Assembly: GCF_011297335.1 (NCBI RefSeq)
Contig: NZ_JAAOTJ010000009.1
Coordinates: 62,001-126,000, forward strand
Length of the DNA stretch: 64,000 nucleotides
Direction: 5' to 3'
Source: Catellatospora methionotrophica
GTDB taxonomy: Bacteria; Actinomycetota; Actinomycetes; Mycobacteriales; Micromonosporaceae
A model generated the notes under the pieces. That model had not been told where the DNA came from, ran no database searches, and was given only the letters and a program-made list of their open reading frames with translations. Each line of letters begins with the position of its first letter. Positions within the stretch are counted from its first letter, which is position 1. The position numbers and the translations under genes were made by a program. Shown here one piece after another: positions 1 through 64,000 of the stretch.

Positions 1-1780
1 CCCGCTTGGCGGCCTCGTCGGTGGTGGCCAGCGAGGTGCCGATCGGCATCGTCTGGGTGATCGAGAACGAGTTGCCGGAGCTCTCGATGAAGCTGGTCTC
101 GATGCGGGTCGCCAGGTAGCTGGTGCCCGCGATGATGCCGAATGCCACCAGCAGGGTGATCGCCCGGTGGCCCAGCGACCAGCGCAGGATCGGCACGTAC
201 GCGCGCTGCAGCGGGCTGCGCAGCTCCTTGGCCTCGGCCTTGGCCCGGATGGCCTCCAGCTCCTCGGCGGTGCCCTGCGGGGACTTGAGGAACCAGTACG
301 CCATGACGGGGACGATGGTCAGCGACACCAGCAGGGAGGCCAGCAGCGCCGCGGTCACGGTCAGGCCGAACGGGCCGAACAGCTGGCCGACCATGCCGCC
401 GACCAGCGCGACGGGCAGGAACACCGCGACGGTGGTCAGCGTCGAGGCGGTCACCGCGCCGGAGACCTCCTTCACCGCGGTGAGGATCGCCTCCTTCTTC
501 GGTTCGCCGTACTCGAGGTGACGTTTGATGTTCTCCAGGACCACGATCGAGTCGTCGACCACCCGGCCGATCGCGATCGTCAGGCCGCCCAGGGTGAGCA
601 GGTTGAGCGAGTAGTCGCCGGCCCACAGCGCGATCAGCGCGATGACCACGCTGACCGGGATCGACACGGCGGTGACCAGCGTCGAGCGGACCGACAGCAG
701 GAAGACCAGGATGACGAGCACGGCGAAGGCCAGGCCCAGCGCGCCCTCGGTGGTCAGGCTGCTCACCGAGCGCTCGACCTCGGGAGCCTGGTCGAAGATG
801 ACCTGCAACGCGCCGCCCGCGCCGAGCTGCGCGGCGAGCTCAGGGAGCTTGTCGTTGACCTGGTGCGAGATCTCGACCGCGTTCGCGCCGGGCAGCGCGG
901 TGACGCCGACGCCGAGGCTCGGCTTGCCGTTGGTACGGGTCAGCGTGGTCGCGTCGGCGGGCGCCGAGGTGACCGTGGCGACGTCCTTGAGCTGCGTCGG
1001 AGCGGCCGGGGCGGCGGGCTTGCCGGCTACCGGGCGGGCCGCGCCGAGGTACAGGTCGGCGATCTGCTCGACGGTGGTGAAGCGGCTGCCGACCGCGACC
1101 GAGTAGACCAGACCGCCGTCGGTGATCACGCCGCCGGGCATGCTGATGCCGTTGGCGGTCAGCACGCCGGTGACGGCCTGCGCGGTGAGGCCCCTGGCGG
1201 CCAGTTTGACCGGGTCCAGGTTGACCGTCACCTGCGGGGTGCGGTCACCGGACAGGGTCGTCTCGCGTACGCCCTCGATGTTGTTGAGGGCAGGCAGGAC
1301 GGTGGCCCGCAGCCGGCGGGCCAGCTCCTGGTCGTCGCCGCCCGCGCCGCTGGCGGCAAGCTGGATGACCGGGATGTCGTCGGTGGTGCCCGCGAAGACG
1401 GCCGGGTCGACGTTCTGCGGCAGGCGCGCGTCGATGCGGGCCAGCGCCTGCTGGATGTCACCCTCGACCTGGTCGATGTCCGCGCCGAAGTCGAAGGCCA
1501 CGCTCACGGACGCGGAGCCGTTACGCGACGTCGACGTCACGCTGGTCACCCCGCTGACGCCGGCGACCGCCTGCTCGATCGGTATGGCGACCTGCTGCTC
1601 GACGATCTCCGGCGTGGCGCCCGGGTAGGCGGCGACCACGGAGACCATCGGGAACTGCAGGTCGGGGAACATCTGCTGGCGCAGCTGCGGCAGCACGAAA
1701 GCACCCGCACCGAGGATCGCCACGCTGATCAGCGCGACTAGTCCGCGGTTGGCGAGGCTCAGCCTGGCCAGGAATGACAT
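1..1780 (-). CDS. RND-family (HAE1/AcrB-type) efflux transporter, 3' end outside window
   Basis: Inner-membrane proton-driven exporter of the hydrophobe/amphiphile RND type. About 593 codons are visible from the ATG at 1780; the frame is open to the window edge, so the C-terminal half is missing. The N-terminus is typical: a first membrane helix after MSFLARLSLANRGLVAL, then a large porter domain with GATPEIVEQQV and an FDFGADIDQVEGD stretch. The following helices carry the family signature GRVVDDSIVVLENIKRHLE, and a further helix pair follows. A GGAG sits 7 nt before the ATG. It is divergent from the response regulator/kinase pair, which may control it; three 11-mers in tandem lie in between. 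Substrate cannot be told; in actinobacteria this branch is often annotated as a drug or lipid exporter. Confidence 0.93.
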   Translation of the reverse strand, partial: MSFLARLSLANRGLVALISVAILGAGAFVLPQLRQQMFPDLQFPMVSVVAAYPGATPEIVEQQVAIPIEQAVAGVSGVTSVTSTSRNGSASVSVAFDFGADIDQVEGDIQQALARIDARLPQNVDPAVFAGTTDDIPVIQLAASGAGGDDQELARRLRATVLPALNNIEGVRETTLSGDRTPQVTVNLDPVKLAARGLTAQAVTGVLTANGISMPGGVITDGGLVYSVAVGSRFTTVEQIADLYLGAARPVAGKPAAPAAPTQLKDVATVTSAPADATTLTRTNGKPSLGVGVTALPGANAVEISHQVNDKLPELAAQLGAGGALQVIFDQAPEVERSVSSLTTEGALGLAFAVLVILVFLLSVRSTLVTAVSIPVSVVIALIALWAGDYSLNLLTLGGLTIAIGRVVDDSIVVLENIKRHLEYGEPKKEAILTAVKEVSGAVTASTLTTVAVFLPVALVGGMVGQLFGPFGLTVTAALLASLLVSLTIVPVMAYWFLKSPQGTAEELEAIRAKAEAKELRSPLQRAYVPILRWSLGHRAITLLVAFGIIAGTSYLATRIETSFIESSGNSFSITQTMPIGTSLATTDEAAKR

Positions 1781-2103
1781 GACGACTCCAGGTGCATCAC
1801 GGTCGAGCGTTATGGGGGAATGCGACCGCCGCAGTCAACCAGGTCTACGCGCAGGAACTGTGAACCAAACCTGAAAGCCAGCCGAAAGCCGGTACGAGTT
1901 CGTCACAGTCGTTCTTCGCCAGTTGCCGGGTGAGACAGGGGGAACGGTCCCCAAGTTACAAGCCGCCGATCGGTGAATCGGCCGAAATCGGGCGTGAGCC
2001 CGGTGACTTTCAGCATTTATGCGGGTTCCGTGCAGCAGGCATGCGGGTCGGCTCGGGCACACTGGCCACGCCCGATGTAGCACCGCACCCCTGGGAGTCG
2101 TCG
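1781..2103. other. Intergenic region between RND exporter and response regulator
   Basis: 323 bp without a gene. It holds the divergent promoters. On the minus strand a TTGACT (1833-1838) is a possible -35 for the exporter, with only a poor AT-rich -10 near 1811. Three 11-mers in tandem lie upstream of it. A GGGGA/TCCCC mini-hairpin lies near 1938-1951. The GGGAG at 2093-2097 is the ribosome binding site of the regulator. No other structure was recognised. Confidence 0.6.
1860..1892. promoter_or_regulatory. Tandem 11-bp direct repeats, candidate OmpR-type regulator site
   Basis: Three consecutive 11-mers, GTGAACCAAAC, CTGAAAGCCAG and CCGAAAGCCGG, keep the pattern (T/C)GAA..C.. with exact 11-bp periodicity. 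OmpR/PhoB regulators bind tandem direct repeats of this period. The site lies upstream of the exporter's possible -35 and next to the regulator gene at 2104. Binding by that regulator is inferred. Confidence 0.4.
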
Positions 2104-2817
2104 ATGAAACCGGAGAAGGGCGAGCAGCGCCGCCTGCTCGTGGTCGACGACGAGCCGACGATCGTGTCGCTGCTGTCGGCCAGCCTGCGATTCGTCGGCT
2201 TCGAGGTGCGCACCGCCGCCACCGGGGCGCAGGCGCTCGCCGTGGCCGCCGAGTTCAAGCCCGAACTGCTGGTGCTCGACGTGATGCTGCCCGACTGCGA
2301 CGGCTTCGAAGTGGTCCGCCGCCTGCGGGCCGGTGGCGCGCACGTGCCGGTGCTGTTCCTGACCGCCCGTGACGGCGTTCAGGACAAGATCACCGGGTTG
2401 ACGGTGGGCGGCGACGACTACGTCACCAAGCCGTTCAGCCTGGAGGAGGTCGTCGCCCGGATCCGCGCCGTGCTGCGCCGCACGTACACCGGCGCGGGCC
2501 CGCCCGCCGACGACACCACGCTGCGCTTCGCCGACCTGGAGCTGGACGAGGAGACCCACGACGTACGCCGGGCCGGAAAGCTCGTGCGGCTCAGCCCGAC
2601 CGAGTTCAAGCTGCTGCACTACCTGCTGGTCAACGCCGACCGGGTGGTCAGCAAGGCGCAGATCCTCGACCACGTCTGGCGGTACGACTTCGGCGGCGAC
2701 GCCCGCATCGTCGAGTCCTACATCTCGCTGCTGCGCCGCAAGGTCGACACGGTCGACCCGCCGCTGATCCACACCCTGCGCGGGTTCGGCTACTCGCTGC
2801 GGCTGCCGCGCTCGTGA
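2104..2817 (+). CDS. OmpR/PhoB-family response regulator
   Basis: DNA-binding response regulator of 237 aa. The receiver domain spans about residues 10-125, with acidic pair Asp15/Asp16, phospho-acceptor Asp59 (LLVLDVMLPD), Thr87 and Lys109 (DDYVTKPF). A winged-helix effector domain follows from about residue 135 to the end, with the typical LSPTEFKLLHYLL and RGFGYSLR motifs. The ATG at 2104 is preferred over upstream in-frame starts because a GGGAG (2093-2097) is 6 nt away and the receiver fold begins right after it. Its stop overlaps the GTG of the kinase gene in a GTGA, so the two are translationally coupled. Closest type by appearance is the TcrA/MprA/PrrA group. Targets are unknown; the divergent exporter is the obvious candidate. 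Confidence 0.95.
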   Translation: MKPEKGEQRRLLVVDDEPTIVSLLSASLRFVGFEVRTAATGAQALAVAAEFKPELLVLDVMLPDCDGFEVVRRLRAGGAHVPVLFLTARDGVQDKITGLTVGGDDYVTKPFSLEEVVARIRAVLRRTYTGAGPPADDTTLRFADLELDEETHDVRRAGKLVRLSPTEFKLLHYLLVNADRVVSKAQILDHVWRYDFGGDARIVESYISLLRRKVDTVDPPLIHTLRGFGYSLRLPRS

Positions 2818-4298
2818 GGCGGCTGCTGCGCGGGCCGAAGCGCTGGTCACTGCGCGCCCGGCTGCTGGCCGGAGTGCTCGCGCTGGTCTGCGCCGGGTTC
2901 GTCGTCGCCGACATGGCCAGCGTGTCGCTGCTGCGCATGTACATGATCGAGCAGATCGACGAGCAGCTGTCCGTCGCCATGCACGACCTGACCAAGCGCG
3001 ATCCGGACGAGTTCAGCCCCGCCGAGGTCGAGCAGTTCTCCAAGGAGCAGACCGAGGGCAAGACCTTCTTCGACGCGTACATCCTGGAGTTCCGCGACAA
3101 CGAGGGCCGGGTCCAGAAACGGTTCCCCGGCGACGCCGGTGAGGAGCGCCGCGGCTCGCCCGCCCTGCCGTCCCTCGACGTCGCCTCGGTGCGGCGGCTG
3201 GCCGACAAGCCGTTCTTCGTCCCCAACGCGGTCTCCTACCACCGGCACCCCGGCTACCAGGTGCTGGTGGGGGAGCGGGCCGACGGACAGGGCAGCGTCG
3301 TCATCGCGTACGACCTCACCGGTGTCGCCAAGACCATGGCCCGCCTCGGCGCGATCGAGATCGCGGTGACGCTCGCCGTGCTCGGCCTGGCCACCGCACT
3401 CGGAGTATGGGTCATCCGGATGGGCCTGCGGCCGCTGACCGAGGTCGAGCAGACCGCCGAGGAGATCATCGCGGGCGGCGACCTGTCCCGCCGGGTGCCC
3501 GAGCAGGTCGGGCCGCGCACCGAGATGGGCCGCCTGTCGCGCACCCTCAACACGATGCTGGCCCAGATCGAAGGCTCCTTCGCCGAGCGCACCGAATCCG
3601 AGACGCGGCTGCGCCGCTTCGTCGCCGACGCCTCGCACGAGCTGCGTACCCCGCTCGCGGGCATCCGTGGCCTGGCCGAACTGCACCGCCAGGGCGTGGT
3701 CACCGACCCGGCCGAGGTGTCCGCGCTGCTCGCCCGGATCGAGACCGAAGCCACCCGGATGGGGCTGCTCGTCGAGGACCTGCTGATGCTCGCCCGGCTC
3801 GACGAGCAGCGGCCGCTGCGTAGCGAACCCGTCGACCTGGTGCCCATCGCCGCCGACGCCATCGAGTCCGCGCAGCTGCGCGAGCTGGACCGGCCGCTGC
3901 GGCTGGAACTGCTCGACGGCGATCCGCCGGTGGTGCTCGGCGACGAGGACCGGCTCCGGCAGGTCGTCACCAACCTGCTCGGCAACGCGCTCACGCACAC
4001 CCCGGCGGGCACGCCGGTGACGGTGCGGGTCGGCGTGGAGAGCGACCGGGCCGTGCTGCAGGTCATCGACAGCGGCCCCGGCCTGTCACCCGAGCACGCC
4101 GAGCGGGTCTTCGAACGCTTCTACCGCGCCGACCCGGCGCGCGCCCGCGACCACGAGCGTTCGCCCGCCGCCGGGTCCGGCCTGGGCCTGTCCATCGTGG
4201 CCGCCCTGATCGCGGCGCACGGCGGCGAGATCTGTCACCGCCCGACCCCGGGCGGCGGCGCGACCTTCCGGATCGCGCTGCCGGTCTGGCCCGCCTGA
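2814..4298 (+). CDS. Sensor histidine kinase (HAMP-HisKA-HATPase)
   Basis: Membrane sensor kinase of 494 aa, partner of the preceding regulator. A first membrane helix at about 15-37 is followed by an extracytoplasmic sensor of about 140 residues. A second helix (about 182-202) leads into a HAMP linker (203-256). The HisKA H-box FVADASHELRTPLAG has phospho-acceptor His275. The ATPase domain shows an N-box (NLLGNALTHTP), a G1 box (DSGPGLS), an F-box (FERFYRADPARA) and a G2 box (GSGLGLSIVAALI). The GTG start at 2814 overlaps the regulator stop (GTGA). The signal sensed cannot be deduced from the ectodomain. Confidence 0.95.
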   Translation: MRRLLRGPKRWSLRARLLAGVLALVCAGFVVADMASVSLLRMYMIEQIDEQLSVAMHDLTKRDPDEFSPAEVEQFSKEQTEGKTFFDAYILEFRDNEGRVQKRFPGDAGEERRGSPALPSLDVASVRRLADKPFFVPNAVSYHRHPGYQVLVGERADGQGSVVIAYDLTGVAKTMARLGAIEIAVTLAVLGLATALGVWVIRMGLRPLTEVEQTAEEIIAGGDLSRRVPEQVGPRTEMGRLSRTLNTMLAQIEGSFAERTESETRLRRFVADASHELRTPLAGIRGLAELHRQGVVTDPAEVSALLARIETEATRMGLLVEDLLMLARLDEQRPLRSEPVDLVPIAADAIESAQLRELDRPLRLELLDGDPPVVLGDEDRLRQVVTNLLGNALTHTPAGTPVTVRVGVESDRAVLQVIDSGPGLSPEHAERVFERFYRADPARARDHERSPAAGSGLGLSIVAALIAAHGGEICHRPTPGGGATFRIALPVWPA

Positions 4299-4402
4299 TT
4301 CGCGCTGCCCCGGCCGGGCCGGCGGGGCGGGCCGCCGGAGGCCGGGGGGTCGACTGCCGGTGGCCGCCAGCCCGGCCTCGCGCCTCGCCGCGCTGTTGGC
4401 GA

Positions 4403-4450
4403 AGGAAGGGCACCTTCCTAACGCCATGCGTGGAGGAAGGTGCCCTTCCT
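4403..4450. repeat. Inverted repeat with 17-bp perfect arms (GGAAGGGC type)
   Basis: The arms are AGGAAGGGCACCTTCCT (4403-4419) and its exact complement AGGAAGGTGCCCTTCCT (4434-4450), separated by 14 nt. Each arm is itself nearly palindromic and each is followed by AACG. A related AAGGGCGCCTTC hairpin occurs at 58158-58196. It lies 105 bp after the kinase stop and may terminate that operon, but has no U-tract. Confidence 0.6.
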
Positions 4451-4476
4451 AACGGTCGCCGTTGGACGGACCGGGG

Positions 4477-4543
4477 GATGATCGCTGTTTCAGGTCAAAA
4501 CCTGTGGTGGGACCTCACTTTTTGACCTGAAACAGCGATCATC
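4477..4543. repeat. Long hairpin element, family 1, copy 1 (24-bp perfect arms)
   Basis: The left arm (4477-4500) begins GATGATCGCTGTTTCAGG and is perfectly complementary to 4520-4543, leaving a 19-nt loop containing GGTGGGACC. Homologous elements occur at 21393-21453 (inverted orientation) and 37572-37638. A flanking GGGGG/CCCCC extends the pairing. It could act as a terminator or be a mobile palindromic repeat. Confidence 0.7.
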
Positions 4544-4644
4544 GCCCCCGGCGGCACCCCGAGCCGGCCGCCAGCCGGCCGCGGGCCAGGCGCGCGCCAG
4601 TCGCGAACCTTAAGTGGGGGTTAAAGATCGGCGGTCACCTCTTG

Positions 4645-4660
4645 TGTGGCCGGGGTCACG
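4645..4660. promoter_or_regulatory. Possible CRP-type site upstream of chitinase
   Basis: TGTGG-N6-TCACG matches the CRP/GlxR consensus TGTGA-N6-TCACA at 8 of 10 positions. It lies 84 bp before the chitinase ATG. Chitinase genes are often under carbon control, so the match is plausible but not proof. Confidence 0.3.
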
Positions 4661-4670
4661 GGATTAACTT

Positions 4671-4687
4671 TTAGCAAACTTAACTAA
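4671..4687. promoter_or_regulatory. TTAG...CTAA dyad in chitinase promoter
   Basis: A 17-bp segment with outer arms TTAG/CTAA lies in an AT-rich island between two TTAACT stretches, 41 bp before the chitinase start. AT-rich dyads of this general form are candidate operators in carbohydrate-active enzyme promoters of this group. Its regulator is unknown. Confidence 0.3.
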
Positions 4688-4728
4688 CGGTTATTTCAGA
4701 GCTGCCTTTCGCCCCCAGGAGGGTGATC

Positions 4729-7335
4729 ATGCAACGCAAACCGCTCCTCAACCTGTTCGTCGCCACCGCGACGGCGCTGGTCGGGACCGCTGTGGCCGTC
4801 GCGGTCGCGGGCACCGCCAACAGTGCCGCCGTCGACCACAACGCCTGCCGCCCCGACGGCATGTACCAGACGCCCGGCGTGGCCGTCCCGTACTGCGACG
4901 TCTACGACACCAACGGCCGCGAGGCGATGGGGGCGGGCCACCCGCGCCGCATCATCGGCTACTTCACCAACTGGCGCACCGGCAAGAACGGCGCCCCGGC
5001 GTACCTGGCCAACCAGATCCCGTGGCAGAAGATCACGCACATCAACTACGCGTTCGCGCACGTGGACGGCGCCAACAAGATCTCGATCGGCAACCCGGCC
5101 GAGGCCAACAACGCCTCCACGAACATGACCTGGCCCGGCGTGGCCGGCGCGGAGATGGACCCGGCGTTCCCGTACACCGGGCACTTCAATCTGCTCAACA
5201 AGTTCAAGAAGCAGTACCCGGACGTCAAGACGCTGGTCAGCGTCGGCGGCTGGGCCGAGACCGGCGCGTACTTCGACGGCAGCGGCGCGCGGATCGACTC
5301 CGGCGGCTTCTACCGGATGACGACCAACGCCGACGGCTCGGTCAACACCGGCGGCATCAACGCCTTCGCCGACTCCGTGGTGACGTTCCTGCGCACGTAC
5401 GGCTTCGACGGCGTGGACATCGACTACGAGTACCCGACGTCCAACAAGGACGCGGGCCACCCGCTCGACTTCGCGCAGTCCAACGCGCGGCGGGCCGGGC
5501 TGAACGCCTCGTACCAGGTGCTGATGAAGGCGCTGCGGGAGAAGCTGGACACCGCCGCCGCCTCCGACGGCAGGTACTACATGGTCACCGTCGCGGCCCC
5601 GGCGTCCGGCTGGCTGCTGCGCGGCATGGAGTCGTTCCAGGCCACGCAGTACCTGGACTACATCAACATCATGTCGTACGACCTGCACGGCGCCTGGAAC
5701 CAGTACGTCGGCCCGAACGCGGCCCTGTACGACGACGGCCAGGACAACGAGCTGATCGCGGGCGGCGTCTACAACGCCTACGCGGGCATCGGTTCGCTGA
5801 ACACCGACTGGGCCTACCACTACTTCCGCGGGGCGGCGCAGAGCGGGCGCATCAACATCGGCGTGCCGTACTACACCCGCGGCCACAAGGACGTCACCGG
5901 CGGCACCAACGGCCTCTGGGGCACTGCGGCGAAGACCGCGAACTGCCCGATCGGCACCCAGAGCCCCTGCGGCAACGGCGCGATCGGCATCGACAACCTG
6001 TGGCACGACAACGACCCCGCGGGCAACGAGGAACCGGCCGGGTCCAACCCGATGTGGCACGCCAAGAACCTGGAGAACGGCATCGCCGGCTCCTACCGGG
6101 CGGCGTACGGCCTGACCCCCGCGACCGACCCGGCCGACACCCTGACCGGCACGTACGTGCGCAACTACTCCTCGACGCTGGTCGCGCCGTGGCTGTGGAA
6201 CGCGCAGAAGAAGGTCTTCCTGTCCACCGAGGACGAGCAGTCCATCGGGGCCAAGGCCGACTACGTGGTGAACCGGGGCATCGGCGGCATCATGATCTGG
6301 GAGCTGGCCGGCGACTACGCCTTCGACGCCGCGGCCGGTGAGTACCGGATGGGCAACACGCTCACCAACACCATCGCCGCGAAGTTCGCGTCCGCCTCGC
6401 CGTACGGCGCGAGCCGGTCCAACACGGCGCTGCCCACCCAGACCATCAACGTCGACGTGCAGCTCGGCGGATTCGCCCTGGGTGACTCGAACTACCCGAT
6501 CAACCCGAAGCTGAAGCTGGTCAACAACACGGCCACGACCATCCCCGGTGGGGCGGTGCTGGACTTCGACTACGGCACCTCCGCCCCGGGCAACATGAGC
6601 CAGCAGTCCGGCTGGACGATGGCGGTCACCCCGGGCCACACCGGCAACAACGTCGGCGGCCTCAAGGGCGACTTCCACCACGTCAAGCTGACCCTGCCGA
6701 GCTGGCAGACGGTGGCTCCGGGCGCGTCGATCGAGCTGACGCTCAACTACGTGCTGCCGATCGCCTCGCCGTCGAACTACACGCTGACCTTCGGCGGGCA
6801 GACGTACAACCTGGCGGTCAACCGCAGCCGGGGCGGGGTGGCCCCGACGGCCTCGCCGAGCACCCCGGTGTCGCCGAGCGCGTCGGCGTCGGCGTCGCCG
6901 AGCACCCCGCCCGGCACCTGCACCGACCCGGTGTGGAGCCCGACGCAGGTGTACACCGGCGGCAACCGGGTGTCGTACAACGGCCGGGCGTACCGCGCCC
7001 AGTGGTGGACCTCGGGCGAGACCCCGGGTGCCGCGTCGGTGTGGGTCGACCTCGGCCCGTGCTCGGGCGGCAGTGCCTCGCCGTCGGCCCCGCCGTCGCC
7101 CAGCGTGTCGCCGTCGTCGTCGCCGCGGCCCTCGCCGAGCGTGTCGCCCAGCGCCTCGCCGTCGCCGAGCCCGTCGACCTCGCCCGGGGCCTACCCGGCG
7201 TGGGCGCCGAACACCGCTTACGCGGCGGGCGCACGGGTCACCTACGGCGGCCGCTCGTACCAGTGCCGCCAGGCGCACACCTCCATCACCGGCTGGGAGC
7301 CGCCGAACGTCGGCGCGCTCTGGCTGGCCCTGTAA
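4729..7335 (+). CDS. Secreted GH18 chitinase with two chitin-binding modules
   Basis: Secreted endo/exo-acting chitinase of 868 aa that hydrolyses beta-1,4-GlcNAc chains. A signal peptide spans about residues 1-34. The GH18 barrel (about 75-545) shows SVGGW (171-175) and DGVDIDYE (227-234), with Asp230, Asp232 and the proton donor Glu234. A beta-sandwich domain (about 570-700) follows. Then come two CBM5/12-like modules (about 731-778 and 822-868), each led by W.P/A-Y-G-G aromatic motifs and separated by Ser/Pro-rich linkers. ATG 4729 is chosen over the in-frame GTG at 4723 because AGGAGG (4717-4722) is 6 nt before it. It is monocistronic, with hairpins upstream and a promoter carrying a CRP-like site. 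Confidence 0.95.
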   Translation: MQRKPLLNLFVATATALVGTAVAVAVAGTANSAAVDHNACRPDGMYQTPGVAVPYCDVYDTNGREAMGAGHPRRIIGYFTNWRTGKNGAPAYLANQIPWQKITHINYAFAHVDGANKISIGNPAEANNASTNMTWPGVAGAEMDPAFPYTGHFNLLNKFKKQYPDVKTLVSVGGWAETGAYFDGSGARIDSGGFYRMTTNADGSVNTGGINAFADSVVTFLRTYGFDGVDIDYEYPTSNKDAGHPLDFAQSNARRAGLNASYQVLMKALREKLDTAAASDGRYYMVTVAAPASGWLLRGMESFQATQYLDYINIMSYDLHGAWNQYVGPNAALYDDGQDNELIAGGVYNAYAGIGSLNTDWAYHYFRGAAQSGRINIGVPYYTRGHKDVTGGTNGLWGTAAKTANCPIGTQSPCGNGAIGIDNLWHDNDPAGNEEPAGSNPMWHAKNLENGIAGSYRAAYGLTPATDPADTLTGTYVRNYSSTLVAPWLWNAQKKVFLSTEDEQSIGAKADYVVNRGIGGIMIWELAGDYAFDAAAGEYRMGNTLTNTIAAKFASASPYGASRSNTALPTQTINVDVQLGGFALGDSNYPINPKLKLVNNTATTIPGGAVLDFDYGTSAPGNMSQQSGWTMAVTPGHTGNNVGGLKGDFHHVKLTLPSWQTVAPGASIELTLNYVLPIASPSNYTLTFGGQTYNLAVNRSRGGVAPTASPSTPVSPSASASASPSTPPGTCTDPVWSPTQVYTGGNRVSYNGRAYRAQWWTSGETPGAASVWVDLGPCSGGSASPSAPPSPSVSPSSSPRPSPSVSPSASPSPSPSTSPGAYPAWAPNTAYAAGARVTYGGRSYQCRQAHTSITGWEPPNVGALWLAL

Positions 7336-7468
7336 CCGGTCCGTCCCGGCGCGCCGCCCCTTCCAACCGGCGCGCCGGGCCGGTCCTCACGCGGTGAAAT
7401 GTGATGCCGGTCATCGTCTGAGCTGGTCTGACAGCTCGGAGAGGGCCGGCATCCGGCATGATGGCGGC

Positions 7469-8284
7469 GTGGGGACTACCGCGTTCGTGCTCGGCGGCGG
7501 CGGCGTGCTCGGCGCCGTCGAGGTCGGCATGCTGCGCGCGCTGTTCCGCGCGGGCATCCGGCCCGATCTGGTGGTCGGCCTGTCCATCGGCGCGATCAAC
7601 GCCGCGCTGGTCGCCGCCGACCCTGAACCCGAGGTCACCGACAAGCTGGTCCGGCTGTGGGCCACCCCCGAGATCAGCGAGGTGTACGGCGACTCGGTGC
7701 CGCGCCAGCTGCGCCGCCTGGCGACCCGCGCCCACCTGCACTCGCCCGCCCCGCTGCAGCGGGTGCTGGAGCGCTCGATGCGGGCCGGGGTCACCTTCGA
7801 GGACATGCGTGTGCCGCTGCACCTGTGCGCGGCGAACATCGAGCGTGCCGAGGCGCACTGGTTCAGCACCGGCCGGGTCGTGGACGCGGTGCTGGCCTCT
7901 GCCGCCCTGCCGGGCGTGCTGCCCCCGGTGGAGATCGGCGGCGAGCACTACCTCGACGGCAACCTGGTGGCGTACCCGATAAGTCATGCTGTCGAGCTGG
8001 GCGCGGACGAGGTCTTCATGCTCCAGGTCGGCCGGCTGGAGCGGCCGCTGCAGCCGCCGCAGCGGCCGTGGGAGGCGACCAACATCGCCATGGAGATCGC
8101 CCGCCGGGTCCGCTTCACCCGCGAGCTGGCCGCCATCCCCGAGGGCGTACGCGTACACGTCCTGCCCGGCGGCGCGGGCGCCGACGAGAGCCCCTGGGCC
8201 TACCGCGACGTCGCCGCCGTCGGCCGCCGCGTCAGCGAGGCCTACGCCGCCTCCCGCGACTACCTCACCGCCGTCGGCCACTGA
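7469..8284 (+). CDS. Patatin-like phospholipase / acyl hydrolase
   Basis: Cytoplasmic patatin-fold serine hydrolase of 271 aa, probably cleaving acyl esters of phospholipids or other lipids. It has the glycine-rich oxyanion loop LGGGGVLGA (8-16), the nucleophile elbow GLSIGAIN with Ser39, and the catalytic Asp in YLDGN (Asp163) forming the Ser-Asp dyad. The length is normal for short bacterial patatins. The GTG at 7469 is the only start that places the Gly loop at the usual distance from the N-terminus. There is no clear Shine-Dalgarno, and a weak -10-like CATGAT lies 6 nt upstream, so the transcript may be leaderless. No signal peptide or membrane segment is seen. Substrate is unknown. Confidence 0.9.
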   Translation: MGTTAFVLGGGGVLGAVEVGMLRALFRAGIRPDLVVGLSIGAINAALVAADPEPEVTDKLVRLWATPEISEVYGDSVPRQLRRLATRAHLHSPAPLQRVLERSMRAGVTFEDMRVPLHLCAANIERAEAHWFSTGRVVDAVLASAALPGVLPPVEIGGEHYLDGNLVAYPISHAVELGADEVFMLQVGRLERPLQPPQRPWEATNIAMEIARRVRFTRELAAIPEGVRVHVLPGGAGADESPWAYRDVAAVGRRVSEAYAASRDYLTAVGH

Positions 8285-8370
8285 CCCCACCCCGGCCACC
8301 CCTCCACGCCCGCCCTCGCCCCGCCGCCCGCCCCCGCCCCCAGGCCCCCGCCCCGCCCCCTGCCGCAAAT

Positions 8371-8419
8371 CTTAAAGAGTCGCGGTCAAAAAGGACCCCT
8401 GAGGCCGCGACTCTTTAAG
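8371..8419. terminator. Hairpin with 15-bp perfect arms between convergent genes
   Basis: CTTAAAGAGTCGCGG (8371-8385) pairs exactly with 8405-8419 across a 19-nt loop. It lies between the convergent patatin and HdeD-like genes, so it probably terminates both. It is not homologous to the other two hairpin families in the window. Confidence 0.65.
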
Positions 8420-8515
8420 AGTTGCGCCTGGTGGAGGTGGGCCGGGCCGGGCTGGGTCGGGCCCGGCGAGGCGGGGTCGGGCGGGGTCGGGCTGGGTGAG
8501 GGTGGGTGGCGTGGG

Positions 8516-9118
8516 TCAGGCGACGCCGGGGACGGAGTTCTGGGTGGCGCGTTTGGCGGCGCGGCCGGAGGTGAAGCCGAGGACGAGCTGGATGATGCCG
8601 AGGGCGATGAGCCAGAAGCCGGTGATCCAGACGAGCACGGTCAGGGTGATGCCGGGCCAGAAGAACAGGACCAGGCCGGCGGCGACGCTGAGCAGGCCCA
8701 TCAGCACGGTGCCGATCTTCGGCCAGGTGCCGTGCGTACGCGCGAAGCCGGTCACCACCTCGGCCACCCCGCCGACGATCCAGACCAGGCCCAGCACCAC
8801 GGCCAGCACCTTGATCGAGTCGACGAGGTGCCGCAGGCAGATGATGCCCACGATGATGTAGAGCAGCCCCATCACGGCGATCAGGGCGCGATGGCCGCCG
8901 CTGACGCCCTTGGCTGTCAGGCCCTCGACGACGCGGAAGATCCCCACGACGACGAGCCATACGCCGATCAGCGCCGCGATCAGCACGAGGGTCTTCTCGG
9001 GCCAGAAGGTGAGCGCGAGACCGGCCGCGATCGAGATCAGCCCACCGATGATCGACATGCGCTTGAACGAGCGCAGCGCGGTGGCTTCGAGTGCGGCGTC
9101 TCCGTACGGATCCATCAT
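8516..9118 (-). CDS. HdeD-family (DUF308) membrane protein
   Basis: Integral membrane protein of 200 aa with six evenly spaced hydrophobic segments arranged as a repeated helix-pair unit. Examples are IIGGLISIAAGLALTFWPE and VLIALIGVW-type stretches ending in a W-P-G/E turn, as typical of HdeD/DUF308. E. coli HdeD is linked to acid resistance, but the role in actinobacteria is not established. The first of two adjacent ATGs (9118) is chosen because TATCTT lies exactly 6 nt before it and no ribosome binding site is seen. A second member of the family is at 41437-42225. Confidence 0.85.
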   Translation of the reverse strand: MMDPYGDAALEATALRSFKRMSIIGGLISIAAGLALTFWPEKTLVLIAALIGVWLVVVGIFRVVEGLTAKGVSGGHRALIAVMGLLYIIVGIICLRHLVDSIKVLAVVLGLVWIVGGVAEVVTGFARTHGTWPKIGTVLMGLLSVAAGLVLFFWPGITLTVLVWITGFWLIALGIIQLVLGFTSGRAAKRATQNSVPGVA

Positions 9119-9124
9119 GGTGCG

Positions 9125-9130
9125 AAGATA
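9125..9130 (-). promoter_or_regulatory. Leaderless -10 (TATCTT)
   Basis: TATCTT fits TANNNT and ends 6 nt before the ATG at 9118; no Shine-Dalgarno is present, suggesting transcription starts at or next to the start codon. Confidence 0.5.
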
Positions 9131-9197
9131 ACTCGCAATAACCGTGATTTCTCCCTTTTCGGATGAGTAGCCTCAGGCTCAGACGAAGGGGGCAGTG

Positions 9198-9248
9198 ATG
9201 AGGCGTGGTCCGCTCGAGTTCGCGGTCGCCGAGTCGGGCGCCAGATGA
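9198..9248 (+). CDS. 16-residue leader ORF overlapping the next gene
   Basis: A short frame, MRRGPLEFAVAESGAR, has a good GAAGGGGG ribosome binding site (9185-9192) ending 5 nt before its ATG. Its TGA overlaps the ATG of the following membrane-protein gene as ATGA (9245-9248). The downstream gene has no ribosome binding site of its own. The likely role is translational coupling rather than a functional peptide. The frame is not in phase with the downstream protein, so it is not a simple N-terminal extension. Confidence 0.5.
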   Translation: MRRGPLEFAVAESGAR

Positions 9249-10831
9249 CGGACGCAGCGGAGCCGTCCCTGTCGGCCTGGGAGCGGCGGCTCGCCGACGC
9301 CTCGCACGAGACACGTGAGCCGAGCCCGCCCGCCGTCCGGCGTACCGGCGGCGGGGTTCGGACGCTGCGCTGGGTCGGCGCGTTCGTGCTGGCACTGCTC
9401 GCGGCGGTGCTGGTGCTGGCGTCGGTGACGGCCCGGTTCGCCCGTTCCGAACTGCTCGACACCGACAGTTACGTCGAGACCGTCGCGCCGCTGGCCACCG
9501 ATCCGCAGGTGCAGACGGCCGTCACGGACCGGGTCACCCAGGAGATCATGGCGCGGCTGCCACTGGAGAAGCTCGCGGGCGACCTGGCCGGCGCGGTCAA
9601 CCTGCCGCGGGTGCAGTCGATCATCGACCTGGTGCTGCCCGCCATTACCTCGTGGCTGCAGACCCAGATCCACAAGGTGGTGTACGAGCTGGTCACCTCC
9701 CCGCGTTTCCCCGTGGTGTGGAACCAGGTCAACCGTGCCGCCCACCAGAACATCGAGGGCCTGCTCACCGGCCAGGGCACGGATCTGGTGCACAGCTCCG
9801 GCACCGACATCGTGGTCGACCTCGGCCCGGTGCTGGCCGCCGCGCGCCAGGAACTCGTCGACCGTGGCTTCGGCCTGGCGGCCCGCATCCCCGACATGTC
9901 CATCCCGTACACCGTCGCGCAGGTCGACCAGCTTCCCGAGATCCAGCGGTACGTGCGGCTGCTCGACGTCAGCGCGAACTGGCTGCCGCCGCTGGCCCTG
10001 GTGCTGCTCGGGCTCGCCGTGTGGACCGCCCCGAACCGGCGGCGCGGCCTGATCCTCGGCCTGTCGCTCAGCGCGCTGATGCTGGTCGTGGGACTGATCG
10101 CCAATCAGATGGCGCGGGACCGGGTGGCCGAGCGGGCCACCCTGCGTGGCCTGGACCGTTCCGTGACGCTGGACGTCTACGACACGGTGCTCCGGTTCCT
10201 GGTCACCGCCCTGGTCGCGGTGCTGGTCGCGGCACTGCTCGCGGTGCTGTGGGCACTGCTGGCGGGTCCGTCTCGGCCCGCGGTGCTGCTGCGCCGGGGC
10301 GTGAACGCCGTCGTGGACCGGGCCGTGCGGCCGCTGGCACGGGAGTCGTGGGCGGTGCGGACCGGCGCGTTCGTACGCCGTCACTTCCGCTGGTTCGCGA
10401 TCGCGCTCGGCGTGCTGGTCGGCTGGTGGCTGCTCGCCCGGCCGTCGGTGGCCACGGCCGTGTGGGCGTTCGTCCTCGCCGCGCTCGCCACGCTGCTGCT
10501 GACCGTCGCCCGCCGCACGCCGGCCACGGTTCTGACACCGCTGCCCGCAGGCCCGCCCACCGATCTCGCGCCAGCCACACGGCCCGAACCCGAGGCTACG
10601 ACCACGCCCGTGCCCACGATGGACGCCGATACCGAGCCCGCGGCCGACGCGCCGACCCCGTGGGAGCTGTCCGAGCCGATGCCGACGGAGCAGGCCACAC
10701 GGATCGCATCCGGTGAGCCGGGCAGCGCTGCCGAACGTCCGGCGATGCCCCGCGAGCAGGGCCCGGCCGGGCAGCGGTCGGCTTCGGACGAGCCGCCGAG
10801 CGACCCCACCGGCCGAGCGGTCGATCCGTAA
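9245..10831 (+). CDS. Conserved actinobacterial multi-pass membrane protein, function unknown
   Basis: Membrane protein of 528 aa without a recognised enzymatic motif. A cytoplasmic N-terminus of about 35 residues precedes a first helix (about 38-60). A large predicted extracytoplasmic region of about 185 residues follows, starting with the motif RSELLDTDSYVETVAPLATD. Helix pairs lie at about 250-290 and 318-342 and again at about 380-420. The C-terminal 100 residues are Pro/Thr/Glu-rich and probably disordered. The LLDTDSYVxTVAPLAxxPxVQ segment is a hallmark of a widespread uncharacterised actinobacterial family. Translation probably depends on the 16-codon frame whose stop overlaps this start. 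It is followed by another large membrane protein 28 bp downstream. Confidence 0.8.
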   Translation: MTDAAEPSLSAWERRLADASHETREPSPPAVRRTGGGVRTLRWVGAFVLALLAAVLVLASVTARFARSELLDTDSYVETVAPLATDPQVQTAVTDRVTQEIMARLPLEKLAGDLAGAVNLPRVQSIIDLVLPAITSWLQTQIHKVVYELVTSPRFPVVWNQVNRAAHQNIEGLLTGQGTDLVHSSGTDIVVDLGPVLAAARQELVDRGFGLAARIPDMSIPYTVAQVDQLPEIQRYVRLLDVSANWLPPLALVLLGLAVWTAPNRRRGLILGLSLSALMLVVGLIANQMARDRVAERATLRGLDRSVTLDVYDTVLRFLVTALVAVLVAALLAVLWALLAGPSRPAVLLRRGVNAVVDRAVRPLARESWAVRTGAFVRRHFRWFAIALGVLVGWWLLARPSVATAVWAFVLAALATLLLTVARRTPATVLTPLPAGPPTDLAPATRPEPEATTTPVPTMDADTEPAADAPTPWELSEPMPTEQATRIASGEPGSAAERPAMPREQGPAGQRSASDEPPSDPTGRAVDP

Positions 10832-10859
10832 CTGGCGCGGTTACGGCATGCTGACCGGC

Positions 10860-13800
10860 ATGACCGAGCACGCCTCGTACCCCTGCCCGCTGTGCAGAGC
10901 CACTGCCACGCTGGGCGGCCCCTGCCCTGGCTGCGGTCGCGCGCCGGACCCGGACGCGGCGGCGGTGCTGGCGTACGAGACGCAGATCGCGGCGACCACG
11001 ACGCGGCTGGAGCAGGCGCGGGCCGCGTACGAGACGCTGGCGGACCAGTTGGCGCAGCTGCGCCGCGACCGGGAGGTGTACGCCTCCCGGGTCCGGATCG
11101 CGGTGGCCCGGGAACGCTCGGCGCACCAGCCCACGCTACTCACGCTGCCGCCCACCACCAGCAGCCTGCCGCCCGCCACCGGCGGCCTGCCGCAGGCCGC
11201 GCCGTCCGTGGGACGCCAGCCGGAGTCCTCGCCGCGCACCGTGCAGAACCTGCTGTTCGTCCTGGGCGGGCTGCTGCTCGGCATCGCCGCGATCGTGTTC
11301 ACCGCCGTGGCCTGGGCGACGTTCGACGTGGTCGGCCGGGCGCTGATCCTCGGCGTGCTCACCGTCGGCGTGCTGGCCGTGCCGCCGCTGGTGCGCCGCC
11401 GCGCGCTGACCGCCACCGCCGAGACCTTCGCCGCCCTGGGCCTGCTGCTGGTGGTGCTCGACGGGTACGCCATCTGGTACGTCAACCTCGGCGGCGTCGC
11501 CGACCACGGGAACCCGGGCTTCTATGCGGGCGCGGTGGCCACGTTCACGGCCCTGCTCGGCTACGGCTACGCGCGGGTCGTCGGCACCGCCGCGACCCGC
11601 TTCGGCGCGCTGCTCGCGGCACAGCCCGCGCTGCCCCTGCTCTTCCTGGAGTCCTCGGCGGACGTCGCGGGCTGGTCGCTCATCTTCACCGCGGTCGCAC
11701 TCGGCGACCTCGTTCTCTTCCGCCTCCTGGCTGGACCCGCCGCCGCGCCGACCACAGGCGAAGCGGCTTCGAGCACCGCGGTGCCGGTTACAGGCGAGGT
11801 GGCCACGGAGACCGCCGCGCCGACTGCGGGGGCCACCGGGGCGACCGCGGGCGGCGCGGCGGCAACCGATCCGTCGGGGTCCGTCGCGGCGGCGTCCGGG
11901 CCGGACGAGTCGATCTCCGAGTCGGTGTCCGGGCAGCCTACGCCCGAGCAGGTCGTGCCTAGGCAACCCAGCGCGGCCTCCCCGGCGCCGGTCGCGGTGG
12001 CTGGGCCGGCCAGGGCGGAAGTGCCGGGGCGGGCCGGGCTGCGGGTGCTGTCGCTGCTGGCCTACCTGGGCATGCTCGGGATCGGCGGGCTGCTGTCGCT
12101 GGTCGCGTGGCTGCTCGGGGCCGACCTGGACACCGCGGTGACCGGCTCGCTGGCGCTGCTCGCGGCGGCCGGGGTGCTGGCGGCCGGGCTCTGGCAGATC
12201 GGCGCCACGGCCGGGTTCGCGCGGCCCGAGGCGGGCGGGGTGATCACCGTGGCGCTCGCCGCGGCGCTGGCACGACCACCGCTCGTGCAGTGGCCGCACC
12301 ACTGGCTGCTCGTGATGGCGGGCGCGGCCGCGCTGGTGGCGGCACTCGTGCTGCTGCTGGGCGGCCCACTGTCGGCACGCTGGCCGGCCGTTCGTCTCGG
12401 CATGATCTGTGGTGCGGCGCTGGCGCTGAGCGTGCCCGCGCTGTGCGCCGCGGGCTGGGCGCTGGGCGCCGCCTGGCAGTCCATCGAGGACGCGCTGCCG
12501 TGGTGGGCGGCCGCACCGGCCCGCTTCGACGGTTCGTACGGCTGGCTGCTGCCGGTGAGCCTGGCCCTGGTCGCCGTCACGGCGTGGCTGCTGACCGGGC
12601 CGCCGGTGCCGGAGCCGGTGCGGGCGTACGCCGCCGGCGTGGCGGTGCTGCTGCTCCCGCTGACGGTGCCGGGCCACCCGGCGCTGACGCCGTGGGCGGC
12701 GCTCGCCTGTGACCTGGCCGGGGCCGCCGTCGCACTGGCCGTGGCCCTGCTGCTGCGCCGCCACCTCGTGCTCTGGGGCGTGGTGGCCGGTCTGCTGGCC
12801 GGACACGCCCTGCTCGCCGGTTCGGGCAGCCCGGCGCGGTCGGCCTGGGCGCTGAGCGGCGTGGTGCTGCTCGGCCTGGCCGTGGCCGCGATCGGCTGGC
12901 GCAGCGCCCTGGTGCCCGACGGGGGCACCCGTACGTCCGCCGGGACCGGCACGGTGAGCACCGCGAGCGCGCTGCACGGGGTGCGGGTGCTCGGCGGCGT
13001 GAGCGGCGCGGTGGCGCTGGCGCTGGTGCCGCCCATGGTGCACAGCGTGGTGGCCGCGGCGGGGGCCGACGACCCGTGGTCGCGCCGCGCCATGCTGGCC
13101 GCCGCCGTGCTGACGCCGCTGTGGGTGTACCTGTCGCCGCGACGGGTGCGCGACTACGCCGTGATCGGCGGCCTGGCCGGGGCGCTGTGGGCGCTGCCGG
13201 GCGGGCCGATGGCGCAGGATTCGGCGGCGGTCTACGCCGCGCTGTGCACGCTGGCCCTGGCACTGGTCGCGTTGCAGGCGCGGTGGGCACGGGCCGAGAT
13301 CCCGGCGCAGGTGGTGCTGGCGCTGACCCTGCTGCTGTCCGCACCGGCTCTGCACCTGCTCTTCGTCGCGCCGCTGGGCTGGCTGGGCCGGATCTGGGCG
13401 GGCGACCCGGTCGGCACGGGCCTGGCCCCCTACCCGAGCGACCGGCTGTCCTGGTCGTACGCGGTCGCGCTGCTGCTGCTCGCCCCGGCTGTCGCGGCCT
13501 GGTTCCGGCGCGGCGGGGTGCGCCTGATGGCGGTGGCCGGGGGAGTCGTGGCCGGGGTAGCCGGGCTCGCGGCGCTGGCCGCCGTGCAGGCGCCGTGGCC
13601 GACGGTCAGCGCGGTGGAGCTGGTGCTCGGCGCGGGCCTGCTGGTGCTGGCCGCGCTGCGGCGCTACGGCGTGCTGACGCTGGCGGGCGGGCTGTTCGGG
13701 GTGCTGCTGACCGGGGCCGGTCTGGCGGGAATGCTGGCCGAGAAGTGGTCGACGATCGCGGGGCTGGCGCTGCTGACCGTGGCGCTGGCGGTGGTCGCCG

Positions 13801-14627
13801 TGGCCGGAAGCGCCCGGGCGATGCGCACCGTCGGCTGGCTGACCGGGGCGGCCGTCAAGGTGCTGCTGGTCATCGCGATCGGCGAGGCGGCCGAGCTGCG
13901 CTTCGACGTCGTGGCCTACCTCGTGCTCGGGGTCGCGGCGATCGTGCTGGGGCTGGCGTACGCGCCGTTCGCGCGGGAGCAGCGGGTCGCGGCCGAGGCG
14001 GCGGCCCACGCCGCGGCGCTGGTCGCGCTGTCGCTGTGTCACGGACACGTGCAGTCGATCGCGCTGGTACTGGCGCTGTGGGGGGCCGCGGTCGGGCTGA
14101 CCGTGCTGGCCTCCCCGCGCCGCGAGCGGGTGGCGCGCGCTGCCGCAGCCGCGCTCGCGGAGGCGCTCGCGTGGTGCGCGATCCTCGCCGCGCAGGGCGT
14201 CGGCCTGCTGGAGGCGTACACCCTGCCGGTGGCGCTGCTCGCGCTGGCCGTCGGCTGGTACGCGGCCCGGACGCGGCCGGAGCTGTCCAGCTGGCTCTAT
14301 GCCGGTCCGGCGCTGGTCGCGGCGCTGCTGCCGAGCCTGGCGGGTGCGCTGACCGACGAGGCCCCGCTGCGGCGGCTGCTGCTGGGGCTCGGCGCGCTCG
14401 CGGTGACCGTGTTCGGCTCCGTACGCCGTCTGCAGGCGCCCGTGGTGCTCGGCGGCGGAGTGCTGCTGGTGGTGGCGCTGCACGAGCTGCTGCTGGTGTC
14501 ACGGCTGCTGCCGACGTGGGTGCCGATCGCGGTCGGCGGGGCGGTGCTGCTGGCACTGGCCATCACGTACGAGCGGAGTCGCCGCGACGTGGCCCGGTTG
14601 CGGGGGGCCATCGGCCGGATGCGGTAA
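10860..14627 (+). CDS. Very large polytopic membrane protein with N-terminal zinc ribbon
   Basis: Protein of 1255 aa that I cannot assign to a characterised family. The N-terminus carries a zinc-ribbon motif (Cys9-x2-Cys12 and Cys22-x2-Cys25). A Gln/Arg/Ala-rich coiled coil follows (about 38-75), then a Pro/Thr linker. From about residue 108 to the end there are more than 25 hydrophobic segments, interrupted by one low-complexity Ala/Thr/Pro/Ser insertion at about 293-380. Length and composition resemble large actinobacterial membrane proteins annotated only as hypothetical or permease. An in-frame ATG at 10848 is an alternative start; neither has a clear ribosome binding site, so expression may be coupled to the gene 28 bp upstream. 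Confidence 0.8.
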   Translation: MTEHASYPCPLCRATATLGGPCPGCGRAPDPDAAAVLAYETQIAATTTRLEQARAAYETLADQLAQLRRDREVYASRVRIAVARERSAHQPTLLTLPPTTSSLPPATGGLPQAAPSVGRQPESSPRTVQNLLFVLGGLLLGIAAIVFTAVAWATFDVVGRALILGVLTVGVLAVPPLVRRRALTATAETFAALGLLLVVLDGYAIWYVNLGGVADHGNPGFYAGAVATFTALLGYGYARVVGTAATRFGALLAAQPALPLLFLESSADVAGWSLIFTAVALGDLVLFRLLAGPAAAPTTGEAASSTAVPVTGEVATETAAPTAGATGATAGGAAATDPSGSVAAASGPDESISESVSGQPTPEQVVPRQPSAASPAPVAVAGPARAEVPGRAGLRVLSLLAYLGMLGIGGLLSLVAWLLGADLDTAVTGSLALLAAAGVLAAGLWQIGATAGFARPEAGGVITVALAAALARPPLVQWPHHWLLVMAGAAALVAALVLLLGGPLSARWPAVRLGMICGAALALSVPALCAAGWALGAAWQSIEDALPWWAAAPARFDGSYGWLLPVSLALVAVTAWLLTGPPVPEPVRAYAAGVAVLLLPLTVPGHPALTPWAALACDLAGAAVALAVALLLRRHLVLWGVVAGLLAGHALLAGSGSPARSAWALSGVVLLGLAVAAIGWRSALVPDGGTRTSAGTGTVSTASALHGVRVLGGVSGAVALALVPPMVHSVVAAAGADDPWSRRAMLAAAVLTPLWVYLSPRRVRDYAVIGGLAGALWALPGGPMAQDSAAVYAALCTLALALVALQARWARAEIPAQVVLALTLLLSAPALHLLFVAPLGWLGRIWAGDPVGTGLAPYPSDRLSWSYAVALLLLAPAVAAWFRRGGVRLMAVAGGVVAGVAGLAALAAVQAPWPTVSAVELVLGAGLLVLAALRRYGVLTLAGGLFGVLLTGAGLAGMLAEKWSTIAGLALLTVALAVVAVAGSARAMRTVGWLTGAAVKVLLVIAIGEAAELRFDVVAYLVLGVAAIVLGLAYAPFAREQRVAAEAAAHAAALVALSLCHGHVQSIALVLALWGAAVGLTVLASPRRERVARAAAAALAEALAWCAILAAQGVGLLEAYTLPVALLALAVGWYAARTRPELSSWLYAGPALVAALLPSLAGALTDEAPLRRLLLGLGALAVTVFGSVRRLQAPVVLGGGVLLVVALHELLLVSRLLPTWVPIAVGGAVLLALAITYERSRRDVARLRGAIGRMR

Positions 14628-14689
14628 CTGTCTCCCGCTGAGGCGCTCTGCCCGCAAGAATGGGGGAGAGTGCCTTATAAGGGGGGAAG

Positions 14690-15328
14690 ATGGACTTCTG
14701 GGACGTCTTCTGGCTGCTGCTGATCTTCATTCCGCTGCTGCTGATCTGGGGCTTCGCGATCGTGGACATCTTCCGCCGCGACGACCTGTCGGGTTGGCTC
14801 AAGGCGCTGTGGGTGGTGGTCGTCATCCTGCTGCCGTTCCTCGGCACGCTGATCTACCTGATCTTCCGCCAGCCCGGTGCCACCCCGCAGGAGCGGCAGG
14901 CGATGGACCAGGCCAGCCGCGAGTTCGTGGAGAAGTACTCGCCGAGCGACTCGGCCCAGCAGCTCAGACTGCTGTCCGACCTGCACGACCGGGGCAAGCT
15001 GACCGACGTCGAGTTCGCCGAGGAGAAGACCCGCCTGCTCGACGCCGCCCGCGCCCACGGCGCAGCGTCCGGTTCCGGACCGACGACCGCCCGGCCGGAC
15101 CGGGACACGACCGACGCGGCAGGGGCCCTGTCCACTCGGCCCGACCGTGGTGAGACCGCCGCCGGGGTGACCCCGCCTACGCGACCGGACCCAGGGTCGG
15201 CTACCGGCATGGGTACGCCACCGACCGGCCCCGGGACGCCGTCGGCGGGACCCGGCGGACCGGCCGCGCCGTCCGAGAACGGAGGCGCGAGCGAGCCTCC
15301 GCGCCGCCCACGGGGCTTCGGCGCATAG
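14690..15328 (+). CDS. PLDc_N / SHOCT domain membrane protein
   Basis: Small membrane protein of 212 aa. Two N-terminal helices (about 4-24 and 38-60) form a PLDc_N-type module (IWGFAIVDIFRRDDLSGWLK ... ILLPFLGTLIYLI), the anchor of cardiolipin synthases but here without any catalytic HKD motif. Residues about 85-117 form a SHOCT-like short helical domain (LRLLSDLHDRGKLTDVEFAEEK). The C-terminal 95 residues are a disordered Pro/Gly/Thr-rich tail. Such stand-alone PLDc_N-SHOCT proteins are common in actinobacteria and uncharacterised. A very strong AAGGGGGGAAG ribosome binding site precedes the ATG. Confidence 0.85.
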   Translation: MDFWDVFWLLLIFIPLLLIWGFAIVDIFRRDDLSGWLKALWVVVVILLPFLGTLIYLIFRQPGATPQERQAMDQASREFVEKYSPSDSAQQLRLLSDLHDRGKLTDVEFAEEKTRLLDAARAHGAASGSGPTTARPDRDTTDAAGALSTRPDRGETAAGVTPPTRPDPGSATGMGTPPTGPGTPSAGPGGPAAPSENGGASEPPRRPRGFGA

Positions 15329-15383
15329 ACGGCGGGCTGTGACCTTGGACGTTTGCGGGTTGCGGCAGGTCGCGCACCGAACC

Positions 15384-15389
15384 TAGGGT
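15384..15389 (+). promoter_or_regulatory. Leaderless -10 (TAGGGT)
   Basis: TAGGGT ends 8 nt before the ATG at 15398, with TTGCGG 18 bp upstream as a possible -35. No ribosome binding site is present. Confidence 0.55.
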
Positions 15390-15397
15390 CTGTGGCT

Positions 15398-16450
15398 ATG
15401 AGGTTCGAGGTCAGTCATGTGCTGGATGCGATCGAGCGGCGACTGGGCACCGACCCGGCGCTCGCCGCCGGGGTGCTCGACGTGGCTGAATTGATCTATT
15501 GCGCCGACCTGGACGGCGGCCGCCCCGCCAACCTGGTCCGGCTCGGCATGGTGGTCGACGGGCTCGCGCGCCAGGTCGGCGAGGAGCACGTCTCGGCATA
15601 CTGCGTGGTCGACAAGTCGCTGCTGTCCAACCAGGACCTGACCTCCAACGAGCGCATGGTCATGCGCCGCTGGGGCGACGACGGCGTCGTCGAGGTCGTC
15701 GTCGGCGCGGCAGCACGGGTCATCGAGGTCTCCGAGCTCACCGGCCTGCCCATCGTCTCGCGGGTGCTGCCCGCGGTCTGGTCGCCGCTGCCCGGCGCGG
15801 GCGGCACCGTGCTGCAGCCGCGCGGACCCGTGCCCACCGGCCCGTCGCCGGTCGGCCGCCAGCTCACCGCGCGCTGGTGGCACTGCCCCGACCCGGACTG
15901 CGCCAACTTCGGCCCGGCCCGTCGCGGCAGCGGCCAGCCCGTGCCGCGCCTGCGCAACGGCCAGCCGATCTGCCCCCGGCACGACGCCCCACTGGGCGAC
16001 TCCGGCCCGCGCCCGCCGCAGCAGGTCCTGGCCGTACGCGTCGACGGTGTGATCCGTACCCGCTTCGTGGTCACGGCCGCCGGTCCCGTGGTCGTCGGCC
16101 GCGCCCCCGACGGCGGCCAGGGCCAGGTCGGCATCCAGCTCGGCCCGTGGCTGAGCGAGGACGCCCGCGCCAAGGTGAGCCGTGCGCACGTGTCGGTCGC
16201 GCTGTCGCCCCAGGGCGTCTCGGTCACCGACCTGAGCATGAACGGCACCCTGGTCCGCCTCGGTGGAGCCGCCGACGGGGAACTCCAGCTCAGCCGAGGC
16301 GCGACGCGCCAGCTCGGGGTGTCCGACATCGTCGAGCTGTTCCCCGGCGTCGAGATCGGCCGCATCGGTGCCCTGGCCAGCAGCCGTCCACTCGACTCCG
16401 CCTCCGTCATGTCCGACGCCCCGACGATGACCTTCCGCCCCGGCTACTGA
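15398..16450 (+). CDS. FHA-domain protein
   Basis: Cytoplasmic protein of 350 aa. The C-terminal third (about 235-325) is a forkhead-associated phosphothreonine-binding domain with the expected GRAPDG, SRAHVSV and LSMNGTLVRL motifs. The first 140 residues form an uncharacterised globular region (FEVSHVLDAIERRLGTDPAL ...). The middle contains a small Cys/His cluster (WHCPDPDCANFG and ICPRHD) that looks like a zinc-binding ribbon. FHA proteins usually bind Ser/Thr-kinase targets; no kinase gene is in the window. The internal ATG 15398 is chosen because TAGGGT lies 8 nt before it. Confidence 0.85.
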   Translation: MRFEVSHVLDAIERRLGTDPALAAGVLDVAELIYCADLDGGRPANLVRLGMVVDGLARQVGEEHVSAYCVVDKSLLSNQDLTSNERMVMRRWGDDGVVEVVVGAAARVIEVSELTGLPIVSRVLPAVWSPLPGAGGTVLQPRGPVPTGPSPVGRQLTARWWHCPDPDCANFGPARRGSGQPVPRLRNGQPICPRHDAPLGDSGPRPPQQVLAVRVDGVIRTRFVVTAAGPVVVGRAPDGGQGQVGIQLGPWLSEDARAKVSRAHVSVALSPQGVSVTDLSMNGTLVRLGGAADGELQLSRGATRQLGVSDIVELFPGVEIGRIGALASSRPLDSASVMSDAPTMTFRPGY

Positions 16451-16492
16451 CCCGAGCGGCACTGGGCTCGGCTACCACCCACCCCCACTGAC

Positions 16493-16553
16493 AGACGCTG
16501 GCCTATCTGGATGAGTTCGATCTTCGAAAACTCATCCAGATAGGCCAGCGTCT
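16493..16553. repeat. Long hairpin element, family 2, copy 1 (25-bp perfect arms)
   Basis: The left arm 16493-16517 begins AGACGCTGGCCTATCTGG and is perfectly complementary to 16529-16553, with an 11-nt loop around TTCGATCTTCGAA. It lies between the convergent FHA and rocD genes. Clearly related elements lie at 19660-19726 and, decayed, at 47342-47392. A terminator function is likely; the sequence identity between copies is not explained by that alone. Confidence 0.7.
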
Positions 16554-16639
16554 ATGTGAAGCGGGGCGGTGCAGCCGCCGGCTTCACCGGCAGCGGGTGG
16601 GGCGGGGTGGTGCAGCCGCGGGGTGGGTGGGCGGGCCGG

Positions 16640-17860
16640 TTAGGCGGCGCCGATGACTTCGGCGAGTTGGCGTACGGCCCAGGTGACCTCGTCGGGCTCG
16701 ATGACCAGGGGCGGGGCCAGGCGGACCGTGGTGCCGTGGGTGTCCTTGGCGAGCATGCCCCGGGCCATCAGCTTTTCGGAGGCCTGGCGGCCGGTCATGA
16801 CGCCGGGGTCGATGTCGACGCCGGCCCACAGGCCGCGGCCGCGGACCGCGGTGACGCCCCGGCCCATCAGCGCGCGGAGCTGCTCGTGCAGCATCGCGCC
16901 GAGTTCGGCGGAGCGGCGCTGGTACTCGCCGGTCTCCAGTAGCTTGATGACCTCGATGCCGACGGCGCAGCTCAGTGGGTTGCCGCCGAACGTCGAGCCG
17001 TGCTGGCCGGGCTGGAGCACGCCGAGCACCTCGCGGCTGGCGGCGACCGCGGAGACGGGCACGATGCCGCCGCCGAGTGCCTTGCCCATGATGTGCATGT
17101 CGGGCTTGACGTCCTCGTGGTCCACGGCGAAGGTGCGCCCGGTGCGGGCCAGCCCGCTCTGGATCTCGTCGGCCAGGAACAGCACGTTGCGGCTGCTGCA
17201 CAGGGCGCGTACGCCGGACAGGTAGCCGTCCGGCGGGACCAGCACGCCGGCCTCGCCCTGGATCGGCTCCAGCAGCACGGCGACGGTGTAGTCGTCGATC
17301 GCCTCGGCCAGCGCCTCCAGGTCGCCGTACGCGACGATCTCGAAGCCCGGGGTGTACGGCCCGAAGTCGGCGCGCGCGTCGGCGTCGGTGGAGAAGCTGA
17401 TGATCGTGGTGGTGCGGCCGTGGAAGTTGTCCGCCGCCACGATGATCTTCGCCTGGCCGTCCGGGACGCCCTTGACCTGGTAGCCCCACTTGCGGGCGAC
17501 CTTGATCGCGGTCTCCACGGCCTCCGCGCCGGTGTTCATCGGCAGCACCAGGTCCTGGCCGGTCAGATCGGCCAGCCGGTGGCAGAACTCGGCGAACTGG
17601 TCGTGGATGAACGCGCGGCTGGTCAGCGTGAGCCGGTCGAGCTGGGCGTGCGCGGCGGCGATCAGCGCCGGGTGCCGGTGGCCGAAGTTCAGCGCCGAGT
17701 AGCCGGACAGGAAGTCCAGGTAGCGGCGGCCGTCCACGTCGGTGACCCAGCTGCCCTCGGCCTCGGTGATGACGACCGGCAGCGGATGGTAGTTGTGCGC
17801 CGTGTACCGCTCCGCCTCGTCTACCGCGTTCGGCGTACGGCTGTCGACGATCGAGTTCAT
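16640..17860 (-). CDS. rocD: Ornithine--oxo-acid aminotransferase
   Basis: PLP-dependent class III aminotransferase of 406 aa that converts ornithine plus 2-oxoglutarate to glutamate-5-semialdehyde and glutamate. Landmarks are SGYSALNFGHRHP near the N-terminus, NTGAEAVETAIKVARKWGY, the cofactor Asp in FLADEIQSGLARTG, and the PLP lysine in MGKALGGG. Length is normal for the OAT family. ATG 17860 is chosen over a longer frame because it overlaps the stop of the upstream hydrolase gene in ATGA and has GGAG 8 nt away. The two-gene operon implies arginine-derived ornithine as substrate. Confidence 0.93.
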   Translation of the reverse strand: MNSIVDSRTPNAVDEAERYTAHNYHPLPVVITEAEGSWVTDVDGRRYLDFLSGYSALNFGHRHPALIAAAHAQLDRLTLTSRAFIHDQFAEFCHRLADLTGQDLVLPMNTGAEAVETAIKVARKWGYQVKGVPDGQAKIIVAADNFHGRTTTIISFSTDADARADFGPYTPGFEIVAYGDLEALAEAIDDYTVAVLLEPIQGEAGVLVPPDGYLSGVRALCSSRNVLFLADEIQSGLARTGRTFAVDHEDVKPDMHIMGKALGGGIVPVSAVAASREVLGVLQPGQHGSTFGGNPLSCAVGIEVIKLLETGEYQRRSAELGAMLHEQLRALMGRGVTAVRGRGLWAGVDIDPGVMTGRQASEKLMARGMLAKDTHGTTVRLAPPLVIEPDEVTWAVRQLAEVIGAA

Positions 17861-18666
17861 GACCGTAGCTCCAGGGTGCAGCACTTGGGGCCACCACCGG
17901 CCAGGCGCAGCTCCGAGACGTCGACGCCGATCGGCTCGTAGCCGGCCTTGCGCAACTCCTCCGCGAGGTGGGTGGCCTGGACCGGCACCACGACGTTCTC
18001 GCCGTCGCTGACCGCGTTGAGTCCCAGCACCTCCGCATCCTCGATGTTAGCGATGACGGCGTTCGGGAACAGCTGACGCAGCACATTCTGGCTGCCGGGC
18101 GAGAACGCCTCGGGCAGGTACGCGATGTTGGCGGGCTTGCCGTCGGCGCCCGTCGACAGCACGGCGAGCGCGGTGTCGAGGTGGTAGAAGCGCGGGTCCA
18201 CGAGCTGCAGCGTGATCACGGGGCGGCCGAAGATCTCCTGGACCTCGGCGTGCGAGGCGTGCGCGGTGCGGAAGCCGGTGCCCGCCAGCACGTAGTCGCC
18301 CGCGAGCAGGATGTCGCCCTCGCCCTCGTTGACGTGCTTGGCGTCGTGCACCTCGAACCCGGCGCGGTCGGCCCAGTCACGGTAGGCCGGGCCCTCGTCG
18401 GCGCGCTCGGCGTGCCGGAACTGCGCCGTGAACATCTTGCCGTCGATCACCGTGCCGCCGTTGGCGGCGAAGACCATGTCGGGCAGGCCCGCGATGGGGT
18501 CGATGAGCTCGATCTGATGTCCCAGGCGCTCGTACGTGGCCTTGAGGCTCTCCCACTGGCTGATGGCCAGGGTGGTGTCGTACGGCGCGGCCGGGTCCAT
18601 CCAGGGGTTGATCTTATAGGTGACGGCGAAGTGGGTGGGCCGGCACATCAGAAAGCGCTTCTGCAT
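17857..18666 (-). CDS. Guanidine-modifying hydrolase (DDAH / arginine dihydrolase-like)
   Basis: Pentein-fold hydrolase of 269 aa, usually annotated dimethylarginine dimethylaminohydrolase. Visible catalytic landmarks are Asp63/Asn69 in LPDMVFAANGG, Glu114/Glu116 and Asp118 in NEGEGDIL, His162 in FYHLDTA, and the nucleophile Cys262 or Cys263 in GGGPKCCTLEL. The N-terminal YKINPWM motif and Asn69 resemble the catalytic domain of arginine dihydrolases (ArgZ/AgrE), which release ornithine and two ammonia. Its translationally coupled partner is ornithine aminotransferase, so an ornithine-forming activity would fit better than a citrulline-forming one; this is inference. The transcript looks leaderless (TAGCGT 7 nt before ATG). 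Confidence 0.85.
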   Translation of the reverse strand: MQKRFLMCRPTHFAVTYKINPWMDPAAPYDTTLAISQWESLKATYERLGHQIELIDPIAGLPDMVFAANGGTVIDGKMFTAQFRHAERADEGPAYRDWADRAGFEVHDAKHVNEGEGDILLAGDYVLAGTGFRTAHASHAEVQEIFGRPVITLQLVDPRFYHLDTALAVLSTGADGKPANIAYLPEAFSPGSQNVLRQLFPNAVIANIEDAEVLGLNAVSDGENVVVPVQATHLAEELRKAGYEPIGVDVSELRLAGGGPKCCTLELRS

Positions 18667-18673
18667 GGCCCTA

Positions 18674-18679
18674 ACGCTA
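18674..18679 (-). promoter_or_regulatory. Leaderless -10 (TAGCGT)
   Basis: TAGCGT ends 7 nt before the ATG at 18666 of the arginine/ornithine operon. Upstream, CATAA (18694-18698) and TTATG (18719-18723) form a loose dyad that might bind an Lrp-type regulator. Confidence 0.5.
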
Positions 18680-18878
18680 GAGGGGAAGATCGCAGCATAA
18701 CCATCATTCGCTCATGCTTATGACCTTGGTTTCTTGCGTAGTTGGCCCTGTCGACCAACGATCCGTTGCGTCAACCCCGGCAGGCGCTTTCCGGCCGGTC
18801 CTCCAGCTCCGACGGGGGCGCGCGTCCGCCCGTCAGCCCATCCGCGCTGGGCGGTTCCGGGCAACGCTGAACTGTCGT

Positions 18879-18884
18879 TAAAGT
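18879..18884 (+). promoter_or_regulatory. Leaderless -10 (TAAAGT)
   Basis: TAAAGT ends 7 nt before the ATG at 18892; no Shine-Dalgarno is present. Confidence 0.5.
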
Positions 18885-18891
18885 GCGGCGC

Positions 18892-19650
18892 ATGACTGAC
18901 AGCCAGAGAGTAGCGATCGTGACCGGCGCGGCCCGGGGCATCGGCGCGGCCACCGCCCAGCGCCTGGCCGCCGACGGGTTCGCCGTCGCCGCCGTCGACC
19001 TCACCGAGGACAACTGCGCCGACACCGTCGCCGCGATCACCAAGGCCGGTGGCCGGGCCATCGCGGTCGGCGCGGACGTGTCCGACTCCGCCGCCGTCGA
19101 CACCGCCGTGGCGCACGTCGCGGCGACCCTCGGCGCGCCGTCCGCGCTGGTCAACAATGCGGGCGTGCTGCGCGACAACCTGCTGTTCAAGATGAGCGAC
19201 GGCGACTGGGACACCGTGATGTCGGTGCACCTGCGGGGCGCGTTCCTGTGCAGCCGGGCGGTGCAGAAGCACATGGTCGAGCAGAAGTACGGCCGGATCG
19301 TGTCGCTGTCGAGCACGTCCGCGCTGGGCAACCGGGGCCAGGCCAACTACGCCGCCGCCAAGGCGGGCCTGCAGGGCTTCACCAAGACCCTGGCCATCGA
19401 GCTCGGCCCGTTCGGCATCACCGCGAACGCGGTCGCGCCGGGCTTCATCGTCACCGAGATGAACGCGGCCACCGCGGCGCGCGTCGGCGTCGACTTCGAG
19501 GCCTTCCAGGCCGCACGCGCGGCGGAGACCCCGGTCCGCCGGGTCGGCACCCCGGCCGACGTCGCCCACGCGATCTCGTACCTGGTCAGCGAGGGTGCCG
19601 GCTTCGTCACCGGTCAGGTGATCTACGTCGCGGGCGGCCCGCGCGGCTGA
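18892..19650 (+). CDS. FabG-like short-chain dehydrogenase/reductase
   Basis: Classical SDR of 252 aa, annotated 3-oxoacyl-ACP reductase type. The Rossmann glycine motif TGAARGIG (11-18), NNAG for the adenine pocket, the catalytic Ser in SLSSTSALG, and YxxxK (Tyr153, Lys157) are all present. The C-terminus ends with the usual SEGAGFVTGQVIYVAGG. SDRs of this form reduce beta-ketoacyl thioesters or simple ketones with NAD(P)H; the specific substrate is not determined here. It stands alone between a divergent operon and a hairpin, so it need not belong to fatty-acid synthesis. An in-frame GTG/ATG at 18883 is less likely given the -10 at 18879. Confidence 0.9.
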   Translation: MTDSQRVAIVTGAARGIGAATAQRLAADGFAVAAVDLTEDNCADTVAAITKAGGRAIAVGADVSDSAAVDTAVAHVAATLGAPSALVNNAGVLRDNLLFKMSDGDWDTVMSVHLRGAFLCSRAVQKHMVEQKYGRIVSLSSTSALGNRGQANYAAAKAGLQGFTKTLAIELGPFGITANAVAPGFIVTEMNAATAARVGVDFEAFQAARAAETPVRRVGTPADVAHAISYLVSEGAGFVTGQVIYVAGGPRG

Positions 19651-19659
19651 CCCGTCCGT

Positions 19660-19726
19660 CATAGACGGTGGCCTATCCCATCGAATTTTTGTAGATCGAA
19701 CTCGATGAGATAGGCCACCGTTTATG
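19660..19726. repeat. Long hairpin element, family 2, copy 2
   Basis: The left arm 19660-19684 (CATAGACGGTGGCCTATC...) pairs with 19702-19726 with two mismatches over 25 bp; the loop is 17 nt. Its reverse complement aligns along its whole length with the element at 16493-16553, including a shared GAGTTCGATCT core. It follows the SDR stop by 9 nt. Confidence 0.7.
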
Positions 19727-19745
19727 AAAAGTTACTTGGCAGTAT

Positions 19746-19761
19746 TGTGATCTAGCTCACG
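19746..19761. promoter_or_regulatory. CRP/GlxR-type binding site
   Basis: TGTGA-TCTAGC-TCACG matches the actinobacterial CRP consensus TGTGA-N6-TCACA at 9 of 10 positions. It lies 59 bp before the secreted hydrolase start at 19821. A second palindrome, GTTACC-TCTC-GGTAAC, follows at 19767-19782. Confidence 0.5.
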
Positions 19762-19766
19762 GCGTG

Positions 19767-19782
19767 GTTACCTCTCGGTAAC
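19767..19782. promoter_or_regulatory. GTTACC/GGTAAC palindrome
   Basis: Perfect 6-bp arms around TCTC in the promoter of the secreted hydrolase, immediately downstream of the CRP-like site. Candidate operator of unknown regulator. Confidence 0.35.
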
Positions 19783-19820
19783 TTTTTCGACGCAAGGCCG
19801 ACACCCCGTGAGGTCCCGCC

Positions 19821-21386
19821 GTGAGGAGAACCCTGTCCCTCCTGACGGTGGTCGTGCTGGCGCTCGTCACCTGGCCCGTCCCTGCCCAGGCCGCCGCCCC
19901 GACCACCGGCTTCCGCTTCGTGAACGTCACCGTCCCCGACGGGACCGTGCTCAAGGCGAACATCATCGAGCCGACCAGCCCCGGACGGCACCCGGCCGTC
20001 GTCTTCCCGGCCAGCTGGTCCCTGAACGACCTGGAGTACGTCGCCCAGGCCAACGCGCTGGCCCAGGGCGGCTACACCGTCCTGTCGTACACCCCGCGCG
20101 GCTGGTGGGCCTCCGGCGGTGAGATCGACACCGCGGGCCCGAAGGACATCGCCGACGCCTCCCGCATGATCGACTGGCTCGTCGCGAATACCACCGCCGA
20201 CCCGTCCCGCATCGGCATGGCGGGCGTCTCCTACGGGGCCGGGATCAGCCTGATCACCTCCGGCCACGACAGCCGGGTCCGCGCCGTGGCGGCCCTGTCC
20301 GGCTGGAGCGACCTGGTCGCCTCGCTGTACGGCGGGGACACCCGGCGGCTGCAGTCCTCGGCGCTGCTGGTCGGCACGGCGGCGCTGCTCGGCGACACCA
20401 GCGCCGAGTTCGACGCGGTCATCGGCGACTTCTACGCCAACCGGAACATCGCGGGCGTCAAGGCGTTCGCCCGGCTCCGCTCGGCGGGCACGTACCTCGC
20501 CGGGATCAACGCCAACCGCCCGGCGGTGCTGCTGGCCAACGGGTACGGCGACACGGTCTTCCCGCCGAACCAGCTCGTCGACTTCTACGGCGCGCTGGCG
20601 GGCCCGAAGCGGCTGGAGTTCGCGCCCGGCGACCACGCCATCCCCGAGCTGACCGGCCTGATCGGCCTGGACAACCACGTGTGGACCTCGGTGCGGCGCT
20701 GGTTCGACCGGCACCTGTCCGGCATCGCCAACGGGATCGACAGTGAGCCGCCGGTGGTGCTGCGCTCGCTGACCGGCGGGCCGGTGGAGGCGTACCCGGA
20801 CTGGGCCGCGACCGCCACCGCCACGAAGCGCTACGGCCTGGGCGAGGTGAACTGGCTGACCGGCACTGGACGGCTCGGTGGCGCGGCGACCAGTGGCTGG
20901 TCGCGGCGGACCTGGTTCAACGACGACACGGTCGCCGCGGGCGGCCTGGTGCTGCTGTCCAACGGGCTGCAGGCGCTGACCGGCATCCCTCCGACGATGT
21001 GGCTGCCCGCCGTCGACCGGGGCAACGCCGGGGTCTGGCTGGGCGACGAGGCCTCCAGTGCGGTACGCATCCGCGGCAGCGCGACCGTGCACGCCCGGTT
21101 CACCCCGACCGAGCGCAGCGGCACGCTCGTGGCCTACCTCTACGACGTGGACTGGGCCGGCACCGCGAAGCTGATCACCCACGCGCCGGTGTCGTGGCTG
21201 AACGGCACCGCCGACACCGCCCGCACGGTCGACGTCGCGCTGCCCGCGACCAGCTGGGACCTGCCCGCCGGGCACCGGCTCGCGCTGGTCGTCGACGGCC
21301 ACGACGGCCTCTACCTGGACGAGAACGGCTGGCTGGGCTCGGTCTCGTTCGCCGGTCAGTCGTGGGTGGACGTTCCGGTTCGCTGA
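19821..21386 (+). CDS. Secreted S15/CocE-type alpha/beta-hydrolase
   Basis: Exported serine hydrolase of 521 aa. A signal peptide (about 1-26, ending AQAAA) is followed by an alpha/beta-hydrolase domain of the X-Pro dipeptidyl-peptidase/CocE family. The nucleophile elbow is GVSYGAG with Ser137; the acid is probably the Asp in NGYGDTVFPPNQ and the base the His in FAPGDHAIPEL. The C-terminal 200 residues form a jelly-roll typical of PepX_C (VHARFTPTERSGTLVAYLYDVD). Family members cleave X-Pro peptides or acyl esters; the specificity is not predictable. The GTG at 19821 follows a TGAGG at 7-11 nt. The promoter carries a good CRP-like site, suggesting carbon or cAMP control. Confidence 0.87.
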   Translation: MRRTLSLLTVVVLALVTWPVPAQAAAPTTGFRFVNVTVPDGTVLKANIIEPTSPGRHPAVVFPASWSLNDLEYVAQANALAQGGYTVLSYTPRGWWASGGEIDTAGPKDIADASRMIDWLVANTTADPSRIGMAGVSYGAGISLITSGHDSRVRAVAALSGWSDLVASLYGGDTRRLQSSALLVGTAALLGDTSAEFDAVIGDFYANRNIAGVKAFARLRSAGTYLAGINANRPAVLLANGYGDTVFPPNQLVDFYGALAGPKRLEFAPGDHAIPELTGLIGLDNHVWTSVRRWFDRHLSGIANGIDSEPPVVLRSLTGGPVEAYPDWAATATATKRYGLGEVNWLTGTGRLGGAATSGWSRRTWFNDDTVAAGGLVLLSNGLQALTGIPPTMWLPAVDRGNAGVWLGDEASSAVRIRGSATVHARFTPTERSGTLVAYLYDVDWAGTAKLITHAPVSWLNGTADTARTVDVALPATSWDLPAGHRLALVVDGHDGLYLDENGWLGSVSFAGQSWVDVPVR

Positions 21387-21392
21387 GATGTA

Positions 21393-21453
21393 GATCGCTG
21401 TTTGCGGTCATGAACTGCGGTCCCACCGCAGGTCATGACCGCAAACGCTGATC
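21393..21453. repeat. Long hairpin element, family 1, copy 2 (inverted)
   Basis: A perfect 14-bp core, GTTTGCGGTCATGA (21400-21413) against 21433-21446, extends outward to GATC on both sides with mismatches. The loop holds CGGTCCCACCG. Its reverse complement aligns with 4477-4543, sharing GGTGGGACC, TGACC and AAACAGCGATC. It lies between convergent genes. Confidence 0.65.
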
Positions 21454-21484
21454 TTGCCCAGTGTCCGGGCGACGGAGCGCCGGT

Positions 21485-21898
21485 TCAGTCGGCGGTGCTG
21501 CCGCGCGGGGGCACCACCAGGGCGTAGATGACCAGGATGCAGAGCGCGATGTTGATCAGCGACCAGAACGGGTACACCGGCAGGTAGAGCATCTGCAGCA
21601 GGGCGGTCGCCCCGGCCAGGCCGATGCCCGCGCCGCGCGCCCACTCCTTGCCCGACCAGATACCCGCGCCGACGGCGATCAGCACCGCACCGAGCAGCAC
21701 ATGCAGCCAACCCCACGTATGCAGGTTGAAGATGTACAACTCGCCCTGGGTCGACGTGGCGTACGCGGCATACCGGTCGTTGGCGATCGCGAAGATGCCC
21801 TCCACCACGTTGAACACCCCCAGTAGCAGAATGAGCAGGCCGGCGAAGGACAGCCAGCCCGAGCCGATGCGCTCGGTCGCTTTCGCCACGGTCGACAT
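21485..21898 (-). CDS. DUF7144-type small membrane protein
   Basis: Integral membrane protein of 137 aa with four hydrophobic helices (about 15-35, 60-80, 88-106 and 110-130). It starts SGWLSFAGLLILLLGVFNVVEGI and has a central LHTWGWLHVLLGAVLIAVG motif, the pattern of a common actinobacterial family of unknown function distantly like HdeD repeats. ATG 21898 is preferred over a longer frame, since AAGGTGGG lies upstream and the preceding sequence is atypical. It follows the YibE/F gene after 85 bp on the same strand and may be cotranscribed. Confidence 0.8.
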   Translation of the reverse strand: MSTVAKATERIGSGWLSFAGLLILLLGVFNVVEGIFAIANDRYAAYATSTQGELYIFNLHTWGWLHVLLGAVLIAVGAGIWSGKEWARGAGIGLAGATALLQMLYLPVYPFWSLINIALCILVIYALVVPPRGSTAD

Positions 21899-21983
21899 AG
21901 CACCCACCTTCGTGCGAAACGGACGAAGCCCCTTCACGTTATCGTCGAATACCTGACCGATCGGGGCGAACGCCGGAAACACC

Positions 21984-23171
21984 TCAGGAGGCTCCGGGCG
22001 CGGGGTCGCCGGCGGCGTGGCGGTGCGAGCGGGCGATGGCCCAGGCGGCCAGCGCGGTCGTGATCGGAACGGCGGCGATGAGCCCGATGGTGCCCACGAC
22101 ACCGCGCACGATCTCGGCGGCCAGCACCTGCGTGGACAGCACGTCCCGGGTGCCGGTGCCCGCGGTGACCAGGAGCAGCATCAGCGGGAGCGACGCGCCC
22201 GCGTACGCCAGGATGATGGTGTTGACCACCGACGCGACGTGGGACCGGCCCACCTTGATCGCCGACCGGTAGAGCTGCCGGGCGTTCAGCGCGGGGTCGG
22301 CCAGGGACAGCTCGCCGACGATGGCGAGCTGGGTGATGGCGACGTCGTCGAGCACGCCGAGCGTGCCGATGATGATCCCGGCCAGCAGCAGGCCGCGCAG
22401 GTCCACCCCGGCCAGCACGTTGGCCAGGATCGCCGCCTCGTCGCTGCCGGAGCCGGTCAGATGCAGCAGGTTCGTGGTGAGCAGGCCGAGCAGGCCGGTC
22501 AGCACCAGCGCGGCCAGCGTGCCGAGCAGCGCCATGGACGTGCCCACGCTGACGCCGTGCGTCAGGTAGATCACCGCGAACATGATGGCGGCCGACCCGA
22601 CGATCGCCACCCACAGCGGCGGCTCGCCGCGCACGATCGCGGGCAGGATGAAGCCCAGCAGCACCGCGAAGCTGACCACCAGCCCGACCAGGCTGGCCAC
22701 GCCGCGCCAGCGGGCGAACGCGATCACCGCGGCGGCGAACAGCGCGACCAGCGCCAGCAGCCAGCCCCACCGGTCGTGGTCGACCACCGCGTAGCGCTGC
22801 CCGCCCTCGGCGTCGACCGAGCCGATCAGCACCACGTCGTCGCCGACGCCCACGACCGGGGCGCTCGGCCCGCTCGGCACCACCGCGTCCACGACGGTGT
22901 CGCCGATACGCACCTGCGCGGTCCCGCAGTCGCCGCCCGGCTGCGCCGGGACCTCGCGCGGGCAGGCCGGGGTCGCCGAGACGATCTCGCCGTGCAGCCG
23001 CTGCGCGGTGTCGGAGGCCTGCTGCGGGGACTGCCCGCGCGGCCACAGCACGACCAGCCCGACCAGGGTCGCCACGACCAGCGGCACGATGATCGCGGTG
23101 ACGATCCGCCGCAGCTCGGCCGGGGCAGGCGGCAGCGACTCGCCAGGCTCGTGACTGTGTCCGGCCCCCAT
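21984..23171 (-). CDS. YibE/F-family membrane protein
   Basis: Polytopic membrane protein of 395 aa. A first helix (about 24-44) is followed by an extracytoplasmic domain of about 80 residues with a Cys pair (ACPREVPAQPGGDCGTAQV). Seven or eight helices follow with the YibE/F signature region GVLDDVAITQLAIVGEL and HVASVVNTIILAYAGASLPLML. The biochemical role is unknown, although a transport function is often assumed. The ATG at 23171 lies 9 nt after the stop of the upstream gene and has no ribosome binding site. A TAGGTT ending 6 nt before it overlaps that stop, so it may have its own leaderless transcript. Confidence 0.9.
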   Translation of the reverse strand: MGAGHSHEPGESLPPAPAELRRIVTAIIVPLVVATLVGLVVLWPRGQSPQQASDTAQRLHGEIVSATPACPREVPAQPGGDCGTAQVRIGDTVVDAVVPSGPSAPVVGVGDDVVLIGSVDAEGGQRYAVVDHDRWGWLLALVALFAAAVIAFARWRGVASLVGLVVSFAVLLGFILPAIVRGEPPLWVAIVGSAAIMFAVIYLTHGVSVGTSMALLGTLAALVLTGLLGLLTTNLLHLTGSGSDEAAILANVLAGVDLRGLLLAGIIIGTLGVLDDVAITQLAIVGELSLADPALNARQLYRSAIKVGRSHVASVVNTIILAYAGASLPLMLLLVTAGTGTRDVLSTQVLAAEIVRGVVGTIGLIAAVPITTALAAWAIARSHRHAAGDPAPGAS

Positions 23172-23177
23172 GAGCCG

Positions 23178-23183
23178 AACCTA
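23178..23183 (-). promoter_or_regulatory. Leaderless -10 (TAGGTT) overlapping upstream stop codon
   Basis: TAGGTT ends 6 nt before the ATG at 23171; its TAG is the stop codon of the preceding gene. There is no Shine-Dalgarno for the YibE/F gene. Confidence 0.4.
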
Positions 23184-25460
23184 GCCGCCGAACCCCGCGC
23201 AGTAGGGGCCTTTGCCCGGGTTGGCGGGTCCGGTCACCAGCACGGCGTACCGTCGGCCACTGTCGGAGTACGTCACCAGCATCCGGCCGTCGCCGCTGGT
23301 CACCAGCGCGACGTGGAACAGCTCGCCGGTCAGCACCGGCAGCGCCGTCCGCCGGGCGCGTTCCGCCGAGCCCGGCGGGCAGTGCCAGAGCACCAGCCGC
23401 CCGCTGCCGTACTCGGCCGGGGCCAGCGGCACCGGGGCGGCCAGATCGGACTCCGTGCCCAGTACGTACAGGCCGGGACCGTTCGCGGCGACCGCCACCG
23501 GCGCGTGGAAGGTGATCGCGTCACCTCCCGCGACCAGCCGCGGCACGTCGCCGGGCAGCAGCACCGCCTGGTCGGTGGCGCGTTCCGGGGCGCCGATCTC
23601 GGTGATCCGGGGGGCGTCGCACGCGGCCGTCGGGCACGTCGCCAGCCAGGCCCGTCGCCCGGCAGGATCACGCAGCAGCACCGTCGGCCGGTCCGCGCCG
23701 TCCAGGGTCAACTGCAGCAGCGGGGCGTACGCGGGCGCGGTCACCATGCCGTCCGGCAGCCACCCGCTCAGCTCCACCTCGACGATGCCGAGCACGTCCA
23801 GCGTGCGCCGGTTGCAGTGCACCGTGTTGCAGCGGGTGACCGCGAGCTGGGTCCGCGGCCGGGCTCCCGCCTTGACCACGAGCGGGCGGGCCGTGGCGAC
23901 CACGACCGAGCCGTCCGGACCGGCGGCGACAGCCAGCTGTGACTGGCCCTCCCGGCCGCCGCTGTGCCAGTGCGTGATGCCGTCCTCGCAGGTGCCGGGC
24001 TTGGGCCGGGCGGTGGCGGAGGCCCACGGGGCGGTGCAGCGCTGCATCTGCACCGCGTCGTCGCCGTTCGTCTTGACCGCGCGGTTCTCCCGGCCGCGGA
24101 TGCCCGCCGAGAGCACGTCGCCGTCGGCGGTGATCGCGGTCGCGGGCATCGGCGCGCCCAGCATCAGCGGCTCGGAGCTGCGCGAACGGACCTCACGGCA
24201 TGCGTCGTCGAGGCACCAGTGCGGGCCGTAGTCGGTGACCACGACCGGATGGCGCCCGGCCGGCCACGCCGTGGCCAGCACCTCGCCGCTCCACGAGACA
24301 CCGTGGCGGCTCACGTGCGGCCCGTCCCACGGATCGGCGGCCGCGAAACCGAGCCCGAGCAGCGCCGGCAGCAGCAGCGAGGCCAGCGCGGCGGCGAGCG
24401 CGGCCCGGCCTGTCCACGGCCTGGCGAGCCGCGAGACAGCCCGGGAGGCCGCCACGGCTGCCGTCCGGAGGAACGCGAGTTGGCGGGCGAGCGTGTCGGC
24501 CTGCCCCGCCCGCGCCGCCGCGCCGTGGCGCGGGCCGGTGGACCGTCCCGCCGGCACGGACGCGGCGGCCGGCTCGCCGGTGGGTTCCGCTGCTACAGGC
24601 GCGACTGCCACGGGCGACAGGGTGGCCAGCAGCAGGTCGACGCGGTCGAGGTCGGCCTGCGTGCCGCTGCTGTCGGCCGGTCGGCGTTGCAGGTAGACGG
24701 TGACCAGGGCGCAGGCCTGGAGGGCGGGCACGATGACCGCCGCGACGGCGGCGACGAGCAGGGCGAGCGAGGGGTACGCCTCGATGAGCGCCGCCGCGCC
24801 CATGCCGACCAGCGCCGGGGTCACCACCACCCCGGTCGCCAGCGCGCCGCCCGTGTTCAGCAGGCGGCCTGCCGCCAGGGCGTGCGTGTGCGGGAGCCAG
24901 GCGGCCGCGCCGTCGCCCAGCACGATCGCGGGCACCGCCAGCAGCCTGCTGGCCAGCACGACCAGGGACAGCACGAACAGGCCGAAGACGGCGGCGGTGG
25001 CCACGTCCTGCGGCAGCGCGATGTCGAAGAAGGCGACCGCGAGCAGCGTCACGATCTGCAGCCCGACGGCGGCGATGGCGAGCAGCAGCAGAGCCGGGAC
25101 CAGCGCGGGCAGCCTGCGCAGGGCCAGCAGGAGGGCGGCGCGGGGATCGACGGGAATGCCGCGCAGCCCGCCGCTCGCCACGGCGATGGACGCGACCAGC
25201 GCCACGACCCAGCCGAAAGCGAGCGCGACCAGGCCCGCGCCGCCCGCCGCCGCCGCGGGCGCCGGGGTGAACGCGCCGTCCACGATGGTCGCGCTGCCGT
25301 TGAGCGCGAACAGCCCGATGACCTCCCGTGCCAGCAGCGCCGGGACGAGCGCGGCGGCGGCCACCACCAGCAGGCCGCGCCACTGTTTCACCGCGAGCGC
25401 GAGGGCGTCGCGCAGGACGGCCGGCAGGCTCCGGCTGGCGAGGCGGTCGGGGTTCGGCAC
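23181..25460 (-). CDS. Large membrane protein with extracytoplasmic C-terminal domain
   Basis: Protein of 759 aa, not assigned to a characterised family. The N-terminal half contains about seven or eight helices (about 28-270) resembling the glycerophosphoryl-diester phosphodiesterase membrane-domain/DUF7544 architecture (RSLPAVLRDALALAVKQWRGLLVVAAAALV). A cytoplasmic linker of about 80 residues follows. A further helix (about 352-374) leads into an extracytoplasmic domain of about 380 residues with several Cys pairs and repeated beta-strand phrases (GPDGSVVVATARPLVV, DGRMLVTYSDSGRRYAVLV), possibly a propeller. The GTG at 25460 has TACGCT 6 nt upstream. It is followed 9 nt later by the YibE/F gene. 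Confidence 0.75.
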   Translation of the reverse strand: MPNPDRLASRSLPAVLRDALALAVKQWRGLLVVAAAALVPALLAREVIGLFALNGSATIVDGAFTPAPAAAAGGAGLVALAFGWVVALVASIAVASGGLRGIPVDPRAALLLALRRLPALVPALLLLAIAAVGLQIVTLLAVAFFDIALPQDVATAAVFGLFVLSLVVLASRLLAVPAIVLGDGAAAWLPHTHALAAGRLLNTGGALATGVVVTPALVGMGAAALIEAYPSLALLVAAVAAVIVPALQACALVTVYLQRRPADSSGTQADLDRVDLLLATLSPVAVAPVAAEPTGEPAAASVPAGRSTGPRHGAAARAGQADTLARQLAFLRTAAVAASRAVSRLARPWTGRAALAAALASLLLPALLGLGFAAADPWDGPHVSRHGVSWSGEVLATAWPAGRHPVVVTDYGPHWCLDDACREVRSRSSEPLMLGAPMPATAITADGDVLSAGIRGRENRAVKTNGDDAVQMQRCTAPWASATARPKPGTCEDGITHWHSGGREGQSQLAVAAGPDGSVVVATARPLVVKAGARPRTQLAVTRCNTVHCNRRTLDVLGIVEVELSGWLPDGMVTAPAYAPLLQLTLDGADRPTVLLRDPAGRRAWLATCPTAACDAPRITEIGAPERATDQAVLLPGDVPRLVAGGDAITFHAPVAVAANGPGLYVLGTESDLAAPVPLAPAEYGSGRLVLWHCPPGSAERARRTALPVLTGELFHVALVTSGDGRMLVTYSDSGRRYAVLVTGPANPGKGPYCAGFGG

Positions 25461-25466
25461 CGGCGC

Positions 25467-25472
25467 AGCGTA
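25467..25472 (-). promoter_or_regulatory. Leaderless -10 (TACGCT)
   Basis: TACGCT ends 6 nt before the GTG at 25460 and there is no ribosome binding site; it lies in the 77-bp gap after cvnD. Confidence 0.45.
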
Positions 25473-25537
25473 CCGGCGACACGCGGGTCACGCCTACGGC
25501 TGTGACGTCCCCCGGAGAATCGGCACGGTGCGACCGG

Positions 25538-26134
25538 TCAGGCGCCCGCCACTGCGGAGTGCGCCGGGCCCATCGTGATCGACCTGACGTGCTCGATCAG
25601 GGTGACCAGCACCTCGCGACCGGAGCGGCGGTCGCGTACGTCGCACATCACCACGGGCACGTCCGGGTCCAGCGACAGCGCCCCGCGTACGGCGTCCACC
25701 TCGAACGGCTGGTGGCCGTGGAAGCAGTTGACCGCGACGACGAACGGGATGCCGCGGCGCTCGAAGTAGTCGATGGACGGGAAGCTGTCGGCCAGCCGCC
25801 GGGTGTCGGCCAGCACCACCGCGCCGAGCGCGCCGATCGCCAGCTCGTCCCAGAGGAACCAGAACCGGTCCTGGCCGGGCGTGCCGAACAGGTACAGCAC
25901 GGCGCTGTCGCCGATGGTGATCCGGCCGAAGTCCATGGTGACCGTGGTCGTGCGCTTGGCCTCCACCCCGGACAGGTCGTCGGCGTCGGTCCCGGCGGAG
26001 GTGAGCACCTCCTCGGTGTGCAGCGGCATGATCTCGCTGACGTTGCCCACCATTGTCGTCTTACCTGCGCCGAAGCCCCCGGCGACCAGTATTTTGATCG
26101 CCGTGGGAACGGACCGGGCACGCTCGTCACGCAT
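25538..26134 (-). CDS. cvnD: Conservon GTPase CvnD
   Basis: Small Ras/MglA-like GTPase of 198 aa, the fourth component of a conservon signalling unit. The P-loop GGFGAGKT lies at 19-26. The switch region is TTTVTMDFGRI, the G3 motif is LFGTPGQDRFWFLWDEL, and the base-recognition loop is AVNCFHG in place of NKxD, as usual in CvnD. ATG 26134 overlaps the end of cvnC by 8 nt and is preferred over a TTG at 26146. In Streptomyces coelicolor, conservon proteins assemble at the membrane like a eukaryotic G-protein-coupled system and affect development; that role is transferred by homology. Confidence 0.93.
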   Translation of the reverse strand: MRDERARSVPTAIKILVAGGFGAGKTTMVGNVSEIMPLHTEEVLTSAGTDADDLSGVEAKRTTTVTMDFGRITIGDSAVLYLFGTPGQDRFWFLWDELAIGALGAVVLADTRRLADSFPSIDYFERRGIPFVVAVNCFHGHQPFEVDAVRGALSLDPDVPVVMCDVRDRRSGREVLVTLIEHVRSITMGPAHSAVAGA

Positions 26135-26516
26135 GACGGAGGCCAAGGATCACCGCCTGGAGGATGTGGTCGTCCGGAATGTGGCCGGGGGCCACGGCTG
26201 GCGCCAAGCAGGTGACGGCGCCCTCGTCGAGCAGGTCTGCCAGGAGTACCCGGACCACGCCGAGGGCAAACCCGGCGCGGGACGACAACTCGGCGACAGA
26301 GATGGGTTCGGCAGCCAGAGCGAGCAGTGCCCGATGCTCCGGTTGCAGGTGCACGGCGTGGCGGCGCTGCCCTGCCGGTGTGCCCACGACATACGTGAGC
26401 AGGTCGAACGTGCTCGCGCCGGGACGCGCCCGGCCGCCGGTGACCGCGTACGACCGCACCAGCGGCCCGGCCTCGGCATCGAGCCACTCGTGCGCATCGT
26501 CGTCGTCAGCGCGCAT
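26127..26516 (-). CDS. cvnC: Conservon DUF742 protein CvnC
   Basis: DUF742 protein of 129 aa with a winged-helix-like fold and no enzymatic motif. It shows the family phrases GPLVRSYAVTGGRARP, LDLLTYV-like and EHRALLALAAEPISVAELS, ending in LADLLDEGAV and a C-terminal DDHILQAVILGLRHA. It is part of the conservon complex, possibly an adaptor between the kinase-like and GTPase components. It overlaps cvnB by 11 nt and cvnD by 8 nt, so the four genes are translationally chained. Confidence 0.93.
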   Translation of the reverse strand: MRADDDDAHEWLDAEAGPLVRSYAVTGGRARPGASTFDLLTYVVGTPAGQRRHAVHLQPEHRALLALAAEPISVAELSSRAGFALGVVRVLLADLLDEGAVTCLAPAVAPGHIPDDHILQAVILGLRHA

Positions 26517-26910
26517 GGGTCGAGGTGGGCCGCGGCTGGGTGCCGAGGCTGTGCCCGATGCGCTCGACGACCATGGCCATCTCGTACGCGACCATGCCGA
26601 TGTCGGAGTCGGCGCTGCTCAGCACCGCGAAGCAGCTGCCCTGACCGGCGTCGGTGACGAGCAGGACGGCCTCCTCCATCTCGATCACGGCCTGGCGCAC
26701 CGGACCGGCCTTGAAGTGCCGCCCGGCACTGCGCGACAGGCTGGCGAAACCGGCCGCGATGGCGGCCATGTGGTCGGCGTCGGCCTGGGACAGGTCGCGG
26801 GACGCGCCGAGCAGCAGCCCGTCCACGGAGAACACGACAGCTCGCAGTGCCGCGGGTATGCGGTCCACGAAGTCGTCGAGCAGCCAGTCCAGGCCCGCGG
26901 GATTGGTCAT
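26506..26910 (-). CDS. cvnB: Conservon roadblock/LC7 protein CvnB
   Basis: Roadblock/LC7-fold protein of 134 aa (LDWLLDDFVDRIPAALRAVVFSVDGLLLGASRDL ... VLVTDAGQGSCFAVLSSADSDIG). In conservons the roadblock protein partners the small GTPase, by analogy to MglB with MglA, and may act as its activating protein. The ATG at 26910 overlaps the cvnA stop as ATGA, and its own end overlaps cvnC by 11 nt. The length and N-terminus are normal for the family. Confidence 0.94.
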   Translation of the reverse strand: MTNPAGLDWLLDDFVDRIPAALRAVVFSVDGLLLGASRDLSQADADHMAAIAAGFASLSRSAGRHFKAGPVRQAVIEMEEAVLLVTDAGQGSCFAVLSSADSDIGMVAYEMAMVVERIGHSLGTQPRPTSTHAR

Positions 26911-29213
26911 GATGTCGGCTCCTCAGGCGGTTCGGCCGCTGCCGGGGTGTCAGCGGGAGGGGTGGATCCGGTGCGGACCCCTGCGGCGACCCGGCCCCGG
27001 TGCGCGCCCGAGAGCAGGGACGACAGGAGGTTGCGGGTGCGCTCGGCGGCCCGTGGCGGCGCGGTGGGCACGCTGCCGACCGGCGCGGCGTCGAGCACGA
27101 TGAGCGGTTCCTCGCGCAGCGGCGCGGCGAGGTGGGTCTGCGGTGCGCGCACCGGCAGCTCGGCCTCGGTCGACGGGCCTCCTTCGAGCACGTCGGCGGC
27201 CGGTGGCGCGGTGAGCGCCCCGACGGCGACCGGGGTGCTCGCGGCACCCGCCGTCAGGGCCGCGAGGGGAGTGGCCAGGGTGGACGGCACAGCGGGCACC
27301 GGTGCGGCGGGGGCGCTGCCGTCGACGGCGAGTTCACGCGGCAGCAGCACCACCGCGGTGAGCCCGCCGTACGGGGAGGGGCGCAGGGTGACCCGGATGC
27401 CGTGCCGGGCGGCCAGCCGCGCCACCACGAACAGGCCCAGCCGGGAACTGTGCGCGGGGTCGAAGTCCGGCGGGTCGGCCAGCTTCCGGTTCGCCTCGTC
27501 CACCGCATCGGCGGGCATGCCGACGCCGCGGTCCTCGATCTCGATCGCGTACCCGTTGGGCAGCAGCTGACCGGCGACCGTGACGTGGGTGTCGCGGGGC
27601 GAGTACGCGGTGGCGTTCTCCAACAGTTCGGCCAGCAGGTGGATGACGTCGCTGACGGCGCGGCCGCGCAGCGCCAGCTCCTGGGTCGGCACCACGGTGA
27701 TCCGGGTGAACTCCTCGACCTCGGAGACCGCCGAGCGCATCACGTCGTGCAGCGGCACCGGGTGGCGCCAGCCCCGGCCGGGCTTGGCCCCGGCCAGGAT
27801 CACCAGGTCCTCGGCGTGGCGGCGCATCCGCGCGCCGAGGTGGTCGACGCGGTACAGGTCTTCGAGGTCCTGCGGGTCGGTGACCCGGCGCTCCATAGCG
27901 TCCAGCAGCGCGAGCTGGCGGTGCAGCAGCACCTGGCTGCGCCGGCCGATGTTGAGGAAGACCTGGTTGAGGCCGTTGCGCAGGGTCGCCTCCTGCACGG
28001 CCGAGGCGACGGCGGTGCGCTGCACCTGCGCGAACGCGTTCTCCAGCTCGTTGAGCTCGTCCTCGACCGCGCCGGGGGGCCGCACCTCGGCGTCCACGTC
28101 GACGTCCGCGCCCGCGCGCAGCCGGGCCACCACGTCGGGCAGGCTGTGCTCGGCGACGTGCAGGGCCTGCGTACGCAGCGCGTTGATGCGGTGGATGATC
28201 GAGCGCGCCACCCGCCGGGAGACCAGCACCAGCACCACGATGACGATCAGCCCGACGCCACCGGCCAGGGCCAGCCGGACCAGGATCGCGGTGGCCGCGG
28301 GCATGGTCGCGTCGATGGTGCGGGACGCGGCGGCGGACTCCAGGTCGTAGAGCTTGCCGTCGACCATGCCGTAGTCGGCCGTCCACTGCTGGGGGTCGAT
28401 GGCCGGGGCGGGGCGGCCCAGGTCGGCGAGCCGGTCCTCGACGGCCCGCAGCCGCAGGTAGGCCGCGCTCTCCAGGATGGCGTCGTACCGGTGGGCGTCG
28501 TCGGGGTGCAGGTAGCGGGTCGCCGTGTCATGCGCGCGCCGCTGCAGGCCGACCAGGGCCACCACCTCGGCCCGCTCCGCCGGGGACATGCCGCCGCCCG
28601 CGATGGTCGCGCTCACCAGCGAGTTCTCCCGGGCGTAGAGTTCGCGTGCCTCGCTCAGGGCGATGACGGTGCCCGCCTGGCGGTTCAGCTCGTGGTCGTC
28701 GAGGCCGGAGACCGACCCGTACAGGCCGAAGGTCTTGTCGATGATCCCGCTGTACAGCCGCATGATCTGCACCCGGTCGTACTGCCGGGTGTCCACCACG
28801 GCCCGGCCCACCGGCAGCTCCTCCAGCGCCTTGGCGACCGCGGCCAGGTGCTGGCGGGTGAGCTCGCTCGCCTCGTCCTCGGCGTCCTCGCTCTCGGTGA
28901 GCCGCCGGAACTCGCCCAGCGCCACGTCGGTCTCGGCCCGCTGGGTGTCCAGTTCGGTCGCCGCGCCCGGCCCGCCGGTGACGACCCGCATGGACAGGGC
29001 GCGCTCGGCCTGCAGTTCGGCGACGAGCTCGTAGGCGGGCGTGCCGAACAGGTCCACGCCGGACTTCACGTCGAGCAGGTTGGTCGCCGGGCCGAGGGTC
29101 GCCGTGGTGCTCAGCAGCCACATGCCGACCAGTGGCACCAGTGGCGCCAGCAGGAGCAGCATCACCCGCGACCGGATCGACCAGCTCTGCTGGGAGAAGA
29201 AGCGTCGGGGCAT
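26907..29213 (-). CDS. cvnA: Conservon sensor histidine kinase-like protein CvnA
   Basis: Membrane sensor of 768 aa. One helix at about 15-35 and a second at about 310-332 flank a helical extracytoplasmic nitrate/nitrite-sensing-type domain (ELQAERALSMRVVTG, LYARENSLVSATIAGGGM). A HAMP-like segment follows, then a diverged kinase core. The His region is LYRVDHLGARMRRHAEDLVIL, the N-box is HLLAELLENATAYSP, and the G-box is IEDRGVGMP. The C-terminal 170 residues are a Pro/Ala-rich tail. CvnA proteins bind ATP and are thought to signal through cvnB-D. AGAGGT lies 4 nt before the ATG. It starts 170 bp downstream of glgB, after a hairpin, so it probably has its own promoter. Confidence 0.93.
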   Translation of the reverse strand: MPRRFFSQQSWSIRSRVMLLLLAPLVPLVGMWLLSTTATLGPATNLLDVKSGVDLFGTPAYELVAELQAERALSMRVVTGGPGAATELDTQRAETDVALGEFRRLTESEDAEDEASELTRQHLAAVAKALEELPVGRAVVDTRQYDRVQIMRLYSGIIDKTFGLYGSVSGLDDHELNRQAGTVIALSEARELYARENSLVSATIAGGGMSPAERAEVVALVGLQRRAHDTATRYLHPDDAHRYDAILESAAYLRLRAVEDRLADLGRPAPAIDPQQWTADYGMVDGKLYDLESAAASRTIDATMPAATAILVRLALAGGVGLIVIVVLVLVSRRVARSIIHRINALRTQALHVAEHSLPDVVARLRAGADVDVDAEVRPPGAVEDELNELENAFAQVQRTAVASAVQEATLRNGLNQVFLNIGRRSQVLLHRQLALLDAMERRVTDPQDLEDLYRVDHLGARMRRHAEDLVILAGAKPGRGWRHPVPLHDVMRSAVSEVEEFTRITVVPTQELALRGRAVSDVIHLLAELLENATAYSPRDTHVTVAGQLLPNGYAIEIEDRGVGMPADAVDEANRKLADPPDFDPAHSSRLGLFVVARLAARHGIRVTLRPSPYGGLTAVVLLPRELAVDGSAPAAPVPAVPSTLATPLAALTAGAASTPVAVGALTAPPAADVLEGGPSTEAELPVRAPQTHLAAPLREEPLIVLDAAPVGSVPTAPPRAAERTRNLLSSLLSGAHRGRVAAGVRTGSTPPADTPAAAEPPEEPTS

Positions 29214-29337
29214 GACTACCTCTTAAGCGCACCGGGGGTGGGGACCACGCGAGGAAACGTGGAAATACTACTGATCTCAGGCCCCCGGCACACCCCTCGG
29301 GTGCCCCCAGTTCACCAGCTAGGACGCCGAAAACACG

Positions 29338-29367
29338 ATGACCGGCACCGATACCGGTGCCGGTCAT
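29338..29367. terminator. Hairpin terminator after glgB (13-bp perfect arms)
   Basis: ATGACCGGCACCG (29338-29350) and its exact complement (29355-29367) enclose a 4-nt loop. It lies 16 bp beyond the glgB stop on the minus strand, between glgB and cvnA, and is very likely the terminator of the glycogen operon. Confidence 0.7.
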
Positions 29368-29383
29368 GCGCTGACGGTCGTCG

Positions 29384-31225
29384 TTACGCCGGTGCGAACC
29401 AGACCACGCCGTACGGTCCGACCGCGACGACGGCGTTGCCCTCGGCGTCGGTCCGGATCCGGCCCATGTTGCCGACCCCGGAGCCGCCGTACACCTCGGC
29501 GTCGGTGTTGAGCACCTCCACCCACGCCCCGGTGCGCGGCAGCGTGATCGGGTGGGCGTGCAGCGGGATGCCGGAGAAGTTGGCCACGCAGGCCAGCAGC
29601 TTCTTCGACGTCTTGCCGTGGCGTACGAAGGAGACGGTGTTGCTGCCCGAGTCGTGCGGGTCGATCCAGCTGAACCCGCCCGGCTCGGTGTCGCGGGCCC
29701 ACAGCGCGGCGCTCTCGCGGTAGATCCGGTTCAGGTCGCGCACCAGCCCGCGCACGTCGCCGTGGTAGTCGGCGTGCGCCCAGTCCAGGCCGAACTGCTC
29801 GCTCCACTCCGACTCACCGGCCAGTTCCGCGCCCATGAACAGCAGCTTCTTGCCGGGGAAGGCGTACATGTAGCCGAGCAGCCCGCGCAGTCCGGCCAGC
29901 CGCTGCCAGCGGTCGCCGGGCAGCTTGCCCATCAGCGAGCGCTTGCCGTGCACCACCTCGTCGTGGCTGAGCGGCAGCACCCACTGCTCGTCGAAGGCGT
30001 AGCAGCTCGGCCAGGTCAGCTGCGCGTGGTGGTAGCTGCGGTGCGACGGGTCCTTCTGGAGGTACTCCAGGGTGTCGTGCATCCAGCCCATGTTCCACTT
30101 CATGCCGAAGCCCAGGCCGCCGGCGTCCACCGGGCGGGAGACGCCCGGCCAGGCCGTCGACTCCTCGGCGATGGTGAGGATGCCCGGCTGGTCGGCGTAC
30201 ACCGCGGTGTTGAGCTCCTGGAGGAAGTCGACCGCCTCCAGGTAGGTGTTGCCGCCGTGGATGTTCGGCGACCACTGCCCGTCCCCGCGCGAGTAGTCGA
30301 GGTAGAGCATCGACGCGACCGCGTCCACGCGCAGGCCGTCGACGTGGAACTCCTCGCACCAGTAGCGGGCGTTGGCGATCAGGAAGTTGCGCACCTCGCG
30401 GCGGCCGTAGTTGAACACCAGCGTGCCCCAGTCGGGGTGCTCGCCGCGCTGCGGGTCCTCGTGCTCGTAGAGCGGGGTGCCGTCGAAGCGGGCCAGCGCC
30501 CACTCGTCCCGGGGGAAGTGGGCGGGCACCCAGTCCAGCAGCACGCTGACCCCGGCCTGGTGCAGCCGGTCGACGAGGTGCCGGAACTGGTCGGGGTCGC
30601 CGAACCGGGCCGTGGGCGCGTAGAACCCGGTGATCTGGTAGCCCCACGAGCCGCCGAACGGGTGCTCCATCACCGGCAGGAACTCCACGTGCGTGAAGCC
30701 CAGGTCGGTGACGTACGCGACCAGCTCGTCGGCCAGCTCCTTGTACGACAGCCCCGGCCGCCACGAACCCAGGTGCACCTCGTAGGTGGACATCGGCCGG
30801 GCGTGGTGGTCGGCGCGCTTGCCGCGCGTGCCCATCCAGGACTCGTCGTTCCAGGTGTAGTCCGAGGAGAACAGCACCGAGGCGTTCTCCGGCGGGCACT
30901 GCGCCGCGACGGCCAGCGGGTCGGCGCGGTAGGTCCAGCGGCCGTCCGCGCCGTGCACCCGGTAGCGGTAGCGCTGCCCGGCGACCGCGTCCGGCACGGT
31001 CGCCGCCCAGACGCCGCTGTCACCCTGCGGGCGCATCGGGATGCCGTCGTCCGGCCACCAGCCGGAGAAGTCGCCGATGACCTGCACCTCACGGGCGTTC
31101 GGTGCCCACACCGCGAAGCGCCAGCCGCTGCCCTCGGGCTCCGGATTGGCGCCGAGCACCTTCCACAGCCGCTCGTGCCTGCCCTCGCCGATGAGGTATA
31201 GATCAAGATCGCCGATCAGGTTCAT
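29384..31225 (-). CDS. glgB: 1,4-alpha-glucan branching enzyme
   Basis: GH13 branching enzyme of 613 aa that introduces alpha-1,6 branches into glycogen. An N-terminal CBM48 domain (about 20-110, GSGWRFAVWAPNAREVQVIG) is followed by the catalytic barrel. The nucleophile Asp is in GLRVDAVASMLYLDYSRG, the acid/base Glu in LTIAEESTAWPGV, and the transition-state Asp in LSHDEVVHGKRSL. A C-terminal beta domain ends ALARDTEPGGFSWID...VWFAPA. ATG 31225 is chosen because GAGGAG lies 6 nt before it, and the longer frame adds only low-complexity sequence. It sits downstream of a GT4 glycogen synthase-type gene and a debranching enzyme. Confidence 0.96.
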   Translation of the reverse strand: MNLIGDLDLYLIGEGRHERLWKVLGANPEPEGSGWRFAVWAPNAREVQVIGDFSGWWPDDGIPMRPQGDSGVWAATVPDAVAGQRYRYRVHGADGRWTYRADPLAVAAQCPPENASVLFSSDYTWNDESWMGTRGKRADHHARPMSTYEVHLGSWRPGLSYKELADELVAYVTDLGFTHVEFLPVMEHPFGGSWGYQITGFYAPTARFGDPDQFRHLVDRLHQAGVSVLLDWVPAHFPRDEWALARFDGTPLYEHEDPQRGEHPDWGTLVFNYGRREVRNFLIANARYWCEEFHVDGLRVDAVASMLYLDYSRGDGQWSPNIHGGNTYLEAVDFLQELNTAVYADQPGILTIAEESTAWPGVSRPVDAGGLGFGMKWNMGWMHDTLEYLQKDPSHRSYHHAQLTWPSCYAFDEQWVLPLSHDEVVHGKRSLMGKLPGDRWQRLAGLRGLLGYMYAFPGKKLLFMGAELAGESEWSEQFGLDWAHADYHGDVRGLVRDLNRIYRESAALWARDTEPGGFSWIDPHDSGSNTVSFVRHGKTSKKLLACVANFSGIPLHAHPITLPRTGAWVEVLNTDAEVYGGSGVGNMGRIRTDAEGNAVVAVGPYGVVWFAPA

Positions 31226-31362
31226 CGCTTCTCCTCGCCGTTCCGGTTGCCCCGTTGACCAACGAGCCGGCGCCGTATCCGCACCGTCTTCGCTGCTCAT
31301 CGCTTCGCTCGGGATCGGGGTGGGGCGGGTCCGGCGGCCTGCCGGACCCGCTGGGCGCGCGC

Positions 31363-32703
31363 TCATCGGAGCAGGTTCCCGTCGGGGACGATGATCTGCG
31401 GGCGCTCACCGCCGGTCTGCTCGGCCAGGCGCTCGACCTGGAACGCGGGCTCCTGGGCGATGGCGCTGCGGTAGGTCTTGACGGTGTTGGCCGCGATGGT
31501 CTGCCAGCCGTACCGCTTGGACACCATGGTCAGCGCGCGCTTGGCGATCTGCTTGGCCTTGACCGGCTCGGCCAGCAGCGTGCCCACGGCGCCCGCCAGC
31601 GCCTCGGGGTTGCTGTGCGGGAAGGTCATGCCGGTCACGCCGGGTTCGACGATCTCGGCCAGGCCGCCGGTGTCGGCGACGGCCAGCGGCGCACCGGCCG
31701 CGGCCGCCTCCAGGGCGACCATGCCGAACGGCTCGTACAGCGAGGGCACCACGGTCGCGTCGGTCGCCGCGAGCACGGCGGGCAGCTCGCGCTCGGACAG
31801 GAAGCCGATGAAGCTGACCTGCTTCTCGATCTTCAGGGCGTGCGTCGCCTCGACCAGCTGCTCGCGGTAGGGGCCGTCCCCGGCGATGACCACCCGCAGG
31901 CCCGGGTGCTCGTCGGCGAGCTGCGGCACCGCGTCGACCAGGTGCTGCACGCCCTTCTCGTACACCAGCCGCCCGGCGAAGCCGACCAGCGGGCCGTCCC
32001 CGGCGAACCGGGACCGCGCCTCGCGGACCGCCTGCACGGGGGCCTTCCAGACCCGGCCGTCGACGCCGTTGGGAATGACGTCGACCTTGCCGATGGGCAG
32101 GTTGAGCAGCCGGGTGACCTCCCAGCGCATGTACTCCGAGCAGACCAGCACCCGGCAGGCGCGGTGGCCGAGCCACCACTCGACGGAGTGGATGCTCTTG
32201 TTCAGGTCCTCCGGCAGCCAGCCCTGGTGCCGACCGGCCTCGGTGGCGTGGATGGTGGCGACCAGCGGCTTGCCGAGGTGCTCGGCCAGGGTGACCGCGG
32301 TGTGCGTGACCAGCCAGTCGTGGCCGTGGATCACGTCGTAGTCGTCGGCCTCGGCGGCCCGCAGCGCCGCCCGGGTCAGCGTGTGGTTGAACGCCATCGT
32401 CCACGCCAGCAGGGTAGGGGTGGCCAGCGGGAACAGCGGCGGGTCCTCCGGCGCGCGCACGACGCGCACGCCCTGGAAGCCGGGTGCGGGCGGGGGAGCG
32501 TACTCCTCCAGCGGGGCACCGGGCGCGTGCCGGGTGACCACGGTGACGTGGTGCCCGGCCAGCACCAGCGAATTGGCCAGCGCGTGCACGTGCCGGCCGA
32601 GACCGCCGACCACAACCGGCGGGTACTCCCAGGAAAGCATCATGATCCGCAGCGGCTTCGATGCCGTCGGCAGCTCCGATGGAACGGGAAGGTTCATGGT
32701 CAT
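31363..32703 (-). CDS. GT4 glycosyltransferase, glycogen synthase / maltose-1-phosphate synthase type
   Basis: Retaining glycosyltransferase of family GT4, 446 aa. The N-terminal acceptor half opens with MMLSWEYPPVVVGGLGRHVHALA. The nucleotide-sugar-binding half contains VGFAGRLVYEKGVQHL and the EPFGMVALE (E-x7-E) motif. It resembles actinobacterial GlgA/GlgM, which use ADP-glucose to extend alpha-glucan or to make maltose-1-phosphate from glucose-1-phosphate; which of these applies cannot be settled here. The ATG at 32703 has GAGGGGG about 5-6 nt upstream. Its neighbours glgB and the debranching enzyme place it in storage-glucan synthesis. Confidence 0.9.
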   Translation of the reverse strand: MTMNLPVPSELPTASKPLRIMMLSWEYPPVVVGGLGRHVHALANSLVLAGHHVTVVTRHAPGAPLEEYAPPPAPGFQGVRVVRAPEDPPLFPLATPTLLAWTMAFNHTLTRAALRAAEADDYDVIHGHDWLVTHTAVTLAEHLGKPLVATIHATEAGRHQGWLPEDLNKSIHSVEWWLGHRACRVLVCSEYMRWEVTRLLNLPIGKVDVIPNGVDGRVWKAPVQAVREARSRFAGDGPLVGFAGRLVYEKGVQHLVDAVPQLADEHPGLRVVIAGDGPYREQLVEATHALKIEKQVSFIGFLSERELPAVLAATDATVVPSLYEPFGMVALEAAAAGAPLAVADTGGLAEIVEPGVTGMTFPHSNPEALAGAVGTLLAEPVKAKQIAKRALTMVSKRYGWQTIAANTVKTYRSAIAQEPAFQVERLAEQTGGERPQIIVPDGNLLR

Positions 32704-32843
32704 GCGGCCCCCTCGCAGACTCCCGGGCATACGGAATGAGCACCGGACGTTCGGTGCGTGTACGCCGTTGGGGTTGTACAAAGTCTGACTGATACCAATT
32801 TCGAGTCGGGGACCTTGTGTTTCGTGTCTGTTACGCTCTGCTA

Positions 32844-34805
32844 CTACTCAGTAGACGTGACGTGAATTCTCATCGTCTCGGCCACGCTCCAGGCCTGGAA
32901 AGGGCAGCCCGTGGCCCGGTGCGGGGCGTCGCCGTCGGCGGTCTCGCTGACCGCGCCGAGACCGAAGTCACTCAGGTGGGCCAGCAGCCCGGTCAGCACC
33001 TCGCGGGTCGGCAGCCCGGCCCGCCGCCGCGCGTCGCCCAGCGGCCCGATCAGCCACGGCCACACCGTGCCCTGGTGGTACGCCAGGTCCCGGTCACGCA
33101 GCGTGCCGCCGTGCACGCCCCGGTAGGCCGGGTCGGCCGGGTCGAGGCTGCGCGGCCCGAGCGGGGTGAGCAGCGCGTCGGTGATCCGGTGCAGCACCGC
33201 CGGGTCCGGCTCCATCGGGGCGTACGGCAGCGAGTAGGCCAGCAGCTGGTTCGGCCGCAGCGCGGCGTCGTCGGGATCGAGCACGTCGAACAGGTGCCCG
33301 CCCGGCGCGGGGAAACGCCGCCGGAACGCCGCCTCGGTCACCGCGTGCCGCCGCCGCACGTCGTCGCTGTGCTGCCCGGCCCGCTCCCGCAGCCCGGCCA
33401 GCGCCGCCAGCCCGTTGCACCACAGCGCGTTGACGTCCACGGCCTTGCCCGCGCGCGGGGTCACGCCCATCCCGTCGACGCGCGCGTCCATCCAGGTCAG
33501 CGCCTCGCCGTCGGCCCCCTGCACGAGCAGCCCGTCGCTCTCGTCCACCTTGATCCCGTACCGGGTGCCGCGCAGGTGCGCCGCCAGCACCTCGTCCAGC
33601 GCGGGCACCAGCTCCGCGGCGAGGTCGTCGTCGTCGGCCGCGCGCACGTGCCGGTCGATCGCGTGCAGGAACCACAGCGTCGCGTCGGCGGTGTTGTAGC
33701 CGACCGCCCCGCCGTCGGCGGTGTTGGCGAGCATGCCCTCCGACAGCGTCGCCGCGTACGCCCGTAGCAGCTCGCGCCCCTGCTCCAGCCGCCCGGTGGT
33801 GAGGAACAGCCCCTCGTACGAGGTCATCGTGTCGCGTGACCACGCGCCGAACCACGGGTACCCGGCCACCACGTCCGGCCCGGTCGCCGTGGCGACCACG
33901 AACGCGTCTGCGGCCAGCGTCAGCTCCGCGGTCGCGCCGACCGCGCCCGCGGTCAGGATGCGGCGGCGGTCGCGCTCGGCGGCCACGATGCTCGCCGCCG
34001 GGGGCGGCTCGACACCCAGGTCACCGGCCCAGGCGGTGGTCTCCAGGGCGTCGCCGGGCGCGGCCAGCGTCGCGGTGAACCGGCCCGCCAGCAGCAGGTC
34101 CTCGTTCGGCACGTAGCCGCGCTCGGCCTCCATCCGGTGGTGCACGTTCAGCAGCCAGGTCCCGTCCGGTGCCCATACGGCGTCTCCGGCGCGCTCGGCC
34201 CACGGCCGGGTGTCCGGCGGTCCGGCGGGCGCGGTCCCCGGATGACCGCCACCGGCCAGCCGTCCCCGCAGCCGGTACGCGTCGGCGACGACCGCGCCCC
34301 CGGCGACCTCGCGCACCGGCAGGTCGCCGGCACGGCGCTCGCCGTGCTGATCACGCCACGTGCACAGGGCCTCCAGGGACAGCTCCACCGGGCCGCCGGC
34401 GACGAGCGTGTCGATCACGGCGACGCAGGACGACCCGTGGCGCATCGCGAGGGTGCGCTCCAGGACCGTCGCGCCGATCCGCCAGCGCCACCGGGGCAGG
34501 CCGTCGACCAGGGCGAACTCCTCCAGCAGGAGGTGTCCCTGCGGGGCGATCACGCCGTCGGCCCACTCGTGCACGCCCAGGCGCACGATCCGGCCACCGG
34601 GCAGGCGTACCACCGGATCCAGGGCGGCGAGGCCGACGTGCCGGGACGCCGGAGTGTCGCCCGCGACCACCAGCAGCCCGTGGTAGCGGCGCGTGCGCAG
34701 CCCGCTCACCGTGCCCATCGCGTACCCGCCGCGCCCGTCGGCCACCAGCCACTCGCGCGCCGCGCCGAGGGCCGGGTCGCCGCATACCTGAGTTCCGAAT
34801 CGCAT
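32844..34805 (-). CDS. Glycogen debranching enzyme (amylo-alpha-1,6-glucosidase family)
   Basis: Protein of 653 aa with an N-terminal GDE_N beta domain (about 10-230, REWLVADGRGGYAMGTVSGLRTRRYHGLLV). A C-terminal (alpha/alpha)6 amylo-alpha-1,6-glucosidase domain (about 270-650) is marked by GYPWFGAWSRDTM, NTADGGAVGYNTADATLWFLHAI and a terminal HQGTVWPWLIGP motif. It removes alpha-1,6 branches during glucan breakdown. The ATG at 34805 has no convincing ribosome binding site. The promoter region to 34930 is shared with the divergent GH63-like gene. It heads the minus-strand glycogen run. Confidence 0.93.
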   Translation of the reverse strand: MRFGTQVCGDPALGAAREWLVADGRGGYAMGTVSGLRTRRYHGLLVVAGDTPASRHVGLAALDPVVRLPGGRIVRLGVHEWADGVIAPQGHLLLEEFALVDGLPRWRWRIGATVLERTLAMRHGSSCVAVIDTLVAGGPVELSLEALCTWRDQHGERRAGDLPVREVAGGAVVADAYRLRGRLAGGGHPGTAPAGPPDTRPWAERAGDAVWAPDGTWLLNVHHRMEAERGYVPNEDLLLAGRFTATLAAPGDALETTAWAGDLGVEPPPAASIVAAERDRRRILTAGAVGATAELTLAADAFVVATATGPDVVAGYPWFGAWSRDTMTSYEGLFLTTGRLEQGRELLRAYAATLSEGMLANTADGGAVGYNTADATLWFLHAIDRHVRAADDDDLAAELVPALDEVLAAHLRGTRYGIKVDESDGLLVQGADGEALTWMDARVDGMGVTPRAGKAVDVNALWCNGLAALAGLRERAGQHSDDVRRRHAVTEAAFRRRFPAPGGHLFDVLDPDDAALRPNQLLAYSLPYAPMEPDPAVLHRITDALLTPLGPRSLDPADPAYRGVHGGTLRDRDLAYHQGTVWPWLIGPLGDARRRAGLPTREVLTGLLAHLSDFGLGAVSETADGDAPHRATGCPFQAWSVAETMRIHVTSTE

Positions 34806-34864
34806 GCAGCAACTCTGTCAAAAAATCGGGTCAATCGGGATGGTGATCGCGCGACTCCGCCAAA

Positions 34865-34882
34865 GTTACGCAGACGTGTAAC
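34865..34882. promoter_or_regulatory. GTTAC-N8-GTAAC dyad between divergent sugar genes
   Basis: A 5-8-5 inverted repeat lies in the 125-bp gap between the debranching enzyme and the GH63-like gene, 48 bp before the latter. It could be an operator controlling both. No regulator gene is adjacent. Confidence 0.35.
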
Positions 34883-34930
34883 AGAGGCAGGAGACAATCA
34901 CCGGGTGGGCGAGCAGAGCGGGGATGTCGC

Positions 34931-37573
34931 GTGACGGATGCGGAGCGCAGGAGGCTGGCCGATGCGGACGCCGGGGCGGAGCCCTGGCGGATGTGGGGGC
35001 CGTACCTGTCCGAGCGGGCCTGGGGCACCGTGCGCGAGGACTACAGCGAACACGGCACGGCCTGGGAGTACTTCCCGCACGACCACGCCCGCTCGCGCGC
35101 GTTCCGGTGGAACGACGACGGGCTCGCCGGGATCTGCGACGAGCGGCAGACGTTCTGCTTCAGCCTCGGCCTGTGGAACGGCGCCGACCCGATCCTCAAG
35201 GAGCGCATCTTCGGCCTGACCGGCAACGAGGGCAACCACGGCGAGGACGCCAAGGAGTACTGGTGGTACACCGACTCCACGCCGACGCACTCGTGGATGT
35301 CGTGGCGCTACCACTACCCGCAGCGCGAGTTCCCGTACTCGGAGCTGGTCGCGGTCAACCGGCAGCTGGACCGCTCCGAACCGGAGTACGAGCTGGCCGA
35401 CACCGGGGTCTTCGCCGACGACCGCTACTGGGTCGTCACCGTCGACTACGCCAAGGCCTCGCCGACGGACATGTGCATGCTCGTCTCGGTCACCAACCGG
35501 GGCGCGGACCCGGCGACCCTGCACGTGCTGCCCACGCTCTGGTTCCGTAACACCTGGTCGTGGGGCCTGCCCGGCCGCGACGACAAGCCCGAGATCGTGG
35601 CGGACGGCAGCGAGCTGCGGGCCCAGCACCGCATCCTGGGCCGCCTGATGCTGCAGGGCGACGGAACCCCGGTAGCGCTGGCCTGCGACAACGAGACCAA
35701 CGCGGCGCGGCTCTGGGGCTACGAGGAGACGCCGGACTACCCGAAGGACGGCATCGCCGACCACGTGGTGCACGGCCTGCCGACGGTCAACCCGCAGGGC
35801 ACCGGCACCAAGGCCGCGCTGCACTACGTGCTGTGCGTGCCGCCGGGCGAGACTGCGCAGCTCAGGCTGCGGCTGAGCCAGATCGCCGCGCCGGGCGGCA
35901 AGGCCCGGCCCGTGCCCTCGCTCGGCGAGGACTTCGACCGGGTCATCGCCGCGCGCCGGGACGAGGCCGACCAGTACTTCGACTGGCTCGTGCCCACGGG
36001 CACCCCGCCCGCGCAGGCGCAGGTCGTGCGCGAGGCGGTCGCCGGGCTGATGTGGGGCAAGCAGTTCTACCACTACGACGTGGCGCGCTGGCTCGACGGC
36101 GACCCGGCTTCGCCCGCACCGCCGGAGGGCCGCCGGTTCGGGCGCAACAGCGCCTGGCGGCACATGACCAGCTTCGACGTCATCTCCATGCCGGACCCGT
36201 GGGAGTACCCCTGGTACGCCGCCTGGGACCTGGCCTTCCACTGCGTCGCGCTGGCCCGCGTGGACCCGCACTTCGCCAAGGAGCAGATCCTGCTCCTGCT
36301 GCGCGACTGGTACCTGCACCCCAACGGCCAGCTCCCCGCGTACGAGTGGGCGTTCGGCGACGTGAACCCGCCCGTGCACGCCTGGGCGGCGCTGCGGGTG
36401 TTCGAGATCGACGGCGGGCGCGACTACGCGTTCCTCGCCCGCGTCATGCACAAGCTGCTGCTCAACTTCACCTGGTGGGTCAACCGCAAGGACACCGGCG
36501 GCAACAACCTGTTCGAGGGCGGCTTCCTCGGCCTGGACAACGTCGGCCCGTTCGACCGGTCGGCGTCGCTGCCCGTGCCCGGCGTGCTGGAGCAGTCCGA
36601 CGGCACCGCCTGGATGGCGATGTACGCCCTCAACCTGCTGGAGATCTCCCTGGTCCTGGCCACCCACGACCGGGTCTGGACCGACATAGCGACCAAGTTC
36701 CTGGAACACTTCGCCTACATCGCCAACGCGGCCTCCCACCAGGGGCTCTGGGACGACGAGGACGGCTTCTTCTACGACCTGCTGCGGCGCACCGACGGCC
36801 GCGAGGTGCCGCTGAAGGTGCGCTCGGTGGTCGGACTGCTGCCGCTGTGCGCGACGACGACCCTCAGCTCCGTCACGCTGGTCCGACTGCCGGAGATCGC
36901 CGCCCGGCTGCGCTGGTTCCTGACCAACCGGCCCGAGTTCACCGAGGTGGTCGGGGCGCGCCGGATCTCCGACGGCGGGCAGCAGCAGCGCCTGCTGGCG
37001 GTGGTCGGCCCCGAGCAGCTGCGGCGCATCCTGAGCCGGATGCTGGACCCCGAGGAGTTCCTGTCCGACTACGGGCTGCGCACCCTGTCCCGGGCCCACC
37101 TCGACAAGCCGTACACGATCCGGCTCGGCGGGCACGACTACACCGTCGGGTACGAGCCCGCGGAGTCGAACAACGGGCTGTTCGGCGGCAACTCCAACTG
37201 GCGCGGCCCGATCTGGTTCCCGACGAACTACCTGCTCATCGAGGGCATCCGGCACTACGCCCGGTTCTTCCACGACGACCTGCTGGTCGAGTACCCGACC
37301 CGCTCCGGCCAGAAGATGACCCTCGACCATATCGCCGACGACCTCTCCGACCGCCTCATCAGCCTGTTCCTACCCGACAAGCACGGCAACCGCCCCTACC
37401 TGCCCGTCCACCCCCTGCTCGGCGACCACCCCGACTGGACCCAGCACCTGACCTTCCCCGAGTTCTTCCACGGCGACAACGGCCTCGGCCTCGGCGCCAC
37501 CCACCAATGCGGCTGGACCGCCCTGGTCCTAGACCTCATCCTCACCCGCAACCGCCCCACCCACACCCGGTGA
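34931..37573 (+). CDS. GH63-like / MGH1-type glycoside hydrolase
   Basis: Large cytoplasmic glucosidase-like protein of 880 aa. An N-terminal beta region (RAWGTVREDYSEHGTAWEYFPHDHARSRAF) is followed by an (alpha/alpha)6 barrel. The acids expected of the GH63/mannosylglycerate-hydrolase-type domain lie in YPWYAAWDLAFHCVALA, EWAFGDVNPPVHAWA, GGFLGLDNVGPFDRS and GGNSNWRGPIWFPTNYLLIEG. Substrates in the family range from glucosyl- or mannosylglycerate to oligosaccharides; next to glycogen genes it may process released malto-oligosaccharides. The GTG at 34931 overlaps the stop of a chance-length nine-codon frame (34905-34934), so coupling is possible. It ends inside a family 1 hairpin element. Confidence 0.88.
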   Translation: MTDAERRRLADADAGAEPWRMWGPYLSERAWGTVREDYSEHGTAWEYFPHDHARSRAFRWNDDGLAGICDERQTFCFSLGLWNGADPILKERIFGLTGNEGNHGEDAKEYWWYTDSTPTHSWMSWRYHYPQREFPYSELVAVNRQLDRSEPEYELADTGVFADDRYWVVTVDYAKASPTDMCMLVSVTNRGADPATLHVLPTLWFRNTWSWGLPGRDDKPEIVADGSELRAQHRILGRLMLQGDGTPVALACDNETNAARLWGYEETPDYPKDGIADHVVHGLPTVNPQGTGTKAALHYVLCVPPGETAQLRLRLSQIAAPGGKARPVPSLGEDFDRVIAARRDEADQYFDWLVPTGTPPAQAQVVREAVAGLMWGKQFYHYDVARWLDGDPASPAPPEGRRFGRNSAWRHMTSFDVISMPDPWEYPWYAAWDLAFHCVALARVDPHFAKEQILLLLRDWYLHPNGQLPAYEWAFGDVNPPVHAWAALRVFEIDGGRDYAFLARVMHKLLLNFTWWVNRKDTGGNNLFEGGFLGLDNVGPFDRSASLPVPGVLEQSDGTAWMAMYALNLLEISLVLATHDRVWTDIATKFLEHFAYIANAASHQGLWDDEDGFFYDLLRRTDGREVPLKVRSVVGLLPLCATTTLSSVTLVRLPEIAARLRWFLTNRPEFTEVVGARRISDGGQQQRLLAVVGPEQLRRILSRMLDPEEFLSDYGLRTLSRAHLDKPYTIRLGGHDYTVGYEPAESNNGLFGGNSNWRGPIWFPTNYLLIEGIRHYARFFHDDLLVEYPTRSGQKMTLDHIADDLSDRLISLFLPDKHGNRPYLPVHPLLGDHPDWTQHLTFPEFFHGDNGLGLGATHQCGWTALVLDLILTRNRPTHTR

Positions 37574-37638
37574 TGATCACTGTTTGTGGACAAAAGCTTT
37601 GGTCAGGCCACACTTTCTGACCTCAACCGGCGATCATC
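37572..37638. repeat. Long hairpin element, family 1, copy 3 (degenerate)
   Basis: It begins GATGATCACTGTTTG at the stop codon of the GH63-like gene and ends GATCATC. The arms pair imperfectly, but the sequence aligns with 4477-4543 along its length (GATGATC.CTGTTT, GGT..GG, ACTTT.TGACCT). It lies between convergent genes. Confidence 0.55.
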
Positions 37639-37668
37639 ACCGGCGGATCCGCCGGCGCCCCGGGCGGG

Positions 37669-38997
37669 TCAGGCGAAGCGGCGGGGTTGGCCGGTGGTCT
37701 CCAGGACGGACATCCAGAGGTCGCCGGCCGGGTCGACCTGGTGGCGTTTGCTGATGGCGAGGGCTATGGGGACGTGGACGAAGCGGCCGCGCCAGCGGCC
37801 GACGACCATCGCGGTGCGGCCGGCCATGGCGGCGTGCACGGCGGCGTGGGCCAGGCGGATGCAGTAGACGCTGTCGTACGGGTTGGCGGGCACGCTGCGG
37901 ATGGCGTAGCTCGGGTCGATGTACTTGAGGCTGGTCTCCATGCCGTGCTCGGCGAAGTCGTCGGCGATACGTCTGCGCAGGAAGAGGCCGATGTCCTTGA
38001 GTTTGCGGTTGCCGGACTGGTCGACCTGGCCGGGCTCGCCGGACTCCAGGTACTCCTGGCCCGCGCCCTCGGCGGCGACGACCACCGCGTGGCCGCGCTC
38101 GCGGACCCGCCGCCGCAGGTGGGACAGGAAGCCGTCCTCGCCGTCGAGCTGGAACGGCACCTCGGGGATGAGCACGTAGTCGGCGTCGTTGTTGGCCAGC
38201 GCCGCGTAGCAGGCGATGAAGCCGGAGTGGCGCCCCATGACCTGCACCAGGCCGACCCCGTTGGGCACCGCGCGGGCCTCGACGTGGGCGCTGCGCAGCG
38301 ACTCGGTCGCCTTGGAGAAGGCGGTCTGGAAGCCGAAACTCTGATCGATGTACGGGATGTCGTTGTCGATGGTCTTCGGCACGCCGATCACGGCGATCTT
38401 CAGGCCGCGCTCCTTGACCACGTCGGCGATGGTCAGCGCGCCGCGCATGGAGCCGTCGCCGCCGATGACGAACAGCACGTTGATGCTCATCGACTCCAGG
38501 CAGTCGACGATCTCGTACGGGTCCTGGCTGCCCCGCGACGTGCCCAGGATGGTGCCGCCGTACTCGTTGACGCCGCTGACCGCCTCGGCGTCGAGGTCGA
38601 TCGGCGGGTGGCCGTACTTGGCGATGAAGCCCTGGTAGCCGTTGCGGAAGCCGTAGATCTTGGTGACGCCGTAGTGCGAGGTCAGCTCCAGCACCAGGCC
38701 ACGGATGACGTCGTTGAGCCCGGGGCACAGGCCGCCGCAGGTGACGATGCCGACGCGGGTCTTGGACGGCTGGAAGAAGATCTTCCGGCGGGGGCCGCCG
38801 GGTTCGAAGCCGGGCAGCGCGTCGAGCTTCGCCTTGCGCGCGGCGATCATGTTGACGGTGTCGTCGAACAGCACCCGGTCGTTCTCGTCGACGTAGTGCT
38901 CGGTGCTCTCGGTCGAGGCCAGCAGGGGTGCCAGCGGCGATGCGATACGGCAGTCGCCGAGCGTGCGCACCGTCAGGTCAACGGACTCCGGAGCCAT
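37669..38997 (-). CDS. 6-phosphofructokinase (ATP-type, long form)
   Basis: PFKA-family kinase of 442 aa that phosphorylates fructose-6-phosphate to the 1,6-bisphosphate. An N-terminal extension of about 75 residues precedes the core. GGLCPGLNDVIRG binds nucleotide, GGDGSMRGA (179-187) keeps the Gly typical of ATP-dependent enzymes, and PKTIDND (207-213) has the Lys seen in the long/PPi-like clade. MGRHSGFIA binds substrate. This combination is found in group X ATP-PFKs. ATG 38997 is chosen over a longer start because GGAGG is 6 nt upstream. It sits beside the glycogen block and links it to glycolysis. Confidence 0.92.
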   Translation of the reverse strand: MAPESVDLTVRTLGDCRIASPLAPLLASTESTEHYVDENDRVLFDDTVNMIAARKAKLDALPGFEPGGPRRKIFFQPSKTRVGIVTCGGLCPGLNDVIRGLVLELTSHYGVTKIYGFRNGYQGFIAKYGHPPIDLDAEAVSGVNEYGGTILGTSRGSQDPYEIVDCLESMSINVLFVIGGDGSMRGALTIADVVKERGLKIAVIGVPKTIDNDIPYIDQSFGFQTAFSKATESLRSAHVEARAVPNGVGLVQVMGRHSGFIACYAALANNDADYVLIPEVPFQLDGEDGFLSHLRRRVRERGHAVVVAAEGAGQEYLESGEPGQVDQSGNRKLKDIGLFLRRRIADDFAEHGMETSLKYIDPSYAIRSVPANPYDSVYCIRLAHAAVHAAMAGRTAMVVGRWRGRFVHVPIALAISKRHQVDPAGDLWMSVLETTGQPRRFA

Positions 38998-39098
38998 GGC
39001 CGTCCTCCACATGTGGCCGCCGCGTGAGCGGCCGGTCGGGGCGAGGTTTCACCCGGGCCGCGGCTGCGCCGCCGCGTCCCGTCAGGGTGGATCATCGC

Positions 39099-40343
39099 TC
39101 AGAACAGCAGCCAGGTCGAGAAGAGCATGCCCATCGGCAGCGCGATCACACCCGACACCAGGGCGTACGGCCAGAGCAGCTTCGCGGGCAGGTGCCGCAG
39201 CACCAGCAGCGCGGGCAGCAGCAGGGTGTGCGAGCGGTACTGGGACACGCCCGGCCCGGCGATCAGCGGCCCGATGAACAGCGCGACCGCGTAGATCGCG
39301 AGCCCGGCGTCGAACGGCCGCAGCCGCCCCCGGCCCGAGGCGATCACCGCGGCGGCGACGGCCAGCAGCGCGAGCGCCAGCGACCACCACAGCTCGGCGT
39401 CGGTGAACACGTTCAGCGACCAGAGCAGGTCCTGCCGTGGCTCGGCGACCGGGATGACGGCCGGTTCGGTGGCCAGCTCGGCCAGCGACTCCAGCGGATT
39501 GTGCACGCCGTTGCCGTAGTGCTCCTGGATCATCATGTACGCGTTCCAGTGCCCGACGGTCAGCTGGTGCACGCCGAACACCGCGGCCAGTCCCACCAGC
39601 GGCAGGCCGCATACGGCCAGCGCGGCCCGCAGCCCGGCCCACGGCCGCAGTTCCCGGCGGCCGAGCAGGGTCACCACCGCGCCGAAGCCGATCGCGGCGA
39701 CCGCCACCCCCATCGGGTACGCCGTCGCGACCAGCGCCCCCGCCAGTCCCGCCAGCACCCACCGGCGCGCCGCGACCGCGGTCACGGTGGCCAGCAGCAG
39801 CGCCCCGGCCAGCGCCATCGGGAACACGGCGTGCAGGTAGACCCCGGCGGGCAGCAGGGTCGCCAGCGCCAGCACCGCGGAGGCGACCGGCCTGGCCGTG
39901 TCCCGCAGCAGCCGCCACAGCAGCACGAACGACAGCAGCAGGCAGACCTCGGTGACGAGCAGCCCGGCCTCGTACTCGCCCAGGCCGGTCGGCCAGGTGA
40001 TCACGCGGATGAGGCCGGGGTAGAGCGGGAACCAGCCCGCCGTCCCGCACCACGCGCCCGGTGCGAACATCGGGCCCAGGGCGGGGTCGCTGTCGCACAG
40101 GAACAGCTCGTAGCCGCGCGAGGCGACCAGCGCGTAGAGGCCCGAGTCGGCGCGTACCCGGCCGGATACCGGCAGGAACGGCTCGGCCACCAGCAGCCCG
40201 GCGACCGTGTAGACGAGATGGCTGACCAGGTACGCCGATACAGGCGGGAACAGCGCCGCCGCCCTGCGCCGCCAGCGCGGCAGGTCCTCGGGAGCGGTCG
40301 CCGGGACCTCGGGGACGAGGACGGCGGCGGGGGCTGAGGACAT
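39099..40343 (-). CDS. PIG-V-like membrane mannosyltransferase
   Basis: GT-C-type integral membrane glycosyltransferase of 414 aa with about nine helices. The loop after the first helix carries RADSGLYALVASRGYEL, and the second loop has GWFPLYPGLIRVI, the Trp-Phe-Pro-Leu-Tyr-Pro signature of PIG-V/GPI-mannosyltransferase-2-like proteins. HLTVGHWNAYMMIQEHYGNG-like and YRSHTLLLPALLVLR segments also fit the family. In actinobacteria these enzymes use polyprenyl-phosphate mannose to decorate lipoglycans, but the acceptor here is unknown. GGAGG lies 10 nt before the ATG. Confidence 0.8.
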   Translation of the reverse strand: MSSAPAAVLVPEVPATAPEDLPRWRRRAAALFPPVSAYLVSHLVYTVAGLLVAEPFLPVSGRVRADSGLYALVASRGYELFLCDSDPALGPMFAPGAWCGTAGWFPLYPGLIRVITWPTGLGEYEAGLLVTEVCLLLSFVLLWRLLRDTARPVASAVLALATLLPAGVYLHAVFPMALAGALLLATVTAVAARRWVLAGLAGALVATAYPMGVAVAAIGFGAVVTLLGRRELRPWAGLRAALAVCGLPLVGLAAVFGVHQLTVGHWNAYMMIQEHYGNGVHNPLESLAELATEPAVIPVAEPRQDLLWSLNVFTDAELWWSLALALLAVAAAVIASGRGRLRPFDAGLAIYAVALFIGPLIAGPGVSQYRSHTLLLPALLVLRHLPAKLLWPYALVSGVIALPMGMLFSTWLLF

Positions 40344-40468
40344 GGACAGAATCCTCCCCGGAACCCCTGCCCGCCCGCAGCCCGGGTCCCCGCCCGGCGG
40401 CGACCGTCACCCCGAAGTCGCCCGACTTGCCGGGCATGTGTGCGTATCTTGCGCCACGTGCCAGGCGG

Positions 40469-41440
40469 TCAGGGGCGGACGACCAGCCGGAAGCCGAGGT
40501 GGCAGGTGGAGGTGTCGACGGCCTGGGCCATCCGGGCGGCGGGGCGGTAGCGGCGGCAGTAGTTCGGGGCGCAGAGGAACGAGCCGCCCTTCATCACCCG
40601 GCGCGGGATGCGTACGCCGGGCGTGGCCGGGTCGTAGCTGGCCCGTTCGGCGTCGCCGCGCGGGCGGGCGGGAGCACAGCAGGTCTGCTGCGGTTCGTGC
40701 GGCCCGTACCAGCCCGACGTCCACTCCCACACGTTGCCGATCAGGTCGCACAGCCCGAACGCGTTCGCCGGGAACGAGCCGACGGGAGCGGTCGTCTCGT
40801 AGCCGTCGGCGGCCAGGTTGAGCACCGGGAACTCGCCCTGCCACAGGTTGGCCCGGTGTTCGCCGCCAGGGGTCAGCTCGTCACCCCAGGCGTACTCGGT
40901 GGTCGTCCCGCCGGACGCGGCGTACTCCCACTCGGCCTCGGTGGGCAGGTCCCCGCCCGCCCAGGCCGCGTACGCGGCGACGTCGGCCCAGGCCACGTGC
41001 ACCACGGGATGCTCGTCGAGGCCGCGCAGGTCCGAACCGGGCCCGTACGGATGCCGCCAGTCCGCGCCCGGCATCAGCTGCCACCAGTTGCGGACATCGC
41101 GCATGTCCACCCGGCCCGGCGGCCTGACGAACACGACGGATGCCGGGACCAGCAGCGCCGGGTCGGCCCCGGGGTAGTCGGCCGGGTCCGGGGCGGTCTC
41201 GGCGACGGTGACGTGGCCGGTCTGCCGGACGAACGCGGCGAAGTTCCGGTTGGTGACCTGGTGCCGGTCCATCCAGAAGCCGCCGACCCGCGCCGCGTGC
41301 GCGGGAGCCTCCTCGGGATAGTGCGCGTCGGAGCCCATCCGGAACGTGCCGCCGGGCAGCCACACCATGCCCGGCCGGGGCGGCGTGGCAGTCGCCTCGC
41401 CGCCCCGGCCGGGTTCGGTCAGGATGTCGGTGCGCCTCAC
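40469..41440 (-). CDS. Formylglycine-generating enzyme (SUMF1/FGE)
   Basis: Copper-dependent oxidase of 323 aa that converts the active-site cysteine of sulfatases (motif Cys-x-Pro/Ala-x-Arg) to formylglycine. It starts MVWLPGGTFRMGSDAHYPEEAPAH. Family phrases include HPVVHVAWADVAAYAAWAG, LPTEAEWEYAASGG, and GNVWEWTSGWYGPH. The C-terminal KGGSFLCAPNYCRRYRPAAR carries both copper-binding cysteines, Cys290 and Cys295, so it should be active. The GTG at 41440 overlaps the stop of the upstream HdeD-like gene as GTGA. A sulfatase with a Cys-Thr-Ala-Gly-Arg motif is encoded 1.8 kb away, its likely client. Confidence 0.95.
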   Translation of the reverse strand: MRRTDILTEPGRGGEATATPPRPGMVWLPGGTFRMGSDAHYPEEAPAHAARVGGFWMDRHQVTNRNFAAFVRQTGHVTVAETAPDPADYPGADPALLVPASVVFVRPPGRVDMRDVRNWWQLMPGADWRHPYGPGSDLRGLDEHPVVHVAWADVAAYAAWAGGDLPTEAEWEYAASGGTTTEYAWGDELTPGGEHRANLWQGEFPVLNLAADGYETTAPVGSFPANAFGLCDLIGNVWEWTSGWYGPHEPQQTCCAPARPRGDAERASYDPATPGVRIPRRVMKGGSFLCAPNYCRRYRPAARMAQAVDTSTCHLGFRLVVRP

Positions 41441-42225
41441 GCGTGGGCCACCGTGCCGCCGGGGCCGACGAGGCCGTGCTCGGCCTTCTTCTTCAGGTCG
41501 CGGACCCGGAACGCCATGATGAAGTCGGTGATGCCCCGGGCCAGGCAGATCGCGCCGACGAACACGATGAGCAGGAAGAACGAGCGGGTGAAGCGGCCCG
41601 CGGCCCAGAAGCCGAGCAGCATCTCGATGATGCCGACGACCAGGCCGAGCCACCAGCCGTCGTGCTCCTTCTTGGTCAGGAACGCCAGCACGATGTCGGC
41701 CGCGCCCTTGAACAGCAGGTACCAGCCGATGAACGCGGCCAGCCAGAACACCGTGCCGCCGGGGTTGATCCAGCAGATGATGCCGGTGATCAGGAACAGC
41801 ACGCCGAGGATGGCGTGCAGCCACCGCCAGCCGGGCGCGGTGAACGCCTGGAACAGCTCGAACACCCCGGCGACCAGCACCACGATGCCGGCCAGCGCGG
41901 CGACGGTGCCGATGCTGCGGACGGGTGACTGGTTGAGGGCCAGCACGAACCAGGACACGATGATCCAGCAGACGCCGGTGATGAGGAACAGCCACCAGGG
42001 CACCCGCGACGCGGGCAGGGTGCCGCTGCCGAACACGTCGCCGACCGACGTCGTGCCCGATGGGATGGGGCCGGGGGCGGCCGTGTTCGCCGCGCGGGCG
42101 GTGCCCGTCACCACGCCCTCGGCCTCCTTCGCCGCGTGGGCGCCGACCCCGGCGGCTGCTCCGGCGGCCGCACCGGCGGTCTTACCGGGCTTTCCTGCGC
42201 TCGGGCTGGGCGTTGCGGTGCTCAT
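41437..42225 (-). CDS. HdeD-family (DUF308) membrane protein
   Basis: Membrane protein of 262 aa with a Pro/Ala/Gly/Thr-rich cytoplasmic N-terminus of about 70 residues. About six helices follow in repeated pairs, each unit ending with a W-x-N/L-P-G turn (GIICWINPGGTVFWLAAFIGW), the HdeD pattern. The role is unknown, with stress tolerance only by analogy. ATG 42225 has GAGGAGAAGGC just upstream and is chosen over a longer frame. It is translationally coupled to the FGE gene, an association not explained by known function. A paralogue is at 8516-9118. Confidence 0.85.
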   Translation of the reverse strand: MSTATPSPSAGKPGKTAGAAAGAAAGVGAHAAKEAEGVVTGTARAANTAAPGPIPSGTTSVGDVFGSGTLPASRVPWWLFLITGVCWIIVSWFVLALNQSPVRSIGTVAALAGIVVLVAGVFELFQAFTAPGWRWLHAILGVLFLITGIICWINPGGTVFWLAAFIGWYLLFKGAADIVLAFLTKKEHDGWWLGLVVGIIEMLLGFWAAGRFTRSFFLLIVFVGAICLARGITDFIMAFRVRDLKKKAEHGLVGPGGTVAHA

Positions 42226-42388
42226 GCCTTCTCCTCGCTGCGCTCGTCGGCGGTGTGAACGGACCGGCTGAGGTGCTCGCCGCGCCTGCTCCAGCGTCCC
42301 GCCGGAAGTGAGAGCCATCCGGTTGCAGACTATGCACCGTCTCATACTGCTATGCGGTATTTCGGCAATCTGTCCCGAATAATCGGTC

Positions 42389-43096
42389 CTACTGGAGTGC
42401 GGACAGCGCGCCCGCCACCGCGAAGCCGAGGACCGCGAGCAGGCCGGTCGCCTTGCCGCCCTGCCGGTAGGCCTCGGGGATCATCGAGTCGGCCAGCATG
42501 GTCAGCACCGCGCCAGCCGCGAACGCCTCGACGTAACCGCCGTCGGCGCGCGGCACCACGTGGTAGAGCAGGAAGCCGATGGCCGCCGCCAGCGCCGACA
42601 CCGCGACGATGAGCCACCACATGCGGTACGTCTGCGCCCTGGTGTGCCCGTGTTCGCGCATGGCGGCCGTGGCCCCGATGGACTCGGGCAGGTTGGACAC
42701 GAAGACCGCGACCAGGAAGGCCACCGCGACCTCACCGCCCATGGCCACGCCGATGCCCAGCACCATGGACTCCGGCACGCCGTCGAGCAGCGTGCCGATG
42801 ACCAGGGACCGCTCGGCCGAGGCCGCGCCCATGGTGCGCCGCCCGGCGACGAGCGCGTCGGCGAAGAAGAAGACGACCGCGCCCAGGCCGAACGCGGAGA
42901 ACAGCAGCACGTCCTGGTGGAAGCCAGTGGGCACCAACTCGTACGCGATGGCGGCGAGCAGCGCCCCGGAGCCGAAACCCATCACCATGCCGACCCTGGT
43001 CGGTGGCACCGGACGCGGCTGGTATGCCAGCCACGCGCCGACGACCAGGGAGAACGCCGCGAGGGCACCCCATCCGGCAGCCGCCAGCACGCCCAT
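42389..43096 (-). CDS. ZIP-family metal transporter
   Basis: Membrane protein of 235 aa with eight predicted helices. The metal-site helices read IGTLLDGVPESMVLGIGVA and FVSNLPESIGATAAM, the ZIP-type pattern in which His/Asn/Pro-Glu residues bind the ion (the canonical first His is replaced by Asp here). AGAVLTMLADSMIPEAYR follows. The likely cargo is zinc or another divalent cation, but direction and specificity are uncertain. ATG 43096 has GGAGG 4 nt upstream and is preferred over a longer start. It is divergent from the tailed sulfatase, sharing a 112-bp promoter region. Confidence 0.85.
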   Translation of the reverse strand: MGVLAAAGWGALAAFSLVVGAWLAYQPRPVPPTRVGMVMGFGSGALLAAIAYELVPTGFHQDVLLFSAFGLGAVVFFFADALVAGRRTMGAASAERSLVIGTLLDGVPESMVLGIGVAMGGEVAVAFLVAVFVSNLPESIGATAAMREHGHTRAQTYRMWWLIVAVSALAAAIGFLLYHVVPRADGGYVEAFAAGAVLTMLADSMIPEAYRQGGKATGLLAVLGFAVAGALSALQ

Positions 43097-43120
43097 GCGA
43101 CCTCCATCGTCCGCACACGA

Positions 43121-43147
43121 CGTTATCAACGCATTACGGTGTTAACG
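43121..43147. promoter_or_regulatory. CGTTA...TAACG dyad between ZIP and sulfatase genes
   Basis: An imperfect 27-bp inverted repeat with outer arms CGTTA/TAACG lies in an AT-richer pocket of the divergent promoter. It does not match the known actinobacterial Zur box. Candidate shared operator. Confidence 0.35.
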
Positions 43148-43208
43148 GAAATAAGGCTCGCATCTCCGGAATACTGGAACGCGGTATCGGTGTCCCCTGG
43201 GAGGCGAC

Positions 43209-45136
<1,928 letters not shown>

Positions 45137-45137
<1 letters not shown>

Positions 45138-46039
45138 TGGCGTTCCTGCCGTCCTGGCGGCCGGGAGCCGCGCGCGACGCGATCACGTCGTTCCTCGACG
45201 AGTCCCTGGCACTGCCCGCCGACCAGCGGGTCGCCGTGCTCGACAACGACGGCACCCTGTGGTGCGAGAAACCGAACTACACCCAGTACGACTTCCTCGT
45301 ACGCACCCTGCACGCCGCCGCCGAGCAGGACGGCAGCCTCGGCGACCGGCCCGAGTACCGGGCGCTGCTCGACGGCGACCGGGCCGCGCTCGGCGAACTG
45401 GGCCTACAGCGCATCGCGATGGCCCTGCTGGAGCTCTGCGCGGGCTGGACACCCGACGACTTCGCCGCCCGCGTACGCGACTTCATGGCGTCCGAGAAGC
45501 ATCCCGGCCGGGGCGCGCCGTACCCGAAGATGGTCTACCAGCCGATGCTGGAGCTGCTGGAGGCGCTGCGCGGGCACGGCTTCGACGTCTTCATCGTCAC
45601 CGGCGGCGGCACCGAGTTCGTGCGCGCGGTCAGCCGCGACCTCTACGGCGTACGCCCCGACGACGTCGTCGGCACGCTCGTCGAGTACCACTACGAGGCT
45701 CGCGAGGCCGGTCCGGCGCTGGTGCGCACCGCGTTCGCGCACGGCGAGGTCAACGAGGGCCCGGCGAAGGTCGAGCACATCCAGACCCAGCTCGGCCGCC
45801 GCCCGATCTTCGCCGCCGGCAACTCCGCCGGCGACAGGGAGATGCTGGAGTACGCCCGCACCGCCGGCACGCCCAGCCTGGCCCTGCTCGTCGACCACGA
45901 CGACGCCGAACGGGAGTACGCGTACGCCTCCGCCGCGGTGACCATGAAGGACACCGAGCCGATCACCGCCGTGGCAGGGCGGCTCGGCTGGACGGTCGTG
46001 TCCATGCGCGACGACTGGTCGGTGGTCTTCCCGGCGTGA
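45137..46039 (+). CDS. HAD-superfamily phosphatase-like hydrolase
   Basis: Cytoplasmic HAD hydrolase of 300 aa. Motif I is VLDNDGTLWCEKP (nucleophile Asp in DNDGT). The helical cap spans about 60-130. Motif II is FIVTGGGTEFVR, and the later motifs include the Lys in GPAKVEHIQ and the acidic GNSAGDREML. It resembles the PSP-like subgroup often annotated haloacid dehalogenase. The substrate is probably a small phosphate ester. The ATG overlaps the sulfatase TGA by one base, so the two are translationally coupled; a shared role in releasing sulfate and phosphate from one substrate is possible but unproven. Confidence 0.88.
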
Positions 46040-46045
46040 GCCTGG

Positions 46046-46069
46046 CTAGGGTCGGAGCACCGACCCTAG
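46046..46069. promoter_or_regulatory. Perfect palindrome CTAGGGTCGG-N4-CCGACCCTAG
   Basis: Exact 10-bp arms around AGCA fill most of the 40-bp gap between the HAD gene and the amidohydrolase, ending 10 nt before its ATG. The right arm merges into the AGGAG ribosome binding site (46068-46072). It could be an operator or a hairpin that hides the ribosome binding site. Confidence 0.5.
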
Positions 46070-46079
46070 GAGCCCTGGC

Positions 46080-47324
46080 ATGGCGTACGACCTGCTGCTG
46101 ACCGGCGGACACGTGATCGACCCGGACGGCGGCGTCGACGGGATCGCCGACGTGGCGGTGACCGGTGGCCGGATCGCCGCCGTCGGGACCGGCCTGGCCC
46201 GCGAGAACGCCCGTGAACTGGTCGACGCACGCGGTCGGCTGGTCACTCCCGGCCTGGTCGACCTGCACACGCACGTGTTTCCCGGCGCGACCTACTGGGG
46301 CATCGACCCCGGCCCGGCCGCCTGGTGCTCCGGGGTCACCACCTGGGTCGACGCGGGCTCCGCCGGGGCGTACGGGCTGGACGCGCTGCGCGCCGCCGTG
46401 AACGGCTACCGGGTGCGGGTGCCGGTGCTGCTCAACATCTCCGCGGTCGGGCTGACCGGGCTCACCGGGGAGTCCCGCGACCTCGCCGCGTGCGACGTCG
46501 ACCTGGCCGTCACCACCATCGCCGCGAACCGTGACCTGGTGTACGGGATCAAGGCCCGGATCGACGCCAACACGGTCGGGGCGAACGGGCTGGAGCCGCT
46601 ACGCCGGGCGATCACCGTCGCCCGTGCCTGCGAGCTGCCGGTGATGGTCCACATCGGGCTCGCGCCGCCCGCGATCGGCGAACTGCTACCGCTGCTCGGG
46701 GCCGGTGACATCGTCACGCACTGCGCCAGCGGCATCGCCCTGGGCCGGGGCGGCCTCGATCCGGCCCTGCGCCGCGCGTACGACGCCGGGGTCCTGTTCG
46801 ACCTGGGACACGGCTCGGGCGGCTTCGCGTACGACGTGCTGGAGGCGCAACTCGCGGCAGGGATGCCGCCGCACACGGTCTCCACCGACCTGCACGCGCG
46901 CTCGCTGCACGGCCCGGCGTTCGACCTGCCGACCACGATGGCCAAGCTGCTCGCCGTCGGCGTGCCGCTGGCCACGGTCGTCGCCTCGGCCACGATCGCC
47001 CCGGCTCGCGCGCTCGGCCTGTCCGGCGGCACACTGCGTGTCGGCGCACCGGCGGACGTGGCCGTGTTCGCGCTGGAGGAGGGCGGTTTTCCGCTGGCCG
47101 ACGTACACGGGCAGCTGCGGACCGCACCACTGCGGCTGCGCAACGAGGCCACGTACGTCGCCGGGCGGCTGCTGCCACCGAGCCTGCCCGCCCCGCCACC
47201 GCCCTGGGTGCCGCTCACCACAGCCCAGCGCGACGCGCTCGCCCACCGCTCGCGCCTGGTCCGGGACCTGCTCACCACACCCCTGGTCACCCCCGGCGGC
47301 CTCGACGAGCAGTTCCCGCGATGA
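46080..47324 (+). CDS. Amidohydrolase/deacetylase-family metallohydrolase
   Basis: Amidohydrolase-superfamily enzyme of 414 aa, dihydroorotase-like branch. The metal motif HxH is in LVDLHTHVFPG, the bridging Lys probably in YGIKARIDANTVG, later His in PVMVHIGLAPP and IVTHCASG, and the catalytic Asp in VSTDLHARSLHG. This arrangement matches the family of Atu3266/EF0837-type deacetylases acting on small N- or O-acyl compounds; true dihydroorotase activity is unlikely. AGGAG lies 7 nt before the ATG. It follows the sulfatase-HAD pair on the same strand after a 40-bp gap holding a perfect palindrome. Confidence 0.85.
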   Translation: MAYDLLLTGGHVIDPDGGVDGIADVAVTGGRIAAVGTGLARENARELVDARGRLVTPGLVDLHTHVFPGATYWGIDPGPAAWCSGVTTWVDAGSAGAYGLDALRAAVNGYRVRVPVLLNISAVGLTGLTGESRDLAACDVDLAVTTIAANRDLVYGIKARIDANTVGANGLEPLRRAITVARACELPVMVHIGLAPPAIGELLPLLGAGDIVTHCASGIALGRGGLDPALRRAYDAGVLFDLGHGSGGFAYDVLEAQLAAGMPPHTVSTDLHARSLHGPAFDLPTTMAKLLAVGVPLATVVASATIAPARALGLSGGTLRVGAPADVAVFALEEGGFPLADVHGQLRTAPLRLRNEATYVAGRLLPPSLPAPPPPWVPLTTAQRDALAHRSRLVRDLLTTPLVTPGGLDEQFPR

Positions 47325-47341
47325 CCGCTCCACGCGGGTAA

Positions 47342-47381
47342 TGGATGAGTTGTGATCGTCGGGACGACCACAACTCATCCA
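47342..47381. terminator. Hairpin related to family 2 (copy 3, decayed)
   Basis: TGGATGAGTTGTGATCGTC (47342-47360) pairs with 47363-47381 with one mismatch and a 2-nt loop. The TGGATGAGTT...AACTCATCCAGAT core matches the arms of the element at 16493-16553, and a remnant AGGCGGT follows at 47391-47397. It lies between convergent genes. Confidence 0.6.
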
Positions 47382-47412
47382 GATCGGGACAGGCGGTGCA
47401 AGCGGGGCTCGG

Positions 47413-47874
47413 TCAGCGCGGCGTCGCCGGGGTGCCGGAGGCGGCGCCGCAGATGGCGATCATCTGGTCGGAGAGCGCGTCGATGCGCGCGACGTCGAGC
47501 TTCTGCAGCGAGTTCATGTCGGTCAGGCTCTTGCCCTGCGACTCGAACTCGTCGGCGAGCTGGCCGAGCGTGGTCTTGACGTCCGTGGCGTCCGCGGTCG
47601 ACGCATCGGTGCGCAGGTTCGCGGCGAGGTCCACCAGCTCGCCGCCCGCCGCCTTCACGGACTGGTTGGCGGCCGTCATGTTGCCCGCGTCGGCGGCAGC
47701 GGTGACCTTGGACAGCTCCTTGGCGAAGTCGCTGAGGCCGTCCTCGACCGTCTTGGCGGTCTTGGTGCAGACCTGTGGCGTGGGCTCGGCCGCCGCCGCG
47801 GGCAGCGCGCCGAAACCGATTGCGGCGAGGAAGGTGGTGGAGAGGATGCAGGCTGCGCGTGAGAGGCGTCGCAT
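47413..47874 (-). CDS. Small secreted helical protein, unknown function
   Basis: Exported protein of 153 aa. An N-terminal signal peptide (MRRLSRAACILSTTFLAAIG ... ALPAAAAEP) precedes a mature part of about 120 residues that is Ala/Lys/Asp-rich and predicted helical. The two cysteines, in QVCTKTAKTVED near the start and IAICGAA near the end, could form a disulfide that closes a helix bundle. I recognise no family. ATG 47874 is chosen because GGAGG lies 5 nt before it. It is isolated, convergent with the amidohydrolase gene. Confidence 0.8.
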   Translation of the reverse strand: MRRLSRAACILSTTFLAAIGFGALPAAAAEPTPQVCTKTAKTVEDGLSDFAKELSKVTAAADAGNMTAANQSVKAAGGELVDLAANLRTDASTADATDVKTTLGQLADEFESQGKSLTDMNSLQKLDVARIDALSDQMIAICGAASGTPATPR

Positions 47875-48035
47875 GACGTCCTCCAATCGGGGCCGCGGGC
47901 CCGGCTGGGAGAGCCGGCCCAAGATGACCATCTTCATCCCGCGCCGACCCGTTCCGGGCGAACTCGGCCAAGCCCACGTGGGGAGCCACCTGACCACGTA
48001 TCATCACGACGCCGGTCACGCGTTTGCTGTCGCTG

Positions 48036-49136
48036 CTAGGCGCTCTCGCCCAGCAGGCTCCGCACCGCATGTCGGATGGCGTCGGCGTGAAGGTAGATGT
48101 CGTCCATTGACTCGATCAGATGACGGGTCTCGGTCTTGTTCGCGTCGAAGGTGCCGAGGTACTTCCGCGCCTTGCCGTTGAAATGCAATCGTGCAATGGG
48201 CTTGCGGTTGTTGTCGTCGAGAAGCACAGCGAAGTACGACTTGGCATCACGGCACACCACCCGTTGCGGCTTCACCTCGATACACGCGATCGCCTTGACG
48301 ATCTGGTATCCGGTGAGCTCTTCGAGAGTGGTCTCCACCTCGGTGTCGCGGCTGACGTCGCTCAACGCCACATCCTCGCTGTCGAGGACCTCGGCGGGGG
48401 CGCCGGCCTGCTTGGGGATGTTCGTGTAAAGGGCACTCTTCAGCCGCTCGTTCACCTGATCCCGTACGAACTGCGTTGCTGCTTTGGCGACGAGTGCCCG
48501 AAACTGCTCACGTACCTTCTGCGTGAACATTCCGTCGTAGGCCCTGGTCGTGAAGAACTTCACCCAGTCGTCCTCGGGTTCCCTGAACTGTGCGGCCATC
48601 TCGCGCTTGATCTGACCGAGATACTTCAGCTCCTCAGCCGCGCTGATGATGGAGTCGAGATCGAAGGCCTCTTTCGTGAGTTTGCGCAGCTCGGGCAGCA
48701 GTGCCTCGTCCACGTCGTCGAGGTCCAGCACCAGGAACGGCTTGGCATCCATCTTGTTGGGGGCGTCGAGGTCGGTGTAGAAGTGGTAGACCTGCCCATT
48801 GGTGAGCAGGGCGATCCGCGCGTTCGTCACGGCGAAGTACCGGTAGAGCTGTGAGGCGTGTTCGATTCTGAGCGCATCCCGCGGCTGCTTGCACTCGATG
48901 AGGATCTGGACCTCGCCGTTACGCATGATCGCGTAGTCGACTTTCTCGCCCTTCTTGATCCCCACATCGGCGATGTACTCGGGCACGACCTCCATCGGGT
49001 CGAACACGTCGTAGCCGAGGATCAAGGAGATGAAGGGCATGATGAAGGCGTTCTTGGCGGCTTCCTCGGTCAGAATGACGTCCCGCTGATTTCGCACCTT
49101 CTCGGCGAGCGCGGCGACTCTTGCCTCAAACTCCAT
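48036..49136 (-). CDS. Solitary HsdR N-terminal-type PD-(D/E)xK nuclease
   Basis: Protein of 366 aa with an HSDR_N restriction-type domain in its first half. The PD-(D/E)xK core is visible as Asp67 (KVDYAIM) and Glu81-Cys-Lys83 (LIECKQPRDALR), followed by SQLYRYFAVTNARIALLTNGQ as in type I restriction subunits and related proteins. There is no helicase domain and no modification gene nearby. The C-terminal half (about 190-366) is of unknown fold. Base composition is clearly lower in GC than neighbours, suggesting transfer. It may be a stand-alone defence nuclease. ATG 49136 has AAAGGAG upstream; the GTG at 49145 sits too close to that site. A -10-like TAGCAT lies at 49171-49176. Confidence 0.85.
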   Translation of the reverse strand: MEFEARVAALAEKVRNQRDVILTEEAAKNAFIMPFISLILGYDVFDPMEVVPEYIADVGIKKGEKVDYAIMRNGEVQILIECKQPRDALRIEHASQLYRYFAVTNARIALLTNGQVYHFYTDLDAPNKMDAKPFLVLDLDDVDEALLPELRKLTKEAFDLDSIISAAEELKYLGQIKREMAAQFREPEDDWVKFFTTRAYDGMFTQKVREQFRALVAKAATQFVRDQVNERLKSALYTNIPKQAGAPAEVLDSEDVALSDVSRDTEVETTLEELTGYQIVKAIACIEVKPQRVVCRDAKSYFAVLLDDNNRKPIARLHFNGKARKYLGTFDANKTETRHLIESMDDIYLHADAIRHAVRSLLGESA

Positions 49137-49344
49137 AAAGCACACTCCTTTGTGAACCAGGCGTACCGGGATGCTACCTAGTGATCGAGTAGCGCAAAGC
49201 GGCGAAACCGGCCGAGTTGATCCTCCTTTCGTCGGCTCGGAACGACGGAAAGGCGTGATCGTGCTGCCTCGATCGCGCTGCGATGGGTGCGGGGTGCCGG
49301 AGAGGCTGGGCTCTGCTCGGGAGGCGGGATGTCAGGTGGGGGCT

Positions 49345-49350
49345 TAGGCT
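49345..49350 (+). promoter_or_regulatory. Leaderless -10 (TAGGCT)
   Basis: TAGGCT ends 6 nt before the GTG at 49357; no ribosome binding site is present. Confidence 0.5.
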
Positions 49351-49356
49351 CCTGCG

Positions 49357-50532
49357 GTGCGTTGGCGTTCCTGTGTCGCGGTCGTTGCCGGTGCCCTGAT
49401 GGCGGTCTTGCCTGCGGGGTGCGGGTCGGAGGTGCCCGAGGGGCCGCAGGGCAACTGGGTGGAGGCTGGGCCGAGTGCCGCGCCGCCGTCCGCGTCGGCG
49501 GCTCCGAGTGCGGCTCCCTCGTCGCCCGCGCCGGCCGCGTTCGTGACGGGCAACCCCAAGGGGCGGGCCGCCGTGCCCGCCGAGGCCAAGGCTGTGGACA
49601 CCTCGCGGCCGACCCGCAAGATCGGCAACGGTACGCCCGCTAGCTGCACCTCCAAAGCGGTGGTCGCCGCCGTCGCGGCGGGTGGGGTCATCACGTTCGA
49701 CTGCGGGCCGCATCCGCTGACGATCACCATGGCCGCCACCGCGAAGGTGAAGAACGCGAACGGGCCGAAGATCGTGCTCGACGGCGGCGGGAAGATCACC
49801 CTCAGTGGCGGCGGCAAGCGGCGCATCCTCTACATGAACACGTGTGACAAGGCGCAGGGCTGGACCACCTCACACTGCCAGGACCAGGATCACCCGCAGT
49901 TGACGGTGCAGAACCTGACCTTCGCCGACGGCAACTCGACCGGCGAGACCGGCGAGGGCGGCGGTGGCGGGGCGATCTTCGTACGCGGCGGGCGGCTCAA
50001 GGTGGTCAACGCGCGCTTCGTCCGCAACCGGTGCGACGACACCGGCCCTGATCTCGGCGGGGCGGCGATCCGGGTGCTCAGCCAGTCCAAGGGCCTGCCG
50101 GTGTACATCGTGAACAGCACCTTCGGCGGCGGCAAGGGACTGGGCGGCCGGTGCTCCAACGGCGGGGCGCTGAGCAGCATCGGCGTCTCGTGGGTGGTGC
50201 TCAACAGCGTGCTCACCCACAACAGCGCGATCGGCAGCGGCGCGAACCCGGCCCGCGCGGGCAAGCCCGGCGGCGGCAGCGGTGGGGCGATCTACACCGA
50301 CGGCAACCTGTTCACGGTGCGCATCGCGGGCTCGATCGTCACCGACAACCATGCCGAGGAGGGCGGCGGCGCGGTCTTCTTCGTCAGCAACGACCGCACC
50401 GGCACGATGACGATCGAGAGCTCCACCCTGCAGCGCAACCCCAGCGACGGCTTCGAGACCCAGGGCTTGCCCGGCATCTTCTTCCTCGGCGCCCGCAACC
50501 CCACCCTCAAGTCCTCCACCCTGCGCAGGTAG
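49357..50532 (+). CDS. Right-handed beta-helix probable lipoprotein
   Basis: Exported protein of 391 aa. The N-terminal MRWRSCVAVVAGALMAVLPAGC is a likely lipoprotein signal with Cys22 as the lipidated residue (Pro at -3 is atypical). An Ala/Pro/Ser-rich linker (23-75) follows, then a parallel beta-helix made of repeated turns such as LTVQNLTFADGN, LKVVNARFVRNR, YIVNSTFGGG, VVLNSVLTHNSA and VRIAGSIVTDNHAEEGGG. This is the layout of polymorphic outer-surface and pectate-lyase-like proteins; no catalytic residues are recognised, so binding or an enzymatic role on polysaccharide is open. The GTG at 49357 is fixed by TAGGCT 6 nt upstream. Confidence 0.85.
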   Translation: MRWRSCVAVVAGALMAVLPAGCGSEVPEGPQGNWVEAGPSAAPPSASAAPSAAPSSPAPAAFVTGNPKGRAAVPAEAKAVDTSRPTRKIGNGTPASCTSKAVVAAVAAGGVITFDCGPHPLTITMAATAKVKNANGPKIVLDGGGKITLSGGGKRRILYMNTCDKAQGWTTSHCQDQDHPQLTVQNLTFADGNSTGETGEGGGGGAIFVRGGRLKVVNARFVRNRCDDTGPDLGGAAIRVLSQSKGLPVYIVNSTFGGGKGLGGRCSNGGALSSIGVSWVVLNSVLTHNSAIGSGANPARAGKPGGGSGGAIYTDGNLFTVRIAGSIVTDNHAEEGGGAVFFVSNDRTGTMTIESSTLQRNPSDGFETQGLPGIFFLGARNPTLKSSTLRR

Positions 50533-50563
50533 GTCCGAGCAGCAGGCGGCTGGGGCGCTCGGC

Positions 50564-51754
50564 TCAGGTGGTGACGGGTGCGGCAGTGGCGGGGTGGGGT
50601 GCGCGGGGGCGCAGGGAGGTCGCCGCCGCGGCGACGAACAGGGCCAGCACCGCAGGGATGGTGAGGGCGGCGGGCAGGCCGATCAGTTCGGCGAGTGCGC
50701 CGATCGCCAGCGGGCCGACGACGAAGCCGAGGAAGCCGAGGCTGGCGACGCGCGCGATGGCCTGGCCCGCCCGCGCGGGGTCCTGGCCGCCGGCGGTGGA
50801 GAAGACCTGGGGGGCGATACAGGCCAGGCCCGCGCCGAGCAGGCCGAATCCGGCGACTCCGGCGACCGGGTGCCCGATGAGCAGCGCCGTGCCGAGGCCG
50901 AGGGCGGCGAGCACGCCGCTGTAGCGGACCAGGCGGACCGGGCCCAGGGTGGCGGTGAGCCGGTCGCCGACCATCCGGCCGGCCATCATCATGATCGAGA
51001 AGGCGGCGTACGCGGCAGCGGCGAAGCCCGGCGTGCTGCCGAGGCTGTCGTGCAGGTAGACGCTGCTCCAGTCGGCCGCCGCGCCCTCGCCGACCAGGCA
51101 GCAGAACACCAGCACCCCGAGGAACGTCACGCCCGGCAGCCCGCCCCGGCCCGCACCGGTCTCCGCCACGGGGACAGCCGACGGGGCGAGCCGCCAGCGC
51201 GCCGCCACCGGTGCGATCACCGCCACGACCGCGGCCACTGTGAGGAAGGTGGCTGCCGCGCTGAGCCCGGCGTACGCGCACAGCCCGCCGACGGCCGCCC
51301 CGAGGAAGCCGCCGACGCTGTACACGGCGTGGAACGAGGACATGATCGGCGCCTGCCAGGCCCGCTGCACCTCGACGGCGGCGGTGTTCATGGTGATGTT
51401 GAGCAGTCCGTGGGTGATGCCGAAGGCCAGCAGGCAACCGGCGAGCACGATCAGGTTCGGGGCCAGCGCGGGGGAGACCAGCAGCAGGCCGTCGGCGAGC
51501 GCCACGGGCAGCAGCAGCCGGTACGTGCCGTACCGGTCGACCAGCCGTCCCGCGGCCTGCATGCCGATGATCGCCCCGGCAGCGAAGGCCAGCAGCCCGA
51601 GGCTGAGCGCCCCGTCGGTGAGCGACAGGTCCTGCTTGATCGCCGGGATGCGGGTGGTCCAGGTGCCGAGGATCACGCCGTACAGCCCGAACAGCAGGCA
51701 GACGGCCAGCCGGGCACGGCGGGGCAGGACGTGGTCGTGCGGTGACGAGGTCAA
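50564..51754 (-). CDS. MFS transporter
   Basis: Major facilitator of 396 aa with twelve predicted helices. Helix 1 and its loop read LAVCLLFGLYGVILGTWTTRIPAIKQDL, and the loop between helices 2 and 3 is GRLVDRYGTYR. FGITHGLLNITMNTAAVEV in helix 4 resembles the FucP/YbjJ-like carriers. Cargo is unknown. The start is taken as TTG 51754 with GGAGCG about 8 nt upstream; a later GTG is possible. It is divergent from the epimerase gene with a 211-bp gap. Confidence 0.87.
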   Translation of the reverse strand: MTSSPHDHVLPRRARLAVCLLFGLYGVILGTWTTRIPAIKQDLSLTDGALSLGLLAFAAGAIIGMQAAGRLVDRYGTYRLLLPVALADGLLLVSPALAPNLIVLAGCLLAFGITHGLLNITMNTAAVEVQRAWQAPIMSSFHAVYSVGGFLGAAVGGLCAYAGLSAAATFLTVAAVVAVIAPVAARWRLAPSAVPVAETGAGRGGLPGVTFLGVLVFCCLVGEGAAADWSSVYLHDSLGSTPGFAAAAYAAFSIMMMAGRMVGDRLTATLGPVRLVRYSGVLAALGLGTALLIGHPVAGVAGFGLLGAGLACIAPQVFSTAGGQDPARAGQAIARVASLGFLGFVVGPLAIGALAELIGLPAALTIPAVLALFVAAAATSLRPRAPHPATAAPVTT

Positions 51755-51965
51755 GGCTGGCGCTCCGGGGGGTGTGGCAGACCTCTGCGGGGACGAACAT
51801 CATGAATGTATGCGCAGTCCGCCCGCCCCGCAGCCCGGCCGGGTCCACGCCTGAGCCTGTATGCTGCGCAGTGCCCTGGCCAGGCTCTGGGTTCGAGCGG
51901 CGTGCCCGCTCACGGCCGGCCGGGAGCTGATCCGTGCCGGTCGAGAACTGCGGGAGCCGAGAATC

Positions 51966-52859
51966 ATGTCGAACGAGACGCTGCTGGTCACCGGTGGTGC
52001 CGGCTTCGTGGGCACACACCTCATCCGGGCGCTGCTGGACACGCGCCCGACCGCGCGGATCGTGTCCGTCGACAACTACTTCACGGGCCGCCACGACAAC
52101 GAGATCGTCGACGAGCGGGTGACGTACCTAGACGGGTCGACGGTCGACATCTTCAAGATCTGGGCCGAGCACGGCTACGAGGCCCCGAAGATGGTGTTCC
52201 ACCTGGGGGAGTACGCCCGGATCGTGCAGTCGTTCGACGAGTTCGACCGCACCTGGGAGTACAACACCCACGGGACCAAGGAGGTCATCCGCTTCGCCGC
52301 CCAGCACGGCGCGCGGCTGGTCTACTCGGCGTCCAGCTCGAAGTTCGGCAACGAGGGCAAGGACGAGCACCTCAACCCGTACGCCTGGACCAAGGCCAAG
52401 AACGTCGAGCTGATCAAGAACTACGGCGAGTGGTACGGCCTCGACTACGTCATCACGTACTTCTACAACGCGTACGGCCCGGGGCAGATCAGCGCGGGCA
52501 CCTACGCGACCGTGCTCGGCATCTTCGAGCGGCAGTACCTGGCCGGTGAGCCGCTGACCGTGGTGTCCCCGGGCACCCAGACCCGCGACTTCACCCACAT
52601 CTCGGACATCATCTCGGGCATCCTGGTCTCCGCCGAGGGCGGCAAGGGCGACGGCTACCTGCTCGGCAACGGCCGCGAGTGGGAGCTGACCGAGGTCGCC
52701 AAGCTGTTCGGCACCGAGTACGTCCTGATCCCGGCCAAGCGCGGCGAGCGCACCCACGGCCGCGCCGACAACTCCAAGGTCCGCGACCTCGGCTGGGAGC
52801 CCAAGGTCGCCCTGGACGCCTACATCGCCGACTTCGTCCGCGACAACCCGCGCCCCTGA
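51966..52859 (+). CDS. NAD-dependent epimerase/dehydratase (NDP-sugar type)
   Basis: Extended SDR of 297 aa. The dinucleotide motif is TGGAGFVGT near the N-terminus, the catalytic Ser/Thr region is LVYSASSSKFGN, and the catalytic Tyr-x3-Lys is in NPYAWTKAKN. VSPGTQTRDFTHISDI is typical of UDP-glucose 4-epimerase and dTDP-glucose 4,6-dehydratase relatives. It is shorter than GalE (about 330 aa). Product is probably an activated sugar for surface glycans, but specificity is not determined. ATG 51966 is selected because the fold starts there and GGGAG lies upstream; a longer frame from 51861 is improbable. Confidence 0.88.
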   Translation: MSNETLLVTGGAGFVGTHLIRALLDTRPTARIVSVDNYFTGRHDNEIVDERVTYLDGSTVDIFKIWAEHGYEAPKMVFHLGEYARIVQSFDEFDRTWEYNTHGTKEVIRFAAQHGARLVYSASSSKFGNEGKDEHLNPYAWTKAKNVELIKNYGEWYGLDYVITYFYNAYGPGQISAGTYATVLGIFERQYLAGEPLTVVSPGTQTRDFTHISDIISGILVSAEGGKGDGYLLGNGREWELTEVAKLFGTEYVLIPAKRGERTHGRADNSKVRDLGWEPKVALDAYIADFVRDNPRP

Positions 52860-52867
52860 CCTGTCTG

Positions 52868-52933
52868 CCCGCTGTTTCGGGGAAAGCGCAGCCTTCCGGA
52901 CGTGGATGGCTGCGGTTTCCCCGAACCAGCGGG
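52868..52933. terminator. Long hairpin between convergent genes (26-bp arms, 2 mismatches)
   Basis: CCCGCTGTTTCGGGGAAA... (52868-52893) pairs with 52908-52933, leaving a 14-nt loop. It starts 8 bp after the epimerase stop and touches the stop of the regulator gene on the other strand, so it probably terminates both. CGCTGTTTC recalls family 1, but the rest does not align. Confidence 0.65.
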
Positions 52934-52934
52934 G

Positions 52935-53882
52935 TCAGATCCAGCCGCGACGCGCGGCGATGGCCCCGGCCTGGAAGCGGTTGGCGGCGCCCAGGAGTTC
53001 GTAGAGGCGGCTGATGCGGCGGCGCATGGTGCGCACTGACCAGTCGAGCTGGCGGGCGACGGCCTCGTCCTTCAGGCCGCTGACCAGCAGGGTGAGCAGG
53101 GCGCGGTCCTCCTCGGAGACCGGGTCCTCGACCGGGGCGAGCAGGGGCACGGCCGCGCGCCAGCACATCTCCCAGTAGTCGATGAGCCCGTCGAGCAGCG
53201 TGGACGGGCGGATGACGGCGGCCCTGACCTCGGACAGGTCCAGGGACAGCGGCATCAGGGCGATGCGGCGGTCGGCGATGGCGAGTTTGATGCGCAGGCC
53301 GGGTAGCACGCGGGCCTGCTCGCCGTGGCTGATCAGCTCGCGGATGTCGTCGAGGACGCCGGGCCACTCCAGGGCCTCGGGGGCGTACACGGCGCGGTAG
53401 TGCACGCCGCGCGCGATGCCGGTCTGCTCGATCGGGTTCGACGTGGTCAGCGCGTACGGCGGCCGGTCCAGGGTGATGACCTCCTCGCGGGCCTCCTGCT
53501 GGATCTGGACGAACCACCGGCCCAGCGCCTCGCTGCCGGTGACGATCTCGATCTCCTCGCCGGTGCCGGAGTTCGCGGCGGCGAACAGCAGTGCGAGCTG
53601 CCCGGCCGCCGCCTGGACCTGGTCCAGTTCGGCCGAACGGGCGCGGACCAGGGCGGCGACGGCGGCCTGCGGTTCGATCGCGGCATAGCGGCGGCGGTTG
53701 CCCGCCAGCCGCCCGACCAGACCGTGGTCGCGCAGCCGGTCCAGGGCGCGGGCGACCCGATCGGACGAGCAGCCGAGTTCCTCGGCCAGGTCGCCGGGGG
53801 CGGCGGTGCGGCGGACGAGAATGGCCCGGTAGACGGCCTCGTCGAAGGGGTCGACACCGGCGGGGGTGAGGTCGGAGGGCAT
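52935..53882 (-). CDS. Transcriptional regulator with TrmB-like N-terminus and LuxR-type HTH
   Basis: DNA-binding protein of 315 aa with two HTH elements. An N-terminal winged helix (about 10-75, FDEAVYRAILVRRTAAPGDLAEELG) is of TrmB type. The centre (about 90-235) resembles a phospholipase-D-like sensor fold found in such regulators. A C-terminal LuxR-type HTH (about 245-310) reads EEDRALLTLLVSGLKDEAVARQLDWSVRTMRRRISRLYELLG. Proteins with this layout are common in actinomycetes and mostly unstudied. ATG 53882 gives the expected N-terminus. It is divergent from the subtilase gene (91-bp gap), which it might control. Confidence 0.85.
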   Translation of the reverse strand: MPSDLTPAGVDPFDEAVYRAILVRRTAAPGDLAEELGCSSDRVARALDRLRDHGLVGRLAGNRRRYAAIEPQAAVAALVRARSAELDQVQAAAGQLALLFAAANSGTGEEIEIVTGSEALGRWFVQIQQEAREEVITLDRPPYALTTSNPIEQTGIARGVHYRAVYAPEALEWPGVLDDIRELISHGEQARVLPGLRIKLAIADRRIALMPLSLDLSEVRAAVIRPSTLLDGLIDYWEMCWRAAVPLLAPVEDPVSEEDRALLTLLVSGLKDEAVARQLDWSVRTMRRRISRLYELLGAANRFQAGAIAARRGWI

Positions 53883-53973
53883 AAGCCGATCTTGGCCTAA
53901 CAGTGCCACCGGCAGCAACGGGCCAGCGGAGATCATTGCGCCGAACAGCCGATGACCGTTAGACCGCTTAGCT

Positions 53974-56900
53974 ATGAAACTCCCCCCTCGTTTTTGGGCG
54001 GCCGGGCTGACAGCCGTGGTCGTCACCGGAACGCTCTCGGTGTGGTCCCCGGCCGACGCCGCCACCCCGGCGCCACAGCGGCGGGTCATCGTGCTGCTGG
54101 CCGGCGACGCGGCGGTGGCGTCCGCCCCGGCCGGCGCGCTGCGTGACGCGGCCGGTGCGGCCCAGGTCACCGGCGCGCGCAAGGCGGTGCAGGACCGCCA
54201 GCGCGCCTTCCTCGACGGCGCCCGCGGCAAGGGCCTGCGGCTGACCCGCGAACGCCCGCTGGGCCTGCTGGTCAACGCGGTCGCCGCCACGGTGCCCGCC
54301 GACGACGTAGCGCGGCTGTCCGCGCTGCCGGGCGTGCTCGCCGTGGTCCCGGACGCCCCGGTGCGCTCGCACACCGACGTGAGCGTGCCGCTGATCGGCG
54401 CGACCGAGGTCTGGAAGCGGCAGGACGCCACCGGCAACCCGGCCAAGGGCCAGGGCGTGACCGTCGCCGTCATCGACAGCGGCGTCGACTACAGCCACCC
54501 CGACCTCGGCGGCGGCATGGGCGAGGGGTTCAAGGTCGTCGGCGGGTACGACTTCGTCAACGGCGACGCCGATCCGATGGACGACAACGGGCACGGCACC
54601 CACGTGGCGGGCATCATCGCGGGCCGGGCGGCCACGCCGGGCGGCATCACCGGCGTCGCGCCGGAGGCGAGCCTGCTGGCGTACAAGGTGATGAACGAGT
54701 GGGGCGAGGGCTACACCTCGGACATCGTCGCAGGCATCGAGGCGGCGGCCGACCCGGCCAACCCGCACCGCGCCGACGTGATCAACATGAGCCTCGGCGG
54801 CTACGGCGACGGCCTCGACCCGCTCGGCATGGCCGCCACCGCGGCCACCCGGGCCGGTGTCGTGGTCGTGGCCTCGGCGGGCAACAGCGGCCCCGGCCGG
54901 GACACGGTCGGCACCCCGGCCGCCGCCGACGGCGTCATCGCCGTGGGCGCGTCCACCAGCAACATGGTGCTGCCCACCGCGTACGTCGGCGGGGTGCGCC
55001 TGCAGACGTACCGGGGCGTGCTGTCGGCGAACCCGGCGGCCAAGCCGGTCACCGGCCGCCTGGTCGACGCGGGTTACGGCAGCCCCGAGGAGCTGGCCAC
55101 GCTCGGCGACCTGCGCGGCAAGGTGGTGCGGGTCAACGGCTTCGCCGCACCGGCGCTCGACTACCTGTCCCAGTGGGAGCTGGACCTGGCCAAGGAGCTG
55201 GAGCGGCGCGGCGCGGTCGCGGTGATCTCGGGCCAGGCCGACTCCGGTCCGGTCGTCGCCGCCGCCGAGGGCTCCGTCCCGGTCGCGCCGTCGACCAGCC
55301 TGCCCCAGGGGCTGATCGGCACGCAGGCGTCCGGTGACCTGTACCGGATGGACAAGATCGTCGTGCTCGGCATGGACGGCACGCAGTTCGCCGAGCTGAG
55401 CACGCGGCTGGAGGCCGGACCGGTCAACGTCACGATCAAGGGCGAGAACGTCACCGACCGGATCGCCGCGTTCTCCTCGCGCGGCCCGTCGCCGCGCTTC
55501 GGCCTCAAGCCCGACCTGGTCGCGCCGGGTGTGGGCATCCGCTCGACGGTGCCGACCGCGCTGTTCGGGCCGGGGCAGTACCTGATGTCCGGCACCTCGA
55601 TGGCCGCCCCGCACGTCGCGGGCGCTGCCGCGCTGCTACGCCAGCTGCACCCGGGGCAGGACCCCGCCGAGGTGCTGGCGACGCTGGTCGGCTCGGCCAA
55701 GCCGGTCGGCGGCACCCCGACGGCGTACGGCTCCGGCCGGCTCGACGTGGCCGCCGCCGCCCGCACCACGCTCACCGCGAACCCCGCGTCGGTCTCGTTC
55801 GGCCTCGCCGACCTGGGCGGCCCGACCGTCGGCGGCACCGCCACGGTGACCCTGCGCAACTCGGGCACCCGCGCGACGACTGTGCGCCTGCGCGGCGACA
55901 GCAGGTCCGTCACCGTCAAGCCGGACCGGGTCACCGTCGCGGCCGGACGGACCGCCAAGGTCACCGTCACGCTGCGCGCCAAGCGCCCCGCCGGGGACAC
56001 CGAGCTGTCCGGCGTGATCACCGCCGACGGCGGCGCGGGCCGCGTCGCCCGGGTCCCGTACCTGCTGGTCGTCCGCCCGCTGATCGTATCCGCGACGCCT
56101 GACCCGAGCGACGGCCACAGCACCGTGTGGGTCGGCTCGCCGACTCCGCTGACCGCCCCGCCCGTCGTCACCGTCACCCCGCCGCACGGCCGCGCGTACA
56201 CCGTCACGGCCACGCACCAGCACGACAACGTCTACACGGCCGCCCTGACCGGCGAGCAGTCCGGCGGGTACGCCGTCGCCGTGCGCGGCACCGCCGCCAC
56301 CGGCCAGCGCCTGATCGGGGCGAGCGGCTTCGAGGTGATCCCCGCCGACGTACGCCGCGACAAGTGGGAGCCGGTCGGCCCGAACGGCACCGGCGGGCAG
56401 CTCGCCGTCACCCCGGCCGACGGGGCGCTCGGCGTCATGACCACCGACTACAAGGCGGGCCCCTGGCTCACCACCGACCACGGCGCGAACTGGAGCCAGC
56501 TCAACCGGCTCCCGGTCGCCGGGTCCGCGGGCATCGCCACGCCCGTGCTCGACACGAAGAACGCGTCACGCTGGTGGTACGCCGTCAACGACCCGCAGAC
56601 CGGCGGCAAGATCCTGCGTACCACCGACAGGGGCCGCACCTGGCAGACGCTGCCCACCCCGAGCGGCTGGGTCGACGCGCTGGTCGCCGACGCGCAGTCC
56701 CGCGTGCTGGTGGCGGTTGTCAGCGGCACGCTGCTGACCAGCGTCGACGGCGGCGACACCTGGACGCCGCAGCAGACCAGCCTGCCGGGCGAGATCGCGT
56801 ACGCGGCGATCGGCGGCGACGACCTCTACCTCGCCACGCACGACGGCGTGTGGAAGCTGCCCGCGGTCACCTCCGGCACGCCGGGCACCGCGACGCAGGT

Positions 56901-58149
56901 GTACGACAGCGCGTCGAAGTACGTCGCCGGGCTCGTCGCCGACGAGGGCGTCGTCGCGGCCTCGGTGTGGACCGAGGGCGTCGTCGGCTCCCACGACGGC
57001 GGCAAGACCTGGTCCACCCTGTACAGCCGCGAGTTCGGCCTGCACACGATGCGCACCTCCGGCGGCGACCTGTACGTGTCGACCCTGTCCGGCGAGGGCC
57101 TGCTCAGCCACGACCACGGCCGCACCTGGCAGACGGTGCCCCTGCCCACGCACGACGCGCTGTTCACCGACTACGACCGCTGGGCCGACGGCACGTCGAC
57201 CACGGCCACCTCGGCCGGGCTGTACACGATGGAGCAGGGCGGTTACCGCCGCCTCGGCGTGCAGGGCACCACGGTGTACGACCTCGCGGTAGTCGGCGGG
57301 GACCTGCTCGCGGGCACCGAGAACGGCCTCTACCGCACGGCCTGGCCCGCGGCGGGCCCCGACTGGGGCGTGGCCGAGGGCGAGGGCTGGATCGGCGCGG
57401 GCGCGGAGTTCGTCGCCGTGTCCCCGGCCGACCCGAAGCTGGTCTGGAAGATCCGCCGGGCCGCCTGGGGCGACCAGTTCATGTTCGGCCGCAGCACCGA
57501 CGGCGGCCGGACCTGGACCGAGGTCTTCACCGGCACCGAGAAGCCGACCGCGCTGCTGATCCACCCCGCCGACGACGACCGGGTGTACGCCGCCTTCGAG
57601 CGCATGTCCGGCCAGGGCCTCACCGTCACCGTGGACGGCGGCCAGACGTGGAAGAACCTGTACCTCGACGAGCGGGTCAACGCGCTGGCCGGTGACCCGG
57701 CCAACGCCAAGCGGCTGTGGCTGGGCATGAACAGCGGCCTCTACCGCTCCGACGACGGCGGCACGACCCTGACCAAGGTCGCCGACGGCCAGGTCACCGC
57801 CCTGCGCGTCGAGGCGAAGCGGATCGTGGTGGGCGGCCCGTCCATCCGGATCAGCACCGACGGCGGCCGGACCTTCCGCACCGCCGACACCGGCCCGCTG
57901 GGCCTGATGGTGTCCGACTTCGCCGCCAAGGGCGACACCCTCTACGCGGCCACCACCACGTGGTCCGAGTACGGCCTGGCCAAGGGCGGCCGGGGCGTCC
58001 TGCGCAGCACCGACAACGGCCGGACCTGGCACAACATCTCCTCCGGCCTGCAGAACCGCGACGTCACCACGCTCGCCGTCAGCCCCGACGGCCGCTGGCT
58101 CTTCGCAGGCACCCTCCGCGGCGGCATCCACCGCATCCCGCTCCACTGA
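53974..58149 (+). CDS. Secreted subtilase with C-terminal Asp-box beta-propeller
   Basis: Exported S8 protease of 1391 aa. Signal peptide about 1-31; inhibitor I9-type prodomain about 36-125. The catalytic triad is Asp168 (VAVIDSGVDYSHP), His207 (NGHGTHVAG) and Ser542 (SGTSMAAPHVAG), with a PA-type insertion at about 350-480. A beta-sandwich of FnIII-like type spans about 600-700. From about 800 to the end there are at least nine Asp-box-like repeats, such as TTDRGRTWQTL, SVDGGDTWTPQ, SHDGGKTWSTL, STDGGRTWTEV and STDNGRTWHNI, forming a sialidase/VPS10-like propeller. No ribosome binding site is seen before the ATG. Most subtilases stop before or just after the FnIII domain, so the propeller is notable and probably binds a polymer. 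Confidence 0.92.
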   Translation: MKLPPRFWAAGLTAVVVTGTLSVWSPADAATPAPQRRVIVLLAGDAAVASAPAGALRDAAGAAQVTGARKAVQDRQRAFLDGARGKGLRLTRERPLGLLVNAVAATVPADDVARLSALPGVLAVVPDAPVRSHTDVSVPLIGATEVWKRQDATGNPAKGQGVTVAVIDSGVDYSHPDLGGGMGEGFKVVGGYDFVNGDADPMDDNGHGTHVAGIIAGRAATPGGITGVAPEASLLAYKVMNEWGEGYTSDIVAGIEAAADPANPHRADVINMSLGGYGDGLDPLGMAATAATRAGVVVVASAGNSGPGRDTVGTPAAADGVIAVGASTSNMVLPTAYVGGVRLQTYRGVLSANPAAKPVTGRLVDAGYGSPEELATLGDLRGKVVRVNGFAAPALDYLSQWELDLAKELERRGAVAVISGQADSGPVVAAAEGSVPVAPSTSLPQGLIGTQASGDLYRMDKIVVLGMDGTQFAELSTRLEAGPVNVTIKGENVTDRIAAFSSRGPSPRFGLKPDLVAPGVGIRSTVPTALFGPGQYLMSGTSMAAPHVAGAAALLRQLHPGQDPAEVLATLVGSAKPVGGTPTAYGSGRLDVAAAARTTLTANPASVSFGLADLGGPTVGGTATVTLRNSGTRATTVRLRGDSRSVTVKPDRVTVAAGRTAKVTVTLRAKRPAGDTELSGVITADGGAGRVARVPYLLVVRPLIVSATPDPSDGHSTVWVGSPTPLTAPPVVTVTPPHGRAYTVTATHQHDNVYTAALTGEQSGGYAVAVRGTAATGQRLIGASGFEVIPADVRRDKWEPVGPNGTGGQLAVTPADGALGVMTTDYKAGPWLTTDHGANWSQLNRLPVAGSAGIATPVLDTKNASRWWYAVNDPQTGGKILRTTDRGRTWQTLPTPSGWVDALVADAQSRVLVAVVSGTLLTSVDGGDTWTPQQTSLPGEIAYAAIGGDDLYLATHDGVWKLPAVTSGTPGTATQVYDSASKYVAGLVADEGVVAASVWTEGVVGSHDGGKTWSTLYSREFGLHTMRTSGGDLYVSTLSGEGLLSHDHGRTWQTVPLPTHDALFTDYDRWADGTSTTATSAGLYTMEQGGYRRLGVQGTTVYDLAVVGGDLLAGTENGLYRTAWPAAGPDWGVAEGEGWIGAGAEFVAVSPADPKLVWKIRRAAWGDQFMFGRSTDGGRTWTEVFTGTEKPTALLIHPADDDRVYAAFERMSGQGLTVTVDGGQTWKNLYLDERVNALAGDPANAKRLWLGMNSGLYRSDDGGTTLTKVADGQVTALRVEAKRIVVGGPSIRISTDGGRTFRTADTGPLGLMVSDFAAKGDTLYAATTTWSEYGLAKGGRGVLRSTDNGRTWHNISSGLQNRDVTTLAVSPDGRWLFAGTLRGGIHRIPLH

Positions 58150-58157
58150 ACACGGGA

Positions 58158-58196
58158 AGGGCGCCTTCCCGACGCGTAGCGTCAAGAAGGCGCCCT
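58158..58196. terminator. Hairpin AAGGGCGCCTTC type between convergent genes
   Basis: AGGGCGCCTTC (58158-58168) pairs with GAAGGCGCCCT (58186-58196) across 17 nt, and flanking GGGA/TCCCT extend it imperfectly. It is related in sequence to the hairpin at 4403-4450. It probably terminates the subtilase and dehydratase genes. Confidence 0.6.
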
Positions 58197-58210
58197 CCCT
58201 TTCTGGTGAC

Positions 58211-59950
58211 TCAGTGGGAGTCGCGGGGGACCTCGGAGCCGCGGCAGCCGGTGAGGAAGTCGAAGTCGGCGCCCTGGTCGGCCTGCTGTACGTGGGCGCG
58301 GTAGAGCCAGCGGTAACCCGACCGGTCCGCGGCCTGTGGGCGATCGGTCCAGGCCACGGCCCGCCGGGTCAGCTCCTCGTCGGGGACCAGCAGGTCGAGG
58401 GTGCGTCCCGGCACGTCGAGCCGGATCAGGTCACCGGTCCGGACCAGGGCGAGCGGCCCGCCGACGGCCGCCTCGGGGGACACGTGCAGGACCACGGTGC
58501 CGAAGCCGGTGCCGCTCATCCGGCCGTCGCTGATCCGTACCATGTCGGTCACGCCCTGCCGCAGCAGCCGGGTCGGGATCGGCACGTTGGCCACCTCGGG
58601 CATGCCGGGGTATCCCTTCGGCCCCGCGCCACGGACCACGATCACGTCCTCGGCCGACATGTCCAGGTCGTCGTCGTCGCATACCGCGTGGTAGTCCTCG
58701 GGCGACTCGAAGACGACGGCGCGTCCCTCGTGGACCAGCAGGTGCGGCGAGGCCGCCGACTGCTTGAGCACCGCGCCGCGCGGGCACAGGTTGCCGCCCA
58801 GCACGGCCGTGCCGCTGCCCGCCGCCTGCAGCGGCTCGTCCCACGGGCGGATCACGTCGTCGTTCCAGCAGGCGGCCGCGGCGGACTCCGCGCCGATCCC
58901 GCGCCCGGTGACGGTGACCGCGTCGCCGTGCAGCAGCCCGGCCTCGGCCAGCCGTCGCAGCACCACCGGCAGCCCGCCCGCGTAGCAGAAGTCCTCCATC
59001 AGGAACCGGCCCGTCGGCATCAGGTCGACCAGCGTGGGCACCCGCCGGACCAGCGCGTCGAAGTCGCCGAGGCTCAGCTCGACCCCGACCCGCCCGGCCA
59101 GCGCGAGCAGGTGCAGCACCGCGTTGGTCGAACCCCCGATCGCCGCGTTGGCGCGAATGGCGTTCTCGAACGCCGCGCGGGTCAGCACCGCACTGGGCCG
59201 CAGATCCTCCTCGACCATCGCCACAATGCGCCGCCCGGCGGCCTGGGCCGTCTCGTACCGGCGGGCGTCGACCGCGGGCCAGCTCGCCGAACCTGGCAGC
59301 TGCATACCGAGCGCCTCGGCCAGGCACGCCATGGTCGAGGCGGTGCCCATCGTCATGCAGTGGCCGTTGGAGCGGGCCATGCAGCCCTCGGCGACCGCGC
59401 ACTCGGCGGCGCTCATCCGGCCCGCCTTGACCTCGGCCTCGAACTTCCACACGTGCGTGCCGGAGCCGACGTCCGCGCCCTGGAACTTGCCGTTGAGCAT
59501 CGGCCCGCCGGTCACCATGATCGCGGGCAGGTCCACGCTCGCCGCCGCCATCAGCAGGCCCGGCGTGGTCTTGTCGCAGCCGGACAGCAGCACCACGCCG
59601 TCGAGCGGGTTGGCGCGCATCAGCTCCTCGCCCACCATCGCGACCAGGTTGCGGTACAGCATCGCGGTCGGGCGCATCAGCGTCTCGCCGGTCGCCATCA
59701 CCGGGAAGACCAGCGGGAAGCCGCCCGCCTGCCAGACGCCCTGCTTCACGGACTCGGCGACCCGGTCCAGGTGGGCGTTGCACGGGGCCAGCTCCGACCA
59801 GGTCGAGGCGATGCCGATGACCGGCCGCCCGTCGAAGACCTCAGGGCCGTGGCCCTGGTTACGCATCCAGGACCGGTACACCATGCCCGAACGCCCCTGC
59901 GCGCCGAACCACTCCTGACTGCGCCGCGCCGGCTCGGCCCCCGCGTCCAT
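58211..59950 (-). CDS. IlvD/Edd-family sugar-acid dehydratase (pentonate dehydratase-like)
   Basis: Fe-S dehydratase of 579 aa. It opens with GMVYRSWMRNQGHGPE, diagnostic of the sugar-acid branch rather than IlvD. Three cluster cysteines are visible: Cys57 (ELAPCNAHL), Cys125 (LLSGCDKTTPG) and Cys198 (NGHCMTMGTAST). ISDGRMSGTGFGTVVLH carries the catalytic Ser. The likely reaction is arabinonate or xylonate to 2-keto-3-deoxy-pentonate. It is divergent from an FAH-fold enzyme of the type that performs the next dehydration. ATG 59950 is preferred over a longer frame because GGAGG lies 5 nt upstream. Confidence 0.9.
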   Translation of the reverse strand: MDAGAEPARRSQEWFGAQGRSGMVYRSWMRNQGHGPEVFDGRPVIGIASTWSELAPCNAHLDRVAESVKQGVWQAGGFPLVFPVMATGETLMRPTAMLYRNLVAMVGEELMRANPLDGVVLLSGCDKTTPGLLMAAASVDLPAIMVTGGPMLNGKFQGADVGSGTHVWKFEAEVKAGRMSAAECAVAEGCMARSNGHCMTMGTASTMACLAEALGMQLPGSASWPAVDARRYETAQAAGRRIVAMVEEDLRPSAVLTRAAFENAIRANAAIGGSTNAVLHLLALAGRVGVELSLGDFDALVRRVPTLVDLMPTGRFLMEDFCYAGGLPVVLRRLAEAGLLHGDAVTVTGRGIGAESAAAACWNDDVIRPWDEPLQAAGSGTAVLGGNLCPRGAVLKQSAASPHLLVHEGRAVVFESPEDYHAVCDDDDLDMSAEDVIVVRGAGPKGYPGMPEVANVPIPTRLLRQGVTDMVRISDGRMSGTGFGTVVLHVSPEAAVGGPLALVRTGDLIRLDVPGRTLDLLVPDEELTRRAVAWTDRPQAADRSGYRWLYRAHVQQADQGADFDFLTGCRGSEVPRDSH

Positions 59951-60022
59951 GTCCACCTCCGGGCCGTGCGCGAAGGTGCGGTGCCCGCCACGGACGCGCT
60001 GGGTTTTCGTGTATCGCCACAC

Positions 60023-60028
60023 TAGGGT
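60023..60028 (+). promoter_or_regulatory. Leaderless -10 (TAGGGT)
   Basis: TAGGGT ends 8 nt before the ATG at 60037, the same spacing and hexamer as at 15384; no ribosome binding site is present. Confidence 0.55.
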
Positions 60029-60036
60029 CTGCTGGC

Positions 60037-60927
60037 ATGTCCGCACCACACACGGCCGTGAACATCGTCCGATACCGGGTGGCCGATGCGCCGGAGGTGC
60101 GTATCGGGCTGCACGCCGACGGCGAGGTCACTGAGCTGCGCGGCGTCGCGTCGCTGGCTGAGCTGTGGCGGCTGCCGCTGGCGGAGTTGCGCGACCTGCT
60201 GACCCGGCACGAGCCGGGACCGGCGCTGCCGCTGGCGCGGGTGCGGCTGCTCGCTCCGGTCGACGGGACCACCGAGGTATGGGCCAGCGGCGTCACCTAC
60301 CGCGTCTCCCGCGAGGCGCGGGTCGAGGAGAGCGAGCGCGCCGCCGACGTGTACCAGCTCGTCTACGAAGCGGCCCGCCCCGAACTGTTCTTCAAGTCGG
60401 CGGCGTGGCGGGTGCGCGGCCCCGGTGAGCCGATCGGCGTACGCGCGGACTCCGAGGTGGACGTTCCCGAACCCGAGCTCGCCCTGGTGGTCAACCGGTT
60501 CGGCGAGATCGTCGGGTACACGATCTGCGACGACGTGTCGTCGCGCACCATCGAGGGCGAGAATCCGCTGTACCTGCCCCAGGCGAAGATCTACTTCGGG
60601 GCGTGCGCGCTCGGTCCCTGGATCACGCCCGTGTGGGCGGTGGCTGATCCGTACGACCTGGACATCGCGCTGGCCATCACCCGCGACGGCGGCACCGCCT
60701 GGCAGGGCACGGCCAGCACCTCGCAGCTGCACCGGCGGCTCGACGACCTGGTCGGCTATCTGATGCGGGGCGATGTGCACCCCGACGGCGTGGTGCTGTC
60801 CACCGGCACCTGCCTCGTGCCGCCCACGCCGTTCAGCCTGCGCGACGGCGACACCGTACAGATCACCATCGGCACGATCGGCACCCTGGCCAACCCGGTC
60901 CGGCGCGGCCTGCCCCCCGGAGCCTGA
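60037..60927 (+). CDS. FAH-fold hydrolase, 2-keto-3-deoxypentonate dehydratase-like
   Basis: Fumarylacetoacetate-hydrolase-fold protein of 296 aa. The N-terminal cap (1-75) precedes the core with metal ligands expected at Glu145/Glu147 (DVPEPELALVV) and Asp165/166 (ICDDVSSR). The phrase TIEGENPLYLPQAKIYFG is characteristic of the 2-keto-3-deoxy-D-arabinonate dehydratase group, which yields 2-oxoglutarate semialdehyde. Divergence from a pentonate dehydratase supports that role. The oxidising sugar dehydrogenase and semialdehyde dehydrogenase are not in the window. The transcript appears leaderless. A beta-lactamase-fold gene follows after one base. Confidence 0.87.
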   Translation: MSAPHTAVNIVRYRVADAPEVRIGLHADGEVTELRGVASLAELWRLPLAELRDLLTRHEPGPALPLARVRLLAPVDGTTEVWASGVTYRVSREARVEESERAADVYQLVYEAARPELFFKSAAWRVRGPGEPIGVRADSEVDVPEPELALVVNRFGEIVGYTICDDVSSRTIEGENPLYLPQAKIYFGACALGPWITPVWAVADPYDLDIALAITRDGGTAWQGTASTSQLHRRLDDLVGYLMRGDVHPDGVVLSTGTCLVPPTPFSLRDGDTVQITIGTIGTLANPVRRGLPPGA

Positions 60928-60928
60928 G

Positions 60929-61915
60929 TTGACCGTGTACGACGAGATCAGGCGGCTGATGGCGGCCGCGCCCATGCCCGCGGTGGCGGTCAGCGTCTTC
61001 GACCGCACGGCGACCCGGTTCAGCGAGGTCACCGGCACAGCCGACCGCACCACCGGCAGACCGGTCGGCAGCGACGACTGGTGGGACCTGGCCAGCGTGA
61101 CCAAGACGCTGGTGACCCTGCCCGAGGTGCTGGCACACCTCGACCTCGACCGCCCGCTCGCCGACGTATGGGCCCGCGCTGACGGCCACCCGGTCGGCCG
61201 GGCGACGGTTGCCCAGCTGCTCTCCCACCAGGCAGGCCTGCCCGCCGTACGGCAGTTCTTCCGGACGGCCGCGACGCGGGACGAGATCGTCGCGCAGGCG
61301 GTGGCTACTCCGCTGGCACGGGAGCCCGGTGGCGAGGCCGAGTACAGCGATCTCGGGTTTCTGCTGCTCGGCGAGGCGGTCCAGGACCACACCGGGGTGA
61401 GCCTCGACGAGCTGGCCCGGCGGCGCAGCGGCCTGAGGTTCGGGCCGGTGCCGGGATCGGCCGTGGCCACCGAGCAGTGCGCCTGGCGCGGGCGGCTGGT
61501 CGTCGGCGAGGTGCACGACGAGAACGCGTACGCCATGGGCGGGGTGGCCGGCCAGGCCGGCGGGTTCGGCACCCTCGCCCAGGTCACCGCTGCGGCACAG
61601 TCCTGGCTGGCGGGCACCGTGCTGCCCGCACACCTGCACCGCGCCGCCACCCGGTGCTGGGCGGAGAACAGCGCGGACGAGCGCTTCGGCCTCGGCTGGT
61701 GGCTCCCACCGACCCGCGGCATCGGCGGCCACCACGCGGGCGTGGACTCCTACGGCTGCTCAGGCTTCGTCGGCAACCGCATCTGGCTCGAACCCGCCCG
61801 CGACTACGGCGTCGTCATCCTCAGCAACCGCGTACACCCCTCCCGTGACCACCCGGAACCTTTCCGCGACTGGTGCGCCACCCTCCTCGACACGATCGCC
61901 ACCCACCACCCCTGA
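60929..61915 (+). CDS. Serine hydrolase of the beta-lactamase/penicillin-binding fold
   Basis: Protein of 328 aa, class C beta-lactamase/esterase-like. The S-x-x-K motif is ASVTKTL with Ser56 and Lys59, the Tyr motif is YSDLGF, and the third motif is probably HHAGVDS near the C-terminus. LLSHQAGLPA is a common family landmark. There is no signal peptide, so it is a cytoplasmic esterase or aminopeptidase rather than a resistance enzyme. TTG 60929 is chosen because GGAG (60919-60922) is 6 nt before it; GTG 60935 is the alternative. It starts one base after the FAH gene and may act on a lactone or ester of the same pathway, which is speculative. Confidence 0.87.
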   Translation: MTVYDEIRRLMAAAPMPAVAVSVFDRTATRFSEVTGTADRTTGRPVGSDDWWDLASVTKTLVTLPEVLAHLDLDRPLADVWARADGHPVGRATVAQLLSHQAGLPAVRQFFRTAATRDEIVAQAVATPLAREPGGEAEYSDLGFLLLGEAVQDHTGVSLDELARRRSGLRFGPVPGSAVATEQCAWRGRLVVGEVHDENAYAMGGVAGQAGGFGTLAQVTAAAQSWLAGTVLPAHLHRAATRCWAENSADERFGLGWWLPPTRGIGGHHAGVDSYGCSGFVGNRIWLEPARDYGVVILSNRVHPSRDHPEPFRDWCATLLDTIATHHP

Positions 61916-61931
61916 CCGCGCCGGGCGCGGG

Positions 61932-62945
61932 TCAGAAGGAGCAGTTGACGAGGTGGCATTCGGGCGTCAGGTCGACGTCGAAGGTCGACTGGACGCCGTC
62001 GCGGATGTGGGCGGCGAACTTCAGGACGTCGGCGGTGGTGGCGCCGCCTCGGTTGGTCAGGGCGAGGGTGTGCCGGGTCGAGAGGGAGACGGTGCCGTTG
62101 CCCCAGTCGGATCCGTAGCCGGGACCGAAACCGGCGTGCTGGATGAGCCACGCGGCGTGCAGCTTGGTGCCCTTGGCGTCCGGCTGGCCGGGGCACTCGC
62201 GGGCCCGGTCGGGCACCTCGGCGAGCACCGGGTTGAGGAAGAACGACCCGACGCTCCACGTGTCGTGGTCGGCGGCGTCCAGCACCATGCCGCGCGCCCG
62301 GCGCTGCTCCAGCACCGCCTCGCGTACGTCGGCCGGGTCAGCCGTGCCGCCGACCTCGATCCCCAGCCGCTTCGCGACCGCCGGGAACGTCACCGGGGCG
62401 GACTGCCCGCCGCGGCGCAGCCGGTACGTCACGTCCAGCACGACCCAGCGGTCGCTGTGCTTGAACACCGACATCCGGTGAGTGCCGAACCCGCACCGCT
62501 CCGGCGACCAGACCTCGACCTCATCGGTCGTACGGTCGAACACGGTCACCGACTCCAGCACGTCCGACGTCACGGTGCCGTACGCGCCGACGTTCTGCAC
62601 CGGCGTGCCTCCCACCGAGCCGGGGATGCCCGACAGCGCCTCGACCCCGGACAGGCCCGCGGCCAGCACCGTACGCACCAGGTGATCCCACTCGACCCCG
62701 GCGGCGGCGGTGACCAGCTCGCCGTCGATGTCGAACTCGCCCGACGCCATCCGGACGACCGTGCCGTCCCAGCCGACGTCACCGACGACGAGGTTCGAAC
62801 CCCCGCCCAGCACCAGCAGCGGCTCGTCGGTGTCGCCCGCGTCGCGGAGCAGGTCGATCGCGTGCGGCGTGCTGCGGGCGACTTCCAGCCGCCCGATCGG
62901 GCCACCGACCCGCATCGTGGTCAGCTCAGCAAACGTCATGGTCAC
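61932..62945 (-). CDS. murB: UDP-N-acetylenolpyruvoylglucosamine reductase
   Basis: FAD-dependent MurB of 337 aa that makes UDP-MurNAc for peptidoglycan. The FAD-binding N-terminus has TTMRVGGPIGRLEVARS and LLVLGGGSNLVVGD. SGIPGSVGGTPVQNVGAYG binds the cofactor diphosphate, and YRLRRGGQSAPVTFP and VGSFFLNPVL carry the substrate and proton-donor Ser regions. Length fits the type I enzyme. The start is placed at GTG 62945 because TAGGCT ends 7 nt before it and no ribosome binding site exists; ATG 62939 is the alternative. It is not in the mur/dcw cluster. Confidence 0.95.
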   Translation of the reverse strand: MTMTFAELTTMRVGGPIGRLEVARSTPHAIDLLRDAGDTDEPLLVLGGGSNLVVGDVGWDGTVVRMASGEFDIDGELVTAAAGVEWDHLVRTVLAAGLSGVEALSGIPGSVGGTPVQNVGAYGTVTSDVLESVTVFDRTTDEVEVWSPERCGFGTHRMSVFKHSDRWVVLDVTYRLRRGGQSAPVTFPAVAKRLGIEVGGTADPADVREAVLEQRRARGMVLDAADHDTWSVGSFFLNPVLAEVPDRARECPGQPDAKGTKLHAAWLIQHAGFGPGYGSDWGNGTVSLSTRHTLALTNRGGATTADVLKFAAHIRDGVQSTFDVDLTPECHLVNCSF

Positions 62946-62952
62946 GCGCCCG

Positions 62953-62958
62953 AGCCTA
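62953..62958 (-). promoter_or_regulatory. Leaderless -10 (TAGGCT) of murB
   Basis: TAGGCT ends 7 nt before GTG 62945, supporting a leaderless start at that GTG. Confidence 0.5.
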
Positions 62959-63025
62959 CCGAGGCAGCGGCGCGGGCCGACCGTCACGCCCCCCGCGTGC
63001 TGAACACGCGTGGCACCATCTCGCC

Positions 63026-63418
63026 ATGGCGCATCCTCACCCCACGCAGACCGGACGGCTCACCCTGCTCATCGGCGCGACCGTGCTCATGGGGGTGTGC
63101 GGCCTCGCGGGCCTGGCCAGCCCGGACCTCCATCAGTTGCCGCAGTTCGCGCCCGTGTTCCTCAGCCTGGTCGTCGTCTCGTTCGCCCTGTTCGTCGTGT
63201 TCATCGCGGCAGCGACCTTCGGCTGGATCATCCGGGAGCACGAGATGTGGCGGCACGACGGCGGCCCGGCACGGGCCACTGCCCGTCAGCGGCAGCAGGC
63301 CCAGGCCGATCGCCCGCCCCACGCGCAGGCCCACCCGGACGTCGCGCAGAACACAGCGGGTGAAGGCCGTCAGGAAGACCTCCTGATCAGGCCCGCTGCC
63401 TCCGGTTCGGCTGATTGA
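63026..63418 (+). CDS. Small two-helix membrane protein, unknown function
   Basis: Protein of 130 aa with two predicted helices (about 12-32 and 42-68; LTLLIGATVLMGVCGLAGLA and FLSLVVVSFALFVVFIAAA). A hydrophilic His/Gln/Arg-rich C-terminal tail of about 55 residues follows, probably cytoplasmic and disordered. No family is recognised. No good ribosome binding site is seen; a weak CACCAT lies 6 nt before the ATG. Its last 32 bp overlap the 3' end of the convergent VOC gene. Confidence 0.7.
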   Translation: MAHPHPTQTGRLTLLIGATVLMGVCGLAGLASPDLHQLPQFAPVFLSLVVVSFALFVVFIAAATFGWIIREHEMWRHDGGPARATARQRQQAQADRPPHAQAHPDVAQNTAGEGRQEDLLIRPAASGSAD

Positions 63419-63812
63419 GGCGGATCATGTTCCCGGCCGGGTCACGGAACGCGCAGTCGCGTACGCCGTAGGCCTGGTCGGCGGGCTCCTGCAGCACTTC
63501 GGCACCGGAGGCGCGGATGTGCTCGAAGGCCGCGTCGACGTCGTCGGTGGTGAAGATCAGCCCGCGCAGCAGACCCTTGGCCAGCAGGTCGTACTCCTTC
63601 TGCTTGTCCTCGGGGGAGGCGTCCGGGTGGGACTCCGGGGTCTCGATGGTGATCTCCAGGTCGGGCTGGCTCGGCGGCACGACCGTCACCCAGCGCATGC
63701 CCTCGTAGCTGACGTCGGTGCGCACCTCGAAGCCGAGCACGTCCCGGTAGAACCCGAGGGCCTTCTCGTGATCGTCGACGATGATGAAGCAGTGCGAGAC
63801 CTTGATGTCCAT
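63387..63812 (-). CDS. VOC-family (glyoxalase/bleomycin resistance-like) protein
   Basis: Vicinal-oxygen-chelate fold protein of 141 aa with two beta-alpha-beta-beta-beta modules. The N-terminal one has VSHCFIIVDDHEKALGFYRDVLGFEV and the C-terminal one LIFTTDDVDAAFEHIRASGAEV ... AFRDPAGNMIRLNQP. Likely metal-site residues are His (VSHC) and Glu (LEITIE). Substrate is unknown; close relatives are annotated glyoxalase superfamily only. ATG 63812 is chosen because TAACGT lies 7 nt before it and the domain begins right there. Confidence 0.88.
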   Translation of the reverse strand: MDIKVSHCFIIVDDHEKALGFYRDVLGFEVRTDVSYEGMRWVTVVPPSQPDLEITIETPESHPDASPEDKQKEYDLLAKGLLRGLIFTTDDVDAAFEHIRASGAEVLQEPADQAYGVRDCAFRDPAGNMIRLNQPNRRQRA

Positions 63813-63819
63813 GCAGCTC

Positions 63820-63825
63820 ACGTTA
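63820..63825 (-). promoter_or_regulatory. Leaderless -10 (TAACGT)
   Basis: TAACGT ends 7 nt before the ATG at 63812. Nothing further was recognised in the remaining bases to the window end. Confidence 0.5.
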
Positions 63826-64000
63826 CCGACGAGGGCGCACGGGCACACCGGCTCGGCGGGCTCGCCCGTCAAGACCCTGGATCACAGCTCGAGGCGCCGC
63901 CAGGCCGGTCCGGCGCACGACGGCGGATCCTCCCGGCCCTTGACGCTGTGCCAGCTCGCGGGCCATCGCGCGGCAGGCCCGGCGAGTAGTGCCCGCGCCC

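Follow-up and report, generated by a model that had tools for sequence, protein, structure and literature searches.

A family of 61-bp palindromes at gene ends in Catellatospora, REP-like in its genomic context and probably under selection as RNA

Three palindromes of about 67 bp lie at the 3′ ends of genes in a 64,000-nucleotide stretch of Catellatospora methionotrophica DNA (NZ_JAAOTJ010000009.1, positions 62,001 to 126,000; the window), and it is asked here whether they belong to a repeat family, and whether such a family would be of mobile type, of the type of REP elements or a structured RNA, the three identities offered by the original prediction. The copies and their neighbours are as follows, with gene ends that are approximate because the genes were called by a simple codon-usage caller:

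2814..4298, plus strand: histidine kinase gene, 5′ of copy 1 (Pfam HisKA/HATPase_c)
4477..4543 (67 bp; 61-bp core 4480-4540), no strand assigned: copy 1, in a co-directional gap, about 180 bp past the histidine kinase gene
4723-7335, plus strand: next co-directional gene past copy 1 (gene call)
19821..21386, plus strand: X-Pro dipeptidyl-peptidase-like (S15) gene, ending directly 5′ of copy 2 (Pfam PF02129/PF08530, gene call)
21390..21456 (67 bp; 61-bp core 21393-21453), no strand assigned: copy 2, in a 98-bp convergent gap (21386/21485)
21485..22102, minus strand: DUF7144 gene, converging on copy 2 (Pfam PF23636)
34931..37573, plus strand: glycoside hydrolase (MGH1/GH63-like) gene, overlapping copy 3 at its stop (Pfam PF22422/PF03200)
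37572..37638 (67 bp; 61-bp core 37575-37635), no strand assigned: copy 3, in a 95-bp convergent gap (37573/37669)
37669..39012, minus strand: phosphofructokinase-family gene, converging on copy 3 (Pfam PF00365)

All three elements were found where the original prediction had placed them, each with a core of exactly 61 bp that begins and ends with GATC, and in copies 1 and 3 this core is flanked on either side by three more bases, G/C-A-(A/T), which account for the predicted length of about 67 bp. Copies 1 and 2 do have a common loop, both being centred on GGTGGGACC, and copy 2 gives its best profile match in the inverted orientation relative to copy 1; since the element nearly equals its own reverse complement, orientation is weakly defined. 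Each copy is on the 3′ side of a plus-strand gene, one in a co-directional gap and two in convergent gaps. The statement that a copy begins precisely at a stop codon comes very close: the stop, TGA at 37571-37573, coincides with the outermost bases of copy 3, whose GATC core starts two bases further on. As RNA, copies 1 and 2 were predicted to fold at −44.2 kcal/mol (z −10.6) and −44.8 kcal/mol (z −9.9), and copy 3, the most decayed of the three, with a partly decayed stem, at −21.6 kcal/mol (z −2.9). The phosphofructokinase of the window is 99% identical to a Catellatospora paridis protein, and this gene served to find sister species. Copy 1 has orthologues in G010 and G002, and its site in G004, like some other orthologous gaps, is without any such hairpin; copy 2 has orthologues in G010, G002 and G004, and G005 and G003 hold other hairpins at the site. 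Copy 3 is present in this species alone among those compared, with other hairpin families or nothing elsewhere. A palindrome of another family (AAGGAAGGGCACCTTC..., modal length 50 bp) lies just 5′ of copy 1 at 4402-4453, and G010 has a similar pair of families at this site.

The three copies belong to a large family. In the assembly that holds the window (8.39 Mb, 56 contigs), an 11-base arm with at most one mismatch occurs 444 times, far above the 6 matches of a reversed-pattern control, and a profile search of 722 kb of the genome's own sequence gave 32 copies at 36–76 bits and nothing at 10–36 bits. The genome total scales to about 260–370 copies, a rough estimate because part of the sampled DNA was picked for containing matches. 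A covariance model (R1), in whose capped counts one palindrome may score on both strands, found many copies in all 11 Catellatospora genomes. The proposed dispersed repeat family therefore stands, with a few hundred copies and genus-wide occurrence rather than few further copies. Within the Micromonosporaceae, matches were obtained in 7 of 44 genera, with a length of mostly 61 bp in genera g24 and g41 and mostly 53 bp in g39 (including Hamadaea); in a wider sample of the order with stricter filters, this genome and one other matched among 298. The g39 genomes G048, G087 and G100 hold a cousin family, mostly of 53 bp, with near-perfect stems (CTG-GATCAGGGTTCCGGGTCGAATCTTG-N4-...).

In 110 of the 114 distinct copies collected from this genome the core is exactly GATC-N53-GATC (61 bp), with a mean pairwise identity of 0.76. 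Next to the core, every one of these 110 copies has A or T on either side, and these two bases pair across the element at a frequency of 0.71 against 0.50 expected; the second base out is mostly A on the left and T on the right, and the third mostly G or C. The A/T-led three-base flanks on each side thus make a unit of about 67 bp, whose ends are symmetric in the 110 copies, mostly SAW-GATC and GATC-WTS. The outer stem comprises arm positions 1–21, in which pairs 12, 13 and 14 covary strongly (paired at 0.80, 0.69 and 0.97, against 0.54, 0.37 and 0.80 expected). Positions 22, 23, 25 and 26 pair at about chance level and 24 and 27–29 are conserved, the inner 8 positions of each arm being conserved in sequence without covariation, in the dyad pattern AA-SSTG-N-GGT-NNN-ACC-N-CASS-TT. 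The favoured letters differ between species; for example, position 14 is G in 87% of arms here and T in all G006 arms sampled. A fixed length together with species-specific variants fits a trans-acting recogniser, and the inner part is probably the site at which a protein binds or at which the copying machinery, itself not found, recognises the element.

Invariant ends, fixed length and inner dyad halves that fit one consensus, while their mutual pairing is no better than chance, are also what would be seen if the element were a site in DNA: an operator-like dyad bound by a dimer of a chromosomal protein, such as a nucleoid organiser or a topoisomerase partner (compare gyrase at E. coli REPs), with positive supercoils collecting at gene ends as the reason for its position there. 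The density of copies, which ranges from 2.3 to 8.2 per 100 kb between contigs of this genome, and the sparse stretch at about 4.9–6.2 Mb of the G006 chromosome also suit such a site. We consider this reading unlikely, because half-sites need no compensatory change, yet outer pairs 12–14 covary strongly. Few exact arm matches were seen in that G006 stretch and in the first 1.28 Mb of G000 contig C1, which points to uneven spread along the chromosome, perhaps with sparse occupancy near the terminus.

The copies are concentrated past the ends of genes. All 32 copies in the 722-kb sample are intergenic, 12 in convergent, 18 in co-directional and 2 in divergent gaps, against 57, 192 and 114 among background gaps of at least 60 bp (convergent enrichment p=0.006, divergent depletion p=0.002, Fisher), and the larger set of 114 has 2 copies inside called genes and 6 in divergent gaps. 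From the upstream stop to a co-directional copy the median distance is 53 bp, and from the copy to the next start 159 bp; the stop is the closer of the two in 40 of 51. High copy number, intergenic location and a preference for convergent and co-directional gaps are the context of REP elements. Past the 5S rRNA terminator of rrn operons (L039:1-300, L044, L038, L230) lie 61-bp elements: three operons of this genome have them, and in two of its operons the common sequence stops within about 1 base of the element; in G006, two elements follow in a row. Tandem doublets about 105 bp apart in G006 were considered as a REPIN-like unit and rejected, the three spacers compared differing in both sequence and length. 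Copies also lie past another U-tract terminator at two contig ends, and where a canonical terminator already exists the element is not the sole terminator.

If the element is made as RNA and its fold matters, changes in one arm should be matched in the other. Cells changed on both sides numbered 88 against 54 in shuffles (57 copies), a value that none of 500 shuffles reached and that also exceeded slid controls. Between orthologous copies, the outer 21 pairs gave 57 switches from one Watson–Crick pair to another, against 0–11 with slid partners, counts taken over sequence pairs so that a single change may count repeatedly; the inner part gave 3, against 0–4. At gap 145217, where all six species have the element, paired switches of T-A/C-G and G-C/T-A/C-G are seen. 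The matched changes suggest that the elements may function as hairpins in RNA, marking the ends of transcripts or protecting them. Correction of one arm by the other through template switching at replication is a known property of quasi-palindromes, and would yield compensatory changes at the DNA level without any selection on RNA. It is a very improbable source of the present pattern, because the inner positions were not homogenised, as shown both by their switch count and by the chance-level pairing at 22, 23, 25 and 26.

Moreover, template switching gives no bias by transcript strand, and such a bias was found. Read on the strand of the upstream gene in co-directional copies, the outer stem has G.U and A.C mismatches in a ratio of 102:58 (p=0.0006), made up of 67:40 in this genome and 35:18 in other species, where the counts include orthologous copies, which are not independent; the inner part is balanced at 47:40. 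Such a surplus of G.U along the transcript would be expected of a transcribed hairpin under selection, and indicates that selection probably acts on the RNA hairpin; for a protein site in DNA no such bias by transcript direction is predicted. Strand-biased C-to-T mutation could account for part of the surplus, since the outer ratio is not significantly different from the inner one (p=0.17).

The family might instead be a selfish non-autonomous repeat of MITE or REP type, whose hairpin is the recognition site of a putative transposase and whose 3′ location is what remains after purging from promoters and genes. In its favour are the many copies, orthologous gaps that differ in occupancy, the addition of copies beside intact terminators and the presence of several unrelated fixed-length families within one genome. 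The marks of transposition were sought: flanking duplications show no consistent excess at any offset or at any length of 2–9 bp in 110 copies; no transposase gene lies between the closely spaced copies examined, where FAD monooxygenase-like and pirin-like genes (named from sequence only) are found, host genes that oppose reading such pairs as an IS; and no autonomous element with the same termini was seen in the 722 kb scanned, single-arm partial matches there being no more frequent than chance. The Y1 transposase domain PF01797 was not found in G010, which is rich in the element, nor in G001, G007, G008 and G009, all carriers, some of these assemblies being drafts, and its copies in G000 are 150-aa open frames; a RAYT/Y1 transposase was therefore rejected as the mover, as it is not consistently present. 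Dead copies would not retain pairing after divergence, yet orthologous copies do, and we judge the selfish repeat an improbable account. Hence, among the identities originally proposed, a REP-like family with a signature at the RNA level fits best, and the MITE-like one is unsupported, with no target-site duplication, no transposase gene between the close copies examined and no autonomous element in the 722 kb scanned.

Comparison with up to six sister species in two regions showed how the family persists and changes. The element is common to many orthologous gaps there, and orthologous copies are on average more alike than non-orthologous copies across species (for example 0.82 against 0.75, G000–G010), which indicates vertical inheritance; occupancy of the gaps nevertheless varies. 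Of orthologous convergent gaps compared in at least three species, 21 of 23 vary in hairpin class, a coarse measure of turnover because the class ‘other’ includes anything without a recognised family. A different fixed-length hairpin family, or an ordinary terminator, is often what a sister species has at the orthologous gene end; gap 76310 holds family F there, gap 114325 family H and gap 21386 other hairpins. At gap 55758 of G006 a clean replacement of the terminator was considered and rejected, the old terminator being still present beside the added element. This gap, together with the copies that follow 5S genes, indicates that copies arise as additions as well as alternatives. Judging from these patterns in sequence, we consider it somewhat more probable than otherwise that the elements form a family of intergenic, REP-like palindromes, inherited vertically yet quickly gained and lost, whose members act as RNA.

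A possible mode of action is as follows. A polymerase leaving the upstream gene, or either of two convergent genes, would transcribe the element, and the RNA would fold into a hairpin that has a 3-base tip and up to 29 pairs. A canonical intrinsic terminator, with a U-tract after the stem, is not what is found: at least 5 T in the 8 bases past the element occur in 0 of 51 co-directional copies. A stable RNA hairpin shortly past the stop with maintained pairing, as in U-less terminators, is found. The hairpin might end transcription without a U-tract, like the I-shaped hairpins of mycobacteria, and/or block 3′ exonucleases; as the element nearly equals its own reverse complement, it could serve transcripts from either side. 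The best reading is therefore a new REP-like family that would provide a U-less, often bidirectional 3′-end RNA hairpin for termination or end protection. That terminators need neither fixed length nor conserved sequence counts against the role in termination.

U-less hairpins as mycobacterial terminators have been reviewed, and U-tract terminators reported scarce in mycobacteria (PMC12288462); the same paper also cites work titled as showing that the mycobacterial polymerase needs a U-tract. I-shaped terminators share with the present element the lack of a U-tract and a position near the stop (within 50 bp there, a median of 53 bp here), but they are a structural class and are not described as one sequence family of fixed length. 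Compensatory switches through G.U have been reported for terminators of Bacillus cereus (PMC5381666). REP elements of the GTAG and CGTC super-families (PMC3733652) are likewise species-specific dispersed palindromes, mostly in convergent and co-directional gaps and with complementary stem variants, and their G.T pairs were read as a sign of a role in RNA, as G.U pairs are here. They differ in being 20–40 bp long with a GTAG or CGTC tag at one end, whereas the present element is symmetric, of 61–67 bp, with GATC at both ends and without such a tag (110 copies). GTAG REPs are moreover tied to RAYT transposases, which are not consistently present here, and the groups given for these REPs are Proteobacteria, Cyanobacteria, Chloroflexi and the PVC group, Actinobacteria not being mentioned (PMC3733652). 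Bacterial MITEs (ERIC, NEMIS and YPAL; background in PMC3733652) are also dispersed, palindromic and often adjoin coding sequences, but have transposon-type terminal repeats and usually target duplications, of which the 61-bp family has none that we found. Stem-loop sequence families surveyed in 40 genomes, mostly medically relevant, are intergenic repeats with a common hairpin thought to act as RNA; the parts of that survey available to us do not describe the present family, a fixed length with orthologous compensation, or exchange of families at the same gene ends (PMC2267715). Rfam gave nothing above gathering score (best, a miRNA precursor at 26.8 against 50 bits), a literature search with the arm sequences returned unrelated matches, and our searches gave no account of the present family in actinobacteria. 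In the way that it would work the element resembles both REPs and U-less terminators, and it belongs to neither named family.

It is not the only palindrome family at gene ends of this genome, in which at least six more were recognised, with modal lengths of 59, 67, 47, 62, 58 and 50 bp and, for some, small counts of 3 to 20 paired copies. In the window, the convergent gap 8284-8516 has a palindrome of family B (CAACTCTTAAAGAGTCGCGGC, modal length 59 bp), with the same family in 4 of 5 sister species; family C palindromes (CATAGACGCTGGCCTAT..., 67 bp) lie at 16469-16577 and 19659-19727, and other copies of this family have a conserved, asymmetric loop (GTTTGATCT..CGAATAA). A family F palindrome (CTGTTTCGGGGAAA...) at 52868-52933 has a GTTTCGGG stretch in common with the 61-bp family, of which it may be a distant cousin. 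A wider and more tentative view, which we hold as possible but doubtful, is that at least seven unrelated palindrome families of fixed length (47–67 bp) serve the gene ends of this genus and replace or join one another at orthologous ends, as a mobile class of 3′-end hairpins, each with its own putative trans-acting copier or recogniser, of which the 61-bp GATC family would be the most abundant.

Dispersed palindromes are well known in Proteobacteria, and the 61-bp family is apparently an undescribed actinobacterial case. It is a tractable one: orthologous compensation and a strand-specific G.U excess allow selection at the RNA level to be told apart from spread alone, and the same gene ends are occupied by several hairpin families in different species. 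Such a family would aid tests of how transcription ends in high-GC bacteria.

Follow-up and report, generated by a model that had tools for sequence, protein, structure and literature searches.

The window (the whole stretch of 64,000 nucleotides of Catellatospora methionotrophica DNA that was analysed) contains a solitary nuclease gene (Table 1), which moves as a lone cassette and which, on balance, appears to be a mobile single-gene defence of prophage type acting against other phages. The gene is inserted alone, between ordinary chromosomal genes, at a site that is empty in all ten sister genomes examined, and its family is a widespread one which temperate phages often have next to the repressor gene; it is thus probably a one-gene phage defence. 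As judged by profile matching, the 366-residue product is a full-length member of phrog_4225 ('endonuclease' in PHROGs v4), residues 1–360 aligning with positions 2–353 of 357 (E 2.2e-119), and the same family is matched by 52/52 aligned relatives.

Domain organization of the nuclease

Table 1. Features of the nuclease gene, its product and the inserted segment (positions in the window).
Feature	Position	Strand	Basis or remark
Nuclease gene	48036..49136	(-)	ATG start, 366 aa, stop counted in
Shine-Dalgarno-like AAAGGAG	49145..49151	(-)	Sequence; 9-15 nt 5' of ATG
Promoter-like conserved block	49170..49195	(-)	About 34-59 nt 5' of ATG; recurs 5' of relatives
PD-(D/E)xK nuclease domain, HsdR type, residues 1-166	48639..49136	(-)	Pfam, fold match
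Nuclease-domain residues	D67 48936-48938, E81 48894-48896, K83 48888-48890, Q96 48849-48851	(-)	
Residues 167-260, long helices and disordered stretch	48357..48638	(-)	AlphaFold2
Residues 263-366, helix-five strands-helix domain	48039..48350	(-)	AlphaFold2
Smallest inserted segment missing from sisters	48023..49316		Flank spacing, 10/10 genomes

The gene is present as a single copy in its own genome (8.39 Mb, 56 contigs). The conserved upstream block reads GCGCTACTCGATCACTAGGTAGCATC on the coding strand and recurs, in altered form, 5' of relatives in other Micromonosporaceae genera, the simplest reading of this putative element being a promoter.

The protein has an N-terminal PD-(D/E)xK nuclease fold with a conserved active site and matches, in its first third, HSDR_N (PF04313; E 3.8e-11) and HSDR_N_2 (E 5e-07), the only Pfam families above cut-off. 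No Pfam family covers the C-terminal 104 residues, no helicase domain is found by Pfam or in the AlphaFold2 model, and no NCBIfam family scores above cut-off for the 366-residue protein. D67, E81 and K83 are invariant in 52/52 aligned proteins, the invariance being an unbiased observation for E81 and K83 only, as the relatives were found partly by patterns that include D67. Sequence relatives in the PDB were found neither with the single protein (top E ≥0.056, unrelated) nor with a profile, and BFVD yielded one match at E ≤0.001 (E 4.5e-08), a phage protein named type I restriction enzyme R protein N-terminal domain.

The AlphaFold2 model, built with 52 aligned proteins, has a mean pLDDT of 90.8 and a pTM of 0.61, with helices at residues 160–185, 189–199 and 206–238 and low pLDDT at residues 240–249; the C-terminal domain modelled alone reaches a pLDDT of 89.6 and a pTM of 0.83. 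As modelled, the helical middle part is probably involved in dimerisation, while the C-terminal domain probably binds DNA or a trigger. The best structural match of the nuclease domain is DrdV (Z 12.1, 139 residues, rmsd 3.4), followed by the HsdR fragment 3h1t (Z 11.1, 125 residues, rmsd 3.7), BsaXI (Z 9.7, 123 residues, rmsd 2.8) and BpuSI (Z 9.5, 138 residues, rmsd 3.7). The domain also resembles NucC (Z 5.5–5.9) and SduA (Z 6.5), which, together with the prophage position of the family, would suit an abortive-infection nuclease that destroys host DNA upon a phage trigger. However, the Z scores for NucC and SduA are of a size that the tool classes as unspecific, those of DrdV and HsdR are much higher, and no signal-making partner gene occurs in 80 loci, so that an abortive-infection role is very unlikely.

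The top match of the C-terminal domain is the C-terminal domain of T4 MotA, both when modelled alone (Z 6.3, 82 residues, rmsd 3.5) and from the whole-protein model (Z 6.6, 84 residues, rmsd 3.5), the Z score being below the trust level of the tool (8) and level with that of the unrelated CapZ (6.1). The suggestion of the preliminary description that the C-terminal part could sense the trigger is thus a guess with a single weak structural lead. The mitoribosomal and CapZ rows obtained for this domain with VIA-align were judged to be common arrangements, and Foldseek returned no match at E 0.001 for the domain alone. The C-terminal domain was also sought apart from the nuclease. Its profile matches 3/246 genomes of the phylum (the gene itself, L213 and L212); of the two matches examined, the gene itself contains the nuclease, and L213 looks like a member of the family truncated at the end of its contig.

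Solitary position and insertion site

The preliminary description had placed a lower-GC frame beside genes of higher GC, and the measured composition bears this out, as the gene has a GC content of 60.3% vs 72.1% for the whole window, where it is the lowest-GC stretch, and lies at z −4.6 relative to non-overlapping 1101-bp stretches of the window (mean 72.3%, minimum 66.3%). The same description took this composition to indicate foreign origin, an argument that does not hold as stated. The GC content of the gene is below that of its flanks in 80/80 actinobacterial loci examined (by 9.8 points on average, and by more than 5 points in 75/80), so that low GC is a family trait and no proof of recent import; the import reading is also opposed by a quick gene tree, in which the copy stays within Micromonosporaceae. 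As compared with 8 neighbouring genes measured, the gap is greatest at codon position 2 (0.34 vs 0.42–0.59) and smaller at codon position 3 (0.84 vs 0.92–0.98), and the low GC thus reflects largely the make-up of the protein.

The neighbours are metabolic, and the gene lies outside any defence island here. A sulfatase, a HAD hydrolase, an amidohydrolase and an ORF without assignment lie on one side, and an ORF without assignment, an MFS transporter, an epimerase and a regulator on the other; no restriction, methylase or phage gene is found among these 8 neighbouring ORFs tested (43209–53894). The description of an HsdR_N nuclease standing alone, without helicase, methylase or specificity genes, thus agrees with both Pfam and the neighbouring ORFs. 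A conserved partner is likewise lacking, as no ORF family within 4 kb is common to more than three genera among 80 actinobacterial loci; the search covered plain six-frame ORFs of 80 aa or more, and shorter partners would escape it. An intergenic palindrome at 47341–47382 (GGATGAGTTGTGATCGTC and its near complement) is a REP-like repeat that occurs at one more site in the same genome (contig C15) and also in several of the sister genomes.

The same genome contains a type I-like restriction locus on another contig (C23:165281-172929), with HSDR_N in a 1087-aa frame and two frames matching N6_Mtase. It is therefore improbable that the solitary gene is an HsdR which a split system has lost. The C23 locus would offer a partner if the solitary protein were a spare nuclease part acting in trans with the type I system of the genome, yet this locus has its own long HsdR frame, the solitary protein contains no motor, and neither hsdM nor hsdS accompanies its gene in 80 loci, which renders such a role highly improbable.

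When 10 further genomes of the genus were searched for the 7.8-kb neighbourhood, the site proved to be empty in 10/10, the flanks being too close to each other to accommodate the gene. The distance between window positions 48004 and 49318 is 27 bp in G004, that between 48008 and 49318 is 45 bp in G002, and that between 48022 and 49317 is 149 bp in G005, while the aligned flanks are 132–243 bp apart in the remaining seven genomes. The smallest insert deduced from this spacing is about 1.3 kb and consists of the gene with about 180 bp on its 5' side, which include the promoter-like block, and about 15 bp on its 3' side. The empty-site gaps of G005, G010 and G003 (L199, L200 and L202) share another inverted repeat (..CGACTTGCCCGGCAACCGG..), and the insertion thus fell in a repeat-prone spacer. 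The small gene on the left of the insert (47412–47931; L203–L207) is inverted relative to the right flank in 5/10 sisters (G006, G001, G008, G007 and G009).

Two of the sisters encode relatives at other loci, with identities of 83% (G010) and 76% (G009). These two loci have in common only the gene, about 70 bp upstream of it and some short repeats, none longer than 53 bp, and the similarity of the insert in the window to either of them is confined to the gene and no more than about 50 bp upstream. G009 seemingly contains two copies; a duplication was rejected, as the contigs concerned overlap, at a contig end, over 9660 bases with 100% identity, and the second copy is thus assembly redundancy. 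In G010 the nuclease gene lies 3' to an acyl-CoA dehydrogenase gene (L208:6300-6600). The end of this dehydrogenase gene is matched over 44 bp in G009, at a point 5' of the nuclease gene (L210:9650-9860); G/C tracts occur at both loci.

A lone gene with its upstream block placed between other genes, 10/10 empty sister sites and a nuclease with a possible DNA-binding domain could also describe a selfish, free-standing homing-like endonuclease, which inserts beside its target without benefit to the host. A homing nuclease, however, is expected at one conserved target, and the gene occupies three loci in the three genomes of the genus that carry it, no target-site duplication is recognised at the insert, and the family recurs beside repressor genes, so that a homing nuclease is quite unlikely here; in E. 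coli, the 5 loci opened do represent a single locus.

Distribution, phage carriage and proposed function

Among 300 genomes of Micromonosporaceae, 31 match at E 0.001, of which 22 contain full-length relatives, distributed over 9 genera, and 9 contain weak matches only (<35 bits). Three loci of the family agree without difference, over long stretches, with Micromonospora and Plantactinospora records, in keeping with the family being Micromonosporaceae. The preliminary description had proposed a solitary, mobile and patchy candidate, to be checked by presence or absence at this locus, with stand-alone relatives in many genomes and on phages, and its expectations are borne out by a lone insert lacking from all ten sister sites, by a gene found in 3/11 genomes of the genus (its own genome counted in) and in 22/300 of the family, and by relatives that cover 80% or more of the query in 18 of 50,697 phage records. 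Among named genomes, 384 relatives were confirmed, and the reading frame is broken in one (L030) of the best 80, which were retained. In a quick tree of 87 proteins, in which 32/84 inner branches are open, copies group mostly by host family, the window copy falling in a Micromonosporaceae group (100%) and Glycomyces, placed inside Nocardiopsis, being one of the exceptions. Movement is thus mainly within families, and this mostly host-bound grouping of sequences would suggest slower turnover than many defence genes show.

The family is common elsewhere. One allele occurs in 186/5426 E. coli genomes, always on the chromosome; the 5 loci opened (L225–L229) have the gene between hicAB and aldB, and one copy is cut by IS2. 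Matches occur in 44 plasmid records, 20 of them from Borreliella or Borrelia; the Borreliella matches listed cover only the N-terminal 54–63%, and one is named a DUF5655 domain protein. At least 431 viral contigs were confirmed in IMG/VR, the best 80 of which were retained, and a tyrosine integrase is encoded in 32 of the 48 contigs searched from these 80.

Ten of the phage records were opened, and in 8/10 the gene has a repressor or regulator gene on one side and an integrase on the other. In these eight records the repressor or transcriptional regulator is just upstream on the same strand as the nuclease gene, sometimes with an ImmA-type protease or a small ORF in between, the integrase follows downstream, directly or some genes later, and the nuclease gene is thus on the lysogeny side, with the replication genes reading the opposite way. 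One of the remaining records has no product names, and in the other (Porphyromonas phage, L174) the gene is beside hicAB, among morphogenesis genes; the hicAB toxin-antitoxin genes thus adjoin the nuclease gene both here and in E. coli (5/5 loci). In the 48 IMG/VR contigs, a same-strand HTH_3 gene lies at most 1.5 kb upstream in 14, compared with 1.2 expected and a maximum of 6 in 5000 random placements (9/41 after clustering at 90% identity), this neighbour being absent by the same test in 34/48. An integrase within 6 kb, a weak signal, is found in 13/43 records of at least 30 kb, the count leaving out 5/48 records that are each shorter than 30 kb.

Frequent carriage on phages, and also on plasmids, and the PHROGs category of the family (DNA, RNA and nucleotide metabolism) are what one would see if the enzyme were a phage or plasmid nuclease of DNA metabolism (replication, recombination or breakdown of host DNA) stranded on chromosomes. 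This reading, which we regard as unlikely, is opposed by the place of the gene with the repressor and away from the opposite-strand replication genes in those 8/10 records, and by free chromosomal copies that are still open frames with an invariant active site.

In the favoured reading of a phage defence, the nuclease would be made from its own promoter, without a methylase protecting the host, the helical middle would make it a dimer, and the C-terminal α/β domain would bind DNA or another trigger. This reading draws on the HSDR_N domain with its invariant active site, the restriction-enzyme folds among the top structural matches, the empty sister sites, the patchy distribution, the lack of a shared partner and the frequent place beside repressor and integrase genes. 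Counting against it are the metabolic neighbours, the weak PADLOC-DB matches, the viral contigs without an HTH_3 neighbour or a nearby integrase, the phage record with morphogenesis genes and the mostly host-bound tree. A classical restriction enzyme without its methylase is expected to harm each new host. Since no methylase accompanies the gene, host DNA would have to lack the feature that the nuclease targets, or the nuclease would have to be silent until a phage signal arrives; such a feature could be a base modification or an unusual DNA structure. Phage or plasmid DNA entering the cell would then be cut, and the DNA of other phages would be attacked either once a trigger has been received or by a type IV-like restriction directed at DNA that is marked or aberrant. 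The nuclease defence is perhaps type IV-like in character. A more specific and rather unlikely version is that of a complete, NTPase-free type IV-like system in one 366-aa polypeptide, where a PD-(D/E)xK nuclease is joined to a double-wing domain reading modified phage DNA in a MotA-like manner, and which phages of distant bacterial phyla would carry beside the repressor gene and express in lysogens. If the defence reading is true, lysogens of the repressor-adjacent carriers should restrict other phages by means of a single gene.

Comparison with known systems

No protein listed in PADLOC-DB 2.0.0 is convincingly matched over most of its length. The best hit is REase_MTase_IIG (E 1.2e-05), which covers 104 residues of a 1011-position model and concerns the nuclease part only, and weak matches of the nuclease domain are likewise obtained for 28/52 relatives. 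COG2810 bears the name 'predicted type IV restriction endonuclease', and a mycobacteriophage reportedly encodes a restriction system of a single subunit. No experimental study of a phrog_4225-type nuclease was found in the literature searched, and the excerpts of PMC6426596, PMC11514479 and PMC9122126 contain nothing on this nuclease family. According to excerpts of PMC8713573, the phage-resistant Campylobacter jejuni CAMSA2038 contains an HsdR_N gene (DDV75_03095, about 348 aa from the printed coordinates) which is absent from the sensitive strain, the likeness to the present gene being one of description and not of sequence; its authors, in the same excerpts, call the role of DDV75_03095 unclear, McrBC having been tested instead.

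The protein differs in no structural respect from phrog_4225, while the copy in the window stands alone in the chromosome with no visible prophage. It has in common with HsdR (EcoR124I, and the Vibrio vulnificus fragment 3h1t) the PD-(D/E)xK domain (Pfam HSDR_N), and differs in having no helicase motor, no HsdM or HsdS, and a C-terminal domain of its own. As both the SF2 helicase/translocase motor and the hsdM/hsdS partners are lacking, it is not an HsdR subunit, and automatic annotation as 'type I restriction endonuclease' is given to a protein without the parts of a type I enzyme. The type IIG enzymes DrdV, BsaXI and BpuSI have similar nuclease domains, whereas the 366-aa protein contains neither their methylase nor their target-recognition part. 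The C-terminal domain has a weak likeness to the double-wing DNA-binding domain of T4 MotA, a transcription factor whose C-terminal domain accommodates glucosylated DNA. Type IV restriction enzymes work without a cognate methylase; here, too, no methylase gene lies among the 8 ORFs tested beside the gene in the window, and none is shared across the 80 actinobacterial loci.
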